A stretch of 33,292 nucleotides of DNA from Chloroflexota bacterium (GTDB lineage Bacteria; Chloroflexota; UBA6077; FW602-bin22; JAMCYS01): the NCBI GenBank assembly GCA_023473795.1, contig JAMCYS010000158.1, positions 1-33,292 of the forward strand. The letters run 5' to 3'. The position numbers and the translations under genes are program-made. Of the stretch, positions 1-33,292 are shown piece by piece (positions within the stretch are counted from its first letter, which is position 1; every line of letters begins with the position of its first letter). The notes under the pieces were generated by a model that saw nothing but the letters and a program-made list of their open reading frames with translations, was not told the origin of the DNA and made no database searches.

Positions 1-350
1 CGACCGCGACGAGTGTCCCACCGCAGAACACGCCGACGGCAACCAGTGTCCCGCCGCAGAACACGCCGACGGCAACGGCGACGAATACTCGCGTGCCGGA
101 CTACCCGACGCTGAACACGCCGACCCCCGGCCCGACGTCGACGCCCGTGCCCCAGGTCGCGGTTCTGCCGATCGTTACCGTGCTGCCGGCGGTAGCAGCG
201 GTGCAGCCGCAGGCCGTCGTGCAGGCACTGCCGGCCACCGGTCTGGGTGGGGCTTTGCCGATCGATCCGCCCTTGGCAGGCTTTACGATCGCCGCTCTGG
301 CGGCTTTGAGGCTGATGCTGTCCGGTCGCGGCGGCCGCCGCCAGGACTAG
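1..350 (+). CDS. C-terminal end of a surface-anchored protein with LPATG sorting signal (partial)
   Basis: Only the last ~116 residues are in the window; the gene runs in from the left in the frame that starts at base 3. The visible part is a Thr/Pro/Ala-rich linker (SVPPQNTPTAT repeats, then TPTPGPTSTPVPQ), a Val/Ala/Pro stretch, and a tripartite end. That end is LPATG at 228-242, a hydrophobic segment of about 20 residues (PPLAGFTIAALAALRLML), and a short basic tail (RGGRRQD). This order is that of a sortase cell-wall sorting signal; alternatively the hydrophobic segment is just a membrane anchor. Nothing can be said about the catalytic or binding domain, which lies outside. The TAG stop is followed by a terminator-like hairpin. 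Confidence 0.75.
   Translation, partial: TATSVPPQNTPTATSVPPQNTPTATATNTRVPDYPTLNTPTPGPTSTPVPQVAVLPIVTVLPAVAAVQPQAVVQALPATGLGGALPIDPPLAGFTIAALAALRLMLSGRGGRRQD
12..77 (+). repeat. Two tandem 33-bp coding repeats
   Basis: Units 12-44 and 45-77 are nearly identical (one clear internal difference, cccacc versus cccgcc, and the last base). They encode the 11-residue unit SVPPQNTPTAT twice. More units probably lie left of the window. Such Thr/Pro repeats act as stalks in surface proteins and change copy number by slippage. Confidence 0.8.
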
Positions 351-385
351 GCTCGGTCTTCCAAGTACCAGGGCTCATGGCGAGA

Positions 386-419
386 CGGCGCCCCGAGAGG
401 CCATTACCTTGGGGCGCCG
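386..419 (+). terminator. Probable terminator of the surface-protein gene
   Basis: The stem 386-397 pairs with 408-419 (nine GC-rich pairs, then G-T, A-T and G-C) around a 10-nt loop. It is followed by a pyrimidine-rich, partly T-rich tail (ctctttgtct). It lies 36 nt after the stop. Confidence 0.6.
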
Positions 420-500
420 CCTCTTTGTCTGCGCCCTGCCTGGTTCTCGGCCCAGCTCCGGGCGCGGTTTGACATCCGTGCATAACTGGCAGGTATGGCG

Positions 501-645
501 GTAGGGGCGGGGCTCCGTACCCGCCCGCCCGTCTAATCCCCACGCCGAGCTGGCAACTACGCCGCTACGGCGGCCGCGGCCGCCCCCTTCGCTACGCTTC
601 GGGGACATGGCTGGCGGGCGGGCAGAGACGCCCGCCCCTACGGGA
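501..645. repeat. Inverted pair of GTAGGGGCGGG-type intergenic repeats
   Basis: Copy A at about 501-531 begins gtaggggcgggg and ends in a cccgcccgcccg arm. Copy B at about 613-645 is the same element inverted (ggcgggcggg...cccgcccctac). Each copy is itself a GC hairpin. The flanks also match in inverted orientation: tgcataa lies just before copy A (479-485) and ttatgca just after copy B (646-652). The spacer holds another GC-rich palindromic stretch (ggcggccgcggccgcc, about 569-584). I see no gene in 351-712; the interval holds the terminator, this repeat pair and the next gene's promoter. The GTAGGGGCGGG motif resembles short palindromic repeats scattered through some Chloroflexota and cyanobacterial genomes, but I cannot count other copies from here. 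Confidence 0.55.
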
Positions 646-673
646 TTATGCACGAATGCCAGGGCGCGGCCTC

Positions 674-703
674 TTGGACGAACGGCCCGGCTGCCGCTAT
701 AAT
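674..703 (+). promoter_or_regulatory. Promoter of the rhodanese gene, near-leaderless
   Basis: The -35 TTGGAC (674-679), an 18-bp spacer and a perfect -10 TATAAT (698-703) lie only 9 nt before the ATG at 713. Transcription would start about at the start codon and leave little or no 5' UTR. There is no Shine-Dalgarno sequence in those 9 nt. Confidence 0.7.
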
Positions 704-712
704 GGTCGGGCT

Positions 713-1201
713 ATGAAGAACCTGAGCGCGCTCCTCCTCGTGAGCATTATCCTGCTGGCCGCCGGCTGTGCAGCCGGCGCAGCCGGCGGGGCCCGGCCGA
801 CACCTTCTGCCGCCCCGGCGGCGAGTGCCCCGGCCGCGCCCACCGCGGCTCCCGGACTCGCCCCCAGCCCCGCGGTCGCCACGCTCTCCGTGGGCAAGGT
901 GCGCGAATTGCTCGCCGGCGCCAATCCGCCCGTCGTCTTCGACACCCGCGACCGCGAGGTCTACGATTCCGGCCACGTTCCCGGCGCGCGCTCGCTGCCC
1001 TACGGCGAGCTGGAAACCCGCCTGGCGGAGGTGCCCAAGGACCGTCCCGTCGTCCTCTACTGCACCGGCGCCACCTGAGGCTCCAGCTATGCCGCGGCCC
1101 GTGTGCTGGCCGCCAAGGGCTACGACAACGTCAAGGTTATGGAGGGCGGCATCGGCGCCTGGCTCGAGGCCGGTTATCCGGTGGAGAAGAGCGCGCCCTA
1201 G
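713..1201 (+). CDS. Rhodanese-domain lipoprotein, candidate selenoprotein (TGA at codon 122)
   Basis: It is a secreted sulfurtransferase-fold lipoprotein. Residues 1-19 are a lipoprotein signal (hydrophobic run ending AAGC, lipidated Cys19). An Ala/Pro/Thr linker follows to about residue 65, then one rhodanese domain (VVFDTRDREVYDSGHVPGA, then the active-site loop). Read conventionally, the frame stops at TGA 1076-1078 right inside the active-site loop, after YCTGAT. The same frame continues without interruption to TAG 1199-1201 and encodes the rest of a rhodanese domain (GSSYAARVLAAKGYDNVKV, then EGGIGAWLEAGYPVE). The TGA aligns with the second Cys of relatives with a YCxGxxCxxS loop, here C117-T-G-A-T-U122-G-S-S. 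A SECIS-like hairpin follows at a suitable distance. Rhodanese-like selenoproteins have been predicted before in bacteria. The alternative is a simple nonsense mutation (pseudogene). With Sec read through, the product has 162 residues. The start at 713 was chosen over an upstream in-frame start because the lipoprotein signal begins there. Confidence 0.75.
1076..1113 (+). promoter_or_regulatory. Candidate bacterial SECIS element downstream of the in-frame TGA
   Basis: Bases 1094-1099 (GCGGCC) pair with 1108-1113 (GGCCGC), six GC pairs closing the 8-nt loop CGTGTGCT. A G is the second loop base (1101), with 22 nt between the TGA and that G. Bacterial SECIS elements are known to have a short stem, a small loop with G among its first two bases, and this G about 16-37 nt after the UGA; all three hold here. 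A competing helix, CCAGC 1083-1087 with GCTGG 1105-1109, is possible. GC-rich DNA forms hairpins easily, so the fit alone is not proof. Confidence 0.5.
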
Positions 1202-1250
1202 CGACCTCCCCGTCTCCGCCATCCCTTTGCCCCGGACGGCTGTCACTTTC

Positions 1251-1279
1251 TTGATCCCTATGCCTCGACGTGGTAACAT
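1251..1279 (+). promoter_or_regulatory. Promoter of the arsR-P-type ATPase operon
   Basis: The -35 TTGATC (1251-1256), a 17-bp spacer and the -10 TAACAT (1274-1279) predict a transcription start near 1286, next to a dyad at 1291-1308 and 54 nt before the GTG start. Confidence 0.6.
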
Positions 1280-1290
1280 TTATCCTGAAG

Positions 1291-1308
1291 AATAAGTAAA
1301 TGCTTAAT
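1291..1308 (+). promoter_or_regulatory. Possible ArsR-family operator
   Basis: It is an AT-rich imperfect dyad, TAAG (1293-1296), six bases, CTTA (1303-1306), sitting at the predicted transcription start of the metal-resistance operon. It is AT-rich in otherwise GC-rich DNA. SmtB/CadC-type repressors bind AT-rich imperfect dyads over or near their own promoters, so self-repression is the natural reading. Confidence 0.4.
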
Positions 1309-1339
1309 CGACGATTTCATCGCGGGGGCGAGGACGAAC

Positions 1340-1765
1340 GTGGCAACCGAACGGGGCCGAAGCCGGCGTGCCGATTTGGCCGAAACGTGCGAGGTCAAGG
1401 GGGCTGACCTGGGGCGAGTGCGCCAGGGTAGAGAAGTACTCCTTGGCGACGATACCTACTCCCTGCTAGCGGAGACCTTCCGCAGCCTGGCCGACCCCAG
1501 TCGAGCTAAGATAGTGCATAGTCTGCTGCGTCAGGAGCTGTGCACCTGCGACCTCGCCGCGATCACTTGCCTTTCCGAGCCCGCGGTCTCGCAGCATCTG
1601 CGCTTGCTGCGCGCCCTGCACCTGGTGAAGACCAGGCGCGAGGGCAAGAAGGTGTTCTACTCCCTGGCCGACGCCCACGTTCGTTTCTTGCTCAGCGTGT
1701 CGTTACGGCACTTGCGGCATGGTCCTGCCAGTGAGGCAGTCGCGGCGGGCGGGCAGTCCGCCTGA
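1340..1765 (+). CDS. ArsR/SmtB-family metal-sensing repressor, CadC type
   Basis: It is a 141-residue winged-helix repressor expected to leave its operator on binding Cd, Pb or Zn. Visible features are an N-terminal Cys17 (AETCEVKG), the metal-box helix ELCTCDLAAI with Cys68 and Cys70, the recognition helix SEPAVSQHLRLLRALHLV, the wing TRREGKKVFYSL, and D111/H113 at the start of the last helix, where SmtB/CzrA-type proteins bind zinc. CadC uses an N-terminal Cys plus the CxC pair, so a Cd/Pb site is likely and an alpha-5 Zn site is possible. Cys77 is an extra thiol. The GTG start has GAGG 6 nt upstream. The next gene, a P1B ATPase, starts 33 nt after the stop, and the promoter and dyad upstream fit an autoregulated operon. 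Confidence 0.9.
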   Translation: MATERGRSRRADLAETCEVKGADLGRVRQGREVLLGDDTYSLLAETFRSLADPSRAKIVHSLLRQELCTCDLAAITCLSEPAVSQHLRLLRALHLVKTRREGKKVFYSLADAHVRFLLSVSLRHLRHGPASEAVAAGGQSA

Positions 1766-1798
1766 CGGGGGCGGGCGAGGCATCTGGAGGTTATTGAG

Positions 1799-4561
1799 TT
1801 GACGACGGCAGAAATGAAGTTGACGCCCGGCGAAACCGGCGATTGCCAGCGCTGTCTGGTTGACTTACGCGAACAGCTGGCCACTCTTCCCGGTGTGGAG
1901 CAGGTGAAGCTGGCGGGGGAGCCGGTCGAACTGGCAATTCGGTTCGACCCAACGCGGTTGGCGCCCCAAGATCTGCACGCGGCGGCGGACGAGTTCTCGA
2001 CGGCTCTGCGGCGACGCTATGCTCACGAGATAATCCGGGTGAGCGGGCTTGACTGCGCCGACTGCGCGGCAACGGTGGAGAGCGCCGTGGCGCGCCTGCC
2101 GGGCGTCGTGACCTCGAGGATCAATTTCGCCGCCGGCACCATCCTAGTCGAGTACGAGCGGGAGAAAGCCGACCGGCGGCAAATCCTGGCAGAGATCCAC
2201 AATCTCGGTTACGAGACGGGAGAACAGAAAGTTGGTGGCCAGGCCAGCTCGACGTTCTTGCTGAGCGGGCTCGACTGCGCCGACTGCGCCGTCTCGGTGG
2301 AGCGCAACCTCGCCAGCCTGCCGGGCGTGATCTCGGCCAAAGTCAACTTCGCGACGGCCACCCTCGAAGTGCGCCACTCTCCCACGGTGCGCGCCGACGA
2401 GATTGCCAGCGTGGTGGAAGCGAGTGGCTACGGGGCAGCGCCGGTCCGCCAGGGCCAGGCTGACAAACAGGCGTCGTTCTGGGTGCGCAACCGCCGGGCG
2501 GCCTTGACCGTCGCCGCGGGCGCGTCCTTGTTGCTGGGGCTGGCCGTGAGCTGGCTCCGGCTGCCCAACCCGGACTGGAGCGAGCCGGTGAGTCACGGAT
2601 TGCTGCTGTTGGCCACCGCTCTGGGGGGCTTCCACGTGGCCCGGGCCGGCCTGTATGGCCTCGTCCGCAGTCGCAGCCTGGATATGAACGTGCTGATGAC
2701 GGCGGCCGTCCTCGGCGCGCTGGCGCTGGGCCAGTGGGAGGAGGCGGCCACGGTCGTCGTCCTTTTCGCGCTCGGCAACAGCCTAGAGGGCTACACGATG
2801 GACCGGGCCCGCGGCGCCATTCGTTCGCTGCTCGCCCTGGCGCCCAACACAGCGCGCGTGCGCCGTGATGGGCGAGAGCAGACGGTGCCTGCCGAGCAGG
2901 TCGCGGTCGGCGAGACGGTGCTTGTCCGCCCGGGCGAGAAGGTTCCGGTCGACGGACTGGTGACGGCGGGCGTCTCCGGGGTCAACGAAGCGCCGGTGAC
3001 GGGCGAGTCGCTGCCGGTGGAGAAGGTGGCCGGCGACGAGGTCTACGCCGGCAGCCTCAACGAGCGCGGCTATTTGGAGGTCAGGGCCACGCGGCCCTAT
3101 GGCCAAAACACCATCTCGCGCATCGTCCACCTCGTAGAGGAGGCGCAGGGGCAGCGTGCCAGGTCACAGCGCTTTGTGGACGAGTTCTCACGCTACTACA
3201 CCCCGGCGGTGATGGCCGGAGCGCTGGCCGTGGCCACGGTGCCATACTTTCTGCTCGGTCAGCCGTTCGATCCCTGGTTCTACCGCGCCCTCGTCCTATT
3301 GATCATCGCCTGCCCCTGCGCGTTGGTGATCTCCACGCCCGTGGCTATCGTTTCCGCCATCGCCAGGGCGGCTCGCCTAGGGGTCTTGATCAAGGGCGGA
3401 GCCTATCTCGAGGCAGCCGGCCGCCTCAACGTCGTGGCTTTCGACAAGACCGGCACCCTCACCGTCGGCCGCCCCGAGGTGACCGACGTCATTGCCCTGA
3501 ACGGCCTGGACGAAGACGATCTCTTGCGCCTCGCAGGCCGCCTCGAAGAGCGCTCTGAGCACCCGCTGGCGGCGGCCATCTTACGCCGGGCCGACGGGCA
3601 CCGGCACGCGGACTCTTTGCCGCCGGTGGCGGACTTCGTCTCCCTGCCCGGGCGCGGCCTGCGCGCCCGTCTGGCAGACCAAACCTACTACCTTGGCAAC
3701 CAGCGGCTGCTGGCAGAGGTCGGCGTGCCATTGAACGGCAGTGCGGCGCGCATCGAGTCCCTGCTTGGCGAGGGCAAGACGGTGCTCCTCCTGGCCGACG
3801 AAGTGTCTCTGTTGGGCTACGTGGCCGTGGCGGACCGCCTCCGCCCCGGGGCCAAAGAGGCAGTGGCAGAGCTCCGGCAGTCCGGCGTGCGGCGCGTAGT
3901 GCTGCTAACCGGCGATCAAGAGGCTACGGCGCGGGCCATCGCCCAGGCGGCGGGGGTGGACGAGTACAAGGCCGGCTTGCTGCCGGACGAGAAAGTGGCG
4001 GCGATTCAGGACTTGCGCCGGCGCTATGGCGCGGTAGGGATGGTGGGGGACGGCGTGAACGACGCGCCCGCGCTGGCCGTGGCCAACGTGGGCATCGCCA
4101 TGGGGGCGGCCGGCAGTGACGTGGCCCTGGAGACGGCCGATGTGGCGCTGATGGCCGACGACCTGAGCAAGGTCGGCTTCGCGGTCGGCCTGGCTCGCGG
4201 CGCTCTGGACACGATACGACAGAATGTGGCGTTCGCTCTGGCCATAAAAGCGGTGTTCCTTGCCCTAGCCGTCCTTGGCGTGGCCACCCTCTGGCTGGCG
4301 ATCCTCGCCGACACCGGGGCCTCGCTGGTGGTGACTCTTAACGGGATGCGCTTGCTGGGCTACGGCCGGCGCTTTGCCAGGCCCAGCGCCGAACACCGCG
4401 AGGCCCATGCGGCTGTTGAGTGCACGGCAGAGCACTGCCATTGCGGCCACGAGCACGGCCACGACGGCGACGAGCGCGAAGAGGAAGAATCGGGGCTTGA
4501 AGCGTCGTCACTCGCCGAGGGTTCTCCCGAGCACGATCACGCCGGGCACACCCACAGTTAG
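1799..4561 (+). CDS. cadA: P1B-type heavy-metal ATPase (Zn/Cd/Pb exporter)
   Basis: It is a 920-residue ATP-driven metal exporter in the inner membrane. The N-terminus has three metal-binding modules: a degenerate one with CQRC (C16, C19) and two good HMA domains with GLDCADCA (C86/C89 and C160/C163). The core carries TGES (401-404), the intramembrane CPC (505-507), DKTGT with phosphorylated D549, the SEHP motif (H588-P589) and GDGVNDAP (750-757). The last membrane part has K817 and D838 (LADTG), which mark the P1B-2 Zn/Cd/Pb class rather than Cu. The tail (865-920) is rich in His, Cys, Asp and Glu (HCHCGHEHGHDGD and DHAGHTHS), a further metal-binding segment. The TTG start is supported by GGAGG 8 nt upstream. 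It lies in an operon with the CadC-type repressor, so metal induction is expected. Confidence 0.95.
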   Translation: MTTAEMKLTPGETGDCQRCLVDLREQLATLPGVEQVKLAGEPVELAIRFDPTRLAPQDLHAAADEFSTALRRRYAHEIIRVSGLDCADCAATVESAVARLPGVVTSRINFAAGTILVEYEREKADRRQILAEIHNLGYETGEQKVGGQASSTFLLSGLDCADCAVSVERNLASLPGVISAKVNFATATLEVRHSPTVRADEIASVVEASGYGAAPVRQGQADKQASFWVRNRRAALTVAAGASLLLGLAVSWLRLPNPDWSEPVSHGLLLLATALGGFHVARAGLYGLVRSRSLDMNVLMTAAVLGALALGQWEEAATVVVLFALGNSLEGYTMDRARGAIRSLLALAPNTARVRRDGREQTVPAEQVAVGETVLVRPGEKVPVDGLVTAGVSGVNEAPVTGESLPVEKVAGDEVYAGSLNERGYLEVRATRPYGQNTISRIVHLVEEAQGQRARSQRFVDEFSRYYTPAVMAGALAVATVPYFLLGQPFDPWFYRALVLLIIACPCALVISTPVAIVSAIARAARLGVLIKGGAYLEAAGRLNVVAFDKTGTLTVGRPEVTDVIALNGLDEDDLLRLAGRLEERSEHPLAAAILRRADGHRHADSLPPVADFVSLPGRGLRARLADQTYYLGNQRLLAEVGVPLNGSAARIESLLGEGKTVLLLADEVSLLGYVAVADRLRPGAKEAVAELRQSGVRRVVLLTGDQEATARAIAQAAGVDEYKAGLLPDEKVAAIQDLRRRYGAVGMVGDGVNDAPALAVANVGIAMGAAGSDVALETADVALMADDLSKVGFAVGLARGALDTIRQNVAFALAIKAVFLALAVLGVATLWLAILADTGASLVVTLNGMRLLGYGRRFARPSAEHREAHAAVECTAEHCHCGHEHGHDGDEREEEESGLEASSLAEGSPEHDHAGHTHS

Positions 4562-4590
4562 GGAGAGCCAAGACCCCAGCAGAAGTTGCC

Positions 4591-4636
4591 GCCCGAGCAG
4601 GGCACGGCCGGAGCACGGGCCGTGCCCTGCTCGGGC
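4591..4636. terminator. Strong hairpin terminator between convergent genes
   Basis: A perfect 19-bp inverted repeat, 4591-4609 with 4618-4636, encloses an 8-nt loop. It sits between the ATPase stop (4561) and the stop of the minus-strand permease (4676). T-runs are weak on both sides, but the position and symmetry fit a shared bidirectional terminator. Confidence 0.75.
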
Positions 4637-4675
4637 GGGTTCTGGGTCACGGGTCCGCGGCCCCGCGCGGGTGCG

Positions 4676-6007
4676 CTAGTCGGGGTTCGCCCGTGGCCCT
4701 CGTCTCAGCCCCATGAACAGCAGATACAGCAGCGCCGAGACGACCATTGTGGGCACCGAGGCGCCGATAAGGGTGAGATTGGTGCTCACGAGCCCGGATA
4801 CCCCTAAGGCTCCCAGCAGGCCGAACGGATCCTCGCCCGACAACCAGCGGAACACCAGCACGCCCACCACATAGGCCAAGACGGCGCGGAGATTGAGTCC
4901 CCGCCAGTACCAGTAGCGCCCGCGTCCGAACAGCGAGTTGACGTCGTAGCGACCCCGGCGCAGCAAGTAGTAGTCGGCGAGGACGATGCCGAAGTAAGGT
5001 ACGAACGTGGCGCCGATCCAGAGCAGGAAGGTCTGGTACTGGTCCATGGGAAACACCAGCGCCAGAGCGGTGCCGAGAAGGCCCCCGACGAGGATGCCCG
5101 AACGCTCACCTAGGCGCGGCGCGATGTTCAAGGCGGAAATGGCCGTCGAATACACGTCCATAAAGGCAGTGGTGAAGGTCGAGAGCAGCACGATCGACAG
5201 CGCCGGCAGGCCAAGGCCGAGCGCCAACATACTCGGCACAGGGTCGGGCTGACCGGTGGCGAGAGCGGCGACGAGGCCGACGAGGAACATCCAGCTACTG
5301 CCGACGAAGTAGCCCAGCCAGCTGCCGAAGAAACTAGACCCGGAGCGGCGGGCGAAGCGCGAGTAGTCGCCAATCAAAGGCAGCCAGGAGATCGGCAGGG
5401 CGATTGCCAGATCGAGACCGACGCCGAACGGCAGCTCACCCGTCGGCTGGCTGGCGAACACGTCGCTCACGCTCTTCCCGCCCAGCGCGGCGTAGGTGAG
5501 CGCTAGGCACAGCAAGAGCAGCAGGGCGACCGAGATGTTGTTGAGCCAGCGCCAGGTCTTCTGGCCCACCAAGGCCCAAACGGTGGTGACCAGACCGACC
5601 GCGATCTTCCAGGCCAGCAGATTGTCCCAGCCGAAAATGGCTCTACTTACTTCGTTGGCCGCCTGGCCCGCCAAAATGATCATCACGGCAGTCCAGCCTA
5701 CCAGCTGTACCACATTGAGGGCGGCGCCGATGTAGGATCCCCTCACGCCGAAGGCGGGCCGGGTGCCCACCATCGTCGGCACGCCGGTCTCGCTGCCGAT
5801 CACGCCGCCCAGAGCGAAGGGCGTGTTGCCGATGATGTGTCCCAAGACGATGGCCAGGAAAGCCAGCCCGAAGCCCAGCGGGGCGAGCAGGCCGCCGGTG
5901 AAGATCTCGGCGATAGAGATGGCGGCGCCGGACCAGAGGAGGAAGAAGTCCCAGCCGCCGTAGGTACGGTCGGCTGGGCGCACTGGAGCTATCGAGATCT
6001 CAGACAA
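4676..6007 (-). CDS. cytX: NCS1-family permease, CytX-like (hydroxymethylpyrimidine uptake)
   Basis: It is a 443-residue inner-membrane permease of the nucleobase:cation symporter-1 family. The N-terminal motif RTYGGWDFFLLWSGAAISIAE is typical of this family, followed by about 12 hydrophobic segments and conserved GNTPFALGG and GTRPAFGVRGSY stretches. The gene is preceded on its strand by a TPP riboswitch and a terminator. NCS1 permeases under TPP control (CytX) are known or predicted importers of the thiamine precursor HMP, which is the best substrate call. I chose the TTG at 6007 because AAAGGGG lies 8 nt upstream of it. The in-frame TTG at 6031 lies inside the terminator's T-tract and is unlikely. 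The alternative is a cytosine permease (CodB). Confidence 0.85.
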   Translation of the reverse strand: MSEISIAPVRPADRTYGGWDFFLLWSGAAISIAEIFTGGLLAPLGFGLAFLAIVLGHIIGNTPFALGGVIGSETGVPTMVGTRPAFGVRGSYIGAALNVVQLVGWTAVMIILAGQAANEVSRAIFGWDNLLAWKIAVGLVTTVWALVGQKTWRWLNNISVALLLLLCLALTYAALGGKSVSDVFASQPTGELPFGVGLDLAIALPISWLPLIGDYSRFARRSGSSFFGSWLGYFVGSSWMFLVGLVAALATGQPDPVPSMLALGLGLPALSIVLLSTFTTAFMDVYSTAISALNIAPRLGERSGILVGGLLGTALALVFPMDQYQTFLLWIGATFVPYFGIVLADYYLLRRGRYDVNSLFGRGRYWYWRGLNLRAVLAYVVGVLVFRWLSGEDPFGLLGALGVSGLVSTNLTLIGASVPTMVVSALLYLLFMGLRRGPRANPD

Positions 6008-6025
6008 GGCCAACACCCCTTTCGT

Positions 6026-6069
6026 GCACAAACAAAGCCGCCTGCCGCGAAGAGACAGCGGCAGGCGGC
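6026..6069 (-). terminator. Riboswitch-controlled intrinsic terminator
   Basis: On the minus strand a perfect 12-bp stem (6058-6069 with 6037-6048) with a 9-nt loop is followed by TTTGTTTGTG (6036-6027). It lies between the TPP aptamer and the permease start, so TPP binding most likely switches termination on. Confidence 0.85.
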
Positions 6070-6090
6070 GAACGTTGGCCCGGTCACCTG

Positions 6091-6178
6091 CGCCGCTTCC
6101 CTACGCTAGCATTACCTAGATCAGGTTCAAGGGGTCGGCGGGTTGCCCCGCCTCTCAGACTGGCTCCCCCAGCGGCTG
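6091..6178 (-). promoter_or_regulatory. TPP (thiamine) riboswitch, THI element
   Basis: Read on the minus strand, it has the conserved blocks in order: CTGAGAGG (6158-6151), GAACCTGATC (6128-6119) and TAATGCTAGCGTAGGGAA (6114-6097). The ends close into a P1 helix, GCCGCT (6176-6171... on the complement of agcggc) with AGCGGC (complement of 6092-6097). A terminator follows within 25 nt. This is the aptamer for thiamine pyrophosphate; it should repress the CytX-like permease when thiamine is plentiful. Confidence 0.93.
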
Positions 6179-6195
6179 GAGACTATTCAATTCCG

Positions 6196-6222
6196 CAGTT
6201 CAATGTTAGAACTGCCTATAAT
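6196..6222 (+). promoter_or_regulatory. -10 box and adjacent dyad upstream of the exonuclease-WYL gene
   Basis: TATAAT at 6217-6222 is immediately preceded by a perfect dyad, CAGTTC (6196-6201), seven bases, GAACTG (6209-6214). No good -35 is visible at 17 bp; the dyad occupies that place, so it may be an operator or activator site. It lies between the divergent riboswitch transcript and the exonuclease gene. Confidence 0.4.
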
Positions 6223-6385
6223 GCCGTGTCAAGCAGACGACTAGGCAGCTCGCCCCTGGCGGCCGTTTGCCATGTCCTGCCCGCGACGGTTGACGTCCAA
6301 CGGAAGCCGATGCTATTCTTGCCCTGGGCGCCTTTGGCCGCGGACAACCCTACGGCTCCTTGGCCCGGCCCGGCGATTCCCTGGG

Positions 6386-7243
6386 GTGCGGCAGGAATTG
6401 GAAACGAATCGCGACCTCTCGCTGCCCCTGACGGAGGCGCCTCTGGCCTTCGTCGACGTTGAAACCACCGGTCTGACCGCCGCCCTGGGGGACCGCATCT
6501 GCGAGGTCGCGGTGGTGCTGGTCCGGGGCGACCGGGAGCTGTTCCGCTTCGCCACCCTCGTCAACCCACTCCGGCCCATTTCGCCGGGAGCGGCCGCCGT
6601 CAACGGACTTTGTGACGCATTGTTGCAGGATGCCCCGCTCTTTGCGGAGGTCGCCGGAGAGGTGCGGCAGGCTTTGTCTCTTGGCCTGCCGGTGGCGCAC
6701 AACGCGCCCTTCGACCTTTCGTTCCTCGCACCTGAGCTCGCGGCGGCAGGCCAAGAGCCCCCTGCTGCCGGGGCCGGCGACACCCTGGCGCTGGCACGCC
6801 GCCTGCTGCCACCCGGGCAGCGCTGTGGCTTGCCCGCTTTGGCCGGTTTCTTCCGCCTGTCCTCGCCTGGCGAAGCCCACCGAGCCCTGGCCGATGCCCT
6901 GATGACGCGGGCGCTGTTCTGGCGCCTGCTCGGCAAAGCGAGGCTCGGTCGCCGGACTACCCTCGCCGACCTACTGGAGCTGCAGGGCGGGCCCGCGCCG
7001 TGGCCCACCGCCGGCGACCGCAGCCGCTTATCCCTACCCCCGGAACTCGCGGGCGCGGTCGACGCCGGACGGCGAGTGCTGCTGGTCTACCTGTCTGCCA
7101 GCGGTCGGCGAACCAGCCGCCTGGTGGAGCTGAGCAGCGCTTACGCCTCCGGCGGCACCGTCTATCTGGTTGGCTTCTGCCACCTGCGCCAGGAGCAGCG
7201 TACCTTCCGCGTCGACCGCATCCTCGATTGGACCCCGGCCTAG
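6386..7243 (+). CDS. DnaQ-like 3'-5' exonuclease fused to a WYL-like domain
   Basis: It has 285 residues from the chosen GTG start. Residues ~19-178 are a DEDDh exonuclease domain: FVDVETTG (D24, E26), HNAPFDLSFL (D110) and HRALADA (H165, D170), so all five catalytic positions are present. Residues ~215-283 resemble a WYL domain, the ligand-binding module of many transcription and defence regulators, with RVLLVYLSASGRRTSRLVEL, then VYLVGFCHLRQEQRTFRVDRIL. The protein may degrade nucleic acid in response to a ligand (possibly ssDNA or a nucleotide) bound by the WYL part; this is inference. The start is uncertain: ATG 6272 would add 38 residues with no family likeness, and TTG 6398 is also possible. 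No obvious Shine-Dalgarno sequence decides it. The gene is flanked by unrelated genes and is probably monocistronic. Confidence 0.82.
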   Translation: MRQELETNRDLSLPLTEAPLAFVDVETTGLTAALGDRICEVAVVLVRGDRELFRFATLVNPLRPISPGAAAVNGLCDALLQDAPLFAEVAGEVRQALSLGLPVAHNAPFDLSFLAPELAAAGQEPPAAGAGDTLALARRLLPPGQRCGLPALAGFFRLSSPGEAHRALADALMTRALFWRLLGKARLGRRTTLADLLELQGGPAPWPTAGDRSRLSLPPELAGAVDAGRRVLLVYLSASGRRTSRLVELSSAYASGGTVYLVGFCHLRQEQRTFRVDRILDWTPA

Positions 7244-7293
7244 TTACCGCCTCCCGGACTGTCCCCTCACCAGCAGGTAGCCCGGCCGCGGCT

Positions 7294-8058
7294 CTACCGG
7301 CCCAGCTGCCCCAGAATCCAACGGCCCGCGTTCATAAACAGCTGCGTCGCCCCGAACTCGACAATCTGCACGCCGCGATCGAGCAGCTTCTTGGCGCCAT
7401 CGGCGTCGTTCGTCAGCATCGCTACTGGCTTGTTTGCCGCGCGCGCGATCTTGATGATCCGGTCGATATGCTCCTGCACTATGGGCAACTGCACCTGCGC
7501 CGGCACGCCTAACGACTGAGAGAGGTCGTTGTGGCCGATCCAGACCACGTCCACGCCGGGCACGGACACTATCTCTTCCAGGTTCTCCACGCCCTTGGCG
7601 CTCTCGATCAAGGTCATCAGCAGAACGGCGGCGTTAGCCTGCTTGATCAGTTCGGGCAGCGGACCCAGCGAGCCGTAGCGCGCCCAGCGGGAGCCTGCCA
7701 TGCCGCGCTCGCCCTCGGGGTAATAACGCATGGCCTTGGCGGCCGCCTCGGCCTCGGCGCGACTCTCGATGTGCGGTACCAGCACCCCCAGCACCCCGGC
7801 GTCGAGCAGGCGCAGGACCTCGTGGAAGGCGTTGGTTGGCGTCCGGGCGAAGGGAGTGATGCCGCTTGCCTCGGCGGCGCGCACCATCTGTTCGGCCGCT
7901 ACCGGGTCCATCGGCCCGTGCTCGCAGTCGATGCGCACGAAGTCGAAGCCGGCGTAGGCGCATAGCTCCACGGTCGCCGGCGAGGGAAAAGTGAGGCCCA
8001 CGCCGAAGATTGGCTTACCCGCCCGCAGGCGCTCCTTGGCCGCATTGGTGATGACCAT
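7294..8058 (-). CDS. HpcH/HpaI-family class II aldolase
   Basis: It is a 254-residue metal-dependent aldolase acting on pyruvate-derived 2-keto acids, like 4-hydroxy-2-oxoheptanedioate or 2-keto-3-deoxyglucarate aldolase. The TIM-barrel motifs are FDFVRIDCEHGPMD with catalytic His47, FARTP with Arg72 (binds pyruvate), and the metal ligands Glu152 (LIES) and Asp178 (GHND). GVLVPHIES and RYYPEGERGM are family hallmarks. The ATG is preceded by AGGAGG (minus strand, in ccaggaggactagg), about 9 nt away, and by a good promoter. The exact substrate cannot be read from sequence; no other pathway gene is next to it. Confidence 0.9.
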   Translation of the reverse strand: MVITNAAKERLRAGKPIFGVGLTFPSPATVELCAYAGFDFVRIDCEHGPMDPVAAEQMVRAAEASGITPFARTPTNAFHEVLRLLDAGVLGVLVPHIESRAEAEAAAKAMRYYPEGERGMAGSRWARYGSLGPLPELIKQANAAVLLMTLIESAKGVENLEEIVSVPGVDVVWIGHNDLSQSLGVPAQVQLPIVQEHIDRIIKIARAANKPVAMLTNDADGAKKLLDRGVQIVEFGATQLFMNAGRWILGQLGR

Positions 8059-8093
8059 TTACCTAGTCCTCCTGGTTGCTTGACTCGCCGGCC

Positions 8094-8123
8094 ATTATAG
8101 GCGAGCCCAGCGCCAGACGGCAA
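8094..8123 (-). promoter_or_regulatory. Promoter of the HpcH/HpaI aldolase gene
   Basis: On the minus strand, the -35 TTGCCG (8123-8118), an 18-bp spacer and the -10 TATAAT (8099-8094) put the transcription start near 8087, about 30 nt before the ATG. Confidence 0.65.
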
Positions 8124-8183
8124 GGCTCGCGGCGCCGTCTCCGGCCGCGGCTTGCCGCTTATTAGCTATTTGGCACGGCAAAG

Positions 8184-8189
8184 TATAAT
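8184..8189 (+). promoter_or_regulatory. -10 box for the DUF302 gene
   Basis: A perfect TATAAT in an AT-rich island lies 58 nt before the ATG at 8248. I see no convincing -35 at the usual distance. Confidence 0.45.
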
Positions 8190-8247
8190 TGACTATAGGC
8201 CCCGTCAGTGGCGGGTTACGGCTGGCAAGTTCCGGAGGAGATGTGCC

Positions 8248-8652
8248 ATGATCGAGAGAACGGCCTACGGGTTTGGAGTCAAGACCAAGCTGCCCTATGA
8301 ACAAGCCATAGAGCAGACCAAGGCGGCGTTGAAAGAGCAGGGCTTCGGCGTGCTCTGCGAGATCGACGTCCGCAAGACGATGAAGGAGAAGCTGGACGCG
8401 GACTTTCGCCCCTACGTCATCCTTGGCGCCTGCAATCCGCCCCTGGCCCACCAGGCGTTGACGGCGGACCTCGATCTGGGGCTGCTGCTGCCCTGCAACC
8501 TAGTGGTATACGACGCGGAGGGCGGCGCGGTCGTCAAGGCGATGGATCCCGAGCCTGTACTGGGCATCGTTGGCAATGCGAATCTGGTTCCCGTGGCCAC
8601 CGAGGTCAAGTCCCGTCTGGAAAAGGTAATCAAACAAGTAGCAGGCCTGTAG
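8248..8652 (+). CDS. DUF302 family protein
   Basis: It is a 134-residue small soluble protein with the DUF302 pattern: an N-terminal beta strand and helix (GFGVKTKLPYEQAIEQTKAA), GFGVLCEIDVRKTMKEKL, YVILGACNPPLAHQAL, and LGLLLPCNLVVYDAEGG. The conserved Cys residues in GACNPP and LLPCN are present. Its function is unknown; the fold is beta-lactoglobulin-like in solved members, and roles in redox or metal stress have been suggested for relatives. There is no signal peptide. The start at 8248 is chosen because GGAGGAG (8234-8240) lies 7 nt upstream. An earlier in-frame ATG at 8152 lies upstream of the -10 box and is not credible. A terminator-like hairpin follows. Confidence 0.88.
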   Translation: MIERTAYGFGVKTKLPYEQAIEQTKAALKEQGFGVLCEIDVRKTMKEKLDADFRPYVILGACNPPLAHQALTADLDLGLLLPCNLVVYDAEGGAVVKAMDPEPVLGIVGNANLVPVATEVKSRLEKVIKQVAGL

Positions 8653-8680
8653 CCGGGCCAGCCGTACTTGCACAGCTCGA

Positions 8681-8713
8681 CGAGGCCCCGTGGCGTCTCC
8701 GCCCGGGGCCTCG
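8681..8713 (+). terminator. Terminator-like hairpin after the DUF302 gene
   Basis: A perfect 10-bp stem (8681-8690 with 8704-8713) has a 13-nt loop and a weak tail (gtctgtg). It lies 28 nt after the stop. Confidence 0.6.
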
Positions 8714-8820
8714 GTCTGTGACAACGGGATGAACGTGCATCTACTTGGGTACTTCGAGGGCAGCTGAGGGCACCTGGCGGCACGCTGTTTGCGAGTGAGA
8801 CCGCGGAGGAACAAAGGTCT

Positions 8821-9864
8821 ATGTCTCGCTCAGCCATTGCTCTTGCCCTAGCAGTCGTGCTCGTCGCAGCCGTAGTCATAGGCACCGGCGCCTATGTCCC
8901 GGGTGCCAGCCCCGATGCCGTGGAGGACCCTAGGCCCGAGGCAGTTCTGTCCAGCCCAACGGCCGAGCCCACGGCCACTATTAGGCCCACCAGCACGGCC
9001 ACTGCCCTGCCGACGGCGACGGCTACCGTTACGGCGACCGCCAGTGCCAGGCCGACCGCTACGGTCGCTCCCGGCGCCTCGGCCAAGGAGGCCCTGTACC
9101 GTGAGATCGTCACTCAGTACCTGGGCAACCTACCGGGAACCTTCGGCGTAGCCATCAAAGACCTCAAGACTGGTGAAACCGTTCTCATCAACCCTGACCG
9201 ACCCTTTCCTGCCGCCAGCCTCTATAAGCTCTCCTTGACGTACGAGGTGCTGCGCGAGGCCAAGGCAGGCAATTTCTCGCTCAAGACGCTAATGGACATA
9301 ACCGAAGCCGACATGGCCGAGGCCGAGTTCGATGAGAAACTGGTGCCTGGAATGTCGGTGACTATCGATCGCGGCCTTTGGTTCCTCATCACTCTCAGTA
9401 GCAACAGCGCCTCCGCGGCCCTGCAGCACTACGTGAACTGGGCCGATATGAACGAGGGCATGCGCGAGCTGGGTCTGGTGAACACCCGCATGGCAGGCGA
9501 TCCGACCGAACAGAAGTATGGCGACTGGCGCGACGAGCTCGCCTCCACCATTCCCCGCGAAATGCTGCGCTTCTTCGAAACGCTCTACCACCAGCAGTTG
9601 CTCGATCAGGCGTCCAGCGAGGAGATGATGTACCTGCTCCGCCACCAACAGATCGGCGATAGGCTATCGTATAACCTGCCAGAGGGCGTAGTAATGGCCC
9701 ACAAGACCGGCAACCTCTCGGGCACCATCAACGACGCGGGCATCATCTTCGGTCCCGAGACCGACCTGTACGTCGGCATGCTTTCCCAGGGTGCCGACTA
9801 CGAGCAGACCACTCAGGCCTTACGCGATCTAGGGAGGGCGCTGTACGACGCGGCCAATGAATAG
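8821..9864 (+). CDS. Secreted serine hydrolase of the class A beta-lactamase fold
   Basis: It has 347 residues. Residues 1-25 are a signal peptide or membrane anchor, 45-85 a Thr/Pro/Ala linker (TATATVTATASARPTATV type), and 90-347 a beta-lactamase-like domain. Motifs are S133-L-Y-K136 (nucleophile and general base), S193-S-N195 in place of SDN, and K295-T-G297. The region that should hold the omega-loop ExxLN (Glu166 of class A enzymes) reads MAGDPTEQKYGDWRDELASTIP, with no clear match. Deacylation of beta-lactams may therefore be poor. It could be a peptidoglycan-active hydrolase or a divergent lactamase. GGAGGA lies 10 nt upstream of the ATG; a terminator follows. Confidence 0.87.
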   Translation: MSRSAIALALAVVLVAAVVIGTGAYVPGASPDAVEDPRPEAVLSSPTAEPTATIRPTSTATALPTATATVTATASARPTATVAPGASAKEALYREIVTQYLGNLPGTFGVAIKDLKTGETVLINPDRPFPAASLYKLSLTYEVLREAKAGNFSLKTLMDITEADMAEAEFDEKLVPGMSVTIDRGLWFLITLSSNSASAALQHYVNWADMNEGMRELGLVNTRMAGDPTEQKYGDWRDELASTIPREMLRFFETLYHQQLLDQASSEEMMYLLRHQQIGDRLSYNLPEGVVMAHKTGNLSGTINDAGIIFGPETDLYVGMLSQGADYEQTTQALRDLGRALYDAANE

Positions 9865-9919
9865 CGATGGGGGCAGTGACGCGAGCAAGACCCGCCAGCG
9901 CCGACGGCCGGTAGGCCGC

Positions 9920-9947
9920 GAGGCACGCTTCCTGCCTCTCTATTTCT
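9920..9947 (+). terminator. Intrinsic terminator of the serine hydrolase gene
   Basis: GAGGCA (9920-9925) pairs with TGCCTC (9933-9938) around a 7-nt loop, followed directly by TCTATTTCT. Confidence 0.7.
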
Positions 9948-9982
9948 GACGGTGGCATTCTAGATGGAAGCGGGCGATTACC

Positions 9983-11113
9983 ATGGAAAGTTCCCTGAAA
10001 TTGGGCAAGATTCGCGGCATCGAAATAGGTATTCACTATTCCTGGTTGCTAGTGCTGGCGCTGGTTACTGCCTCGCTTGCGCTCGGCTTCTTCCCCCAAA
10101 CTTTTCCGGCTTTGTCGCCCCTCGCCAGCTGGTTACTTGGCCTGGTGGCGGCTCTGCTGTTATTCGTTTCGGTGCTGATCCACGAGCTGTCGCATTCCCT
10201 GGTCGCTCAGAGCATGGGTATCCGAGTGCGCAGTATCGTGCTCTTCATTTTCGGCGGCGTCTCCAGCATCGAGGGCGAGCCGCGCACCGCGCGTGACGAG
10301 ATACTGGTCGCCATCGCCGGTCCACTCGCCAGCATCGTTCTGGGCGTTACCTTCGGCGCTTTGCTGCTGGGCCTCAGTGGCGTCAGCCCAGAGCTATCCG
10401 CATTGCTCACCTATCTAGCGCTGACCAACCTGCTACTGGCCGCGTTCAACCTGATCCCCGGCTTTCCCCTGGACGGCGGCCGCGTCTTCCGGGGCTTGGC
10501 CTGGTTGGCGACGGGCAGTTACGCCCGAGCGACCAATATTGCCACTATCCTGGGCCAGGCGGTGGCATACATCTTCATCTTCGGCGGCCTCTTTATGGCC
10601 TTCACCGGGGCGTTTCTCTCCGGTATCTGGATCGCCTTCATTGGCTGGTTCCTGAACAGCGCCGCCGATGCCGCGCGTCGCCAGAGCCGGCTGACGACAG
10701 CCTTCAGGGGTGTCCGCGTGCGCGACCTGTTGAAAGAGGAGCCCCCGGTCACCGTGCCGGCGAGTCTCTCCCTGCGTGACATGGTTGACGAGTTCGTGCT
10801 GCAGCGGAACGTGCGAGCGGTGCCGGTGGTCGATGGCCAGGGGGACGTGGTCGGCATCATCAGCATCGCCGACATAAAGAAGGTGCCCCGGGAGCGCTGG
10901 GATACGGCCACAGTGGCCGAGGCGATGACGCCCGCCGATCAGATGCTGGCGCTGAGCCCCGACGACAATGCCGGCGAGGCTCTACAAGCTATGGGCCAGC
11001 GGGACGTGGCGCAAGTGCCGGTGATTGACCACGGTCATCTGGTGGGGCTGCTATCGCGTGCCAGCATTCTGCAGTTCCTGCACGTGCGCGAGGAACTGGG
11101 CTCGCGGGCCTAG
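9983..11113 (+). CDS. M50 (site-2 type) membrane metalloprotease with two CBS domains
   Basis: It is a 376-residue intramembrane zinc protease. The membrane part (about 1-235, five to six segments) has the zinc motif HELSH (H67, E68, H71) and the third ligand motif NLIPGFPLDGGR (D164). The GPLASIVLG stretch is also typical. The soluble C-terminal part holds two CBS repeats (about 245-305, RDMVDEFVLQRNVRAVPVVD; and 310-370, EALQAMGQRDVAQVPVIDHGHLVGLLSR), which usually bind adenine nucleotides and tune activity. This is the Rip3-like CBS subgroup of M50. Substrates may be anti-sigma factors or membrane-bound regulators; none is next to it. The ribosome binding site is weak. It has its own upstream terminator boundary, so it is probably a separate unit. 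Confidence 0.93.
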   Translation: MESSLKLGKIRGIEIGIHYSWLLVLALVTASLALGFFPQTFPALSPLASWLLGLVAALLLFVSVLIHELSHSLVAQSMGIRVRSIVLFIFGGVSSIEGEPRTARDEILVAIAGPLASIVLGVTFGALLLGLSGVSPELSALLTYLALTNLLLAAFNLIPGFPLDGGRVFRGLAWLATGSYARATNIATILGQAVAYIFIFGGLFMAFTGAFLSGIWIAFIGWFLNSAADAARRQSRLTTAFRGVRVRDLLKEEPPVTVPASLSLRDMVDEFVLQRNVRAVPVVDGQGDVVGIISIADIKKVPRERWDTATVAEAMTPADQMLALSPDDNAGEALQAMGQRDVAQVPVIDHGHLVGLLSRASILQFLHVREELGSRA

Positions 11114-11204
11114 GGTCGCCCGACAACACACACTTCGGTCTGCTTTGGGCCGTTCCCCCGGACAAACCCGCGGCTCCTCCAGCCGCCAAGGGATTGGCAG
11201 AGAC

Positions 11205-11233
11205 TTGACGGTTTCCATCTCCGGTCGCATAAT
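11205..11233 (+). promoter_or_regulatory. Promoter of the epimerase-glycosyltransferase operon
   Basis: The -35 TTGACG (11205-11210), a 17-bp spacer and the -10 CATAAT (11228-11233) predict transcription from about 11240, 35 nt before the ATG. A GC hairpin (11170-11175 with 11181-11186) upstream may end the M50 gene transcript. Confidence 0.75.
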
Positions 11234-11274
11234 TGGCGGGCGAAACAGCCCGACTGCACGACGGCGGGACGGAG

Positions 11275-12237
11275 ATGGGAGCGGACTTGGCTGGCAGGCG
11301 TTGCCTGGTCACGGGAGTGGCCGGCTTCATCGGTTCTCACTTGGCCGAACGGCTACTAGCGGAAGGTTACGACGTTCTAGGAGTCGATTGCCTCCGCGAC
11401 TACTACCCGCGCTCGTTCAAAGAGCGCAACCTCGCTGGCCTGCTGGGTCATCCCCGATTCGCCTTCCGCGAGGCCGACCTCGCCCGCGACGACCTGACGC
11501 CAATCCTGGGCGGCGCGAACTTGGTCTTTCACCAAGCGGCTCAGCCCGGCGTGCGGGCCAGCTGGGGCCGGGAGTTCGACACCTACCTGAACGATAACAT
11601 CCGCGCCACACAGCGACTGCTGGAAGCGGCGAAGACCGCGCGGTTGGACAAGATAGTGTACGCCTCGTCCTCTTCCGTCCACGGCGAAACCGCCGGCTTG
11701 GCGGTCAAGGAAACCGACCCCACGGCGCCGCATTCGCCTTATGGCGTCAGCAAGCTGGCGGCGGAGCATCTGTGCCGCCTCTACCAGGCCAATTTCGGTT
11801 TGCCGACGGTCTGCCTGCGCTATCTCACGGCCTACGGCCCACGCCAGCGTCCCGACCAGGCGTTTCATCGTTTTATTTATGCCATTCTCCAGGGCCAGGC
11901 CATCCACGTCTACGGGGACGGCGAGCAGAGCCGCGACTTCACATATGTGGCGGATGTGGTTGAGGCCAACCTGCTGGCCGCCCGCCACGGCAAGCCGGGA
12001 GCGGTTTACAACGTCGGCGGCGGCAGCGCCGCCACCGTGAACGAAGTACTGCGCCTGCTGGCTGAGGTCTGCGGTCGCCCGCCAGAAGTTATCTACGAGG
12101 GCACCCAGAACGGTGACGTGCGACACACCCGGGCCGACTGCTCTCTAGCACAGGCGGAACTGGGTTTCAGGCCGCGCTACTCCCTGGCCACTGGTTTGGC
12201 CGCCGAAGCGGCCTGGCTGCGGGAGGTGTTACCGTGA
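11275..12237 (+). CDS. NAD-dependent sugar-nucleotide epimerase/dehydratase (extended SDR)
   Basis: It has 320 residues. The N-terminal NAD-binding motif TGVAGFIGSH (G14, G17, G20) is complete. The catalytic YASSSSVHG serine run and Y156xxxK160 (YGVSK) follow, and RYLTAYGPRQRPDQAFHRFI is typical of UDP-sugar 4-epimerases. The DYYPRSFKERNL segment is closest to the UDP-glucuronate/UDP-glucose 4-epimerase branch. It probably supplies a sugar nucleotide for the glycosyltransferase that overlaps its end by 4 nt (GTGA). The start at 11275 is preferred over an upstream in-frame start that overlaps the -10 box. Confidence 0.9.
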   Translation: MGADLAGRRCLVTGVAGFIGSHLAERLLAEGYDVLGVDCLRDYYPRSFKERNLAGLLGHPRFAFREADLARDDLTPILGGANLVFHQAAQPGVRASWGREFDTYLNDNIRATQRLLEAAKTARLDKIVYASSSSVHGETAGLAVKETDPTAPHSPYGVSKLAAEHLCRLYQANFGLPTVCLRYLTAYGPRQRPDQAFHRFIYAILQGQAIHVYGDGEQSRDFTYVADVVEANLLAARHGKPGAVYNVGGGSAATVNEVLRLLAEVCGRPPEVIYEGTQNGDVRHTRADCSLAQAELGFRPRYSLATGLAAEAAWLREVLP

Positions 12238-13301
12238 ATCCTGCCGCGTCGAGCTTAGCCGGCGGGGCGGAGGGTGTGGGCCCTGAGGCGCCTCCGCTAG
12301 CGCCCCAGCCCGTTCCCGGTCTCCCTCCCGTTCCCATCGCGAAGCTCGCCCTCTCCGTGGTGGTCCCGTTCTACAACGAAGAGGCCAACATAGTCCCCTG
12401 GTACCAGGCCCTCACCGTGGTGCTCACCGAGCTGGCGCTGCCCTACGAGATTGTGGCGGTGGACGACGGCAGCCGCGACGGCACTTTCGCCCGCCTGCGT
12501 GAACTTCACCTGGCCGACCGCCGTCTGAAGGTACTCCGCTTCCGGCGCAACTTCGGCCAGACCGCGGCCCTGTCGGCGGGCTTCGACCACGTCTCCGGCG
12601 AGGTGGTGGTGACCATGGATGGCGACCTGCAGAACCATCCCGAGGACATCCCCCGCCTCCTCGCCAAGATCGATGAAGGCTACGATATCGTCAGCGGCTG
12701 GCGGGTAAAGCGGCAGGACGCGCAACTGACCAGAGTCTGGCCCTCGCGGATTGCCAACGCTCTGGTCTCACTTGTGACAGGCGTTCATTTGCACGACTAC
12801 GGCTGCTCCCTCAAGGCCTACCGCAGCGAAGTGGCCAAAGGCATCCGGCTGTATGGCGACCTGCACCGCTTCATCCCAGCCGTCGCCAGCTACATGGGTA
12901 CGGCGGTCGCGGAGATCCCCGTCGAGCACTCGCCCAGGCGGGCCGGCAAGTCCAATTACGGGCTCTGGCGCACCGTCCGCGTCCTGTTGGACCTGGTGGC
13001 GGTCCGTTTCTTCCTCAGTTTTCTGACCAAGCCCATCCAGATTTTCGGCTTCCTGGGGCTAATCAGCGGCGGCCTAGGAACGCTGCTGGGCCTATACCTG
13101 GCTTACTTGAAGATATTCCTCGGCGAGTCCATCGGCAGCAGACCACTCCTGTTCCTGGCCGGTCTGCTCATCCTGGTCGGGGTGCAGTTCATCGTGCTTG
13201 GACTCCTGGGCGAAGTGCTGACGCGAGTCTACTACGAGGTGCAGGGGAAACGCACTTACGTGATCAGGGAGCGCCTCGGGCTGGTAAGCGACGAGACCTA
13301 A
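12234..13301 (+). CDS. GT2 glycosyltransferase, polyprenyl-phosphate sugar type (GtrB/ArnC/DPM-like)
   Basis: It has 355 residues. After a Pro/Ala-rich N-terminal 35 residues comes a GT-A domain: VVVPFYNEEANI, AVDDGSRDGTF (D77, D78), and VTMDGDLQNHPED with the metal motif D129-G-D131. GWRVKRQD and LHRFIPAVA follow, typical of dolichyl- or undecaprenyl-phosphate mannosyl-, glucosyl- or Ara4FN-transferases. Two C-terminal membrane hairpins (about 268-295 and 304-330) end in a basic tail. It most likely loads a sugar onto undecaprenyl phosphate at the inner face. It is translationally coupled to the epimerase by the overlapping GTGA. Genes downstream are on the other strand. Confidence 0.92.
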   Translation: MNPAASSLAGGAEGVGPEAPPLAPQPVPGLPPVPIAKLALSVVVPFYNEEANIVPWYQALTVVLTELALPYEIVAVDDGSRDGTFARLRELHLADRRLKVLRFRRNFGQTAALSAGFDHVSGEVVVTMDGDLQNHPEDIPRLLAKIDEGYDIVSGWRVKRQDAQLTRVWPSRIANALVSLVTGVHLHDYGCSLKAYRSEVAKGIRLYGDLHRFIPAVASYMGTAVAEIPVEHSPRRAGKSNYGLWRTVRVLLDLVAVRFFLSFLTKPIQIFGFLGLISGGLGTLLGLYLAYLKIFLGESIGSRPLLFLAGLLILVGVQFIVLGLLGEVLTRVYYEVQGKRTYVIRERLGLVSDET

Positions 13302-13355
13302 GCTGGGAAGCGCCGCGACCTGTCTCGTGGGATCGGCCGCGGTGTGACCAGGTGT

Positions 13356-14822
13356 CTATTCCAGGCGCAAGCGGCTAGCCTTGCCGCCGGGCAGTAGAGA
13401 CCGCGCCAGACGCAAGTCCTCCCGCCCCACCTCCCGCAGGACCAGCAGCGCCAAGAGATAGGTAGCGCCTCCGCCTAGCAGATCGAGCACCAACCCGGCG
13501 GTGGACACGGGCAGTAGCTTGGCGAGAGCCAGAGCCGGCAACACCGCCAGGACGCTTCTGGCGCCCGTGAGCCACGGCACTGCTTGGGGCTGGCTCCGTG
13601 CCAGCAAGACCAGCGCCAGCCCGCTCGCTACCACTCCCATCAGCAGGTTACTCAACGCTGCCCCGGTCAGACCCCAGGTGGCGGTAAGTGGCACGCCGCC
13701 GGCCAGGCCTGCCGCCAACGCGATCAGGCCGACGGCCATCCCCCGGCGCTCCCGACCCGCGCCCGCTTCAAGATTGGCGCAGACCCTGAAGAGGGCGGCC
13801 AGCGACATTCCCGCCGTCAGCAATGGCAGCTGCCGGGCGGCGGGCGCATAGGCGGACGAGTACAGCAGGTCGATTGCCGGGCCCGCGGCCAGGGCGGCGA
13901 AGCCGACTGCCGGCACCGCGGTCAGGACGACGATCCTCAACGCCTGCCGGGCGAGCCGCACCGTAGCCTCCCGCTCGCCCCTGGCTTCGCTGTGCGCCAC
14001 TGCCGGCAACACGGCGCTCGCCAGGCCAATGAAGAGGAAGTAGGGCACGCGCGCGATGGTGGAGGCCGCCGTGTAGTAGCCTATTGCCACTGCATCGCCG
14101 ACGAAGGCTTTGGCGAGGAACAGGTCGAGCAGGGTCAGCGCCTCCGCGGCCACGGCAAAGACGGCGAAGGGTGCGGCAAAACGCAGCAGAGCCCGCGCTG
14201 TCACGCCGCCCTGCCCTTCGCTGGCAACCGAGGGCGTGAGCCCGAGCGCCGCGATGATGGCCCCCAGCGGTGCCACCGCCAGCCCGGCCAGTGCCCCCGC
14301 CACGCCCCAGACCACGGCCGGCAGGCAGACTGCCAGAACTTTGAGCGTCCCGTAAAGAGCCACGATTGTCGCCTGACGACCGAAGAGACGCAGCCCTCCA
14401 AGGTAGCCGGCCCAGAGGGAGTACAAGGCGTAGGGAGGAATGGCGAGCGCTGAGAGTTGCAGATAGGGCAGCAGGCTGGGGTCGGCTAGGAGCCAGGCGA
14501 TAGGACCGCTCGCCAGGACAAGCGTGCCGGCGAGGGCCAGAGATCCCAACGTCTGCATTCCCAGGGCGGAGCGACGAATCCGCTCGGCCTGCCCGTGGTC
14601 GGCCCCAACGTAGCGAGCCACTGCCTGTGGCAGGCCAGCGCTCACCACCACGAAGAGGATGCTGAGCAGGTTGAAGACGACGCCGTAGGTGCCGTAGCCG
14701 GCCGGACCCAGCAAGCGCGCCAGCACCATGTGCAGCGCGTAGCTGGAAATGACGAAGACGGCTTGCGCGCCCATCAACGACAGGGCGCCCCGTGAGGTCC
14801 GGCCGGCCAGGTTTCTCTCCAT
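13356..14822 (-). CDS. Polysaccharide/lipid-linked sugar flippase (Wzx/MOP superfamily)
   Basis: It is a 488-residue membrane protein with about 12-14 hydrophobic segments. The N-terminus reads TSRGALSLMGAQAVFVISSY, then LARLLGPAGYGTYGVVFNLL, the hallmark of polysaccharide biosynthesis flippases of the MOP superfamily. A mid-protein IGYYTAASTIARVPYFLFIG is also typical. It likely flips lipid-linked glycans made with the neighbouring GT2 and epimerase. The ATG at 14822 is preceded by a -10 box 10 nt away and no Shine-Dalgarno sequence. An open frame continues upstream to 15341 but overlaps the YfhO gene antiparallel in phase only and has no family likeness, so I left it out. Confidence 0.92.
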   Translation of the reverse strand: MERNLAGRTSRGALSLMGAQAVFVISSYALHMVLARLLGPAGYGTYGVVFNLLSILFVVVSAGLPQAVARYVGADHGQAERIRRSALGMQTLGSLALAGTLVLASGPIAWLLADPSLLPYLQLSALAIPPYALYSLWAGYLGGLRLFGRQATIVALYGTLKVLAVCLPAVVWGVAGALAGLAVAPLGAIIAALGLTPSVASEGQGGVTARALLRFAAPFAVFAVAAEALTLLDLFLAKAFVGDAVAIGYYTAASTIARVPYFLFIGLASAVLPAVAHSEARGEREATVRLARQALRIVVLTAVPAVGFAALAAGPAIDLLYSSAYAPAARQLPLLTAGMSLAALFRVCANLEAGAGRERRGMAVGLIALAAGLAGGVPLTATWGLTGAALSNLLMGVVASGLALVLLARSQPQAVPWLTGARSVLAVLPALALAKLLPVSTAGLVLDLLGGGATYLLALLVLREVGREDLRLARSLLPGGKASRLRLE

Positions 14823-14832
14823 AGGTCGGCTG

Positions 14833-14838
14833 ATTATA
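14833..14838 (-). promoter_or_regulatory. -10 box of the flippase gene, near-leaderless
   Basis: On the minus strand a perfect TATAAT (14838-14833) ends 10 nt before the ATG, in the 32-nt gap after the YfhO gene. No strong -35 is seen, so the gene may also be read through from YfhO. Confidence 0.5.
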
Positions 14839-14854
14839 CCTTGCTGGCAATGTT

Positions 14855-17416
14855 CTAGGACGGGTCGGGCCCCTGAAGATGTCGTGGTTGCGAGCTGCCG
14901 GGCTGGCGGCGACGGCGACGCCAGGCGAGAAACGCCCAGGCGCCCGCCAACAACAGGCCCGTGGCGGCGCTGATGGTCGAGCCCAACGCGAAGGATGCCG
15001 GCCGGTAGGTGAAGGTGACCACGTGGTCGCCGGGTGGCAGCTGGACGCCGCGCAGGACGTAGTCGACCTGGCGCACGGTCGCTGCTGAGGAATCGACGGT
15101 GGCTTGCCAGCCGGAGTCGTAGGTGTCGGACAGAACCAGCCAGCCGCCGGCACGGCTGCTTACACCGACGCTGACCTGGTTGGGCGTGTACTCCAGAATA
15201 GCCGTAGCGCCACCGCCCGTGGATTGGCCGCAGACGATACCGGGGTTGTTGGCTCTCTCGACCACCGCGGTGAGTCTCGGGTTGAAACCGGGCGCTCGCA
15301 GGGTGTCGAGCGCGGCCGTCTCGTCGCTGGCCAGGACGCAATCCGCGGCGACGAAGGCCCGAGGGAGAGCCTGCTCGTTCTCGTAGATGGCTAGGTCTCC
15401 ATCGTACACCTTGTGGAATCCCGGCGCAGGCGCCGGCGTCCCGGGCGGCCGCAGGACGTACTTGACGTTCAATAGGTCCAGGATCGGCGAATCAAAGCGC
15501 GTCAGCCAGACCCAATTGCCAAACGCACCACCAGGCTGCCCCGTCTCCGCTAGGTTCAGGAGTCTAGCGTACCGCTCGTCGTACACAGACTGGTAGCCGC
15601 CTACCTCAGAGATGCCATAGGCTTGCAGCATGTTGGGGAAGAGCAGATCCCCGTCGGTGTCCAGCCCAACCCGGTAGCTGGCCTTGTCCGCCAGCAGGAA
15701 GTCGATGGCCGGCGTCGAGGGATAGAGCGAGCCCGCGGGCACCGTCGCATTGTACTGCCAGCCGAAGTAGACGAGGTCCAGGGCTATGACTGTCGTGCAG
15801 AGGGCCGGGAATAGGCTCGGCCGATGCTGTCGTGCCCAGAGAACGAGCACGCAGCCAGCGGCAATCGCCAGCGTCACGTAGATCGTCGGGCTCAGAGGGC
15901 TCAGGTTGGCGGCGATTTGCGCGTACAGCCAATCCACGGTCCCGAGCTCTTTCTGATACTGCTCCTCCGTTGCCAGGCTACCCGGCACGCCGAAGACCCG
16001 GTCGTAGGTGTGCTGGTACCAGAGGGCGAGCAGCCACTCACGGCCGAAGAGCGACAGCGCGTTGACCGCTGCCACGCCGACGACGGAAACGCCAAGCAAG
16101 CCCACCGTCACTCCGCGCAGCCGAAGGGCCAGCCGCAAACCGGCAGCGGAGGCAAGGTAGTCCGCACCTACCGCCGCCAGCATCGCTACGCCAAAGGCGT
16201 AGAGCAGCAGCGTTCTCTGTGGGTTAAGCGCACCGAACATCGGTATAGAGTAGTAGAGAATTGTGTACAGGGGGCTGCCGAAAACCAGAAGAAGCGCTAG
16301 GACGGCGACCAAACTGAAGAACACTGCGAGCGCGCGGCGGCTCACCAGGCCGGCGGCGGCCAGCACGAGCGTGAGGAGCCCGGCGTAACCTTGAAACTCG
16401 TTGGCGTTTGTGCTGCCAATTCCATAGAGTTCAAATGGATAGGTTGGCCCTCCGGCGAGACCAGGGACCACGAAGGCTGCGAGGAGGGCAACCCTTGGCC
16501 AGTTGTGACGGAACATGTCCGCAATAGGCACAGCGGTCCGCTGGGATATGCCGATCAGCTCCAGAGTAGGCAACATCGTGCACGCGGCCAGAGCGAAGCC
16601 ACCCACGAGTCCTACTGCGCAATAGCAGATTGGCAGCACCAGCCTTGTCAACGACCCGTTGGTCCAAGCGTCGCCAATAGCTCGGAAGCCGCCGTAGCCT
16701 GACAGCGCTATCAGCAGATACAGGCTGCGCTGAATGTTGCCCCCGTTCAGACTGAGCGCCACCACCACGCAGAGGCCCAGCGCCCAGGCAAGGCTGTGTC
16801 GCAGCCGCGCTCGGTCGAAAACAAACAAGGCCAGTGGTAGGAGGGCGGCCGTGGTCACGGTGTGCCCGAATTCGAACCAGACCATGACATAGCCGTTGAA
16901 CGACCAGGCTATCGCGCCGACCAGAGCCCCGAGTTTGCCCAGCCCTGCCTGGCGGAGGAAGAGGTAAGTGAAACAGCCGGCCAAGAAGAGGTGCAGCATC
17001 AGGTTGACGTCGTGCGCGTACTCGGCCGGCAGTAAGGCGAGCAGGACTAGGCGCGTGGGGTAGAGCACCGCCGAGAGGCCGTTGGCCAGCAAGGGGTGGC
17101 CGCCCAGGAGGAACGGGTCCCACAGCGGCAGGACGCCCTGGCGCAGTCGCGAGGCGATGAACTTATCTTGAGGGTAGTAGATCGAAATGACGTCGCCCAA
17201 GAGAGCGTTCGCGGGCTGCCTATCGCCGGAGAAGTACCGCCAGGGGTACCAGTCGTTGGCGATGTCGCCGGGGATGAACACCTGGCCGAGGAAGAGGAAC
17301 CTGGCGAAGAAAAGGATCGTTAGGGCGCCGATGATCGCGAACGGCAGCCAGCGCCAACCTGCTATTCGCGTGGCGAGCTCTGCCAGCGCACGGCCGGGCC
17401 TGGAAATCGTAAGCAA
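14855..17416 (-). CDS. YfhO-family membrane protein, probable GT-C type glycosyltransferase
   Basis: It has 853 residues. It has about 12 membrane segments in residues 20-560, a first extracytoplasmic loop with PGD (D51), then PQDKFIASRLRQGVLPLWDP and GGHPLLANG, all typical of YfhO proteins. A large C-terminal extracytoplasmic beta-rich domain follows (YTPNQVSVGV, VLSDTYDSGWQATVD, LPPGDHVVTFTYRP), and a last membrane helix with a basic tail RRRRR. YfhO members are linked to glycosylation of cell-surface polymers using undecaprenyl-phosphate sugars, which fits the GT2 and flippase genes. I chose TTG 17416 (AAGAGGA just upstream). An ATG at 17632 in the same frame would add 72 residues without likeness or ribosome binding site. 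Confidence 0.85.
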   Translation of the reverse strand: MLTISRPGRALAELATRIAGWRWLPFAIIGALTILFFARFLFLGQVFIPGDIANDWYPWRYFSGDRQPANALLGDVISIYYPQDKFIASRLRQGVLPLWDPFLLGGHPLLANGLSAVLYPTRLVLLALLPAEYAHDVNLMLHLFLAGCFTYLFLRQAGLGKLGALVGAIAWSFNGYVMVWFEFGHTVTTAALLPLALFVFDRARLRHSLAWALGLCVVVALSLNGGNIQRSLYLLIALSGYGGFRAIGDAWTNGSLTRLVLPICYCAVGLVGGFALAACTMLPTLELIGISQRTAVPIADMFRHNWPRVALLAAFVVPGLAGGPTYPFELYGIGSTNANEFQGYAGLLTLVLAAAGLVSRRALAVFFSLVAVLALLLVFGSPLYTILYYSIPMFGALNPQRTLLLYAFGVAMLAAVGADYLASAAGLRLALRLRGVTVGLLGVSVVGVAAVNALSLFGREWLLALWYQHTYDRVFGVPGSLATEEQYQKELGTVDWLYAQIAANLSPLSPTIYVTLAIAAGCVLVLWARQHRPSLFPALCTTVIALDLVYFGWQYNATVPAGSLYPSTPAIDFLLADKASYRVGLDTDGDLLFPNMLQAYGISEVGGYQSVYDERYARLLNLAETGQPGGAFGNWVWLTRFDSPILDLLNVKYVLRPPGTPAPAPGFHKVYDGDLAIYENEQALPRAFVAADCVLASDETAALDTLRAPGFNPRLTAVVERANNPGIVCGQSTGGGATAILEYTPNQVSVGVSSRAGGWLVLSDTYDSGWQATVDSSAATVRQVDYVLRGVQLPPGDHVVTFTYRPASFALGSTISAATGLLLAGAWAFLAWRRRRRQPGSSQPRHLQGPDPS

Positions 17417-17483
17417 CTGTCCTCTTGACTCAGGTAGTCTCGCCGCGCTGGCGTAGCCGGAGCGAGGGAGGGCACGAGAGCCA

Positions 17484-17618
17484 CTAAAACGAACAGGCCC
17501 CAGTATTGGTTCCCGGCGGCCGTTTGTCAAGCAGCCCTTTGTGCACTGGCAGGGCCAGGTGTTCCTCCGGCAGTTCGCTCCAACCAGGCAGATTGCCTTC
17601 GTCGCCGTTGTCAGGCAT
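17484..17618 (-). CDS. Possible small protein, 44 residues
   Basis: On the minus strand an ATG at 17618 follows GGAGG by 7 nt (17630-17626), one of the best ribosome binding sites in the window. The frame runs 44 codons to TAG (17486-17484). The predicted product starts MPDNGDEGNLPGWSELPEEH and is acidic in its first half and basic/Gly-rich in the second; it has no membrane segment or Cys pair. It ends 67 nt before the YfhO start, on the same strand, so it could be a leader ORF or a small protein in that operon. I recognise no family. It could also be chance, since codon third positions are only moderately GC-rich. Confidence 0.35.
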   Translation of the reverse strand: MPDNGDEGNLPGWSELPEEHLALPVHKGLLDKRPPGTNTGACSF

Positions 17619-17629
17619 ATCTCCACCTC

Positions 17630-17647
17630 CATTTTGCACGTAAAATG
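17630..17647. promoter_or_regulatory. Operator-like 18-bp dyad in a divergent control region
   Basis: CATTTT (17630-17635), GCACGT, AAAATG (17642-17647) is perfectly symmetric in its arms. It lies 28 nt before the -35 box of the dehydrogenase gene and touches the ribosome binding site of the small ORF on the other strand. The AT-rich arms stand out in GC-rich DNA. The site looks like one for a dimeric repressor (LacI- or GntR-like spacing); no such regulator is adjacent. The rest of 17417-17760 holds the small ORF and the promoter and 5' UTR below. Confidence 0.45.
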
Positions 17648-17675
17648 CGGCGCGCAGGTTCTATTCCTTCCCGGG

Positions 17676-17705
17676 TTGACGGCAGCCAGACGGCAAACGG
17701 ATAAT
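17676..17705 (+). promoter_or_regulatory. Promoter of the dehydrogenase-amidohydrolase operon
   Basis: The -35 TTGACG (17676-17681), an 18-bp spacer and the -10 GATAAT (17700-17705) predict a start near 17712, giving a 5' UTR of about 49 nt. Confidence 0.7.
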
Positions 17706-17723
17706 TGCCGTAGGGAACCAATT

Positions 17724-17742
17724 TGCCGCCCGTGCGGCGGCA
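17724..17742 (+). other. 5' UTR hairpin before the dehydrogenase gene
   Basis: TGCCGCC (17724-17730) pairs perfectly with GGCGGCA (17736-17742) around CGTGC. It ends 3 nt before the AAGGAG ribosome binding site. It may stabilise the mRNA or affect initiation. Confidence 0.4.
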
Positions 17743-17760
17743 CCGAAGGAGAAACGCACT

Positions 17761-18747
17761 TTGAACGACAAGAAGACCCGCGTGGCCGTGATCGGCGCCG
17801 GCGACTACGCCGGCCGTTATCATATCCCCCACCTCGTCGCCAATCCCCACGTCGCCCTGCAGGCCCTCGTGGCCCGCAACCCCGAGACGCTGGCGCAGAA
17901 GGCGGCGCTCTTCGGCGTGCCGCGCTGGTATACGGACTACTCGGTACTGCTGGAGCGGGAGGAACTTGATGCTGTCGTGGTAAGCGGTCCTCACACGCTG
18001 CACTACGAACTCGCCAAGGCCGCCCTGCGGCGGGGACTGCATGTGCTGGTAGACAAGCACGTGGTGATGCACGCCGCCGAGTGGCGCGAGCTGATCGCCC
18101 TGGCGGCCGACAAGAACGTCACGCTGATGCCGGCGCTGAACCGCCATCTCGACCCCGGCAACCTCTACGCCAAGCAGTTGATCCGTGCCGGCGCCCTGGG
18201 GGAGGTCTACTTCGCTTTCAGCACCCAGATCAACTATCCCCTGGATCGCCACTACACTTCGCTGGCGCTCGCCGGCGGCGGCCCCCTGGTGGGGCGCGGT
18301 AGCCACATGGCGGCGCTCATTCCCTGGCTCACGGGTTGGCGCCCGCAAGAGGTTTCGGCTGCCGTCGCCTCCAATCCAGGTGCCGAGATAGAGGCGAGCG
18401 GCATCGTCAACGTCCGCACCGAGGGCGGCCAGCTCTTCCAGCTCGCCGCGGTCAAGACGGGCTACACGGATGTGGACGAGGTGCGGGTGATCGGCACCGC
18501 GGGCGCTATCCTCTTGTCGCGTCCCGTTCCCTACCGACCGTGGCAGGTGACCCACTTCGGCCCCGGCGGTCAGGTGCAGCCACTTGGCGAGCTGCCGTCG
18601 GGTGAAACGACCACCGACCACTTCGTCCGGGTCGTGCGAGGCGAGACCAGCCTGCGGGTGCCCCCCGAGGACGCTCTGCCCAGCGTTCAGATCGTCGAGG
18701 CCGCCTACGAGTCCGTGCGCAGCGGGCGCACGGTCAAGCTGAGCTAG
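17761..18747 (+). CDS. Gfo/Idh/MocA-family NAD(P)-dependent oxidoreductase
   Basis: It has 328 residues. It has an N-terminal Rossmann fold, VAVIGAGDYAGRYHIPHL (G12, G14). The usual EKP motif at the end of that domain is VDKHVVMH here (D98-K99-H100), so the catalytic Lys is kept and the Pro is replaced. The C-terminal half has GEVYFAFSTQINYP, and GGPLVGRGSHMAALIPWLTG with H182 at the usual catalytic His position. The family oxidises sugars, inositols or other polyols. The TTG start has AAGGAG 9 nt upstream. The amidohydrolase gene starts 18 nt after the stop, so they likely act on the same substrate (polyol or sugar lactone route, inferred). Confidence 0.9.
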   Translation: MNDKKTRVAVIGAGDYAGRYHIPHLVANPHVALQALVARNPETLAQKAALFGVPRWYTDYSVLLEREELDAVVVSGPHTLHYELAKAALRRGLHVLVDKHVVMHAAEWRELIALAADKNVTLMPALNRHLDPGNLYAKQLIRAGALGEVYFAFSTQINYPLDRHYTSLALAGGGPLVGRGSHMAALIPWLTGWRPQEVSAAVASNPGAEIEASGIVNVRTEGGQLFQLAAVKTGYTDVDEVRVIGTAGAILLSRPVPYRPWQVTHFGPGGQVQPLGELPSGETTTDHFVRVVRGETSLRVPPEDALPSVQIVEAAYESVRSGRTVKLS

Positions 18748-18765
18748 GCGGGAAGGAGAGAGTCT

Positions 18766-19620
18766 TTGGCACCGATCTTCGACACCCACGTGCATATCTA
18801 CGATCGCTCGCTCTACCCGTTCCGGCCCGGCTTTGCCCGGCCGGACGGCGAGCGGGCCGACGCGGCGACGCTAGTCGGCGAAATGGACGCGGCGGGGGTC
18901 GACGCCGCCCTGCTGGTGCAAACCCCCTGGTACGGCGAGGACAACCGCTACTTGCTGGAGTCTATGCGTCGCTTTCCCGGCCGCTTTGCCGCCATCGGCT
19001 ACCTGGTGGACCCACTCGCCCCCGATGCGCCCGTGCGCCTTGAGCGCCAGTATCACGAAGATGGCTTCCGGGGCGTGCGCTTCCATCTGGCGGACGACTT
19101 GCGGGGCTTTGTGGACGACCAGCGCATCATCGAGGGCCTGCTGGCGGGCGCGGCCGACCCTCTGCTCCGCCAGGCGCGCGAACTGGGCGTGCCGGTGCAA
19201 TTCCTCAACCGGGTAAGCAACCAGCACGCCATCGTCGCCGTGGCCGACCGCCACCCGGATCTGACCATCGTCGTCGACCACCTGGGCCATCCGTTGGTCG
19301 CCGAGGCGCCGAACTTCCCCTCCTCGTGCCACCTGTTCGCCCTGGCCGAACGCCCCAACGTCTACGTCAAGATGTCCAACCAGGTGCTTAGCTCGCGCCA
19401 ACCCTACCCCTGGCGTGACCTGCACGATTACCAGAAGCGACTGGTCGACCTGTTCGGGCCACGGCGCCTAATGTGGGGCACCAACTGGCCGCTCGACACG
19501 CCCCAGTTGACCTACGCGGCCCGCCTGGCGGCCGTGCGCGACGAGCTGCCATTCCTAAGCGAGGAGGACAAGATCCAGATACTGGGCCGGACGGCGTTTA
19601 GTCTCTGGCAACCGGTCTAG
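18766..19620 (+). CDS. Amidohydrolase-2 family hydrolase (sugar lactonase or dicarboxylate hydrolase-like)
   Basis: It is a 284-residue TIM-barrel hydrolase. Motifs are DTHVHI (H8, H10), GFRGVRFHL, VDHLGHP (H172) and MWGTNWPLDTP. In relatives such as L-fuconolactonase and LigI the last motif is GSDWP with a catalytic Asp; here that place is N240, with D244 four residues on. The TTG start has GGAAGGAGAG just upstream. It is co-transcribed with the Gfo/Idh/MocA dehydrogenase, which would make a lactone that this enzyme could open. The stop shares a CTAG with the stop of the convergent MFS gene. The reaction is not certain because of the Asn. Confidence 0.87.
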   Translation: MAPIFDTHVHIYDRSLYPFRPGFARPDGERADAATLVGEMDAAGVDAALLVQTPWYGEDNRYLLESMRRFPGRFAAIGYLVDPLAPDAPVRLERQYHEDGFRGVRFHLADDLRGFVDDQRIIEGLLAGAADPLLRQARELGVPVQFLNRVSNQHAIVAVADRHPDLTIVVDHLGHPLVAEAPNFPSSCHLFALAERPNVYVKMSNQVLSSRQPYPWRDLHDYQKRLVDLFGPRRLMWGTNWPLDTPQLTYAARLAAVRDELPFLSEEDKIQILGRTAFSLWQPV

Positions 19621-20822
19621 GCTCGGGACGCGGCGCTCTCTGACTGGGCCGGCACCAGGGTAAGGAAGGCGATGGTGGCCAGGCCCAGTAGGGCCCCCAC
19701 GGCGACGAAAGTCGGCGCGTAGCTGAAGGCCGCGATCAGCAAACCGGCGGCAATGGGCCCGGAGGCGTGGCCGACGTCCATGATGGTCGAGAGGACGCCC
19801 AGTGCCGTGCCGTAGGAGCCGGCTCGGGCCTGCTCCGAGACGAAGGCCGAAGTGGAGGAGGTCACTACTGCCAGCCCCAGGCCGTAGGCGAGCCCCGCCA
19901 GCAGAAGAATGGGGAAGCTGGCGCCTAGGCCGAAGGCGGCGGTGGCGCCGCCGCTGGTCAGTAGCCCCAGGGCGATTAGTGGTCGGCGCCCGGCGCGGTC
20001 GGAAGTGCGACCCATTAACGGCTTGCTCAAGGCCGTCGTCAGCAGCTGCGCGCCGAGGATGAAACCCACCTGCCAGACGGGCAGGCCGCCCACCGTGACC
20101 GCGTAAAGAGGCAGAAACGTCTCCACGGCGCCGTAGGAGAAGTACTGCAGCGCCTCGGCGGCTGAGGTGACCAGAATCGGCCGGCTGCGTACCACCTCGG
20201 CTAGGCCGGAGCGCTGCTCTGCCAGAGTCACGGCCAGCGGTTTACCATCCTTCGGCCGCTGTCCCTCCGGCAACCGCCAGGCCAGCGCCAGGACCCCGGC
20301 TGCCCCGCAGACCAGGTACACCGCCTGGTAGGTAGCCACCGAGAGTATCAACCCGCCTACCAGCGGGGCTAGAAAACGCCCGACCAGTGTGGCCGAGGAG
20401 TACCAGCCCATGCTCTGGCCGCGACCTTGCTCGAAGAGGTCGGCCACCAGCGCCAGGGCGACCGGTCCGAAGATGGCCGTCGCCAGGCCGTGGTAAACGC
20501 GCACCGCCACCAGCATCCAGGGCGCCTGCACGGTGAGGTAGAGGAAGGGCGCGCTGGCGAAGACGAAGGCCGCGGCCAGAATCACCCGGCGCCGGCCCAG
20601 AAGGTCCGACAGCGTGCCCGCCGGCAACGAAACGAGTATGCCCACGACGGTGGAGGCAGCGGCGATGAAGCCGATGTCGGCCTCGCTCGCTCCCAGGTCC
20701 CTGGCGAAGAGCGGCAGGGCGGGCGACTTGGCGATGGTGGAGCTGAAGATCGCGAACAGGCCAGTGCCGCAGAGCAGCAGGAAGGGATTGAGCCGCGCCT
20801 TTGCCACGCCGGGCCCCCACAC
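19617..20822 (-). CDS. MFS transporter, 12-TM exporter-like
   Basis: It is a 401-residue major facilitator with 12 hydrophobic segments in two halves. The motif A-type loop after TM2 reads GTLSDLLGRRRVIL, and its repeat in the second half is GRTSDRAGRRPLIALG. YFSYGAVETFLPLYAV and GPIAAGLLIAAFSY are typical of the drug/sugar efflux (MFS_1) families. The substrate is unknown. The start is GTG at 20822 or GTG at 20807; the latter has GGGGG 7 nt upstream. It is convergent with the amidohydrolase and has its own good promoter. Confidence 0.9.
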   Translation of the reverse strand: MWGPGVAKARLNPFLLLCGTGLFAIFSSTIAKSPALPLFARDLGASEADIGFIAAASTVVGILVSLPAGTLSDLLGRRRVILAAAFVFASAPFLYLTVQAPWMLVAVRVYHGLATAIFGPVALALVADLFEQGRGQSMGWYSSATLVGRFLAPLVGGLILSVATYQAVYLVCGAAGVLALAWRLPEGQRPKDGKPLAVTLAEQRSGLAEVVRSRPILVTSAAEALQYFSYGAVETFLPLYAVTVGGLPVWQVGFILGAQLLTTALSKPLMGRTSDRAGRRPLIALGLLTSGGATAAFGLGASFPILLLAGLAYGLGLAVVTSSTSAFVSEQARAGSYGTALGVLSTIMDVGHASGPIAAGLLIAAFSYAPTFVAVGALLGLATIAFLTLVPAQSESAASRA

Positions 20823-20858
20823 GCCAGTATGCCAACCGCTATCCGGACGGCCTGCTGA

Positions 20859-20886
20859 ATTCTAACCACGTCCGGCGCCGTGTCAA
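20859..20886 (-). promoter_or_regulatory. Promoter of the MFS gene
   Basis: On the minus strand, a perfect -35 TTGACA (20886-20881), a 16-bp spacer and the -10 TAGAAT (20864-20859) lie about 30 nt before the start codon. Confidence 0.75.
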
Positions 20887-20953
20887 GTTCACGGCGGAAA
20901 GGCGCCCGTCGAACCAGCCTAACCCTCGGCCGGACGGGTTGACGACGACTGGA

Positions 20954-21919
20954 TCAGTCGCGCCTCTTGCCGGCGACGGAAGCCGTCGGGGGAGCATAGC
21001 TCAGGCTAGTCGTGCTGGCGCAGCCGGCACCGGTGGACAGGTCGCAGACCGCACAGTCGCCCTCCGGGCAGGGCTCCACGTGCACGTTGCAGGTCAGAGA
21101 CCCCAATCTGTCCTTGAGGGAACCTTCTATGTCGTCGCAGAGGTCGTGCGCCTGCGACACGGAGAGCTCGCGGTGCACCACCAGGTGCAGGTCGACGTGG
21201 CGATCGGAGCCCGCCTTGCGAGAGCGCAGGTTGTGATAGCCCACCAGGCGGGCGTCGTGGCGGGCCAGCACCTCTTTGATGGTCGACTGCTCGCCCGCCG
21301 GCAAGCTGCGGTCCAGCAGGTCCACGAACGAGCGCTGTGTTACTTCCCAGGCCGCTTTGAGGATCAGCACCGCTACCGCCAGGGCGATCAGTGGGTCCAG
21401 AACCTTGATTCCGGTGACGCGCACCAGTACCAGCCCGATGGCCACGCCTAGCGAGGTGAGCACGTCCGAAGTCAGGTGGTAGGCATCCGCCTCCAGGGCC
21501 ACCGACTCAGTCTTCTTGGCCACGGCCAGAAGGCGGCGGGAAACGAAGAAGTTGACGATCACGGAGAGACCGACGACGGCTATGCCGGCGTCGACCGAGG
21601 GCAGCTCCACGCCGTAAAGCAGCCTGTTCGCCGATTCGTAGATGATGAGCGCCGCCGCGCCGAATATCAGCATGGCCTCGATGGTGCCCGTTACGTTTTC
21701 GACTTTGCCGTGGCCGTAGGGATGGTCGGAATCGGCCGGCTTGGCGGAGGTGCGAACCGCGAAGAGCGCCATCGCCGCCGCTATCAGGTCCACCCCCGAA
21801 TGGACGGCCTCGGCCAGCACGCTCACCGAGCCGATCATGAGGCCGACGGCCAGTTTGACCACGGTGAGGACGATATTAGTGAAGATGGCCAAGGTGGCTA
21901 CTCTGCTCTTGGCGTCCAA
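20954..21919 (-). CDS. Cation diffusion facilitator (CDF) metal transporter with Cys-rich tail
   Basis: It is a 321-residue proton-coupled divalent cation exporter. Six membrane segments carry the metal site pairs H40xxxD44 (TM2, AEAVHSGVD) and H148xxxD152 (TM5, DAYHLTSDV). The loop DHPYGHGK (H66, H70) is typical. The cytoplasmic domain follows (DRHVDLHLVVHRELSVSQAH, then CNVHVEPC). The His/Asp arrangement points to Zn, Fe or Mn-type CDF proteins, with Zn likeliest. The tail after HVEPC has CPEGDCAVCDLSTGAGC, a four-Cys cluster that most CDF proteins lack. The TTG start has GGGAGG 9 nt upstream. The promoter lies about 110 nt before, in a leader with a hairpin at 21990-22008. Confidence 0.93.
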   Translation of the reverse strand: MDAKSRVATLAIFTNIVLTVVKLAVGLMIGSVSVLAEAVHSGVDLIAAAMALFAVRTSAKPADSDHPYGHGKVENVTGTIEAMLIFGAAALIIYESANRLLYGVELPSVDAGIAVVGLSVIVNFFVSRRLLAVAKKTESVALEADAYHLTSDVLTSLGVAIGLVLVRVTGIKVLDPLIALAVAVLILKAAWEVTQRSFVDLLDRSLPAGEQSTIKEVLARHDARLVGYHNLRSRKAGSDRHVDLHLVVHRELSVSQAHDLCDDIEGSLKDRLGSLTCNVHVEPCPEGDCAVCDLSTGAGCASTTSLSYAPPTASVAGKRRD

Positions 21920-22033
21920 GCCGTTCTACCTCCCGCCTCCGCTTCCCGGTGAGGCCCCGCGCGCCTAGCACCCGTCGGTCGCTCGAACCAAGTCCGCCTG
22001 TCAGACGGACAATCTATGAGCTAATCTAAACAA

Positions 22034-22062
22034 ATTATACGTAGAGGAAGCCTTCCTGGCAA
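22034..22062 (-). promoter_or_regulatory. Promoter of the CDF gene
   Basis: On the minus strand, the -35 TTGCCA (22062-22057), a 17-bp spacer and a perfect -10 TATAAT (22039-22034) give a predicted leader of about 108 nt. The leader contains a small GTCCG/CGGAC hairpin. Confidence 0.7.
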
Positions 22063-22100
22063 CCCTGGTTCGCGGGGCGATTTGCTCGCTTCCCCTGCCC

Positions 22101-22129
22101 TTGCCCGGCCATTGGCCGTGTGCTACGCT
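22101..22129 (+). promoter_or_regulatory. Candidate promoter of the DUF1614 gene
   Basis: The -35 TTGCCC (22101-22106), a 17-bp spacer and the -10 TACGCT (22124-22129) lie divergent from the CDF promoter, about 98 nt before the ATG. Confidence 0.45.
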
Positions 22130-22226
22130 CAGAACAGCGCCCCCGGCGCCGTAGTGGTCTGGGTTGTCGCGCCTCGACCATCCGCGTTCTACACGCCGGG
22201 GCGGGCATCTTCTGAGTGGTGAAGCG

Positions 22227-22880
22227 ATGGCCGGTTGCCTACCGATTCTCGTGCTCGGCTTCTTGGTCCTCGGCATCCTCTTCCCGGCCGTCCTGCTGAA
22301 CCTGGTGGCGCTATCTTTCGGTCGCTTGGGGCTGACGCCGGAGGCTGGCCTGGCTCTGCTGGCGATCTCGCTCTTTGGCGGGGTGGTGAACCTGCCAATT
22401 TCCCGGCGACGAGTCTTGGTGCAGCCCGCCCGGCGCGGCTGGTTCTTCGGCTTCGTCTTCTACCACCCGCCGCGCGTGCAAGAGAGGATCCTGGCGGTCA
22501 ATCTGGGTGGCGCCGTGGTGCCCGTGCTCTTCTCTGTCTACCTGTTGTCCGGGCCGGCGCCGCTCTGGCCGAGCCTGGCCGGCACGGCGCTGGTGGCGAT
22601 GCTAGCCCGCGCCGTGGCCCGGCCGGTGCGTGGCGTGGGCATCACCATGCCTGCCTTCGTGGCGCCGCTCTTCTCGGCGCTGGTGGCGTTGGTGCTCGCG
22701 CCGGCCGCGGCGCCCGCCGTGGCATACATCTCCGGTACGGTAGGCACCCTCGTAGGGGCTGACCTGCTATACCTGCCGCAGATCAGACGAATGCCGGCGC
22801 AGATGGTCAGTATCGGCGGCGCCGGCGTCTTCGACGGCATCTTCCTCGCTGGCATCCTGGCCGTGCTGCTCACCTACTAA
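22227..22880 (+). CDS. DUF1614 family membrane protein
   Basis: It is a 217-residue integral membrane protein with six to seven hydrophobic segments. Conserved blocks of this family are visible: LFGGVVNLPI, NLGGAVVPVLFSVYLL, GVGITMPAFVAPLFSAL, AYISGTVGTLVGADLL, and SIGGAGVFDGIFLAGILAVL. The Gly-rich GTxGTLxGAD and SIGGAGxFDGIFL motifs are the family signature. Its function is unknown. The ATG at 22227 is preferred; the ribosome binding site is weak (gtgaag), and a TTG at 22164 would add 21 polar residues before the first membrane segment. The stop lies within a short palindrome next to an IS remnant. Confidence 0.85.
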   Translation: MAGCLPILVLGFLVLGILFPAVLLNLVALSFGRLGLTPEAGLALLAISLFGGVVNLPISRRRVLVQPARRGWFFGFVFYHPPRVQERILAVNLGGAVVPVLFSVYLLSGPAPLWPSLAGTALVAMLARAVARPVRGVGITMPAFVAPLFSALVALVLAPAAAPAVAYISGTVGTLVGADLLYLPQIRRMPAQMVSIGGAGVFDGIFLAGILAVLLTY

Positions 22881-22886
22881 GTAGGT
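22872..22886. repeat. 15-bp palindrome across the DUF1614 stop codon
   Basis: ACCTACT a AGTAGGT is symmetric around 22879 with 7 pairs. It sits between DUF1614 and the IS630 remnant and may mark the edge of the insertion, or be a weak terminator. Confidence 0.4.
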
Positions 22887-22901
22887 AACAGTATGTTTCT
22901 T

Positions 22902-23327
22902 TCAAGCTGCGGCCCAGGTCAGAGCCTGCTCGGGTGTCATCTCGGCGAAGAACGACTTGACCGTGTCGAGCAGGATTGCCATCGAGGCGTACAGCCGATT
23001 TGCCGCGACTCTGTTCTTGAGCTCCAGCCAGATCTGCTCGACCGGGTTCAGATGCGAGCAGTACTTGGGCAAGTAGAGCAGGCGCAGGCGCTCGTTCTGG
23101 ACCAGCCAGTCCGCCACAATGTGGGCGGTATGGCTGCTGTAGTTGTCGACGATCAGAACGATCGGTACCAGCGGATACTCGACCAGAAGGTGCTCCAAGA
23201 AAGCAATGAAGTCCTCCTTGCGCATCTTCTCCCGCACGAGGTAAACCCAACGCCCAGTATGGATGTTCAGAGCCCCAAACAGCGCTCGGCGGGGCGCCGT
23301 CGCTTCGTGCAGCGGGCGCTCACGCTG
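22902..23327 (-). pseudogene. IS630-family transposase, C-terminal remnant
   Basis: It is the last ~141 codons of a DDE transposase. Visible pieces are TAPRRALFGALNIHTGRWVY, then VPIVLIVDNYSSHTAHIVADWL with the second catalytic Asp, then LRLLYLPKYCSHLNPVEQIW with the catalytic Glu (E in PVEQ). The N-terminal helix-turn-helix and the first Asp are absent. Upstream the frame hits TAG (23330-23328), which directly follows the TGA of the Crp/Fnr gene in the same frame. The remnant therefore begins right at that gene's end. It should be inactive. No terminal inverted repeat pair could be found because the other end is missing. Confidence 0.85.
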
Positions 23328-23330
23328 CTA

Positions 23331-24071
23331 TCAGCAGTCTGGGGCGGACGTGGGTGCGACACCAAGACTACCGCCTCGTTCTACCTCGCTTAGTGCCATC
23401 AGACGCGTGGGATCGACTATCTTGATCTGCTTTCTCTCGGCGACAATGATCCCCTTCCTTTCCAGGGCATTGAGCAGTCTGGTGGCAGAGGACCTGGTGA
23501 TACCGGTGAGCTCGGCGATGTCCTCGTGCGTGGGCATAGGCTCGACGACGATGTTCCCACCCTCCTCTCGACCCACTTCTGCCGCCGCCCGCAGGAGGAA
23601 CTGGACGACGCGCGAAGTTGCACAAAGTACAGCCAGATTCTCCGTCTGGTTAACGTACTGCAAGAGACGGCCAGAGACGAGCCTGAGCACGTTTAGGGCG
23701 AAGGAGTGGTCGTCCAAGAGTAGGTCAGTGAAACGCGCCAAGTCGAGAAACCAAACGGTCGTGCGTATCACCGGCAGGGCACAGGTGACGTGAGGCACGT
23801 GGCTGATCGCCTCTACCAGGGAAAAAGGCTCGCCCGGGAAAGTGGGAGAGGGTGAGCAAATGCGGCCCTCGGGCGTAATCACGCAGATGTTGACCAGCCC
23901 CGCCTGCACTGCGTACACCCCACGTACTTCGTCGCCCATGTTGTAGACATGCTGGTGACTCCCGTACGCAGAAGCCGACCCATAGCTCCGGATCACCTCA
24001 TAGACCCGGCGCCTGCTCTCCAAAGCGACGGCGGGAAGCCGCAAGTAGGGTCGACTGCCTGGCTCAAACAT
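23331..24071 (-). CDS. Crp/Fnr-family transcriptional regulator
   Basis: It has 246 residues. It has an N-terminal cyclic-nucleotide-binding-type beta barrel (HVYNMGDEVRGVYAVQAGLVNI, then FPGEPFSLVEAI), a dimerisation helix, and a C-terminal winged helix with recognition helix THEDIAELTGITRSSATRLL. No Fe-S Cys cluster of Fnr type is evident. The last residues (GGSLGVAPTSAPDC) are unusual and end where the IS630 remnant begins, so the original C-terminus may have been altered. The ATG at 24071 is preferred; a TTG at 24101 adds 10 residues. It is divergent from the binding-protein gene at 24295, with a TGTG-N8-CACA site between, so it may control that operon and itself. Confidence 0.88.
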   Translation of the reverse strand: MFEPGSRPYLRLPAVALESRRRVYEVIRSYGSASAYGSHQHVYNMGDEVRGVYAVQAGLVNICVITPEGRICSPSPTFPGEPFSLVEAISHVPHVTCALPVIRTTVWFLDLARFTDLLLDDHSFALNVLRLVSGRLLQYVNQTENLAVLCATSRVVQFLLRAAAEVGREEGGNIVVEPMPTHEDIAELTGITRSSATRLLNALERKGIIVAERKQIKIVDPTRLMALSEVERGGSLGVAPTSAPDC

Positions 24072-24108
24072 GTGTGCTTCTGCCCGGCCCCAGTGGACCA
24101 ACTAAGAA

Positions 24109-24124
24109 TGTGCGCCAGAACACA
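24109..24124. promoter_or_regulatory. Crp-like operator between divergent genes
   Basis: TGTG (24109-24112), 8 bases, CACA (24121-24124) has the symmetry and spacing of the Crp consensus core, TGTGA-N6-TCACA without the inner A/T. It lies in the 223-nt gap between the Crp/Fnr gene and the binding-protein operon. The gap also has TATACT at 24147-24152, a possible -10 without a good -35. Confidence 0.45.
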
Positions 24125-24294
24125 GACATCTTGGCATGGCCTTGCCTATACTAACGCTAGTGGTGCCTGCCGGCAAGAGCAACGGGAGGCATGTTGCTGT
24201 TTATCCCAACCGGTGGGAGGACGATTCCCGATCGGTCCGACCGTGACTCCGGGCGGGGAGAGTCAGAGCGCAATCGCAAGGAGGTTCTGAATCG

Positions 24295-25968
24295 ATGAGC
24301 TCGAACATCTCACGACGCGGTTTCCTCAGGCTGAGCGCGGTTGCTGGTACCGCCCTCCTCATGAGCTGCTCGCCTGCCCAGGCCCCGGCACCGACTGCGG
24401 CGCCGGCCACTAAGGCGCCCGGCACCCAGGCGCCCGCAGCACCTGCGGCGTCCGCAGTGGCGGCCACGCAGGCCCCAGTTGCGGCGAGCACCCAGGCGCC
24501 GGTGGCAGGCACCCCCAAGAAGGGCGGCCAGATCAAGGTGGGTATGTCCGGAGACCTGGCGAACTTCGAACCCACCATTCAACTACAGCCTAACATCCCG
24601 ATACTCTTCAATCTTTTCGACACCCCGACCCAGTACGACAAACAGATGAAGCCCCAGCCGTATCTCGCTACCTCTTGGCAGTTCGCCAGCGATGGGCTGA
24701 GCGTCACCATGAAGATTCGCCAGGGCGTCAAGTTCCACACCGGACGCGAGCTGACGGCCGAGGACGTCAACTTCGCCTTGAGGCGGGCGCAGGACCCCAA
24801 GGTCGGGGCCCTCTACAAGTTCATGGCCGACAAGATCGTCGCGGCCGAGGCGCCCGATCCCTACACGGTAGTCTGGCGCTTCCAGTCGGCTAACCCAGGC
24901 GTCTACGATCTGATGTCCAAGTTGCACGTGGTGGACAAGGAGAACATCGACAAAACCGACTTCACCAAGAGGGGCAGCGGCACCGGGCCGTTCATCTTCT
25001 CTGAGTTCGTTCCCGGAAACCGCATGCTACTGAAGCGCAACCCCAACTACTGGCGCAAGGACGCCGCCGGCAACGCTCTGCCCTACCTAGACGAGGTGCT
25101 GATAACTATGTTCCCCGACCCGCAAGCGGCCGTGGCGAACCTAGAGGCCGGGGCGATAGACGTGCTGACTTTCGTGCCCATCGTCGACGCCGTTCGCTTG
25201 CGCGGCGGCTCCAAGATCACGGTCGTGCAGGGGCCGGTGCGGGCGCTCTACGACATCCTTATGACCACCGCGAAGAAGCCGTTCGCTGAGCAGAAGGTGC
25301 GCCAGGCGGTCAGTAACCTCGTGAACCGTGAGCAGTACTGGTCAACCAATTTCAATGGCGTCGGAGACTGGACGTGCATTCCCTTCCCCTCGCAATCGGC
25401 GGCCTACTTCGCTGACCTGGCCAAGTCCATCAAGCCGGATGTAGAAAAGGCCAAGAAACTGCTGGCCGATGCCGGCTATGCCGACGGCTTTGAGACGTCC
25501 ATTCTAACCAGTCGGCAGGTTCAGAAAGAGCACTTGGACATTGCTGTCCTCTACCAGCAGGACCTGGCGAAGATCGGCATCAAGGCCAAGATCGATGACG
25601 TCGAGGCGGCTGAGTACAACCGTCGCGTCCTCGCCGGAGAGCTCGAGACCGCCATCCACGCCTACGCTCGCGCCAACTATGACCCCGACACGCTGTTTGG
25701 GGGCGCCAAGGCCTGGACGCCCACCGTTGGCTTCACCAAGTTCGGCGAGCCTGAATACGTCAAGCTGATCAACGACGCGGCCTCGTCCTACAATATGGAA
25801 GAACGCAAGCCCAAGTACCGCACGCTCATCCAGTACGTAATGGATCAGGCTTTCACTCTAACGGTCTGCTACAACCCAGAGCTGTATGCGTACGCCCCAT
25901 ACGCCAAAGGCGTGACCACGGACACCGACTACAACACGGATTACTCGCAGGCGTGGCTAGACAAGTAG
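24295..25968 (+). CDS. ABC transporter family-5 solute-binding lipoprotein, Tat-exported
   Basis: It has 557 residues. The signal has twin arginines (SRRGFLRLSA, R7-R8) and a lipobox-like MSC with Cys25. An Ala/Pro/Thr-rich linker runs to about 75. The mature domain is SBP_bac_5: FEPTIQLQPNIPILFNLFDT, LATSWQFASDGLSVTMKIRQ, GVKFHTGRELTAEDVNFALR, and GTGPFIFSEFVPGNRMLLKR. Family members bind peptides, nickel, opines or oligosaccharides; the ligand cannot be read here. AAGGAGG is 10 nt before the ATG. No permease or ATPase follows; the next gene is a UroD-family enzyme 47 nt downstream. A divergent Crp-type gene and operator precede it. Confidence 0.93.
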   Translation: MSSNISRRGFLRLSAVAGTALLMSCSPAQAPAPTAAPATKAPGTQAPAAPAASAVAATQAPVAASTQAPVAGTPKKGGQIKVGMSGDLANFEPTIQLQPNIPILFNLFDTPTQYDKQMKPQPYLATSWQFASDGLSVTMKIRQGVKFHTGRELTAEDVNFALRRAQDPKVGALYKFMADKIVAAEAPDPYTVVWRFQSANPGVYDLMSKLHVVDKENIDKTDFTKRGSGTGPFIFSEFVPGNRMLLKRNPNYWRKDAAGNALPYLDEVLITMFPDPQAAVANLEAGAIDVLTFVPIVDAVRLRGGSKITVVQGPVRALYDILMTTAKKPFAEQKVRQAVSNLVNREQYWSTNFNGVGDWTCIPFPSQSAAYFADLAKSIKPDVEKAKKLLADAGYADGFETSILTSRQVQKEHLDIAVLYQQDLAKIGIKAKIDDVEAAEYNRRVLAGELETAIHAYARANYDPDTLFGGAKAWTPTVGFTKFGEPEYVKLINDAASSYNMEERKPKYRTLIQYVMDQAFTLTVCYNPELYAYAPYAKGVTTDTDYNTDYSQAWLDK

Positions 25969-26015
25969 TCTAGATCCAACCAGGCCGAGGGAGACACAGG
26001 CAGACGCGAGTAACG

Positions 26016-27170
26016 ATGACCCACCGTGAGCGGGCCCTGGCAGCGCTGAGCCACCAGGAGCCCGACCGCGTGCCGATCGACCTAAGCGCCGCGGCGGGCG
26101 ATTTCATCACCATACCGGCCTACCGAGCCCTGCTCGACTACCTGGGCTTCAGCGGTCGGCCCATTGCTACCCTGCGACGGGACATGCAGTACGCAGTGGT
26201 CGACGAGGACATCCTGCGCCGGTTCGACGTGGACTTCCGTAGGGTCGACCTGGGAGCGCCCGACCACGGCGCCGACGAGGCGCTCCCGGACGATACGTAC
26301 CGCGACGCCTGGGGCATCTTGCGCCGCCGACCGCCGGGTGGCATGTACTACGACCTGGTGCCGGGCAGCAGTCCCCTGCGCGAGGCAACGAGCATTGGCG
26401 ACTTGGACCACTACCCCTGGCCCGACCCGGAAGACCCGGGGCTGTTCCGCGGCCTGCGCGAGCGGGCCCAGCGGGTGCACGAGGAGACGGACTACGCCGT
26501 CGTCCTCTGCGCCTCGGTCGAGTTTTTCGGCCTGGCCGCGCTGCTGCGCGGCTGGGAGGCGTTCTACATGGACCTGGCGGCGGACCAGGAGTTCGCCGCG
26601 GCCCTGATGGACCGTTGCCTTGAATACCACCTGACAGTCGTCCGTCGCGCCCTGGCGGAGGCGGGGGACTTCGCCGACGTCGTAGTCGCTAGCCGCGACG
26701 ACTTCGGCGCCATGGACCGGCCGCTCGTGCGCCCGGAAACGTTTCGGAAACTGATCCTACCGCGCCTGCGGCGCGCGTTCGGGCTCTATCGCGAATTGAC
26801 GCCGGCCAAGCGCTTCATGCACTGCGACGGCGCGGTCCGCGACCTGATCCCTGACATGCTCGACGCCGGCCTGGAGGCGCTGAACCCCATCCAGGTCTCG
26901 GCGGCGGGGATGGGAGACACGCGCCGGCTGAAGCAGGATTTCGGCGACAGGCTGACCTTCTGGGGCGGAATCGACACGCACCACGTCCTGCCGCTGGGCA
27001 GCCCGGAGGATGTGTGCCGGGAAGTCCAGGGACGAATCCTTGACCTCGCGCCCGGCGGCGGCTACGTGGGCTGCTCGGTGCATAGTCTGCAGGCCGATGT
27101 ACCGCCCGCAAACATGGTGGCGATGTTTGAAGCTCTGGCCGAGTATGGCCGCTATCCGCTCAAAGGCTAG
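26016..27170 (+). CDS. Uroporphyrinogen decarboxylase (URO-D) superfamily protein
   Basis: It has 384 residues. It has the URO-D/MtaA TIM-barrel pattern: RERALAALSHQEPDRVPID at the N-terminus, DDFGAMDRPLVRPETFRKLI, then HCDG (H269-C270-D271-G272) and ALNPIQVSAAGMGDTRRLKQ, and GGIDTHHVLPLGSPEDV. In MtaA-type methyltransferases the motif is HxCG with a zinc-binding Cys; here it is HCDG, nearer to the HSDG form common in uncharacterised members. True heme-pathway HemE is unlikely, since its N-terminal motif is missing. It may be a methyltransferase or lyase acting on the solute bound by the preceding protein; this is inference. The ribosome binding site is weak; cotranscription is likely. Confidence 0.88.
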   Translation: MTHRERALAALSHQEPDRVPIDLSAAAGDFITIPAYRALLDYLGFSGRPIATLRRDMQYAVVDEDILRRFDVDFRRVDLGAPDHGADEALPDDTYRDAWGILRRRPPGGMYYDLVPGSSPLREATSIGDLDHYPWPDPEDPGLFRGLRERAQRVHEETDYAVVLCASVEFFGLAALLRGWEAFYMDLAADQEFAAALMDRCLEYHLTVVRRALAEAGDFADVVVASRDDFGAMDRPLVRPETFRKLILPRLRRAFGLYRELTPAKRFMHCDGAVRDLIPDMLDAGLEALNPIQVSAAGMGDTRRLKQDFGDRLTFWGGIDTHHVLPLGSPEDVCREVQGRILDLAPGGGYVGCSVHSLQADVPPANMVAMFEALAEYGRYPLKG

Positions 27171-27417
27171 CCCGCGAACGCGTGGTCTTCGGTCGAATCT
27201 CTGCTGGTGTTGGGTGTTGTCGGCGATACCATCGCAACGAGCCCGCGTCGCTCTGGTGAAGGCTGCCCGTCGGCTCTCATGACGGCCGAGCGTCCATATC
27301 CAAAGTGAAGACTGGGTCGGCACCCCTCGTCCTCGATGAGACCGGGGACTAGATCAGTAGTCTATGGACGCCTTGGACACCCACCGGAGAACCGTGGATC
27401 GTCGCCAAGAATGCCTT

Positions 27418-27443
27418 CCCAGGTTCGAATCCTGGCCTCTCCA
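27418..27443 (+). other. tRNA 3'-end fragment (T arm plus acceptor strand), no complete tRNA
   Basis: CCAGG (27419-27423), TTCGAAT loop, CCTGG (27431-27435) is a textbook T arm. It is followed by seven bases, CCTCTCC (27436-27442), which would be the 3' acceptor strand, and A27443. A 5' partner GGAGAGG is absent at tRNA distance or anywhere in 27170-27418, and no D or anticodon arm can be drawn. The piece therefore looks like a duplicated tRNA 3' end, as left at one edge of an integrated element (att site), or a decayed tRNA gene. Confidence 0.55.
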
Positions 27444-27448
27444 CTATC

Positions 27449-27476
27449 GGGCCCCAGAAATGGGGCCTTCTTGTGT
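27449..27476 (+). terminator. Intrinsic terminator after the tRNA fragment
   Basis: GGCCCC (27450-27455) pairs with GGGGCC (27462-27467) across AGAAAT, then TTCTTGTGT. The placement just after a tRNA 3' end fits the tail of a tRNA gene and would be carried along with it in an att duplication. Confidence 0.65.
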
Positions 27477-27766
27477 CAGTTTTACGCAGTTATGGGTCGA
27501 GAGGTGGCCGTATTTCCCCACTTGACCCCTAATTGGATAGAGTAGCCAACCGTGCTGACGGCAAGAGGCGGGGCGGGGTGCCGCCGTGGGCCGAGCTAGC
27601 ATGCGTTCACGCCCTAGACGTTTCGTGCCTTGCGGCAGGTTCCTTGAAGCTACCATGAAGGGGTTCCAACTGCGCGTAATACCTAGAAATAGAGAGAGCG
27701 GTTGAGTATTATTGAGAAAAGCGCATTCCAGCAGTGCCAAGCGTGCGAATGCAGCGATCAACGCCC

Positions 27767-27795
27767 TTGCCAGCGTACCGGCCTGGTGGTTCAAT
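27767..27795 (+). promoter_or_regulatory. Weak candidate promoter of the ROK gene
   Basis: TTGCCA (27767-27772), 17 bp and TTCAAT (27790-27795) match the consensus only moderately. In the rest of 27477-27928 I see no gene; the DNA there is less GC-rich than the left half of the window. Confidence 0.3.
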
Positions 27796-27928
27796 TTGGC
27801 TGATAGTTTCTTTTGCAAAGAAATAGAGCGAGGGCTTTGTGAATCGACCAGCCGCCCATCCAAGTGCAGGCGCTTCTCCTGTTGCGACAACACGCGAGAG
27901 AGCAGACGTTCCTTCGCACAGGGGCAGC

Positions 27929-29203
27929 ATGCTGGGCGGTCGCAGCCATGCTCTTGTGCGACTCCACAACCGCGGGATCGTGCTGCAAGCCATCTTGCAG
28001 CACGGCCGATTGTCGCGCCGCGATCTCTGTGGACTATCCAGCCTCTCTCCAGCGCCTGTAACCAACATCGTGCGTGAACTGATCGATAGTTCCCTACTGT
28101 ACGAAATTGGCACCCGAGATTCGGCAACGTTGGGCAAGGTCGGCCGCAGGCAAGTCCTTCTGGAACTGAATCCTATGGGTGCCTATGTAGTAGCCGTGCA
28201 CCTGGGAGTTCAGAGACAAGTGGTAGCGCTAGCCGATCTACGAGCCAATGTGTTCGCTCGCTGGTCACAAAGCCTTGCCTCGGGAACCTCGCGGCAGGCG
28301 GCGGCGCAGGAGGCATGCGAAGCGGCCCGAAGGCTTGTCCAGGAACGAGGCCCGGTCGGCTCGCGGTGCGTGGGCATTGGCGTTGGAGTCGTAGGCGCCG
28401 TGGACCCGGATTCGGGAGTGAGTGAGCCAGATCCACAACTGGGCGGTGAGAGTATCCCCATTGGTCACATGTTTGAACAAGCGCTTGGCCTGCCCACGTT
28501 CGTCGAGAACAACGTAAGGGCTATGGCATTGGGTGAGACCTGGTTTGGTCACGGCCGCAACATCGACAACCTGCTGCTTGTCTATGTTTCCAGTGTGGTC
28601 GGGTGCGGAATCGTTACCGACCGCCGCCTCTACCGCGGCAACCACTATGGCGCGGGGAAGTTGGGTCATGTCATCGTCGAAGAGAGCGGCCCAAGGTGCA
28701 GTTGCGGCAACCGTGGTTGCCTTGAGGCAATCGCCGCCTTGCCAGCCATCTCAGCCGCAGGGAGGGAGGCGTCTGTCCAACACGAGGAGACGCTCCTTCA
28801 CCAGTTGGCGCCAGCAGGCGTAGACTTCATTTCTTACTCAACGGTATTTGAGGCTGCGGCTTTGGGTGACAGGACTGCCATCCGGATCGTGGATCGGGTA
28901 GCCGATCGCCTGGCACTTGCCATCTGGAACCTCTCTCGCGTGCTCGATCCGGACCTCGTGGTACTTGCTCTTTCTTCTTTTGCGGATCGCGACCGAGGGC
29001 TGATTATGAGCAAGATCGAGGAGATCATCACCACAGGTTTCCTCGGCAATGCCGCCGAGCGTCCGGTGATAGTAGAAACAGCCATCGGCGATGACATCGG
29101 CCTGGTTGGCGCTGCCACGCTCGCTCTGGAGAGATTCTTTCGTGCGCCATGCCTGGTTCCCGAGACGGCGCTGAAGCAGCCGTCAGCGGCGTTGGTACCA
29201 TAG
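27929..29203 (+). CDS. ROK-family transcriptional repressor (NagC/XylR type)
   Basis: It has 424 residues from the chosen start. It has an N-terminal winged helix (HNRGIVLQAILQHGRLSRRD, then SPAPVTNIVRELIDSSLLYE). The ROK domain carries VENNVRAMALGETWFGHGR and the zinc signature H247, then CSCGNRGCLEAI with C257, C259 and C264. In sugar kinases of this fold the sequence is ENDxNA; here it is ENNVRA, with Asn for the catalytic Asp, so this is a regulator rather than a kinase. It probably senses a sugar and controls the adjacent transporter. ATG 27929 is chosen because the helix starts right after it; GTG 27839 would add 30 residues with no likeness. The binding-protein gene follows 110 nt downstream. 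Confidence 0.9.
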   Translation: MLGGRSHALVRLHNRGIVLQAILQHGRLSRRDLCGLSSLSPAPVTNIVRELIDSSLLYEIGTRDSATLGKVGRRQVLLELNPMGAYVVAVHLGVQRQVVALADLRANVFARWSQSLASGTSRQAAAQEACEAARRLVQERGPVGSRCVGIGVGVVGAVDPDSGVSEPDPQLGGESIPIGHMFEQALGLPTFVENNVRAMALGETWFGHGRNIDNLLLVYVSSVVGCGIVTDRRLYRGNHYGAGKLGHVIVEESGPRCSCGNRGCLEAIAALPAISAAGREASVQHEETLLHQLAPAGVDFISYSTVFEAAALGDRTAIRIVDRVADRLALAIWNLSRVLDPDLVVLALSSFADRDRGLIMSKIEEIITTGFLGNAAERPVIVETAIGDDIGLVGAATLALERFFRAPCLVPETALKQPSAALVP

Positions 29204-29213
29204 CGACCGTGAT

Positions 29214-29240
29214 TTGCCCCCTACGTGACCTATAGGGCAA
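29214..29240. promoter_or_regulatory. Dyad between the ROK and binding-protein genes
   Basis: TTGCCC (29214-29219) is symmetric with GGGCAA (29235-29240). Two inner pairs (TA/TA) after two mismatches extend it. It is a possible repressor operator or weak terminator. It lies 74 nt before the GTG at 29314. Confidence 0.35.
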
Positions 29241-29313
29241 CGGTTGGCACAGACAAAGGCGTATACAGCGCACTGCGAACCGCTGAGAAATCGATGCAGG
29301 AGGATCTGTAGCC

Positions 29314-30999
29314 GTGGATGCCCAGCGTTCAACGCGACCCCTGACACGACGCCACTTCATGCTACTGTTTGGCACGGGACTCGGCGGCTTGGTGGCATCG
29401 GCTTGCCAGACCGCCCCAACTGCCCCGACGACTGCAGGCGGCCCCTCCACGAAGGCACCGGCGCCATCGTCTACCCAGGCGCCCCAGGCCGCGCCGGCCG
29501 CGACAGCGGCGTCCCCAACCACCGCCCAACCCGCCGCGCCGACCCGTGGTGGTGAGCTGCGCATCGCGCTCGCCCAGGCAAACCAAACGATGGATCCTCA
29601 CTACCTGGAATCCCTTGTCGACCGGATCGCCTCTGATGCGGTTTACGAGTCTCTCCTGGACTACGATGAGACCGGCAAGATCATCCCTGGGCTGGCCGAG
29701 AGCTGGGAAGTTGGAGGCGACGGCAAGACGATTACTATGCGCCTGCGGCAAGGCGTCAAGTTCCACGACGGCACAGCCTTTGATGCCGCTGCAGTCAAAT
29801 GGAACTTCGACCGGATACTCAACCCCGATGAGAAAACGCTGCGTCGGTCCGATCTCGATGCTCTCACGTCGGCCGCGGTGGTCGATTCCACCACCGTCAA
29901 ACTGACCCTCTTGCGGGCCGACGTCACCGTACTCGCCAATCTGACGAGCGTTCCTGGCGTCTACATGGTGTCACCATCAGCGGTGCAACAGATGGGGAAG
30001 GAGAAGTTCGCCCAGAACCCGGTCGGAACCGGTCCCTTCAAGTTCGCCGAATGGCAGCGCGGCACCAAGATGAGCTTTACTCGGAACGACTCCTACTGGA
30101 AGCCAGACCAGCCCTACGTCGACCGCGTAACCTTTAGTACGATCCCCGACTCGACAGTGATGACCCTCAACCTGACCAGCGGGAACGTTGATATCATACC
30201 GACCATCGCTCCCAAGGATGTGTCAACTCTCAAGAGCAACAAAGACGTTCGCATCGTTGAAGGCACCGGAGGCGTCTGGTTCATCTGGCTCAACATGAGG
30301 CGGCCACCCTTCGACAAGCTGGCTAATCGACAGGCATTCATGCACGCTATCGACTACGCGGCGATCTACAATGTCGCCTACTTCGGAATGGGAAAGCGCG
30401 GCAGCGGCTCCCCATTCCCGCCGGAATCCTTCGCGTTCGACCCTTCCCTACCGCCACTGGAGCGCGACCTTACCAAAGCCAAGCAGAAGCTGGCCGAGGC
30501 CGGCAATCCCAATGGCTTCTCATTCAGAGTCGCTTTCGCGGCGATCTACGAGTCGCCGCAGGTGATGCAGATGGTTCAGGCCAGCCTGGCTGAGGTCGGC
30601 ATAAGAATGGAGTTGATGCAGACCGAGGCGTCTCGACTTAACGAGATTCTGTTGAAGGATCGCGATGGCGCCGAAGCGTGGCAGAGCGGCATCCTGGCCA
30701 GCCGGCTGGAACCAGCGGGGTATGTCGACTTCAACCTGGTAACCGACTCCCGTGCCAACTTCTCAGGTTGGAGCAACGCGCAGTTTGACGGTTTCCTCCG
30801 CGAGGCGGTGCAGACTTTCGACCGCGACAAGCGACAGAAAATCTACCAGGATGCCGCCAAGCTCGTTACGCAGGACGTCCCGGGCGTTTACTACATGTTC
30901 CCGCCTCGTTTGCAGGCTACCCGGGCGAACGTGCAGAACTACCGTCTAGATGCACTCGGCAAGGTCGGATTCCGGGAGTGCTGGCTGCAGAAGACGTAG
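29314..30999 (+). CDS. ABC transporter family-5 solute-binding lipoprotein (second), Tat-exported
   Basis: It has 561 residues. The signal has twin arginines (LTRRHFMLLFG, R12-R13) and lipobox VASAC with Cys31, then a Pro/Thr/Ala linker to about 78. The mature part is SBP_bac_5: MDPHYLESLVDRIASDAVYE, LAESWEVGGDGKTITMRLRQ, GVKFHDGTAFDAAAVKWNFD, and NPVGTGPFKFAEWQRGTKMS. It is clearly diverged from the first binding protein at 24295, so a different ligand is likely. AGGAGG lies 10 nt before the GTG. Two permease genes follow after a 93-nt gap that holds a strong hairpin. With the ROK gene upstream, a sugar-type or glycoside ligand is more likely than a peptide; this is inference. Confidence 0.93.
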   Translation: MDAQRSTRPLTRRHFMLLFGTGLGGLVASACQTAPTAPTTAGGPSTKAPAPSSTQAPQAAPAATAASPTTAQPAAPTRGGELRIALAQANQTMDPHYLESLVDRIASDAVYESLLDYDETGKIIPGLAESWEVGGDGKTITMRLRQGVKFHDGTAFDAAAVKWNFDRILNPDEKTLRRSDLDALTSAAVVDSTTVKLTLLRADVTVLANLTSVPGVYMVSPSAVQQMGKEKFAQNPVGTGPFKFAEWQRGTKMSFTRNDSYWKPDQPYVDRVTFSTIPDSTVMTLNLTSGNVDIIPTIAPKDVSTLKSNKDVRIVEGTGGVWFIWLNMRRPPFDKLANRQAFMHAIDYAAIYNVAYFGMGKRGSGSPFPPESFAFDPSLPPLERDLTKAKQKLAEAGNPNGFSFRVAFAAIYESPQVMQMVQASLAEVGIRMELMQTEASRLNEILLKDRDGAEAWQSGILASRLEPAGYVDFNLVTDSRANFSGWSNAQFDGFLREAVQTFDRDKRQKIYQDAAKLVTQDVPGVYYMFPPRLQATRANVQNYRLDALGKVGFRECWLQKT

Positions 31000-31048
31000 A
31001 TTTCCTCCGGGCGATCGGTGGGACTCTGACCCAACTGCATTGGGAGGA

Positions 31049-31080
31049 GAGCGGCTGAGCGTAGTTTAGCTCGGCCGCTC
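31049..31080 (+). other. Strong intra-operon hairpin between binding-protein and permease genes
   Basis: Bases 31049-31060 pair with 31069-31080 (11 Watson-Crick pairs and one T-G) around an 8-nt loop. No T-run follows. Such hairpins protect the upstream message or end part of the transcripts, so the binding protein is made in excess over the permeases. A smaller CCCAA/TTGGG hairpin sits just before it. Confidence 0.6.
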
Positions 31081-31092
31081 CTATAGACGCCG

Positions 31093-32049
31093 GTGAGCAC
31101 ATACATACTCAGAAGACTGAGCGTGCTGTTTGCCGTCATGCTGCTGGTTAGCGCGGCGGTCTTCTTTCTGTTGCGCCTGGCTCCAGGCGACCCCATCTAC
31201 ACACTGCTCTCGTTGCAGGACATCGGCAGTCTTTCCGATCAGCAAATGGCTGAGTTGCACCACCGCTACGGCCTGGACCAACCGATCTTCATACAATACT
31301 TGCGCTGGTTAGCCAGTGTGGTGGGCGGCAACCTCGGCTGGTCGATCCACATGCATCAGCCAGTCGCCGAGGCAATTGGCCAGCGCCTGCCGGTGACAGC
31401 AGAACTGGCGGCCCTGGCCCTGGTTATTGCTGTCTGTGCGGGAATCCCCCTGGGCATTGTTGCGGCGGTACGACGCGGCACAATTGTCGACGTTGTGGCG
31501 ACGGCTCTAGCAGTAGGAGGTGTCTCCGCACCCAACTTCTGGTTGGCACTACTGCTGATCTTCCTGCTGGCCTTCATGTTTCCCGTGTTGCCACCGTCCG
31601 GCTACAAACCGCCTGGGGAGGATCTGCTTGCCAATCTACGTCTTATGATCCTGCCGGCCCTTACTCTGGGAGCCGGCATGATGGCGGACGTAATGAGAAT
31701 GATGCGGTCTAGCCTGCTCGAAGTGCTGGGACGCGATTACATTCGCACCGCGACGGCGAAGGGCTTGTCATATGACCAGGTGCTGGTGCGCCACGCCCTG
31801 AAGAACGCGCTGATCCCGGTAGTGACGGTTCTGGGGCTTCAAGCGGGCCGTGTGCTTGGCGGTGCCTTTCTAATCGAACAGATCTTCGCTATCCCAGGCC
31901 TCGGTAAGCTCGCAGTCGACGCCATCTTCAACCGTGATTTCGCTGTGGTCCAAGGCGCGGTCTTGGTTAGCTCGCTGGTCTACGTTGTCGTCAATCTTCT
32001 GGTTGACGTGGTCTACTCCTACCTGGATCCGAGGATTCGCCTATCATGA
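31093..32049 (+). CDS. ABC transporter permease, DppB type
   Basis: It is a 318-residue inner-membrane permease with six hydrophobic segments. The N-terminus (YILRRLSVLFAVMLLVSAAV, then LRLAPGDP) and the loop HHRYGLDQPIFIQYLRWL are typical of DppB/OppB. The cytoplasmic EAA loop is DYIRTATAKGLSYDQVLVRH, followed by ALKNALIPVV. It pairs with the next permease to form the channel for the ligand of the binding protein. The GTG start has no clear Shine-Dalgarno sequence. The stop overlaps the next start (ATGA). Confidence 0.95.
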   Translation: MSTYILRRLSVLFAVMLLVSAAVFFLLRLAPGDPIYTLLSLQDIGSLSDQQMAELHHRYGLDQPIFIQYLRWLASVVGGNLGWSIHMHQPVAEAIGQRLPVTAELAALALVIAVCAGIPLGIVAAVRRGTIVDVVATALAVGGVSAPNFWLALLLIFLLAFMFPVLPPSGYKPPGEDLLANLRLMILPALTLGAGMMADVMRMMRSSLLEVLGRDYIRTATAKGLSYDQVLVRHALKNALIPVVTVLGLQAGRVLGGAFLIEQIFAIPGLGKLAVDAIFNRDFAVVQGAVLVSSLVYVVVNLLVDVVYSYLDPRIRLS

Positions 32050-32954
32050 CCGCCAGACAGCTGACGCAGCCTGATCTTCAGAGAAAGCGAGTCCCACATG
32101 GCACTAGCAGAGGCCGATACATTCAGGTTCTGAGTCTCTTGCTGCTGCGTCGGCCCAAGGCGACGAGCAGTGCTGCTATGCTGCTACTTGTGATTGTCCT
32201 AGCGTTGTCGGCGACCGGTATCGTTCCATTCGACCCGGTGCGTCCCGACTACTCGGCTGTGCTGCAGGCTCCCTCGCTGCGCCACCTCTTCGGCACAGAC
32301 GAGCTGGGACGTGATGTACTGGTTAGGGTGCTAGTTGGCGGAAGAATCTCACTGCTGGCGGGCTTGGTCCCTGTGGCCATTGCTATGACCATAGGCTCGC
32401 TGGCTGGATTGGTAGCCGGTTACGCGGGTGGCAGGGTGGACTCGATCATCATGCGGCTAGCAGATGTCCTGCTGGCCTTTCCTGCTCTAGTACTGCTGGT
32501 TGCCGTCAGTGCCGTACTGGGGCCAGGTCTCCAGAACGGTCTATTGGCGATTTCGGTAATAATGATCCCCCGTTTTGCTCGGGTAGTACGAGGGCAGACC
32601 CTGACCCTGGCGCACCAGGAGTTTGTGGATTCTGCTCGCATTCTGGGCGCAACGCCGAGCCGTATCGTGCTGCGCCACGTGCTTCCCAACACAACCAGCC
32701 CCATCATAGTCGTCGCCACCCTGGCTGCGGCCGAGGCTATCCTGGCCGAGGGCAGTCTCAGCTTTCTCGGTCTTGGCACCCAGCCCCCGGACCCTAGCTG
32801 GGGGGCTATGATCAGCCAAGGTTTCCGCTTTCTGCAGCTGGCGCCGTGGATTACCTTCGCCCCGGGCGGCGCAATCTTCTTGACCGTCCTGGCGATCAAC
32901 TTTCTGGGCGATGCACTGCGCGACATCCTCGACCCAACCTTGAGACTGGACTGA
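32046..32954 (+). CDS. ABC transporter permease, DppC type
   Basis: It has 302 residues. It has the N-terminal membrane segment of DppC proteins, then the family motif HLFGTDELGRDVLVRVLVGG and the EAA loop EFVDSARILGATPSRIVLRH followed by VLPN. SFLGLGTQPPDPSWGAMISQ is a DppC/OppC signature. The start ATG overlaps the DppB-type stop by 4 nt, so translation is coupled. No ATPase gene follows directly; the aminotransferase gene starts 77 nt later. Confidence 0.95.
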   Translation: MTARQLTQPDLQRKRVPHGTSRGRYIQVLSLLLLRRPKATSSAAMLLLVIVLALSATGIVPFDPVRPDYSAVLQAPSLRHLFGTDELGRDVLVRVLVGGRISLLAGLVPVAIAMTIGSLAGLVAGYAGGRVDSIIMRLADVLLAFPALVLLVAVSAVLGPGLQNGLLAISVIMIPRFARVVRGQTLTLAHQEFVDSARILGATPSRIVLRHVLPNTTSPIIVVATLAAAEAILAEGSLSFLGLGTQPPDPSWGAMISQGFRFLQLAPWITFAPGGAIFLTVLAINFLGDALRDILDPTLRLD

Positions 32955-33030
32955 TTGCCGTGCTGATCACAGGGATCATACCGTGGGCAATTGGCTCGTC
33001 GGATGACCCGTACATATGAGGAGAAGATCG

Positions 33031-33292
33031 ATGGTCAATAGGGAATCCACCGCAATTGACAAAGGATCCGTGGGCAAATTGACTGATGAATCGCTCGTCA
33101 CACCCGCCGAACGCCAGGCGGCTCTGTTGCATCAGGCCGGCCAGTACCTTGCCGGTGGCGGCCTGGGCCTGTTTGTGCTGCCGCCCGACGTCAACCTCGT
33201 CGTCGCTCGGGGCGAGGGCAGCCACGTCTGGGACGTCTCCGGGCGCGAGTTCATAGACTATCACCTCGGCTCAGGCCCGGCACTGCTTGGCC
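33031..33292 (+). CDS. Class III aminotransferase, N-terminal part (partial)
   Basis: The gene runs off the right edge; 87 residues are visible. GAGGAGAAG (33019-33027) lies just before the ATG. After a polar N-terminus comes a helix and GGLGLFVLPPDVNLVVARGE, then GSHVWDVSGREFIDYHLGSG and PALLG. This is the N-terminal pattern of PLP enzymes related to glutamate-1-semialdehyde aminomutase and other omega-aminotransferases. The PLP lysine is outside the window. Its place behind an ABC uptake operon suggests that the imported compound carries or receives an amino group; this is inference. Confidence 0.85.
   Translation, partial: MVNRESTAIDKGSVGKLTDESLVTPAERQAALLHQAGQYLAGGGLGLFVLPPDVNLVVARGEGSHVWDVSGREFIDYHLGSGPALLG

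Follow-up and report, generated by a model that had tools for sequence, protein, structure and literature searches.

We identified a gene in the window, the whole 33,292-nucleotide stretch of Chloroflexota DNA that was analysed, that encodes a DnaQ-type 3'-5' exonuclease carrying a C-terminal WYL domain. The enzyme probably acts on single-stranded DNA (ssDNA), with the WYL domain serving as a second ssDNA-binding site that tethers the strand, gates the nuclease or does both, and its role would lie in DNA maintenance rather than in dedicated defence. The fusion defines a conserved family, as both domains are present at equal spacing in all 21 aligned homologues. This fusion type is not new and has been known since Makarova et al. 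(2014; PMC4012209), who mention in one line of main text a WYL domain fused to a '3'->5' exoRNase'. Those proteins likewise combine a WYL domain and a 3'-5' exonuclease in a single protein and likely belong to the same family as the window protein. We found no functional study of an exonuclease-WYL protein in the open-licence literature.

The gene and its parts are as follows.

6386..7243, + strand: exonuclease-WYL gene, 285 amino acids, GTG start; an in-frame upstream ATG at 6272 is a possible alternative
6449..6919, + strand: DEDDh (DnaQ/RNase_T) exonuclease domain, residues 22-178 (Pfam accession PF00929, E-value 1.6e-23; alignment)
6950..7042, + strand: linker, about 20-40 residues long, in which the segments TLxDLLE and LPxEL are conserved (21-member alignment)
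7043..7234, + strand: WYL domain, residues 220-283 (Pfam accession PF13280, E-value 2.3e-14; structural model and Foldseek)
6290..6319, + strand: candidate sigma-70-like promoter site, TTGACG-18-TATTCT, matching 9 of 12 consensus positions and proposed by consensus match only

The start codon is not certain. Initiation at ATG 6272 would give a protein of 323 rather than 285 amino acids. We favour GTG 6386 because the N-termini of aligned homologues fall near residues 1-15 of that version and because of the promoter-like site at 6290-6319 (0.1 such sites expected in shuffled sequence). The spacing between the two domains is the same in all members, both in the 21-member alignment and in the domain coordinates of 71 loci, and AlphaFold2 models the whole 285-residue protein with a pLDDT of 90.3 and a pTM of 0.77. 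A Pfam scan of this protein returned RNase_T and WYL and no third family; it found no helix-turn-helix (HTH) or WCX domain, and the C-terminus follows directly after the WYL domain. Its domain content is not that of an HTH-WYL(-WCX) transcription regulator.

The exonuclease domain matches RNase_T at 84.5 bits (curated cut-off 24), with coordinates that were reproduced by a profile search of its own genome. It contains, in order, D24, E26, D110, H165 and D170, a complete DEDDh site made up of four metal-binding acids and a general-base histidine. The initial annotation had described exactly this site from the sequence, and the profile match bears it out. Among 44 distinct family members, D24, E26 and D110 never vary; 43 members have D170 and 35 have H165. 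The nearest exonucleases in both sequence and fold are the exonuclease domains of PolC, DinG and the Pol III epsilon subunit, which a structure search with the whole-protein model also recovers; the PRK07883 family is among the best sequence matches as well, and RNase T and ERI1 are among the structural relatives. Membership in NCBIfam exonuclease equivalogs was considered and rejected, as scores fall far under their cut-offs. The closest DEDDh domains (SaDinG, PolC, Pol III epsilon and PRK07883) have a helicase, a polymerase or some other long C-terminal region attached to them, not a WYL domain.

The WYL domain scores 53.6 bits (curated cut-off 21.8) and includes the segments VYLVGFCHLR (residues 259-268) and RTFRVDRI (residues 272-279), from which a C-terminal WYL domain had first been proposed. 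Profile and structure searches now agree with that proposal. The match is not a chance one, because all 21 aligned homologues individually match both Pfam families. Modelled alone (AlphaFold2 pLDDT 89.7), the WYL part is predicted to form an Sm-like SH3 barrel, and Foldseek matches it to the known WYL proteins PafBC, BrxR, CapW and DriD, several of which have been solved with ssDNA (including PafBC, DriD and CapW). These proteins and the window protein are thus predicted to have the WYL fold and an ssDNA-binding pocket in common. They differ in that PafBC, DriD, CapW and BrxR carry an HTH, usually with a WCX, and regulate transcription, whereas the window protein has neither and has a nuclease instead.

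Residue mapping places Y235, R245, Y260, C265, R268, R272, F274, R275 and R278 in the pocket, with basic residues and a cysteine (R245, C265, R268, R272, R275 and R278) lining the ligand groove. In Mycobacterium smegmatis PafB, the substitutions R181A, Y196A, R181A/R204A/R208A and R211A/R214A abolish ssDNA binding (PMC11804915). A HMMER alignment pairs PafB R181, Y196, R204, R208, R211 and R214 with R245, Y260, R268, R272, R275 and R278 of the window protein, identical at six of six positions. In the Deferribacter Pif1-WYL protein DdPif1-WYL, five arginines have been modelled on ssDNA (R464, R491, R495, R498 and R501; PMC9964779); they correspond to R245, R268, R272, R275 and R278, and all five are present. 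A scripted mapping agreed with these assignments apart from a one-column offset (79 match columns counted, 80 in the profile); the register is settled by the matching residue letters. Across the 44 distinct members, Y235, R245, C265 and F274 are invariant, R268 is kept in 42 and R272 in 43, and position 278 is R or K in all. Y260 (28 of 44) and R275 (25 of 44) are more variable. This conservation agrees with the WYL pattern of basic residues and a cysteine given by Makarova et al. (2014; PMC4012209). As the window protein keeps every pocket residue that PafB needs, the likely ligand of its WYL domain is ssDNA or another nucleic acid.

Two characterized proteins serve as the closest working models for how the domains might cooperate. 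First, Pif1-WYL (Thermotoga elfii and Deferribacter desulfuricans; PDB 8BNV) is likewise a DNA enzyme with a single C-terminal WYL domain and no HTH, and shares the same five arginines; it carries an SF1 helicase where the window protein has an exonuclease. Its WYL domain is an ssDNA-binding module that is required for helicase activity (PMC9964779). Second, the N-terminal exonuclease domain of SaDinG degrades ssDNA in the 3'-5' direction, with the strand held by an adjacent domain (PMC12345164). By analogy with these, the WYL domain would hold an ssDNA strand in its arginine groove and feed the strand's 3' end to the two-metal active site, or keep it there. Nuclease activity may also depend on the presence of ssDNA, with the WYL domain as the switch, and such gating is plausible. 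In the cell, the enzyme would trim ssDNA tails, gaps or fragments as part of DNA maintenance. A tethered single-strand exonuclease is probable because the WYL domain retains every residue known to grip ssDNA. Against this reading stand the variability of Y260 and R275 elsewhere in the family; the absence of H165 from nine of the 14 members of one Chloroflexota family, a poor fit to a simple active nuclease there; the ability of the WYL protein RspWYL1 to bind RNA; and neighbouring genes that give no pointer to DNA repair.

We infer DNA rather than RNA as the substrate. The protein could instead process RNA, as an oligoribonuclease or as a 3'-5' exoribonuclease like RNase T, with RNA bound by the Sm-like WYL domain in the way that RspWYL1 binds it for Cas13d. 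RNA is a possible ligand because RspWYL1, one characterized WYL protein, binds single-stranded RNA; in addition, Makarova et al. (2014; PMC4012209) termed the fused nuclease a 3'->5' exoRNase, and the structural relatives include RNase T and ERI1. However, the sequences that it matches best belong to DNA enzymes, namely DinG, PolC, Pol III epsilon and the PRK07883 family, the WYL pocket is nearest to that of PafBC, which is activated by ssDNA (PMC11804915), and the WYL protein SiwR does not bind single-stranded RNA. We consider a role in RNA processing unlikely.

A scan of 84,980 species genomes, together with a search of relatives, identified full-length homologues in Chloroflexota, Myxococcota, other proteobacterial lines, Cyanobacteriota and Armatimonadota. 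Full-length matches (E-value of at most 8.2e-79) are present in 47 of 400 Chloroflexota genomes. By Chloroflexota family, the carriers make up 19 of 23 listed genomes in f26, 7 of 7 in f34 and 14 of 24 in f20, shares that are upper estimates because 47 genomes without a match are absent from the listing. Within its own order, the window genome shares the fusion with one other genome (G004) only. Neither a full-length match nor any protein with both domains was found in viral contigs (IMG/VR), phages or plasmids; the virus, phage and plasmid sets gave single partial matches that cover more than 80% of the query but stop short of the final stretch of the WYL domain. An origin in mobile elements was rejected for want of a full-length match in these sets, and the gene is chromosomal.

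In a tree of the exonuclease domain, 40 of the 44 fused members are grouped with good support in a single set, along with two unfused rows, one of them truncated by its contig end, and the window gene sits on a long branch beside family f20. Four divergent fused members (from Cyanobacteriota, Armatimonadota and G004) lie outside the main set. Several independent fusions were considered on that account and set aside, as an AU test does not reject a single clade of fused members (p = 0.13); a single origin of the fusion is therefore possible. One seemingly unfused protein (L010) is truncated by the contig end. In an Elusimicrobiota locus (L014, near 8001-8576), we observed a protein of about 200 amino acids that lacks a WYL domain and branches within the fused group. 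Its position in the tree suggests that it may represent a true loss of the domain.

In the window, the exonuclease-WYL gene stands by itself, flanked on one side by a divergent cytX-like permease gene and on the other by a convergent HpcH/HpaI aldolase gene. Nearby features are listed below.

1799-4561, + strand: heavy-metal P-type ATPase with two N-terminal HMA domains
4676-6031, - strand: CytX-like hydroxymethylpyrimidine permease, divergent from the exonuclease-WYL gene
6081-6180, - strand: TPP riboswitch (RF00059, 71.3 bits), upstream of the CytX-like permease
8821-9864, + strand: serine beta-lactamase fold protein (Beta-lactamase2), far under the NCBIfam class A cut-off

Across 32 loci the neighbours are ordinary and differ by lineage. 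A gene for an SH3-repeat membrane protein lies directly upstream in nine Chloroflexales loci (including L003, L008, L215, L216, L225, L226, L227 and L229), in some of which it shares 4 bases with the exonuclease-WYL gene. In f34 the recurrent neighbour is a YbaK-like protein, recognized by eye. Three proteobacterial or myxococcal loci (L006, L009 and L011) have an upstream gene on the same strand for an unannotated protein of about 1000 amino acids, with a 4-base overlap in two of them. A Pfam scan of 102 flanking proteins found families that include SH3, PAS, TPR and transporter proteins, and PADLOC returned scattered single matches to the same proteins, such as methyltransferases, with 'mad3' in three proteins. 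Among these 102 proteins, Pfam and PADLOC together revealed no recurrent defence partner and no recurrent DNA repair partner. We rejected the assignment of these loci to a defence island, as the flanking proteins show no theme.

These observations bear on a proposed link of the fusion to phage defence, in which the WYL domain would sense phage-induced nucleotides or ssDNA and the exonuclease would destroy phage or host nucleic acid. WYL and DEDDh domains are both found in CRISPR-associated proteins and in PADLOC models, and the WYL regulators BrxR and CapW act in defence. Against such a ligand-gated defence nuclease, no defence family recurs beyond scattered single PADLOC matches, the neighbours are ordinary and lineage-specific, no full-length copy occurs in viral contigs, phages or plasmids, and the gene is kept widely in several Chloroflexota families, being present in most listed genomes of two of them. 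The link to defence made in the initial annotation is thus not supported by the neighbourhood survey that it had suggested, and we regard this function as improbable.

The fusion could also act on the signalling ligand itself, binding and degrading the ssDNA that activates HTH-WYL regulators and so resetting the response, as ring nucleases do with cyclic oligoadenylate. The ligand groove is the same as that of PafBC, and addition of an ssDNA exonuclease in vitro turns PafBC-dependent transcription off (PMC11804915). The sole other WYL protein of the window genome is an HTH-WYL regulator; this co-occurrence means little because such regulators are very common, and in the surveyed loci the fusion shows no gene linkage with one. 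Such quenching seems quite improbable. Equally so is its extension to the whole family, which would make these proteins counterparts of the CRISPR ring nucleases that terminate a signal by capturing regulator-activating ssDNA in the WYL groove, with the members that have no catalytic histidine acting as pure ssDNA sinks.

Those members all belong to Chloroflexota family f20, in which H165 is replaced by R or S in nine of 14 proteins (L083, L084, L085, L108, L110, L112, L116, L127 and L128) and D170 by G in a further one (L122). The nine retain D24, E26, D110, D170 and the WYL pocket, and a fewest-changes count places the loss of H165 at two points on the tree. Their WYL domains are 80% alike and their exonuclease domains 70%, values nearly the same as in the f20 members that keep the histidine (77% and 69%). 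The simplest reading, a tentative one, is that they would have reduced catalysis and keep ssDNA binding. A reading in which part of the family binds ssDNA without catalysis or with altered chemistry, as the H165 and D170 replacements and the greater conservation of the WYL domain in f20 could suggest, is highly improbable, since the four acids kept in the His-less members suggest metal binding and perhaps residual activity, and the window protein, with its complete active site, stands outside this reading altogether.

WYL domains have been studied mostly as ssDNA sensors of transcription factors. For the preferred reading, an ssDNA exonuclease whose WYL domain acts as tether or gate, the fusion is a compact system, a single chain, in which to ask whether binding by a WYL domain does no more than tether ssDNA or activates a partner domain, and the His-less f20 family provides a natural contrast to members with a complete site. 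The fusion also bears on whether cells remove an ssDNA signal by such enzymes.
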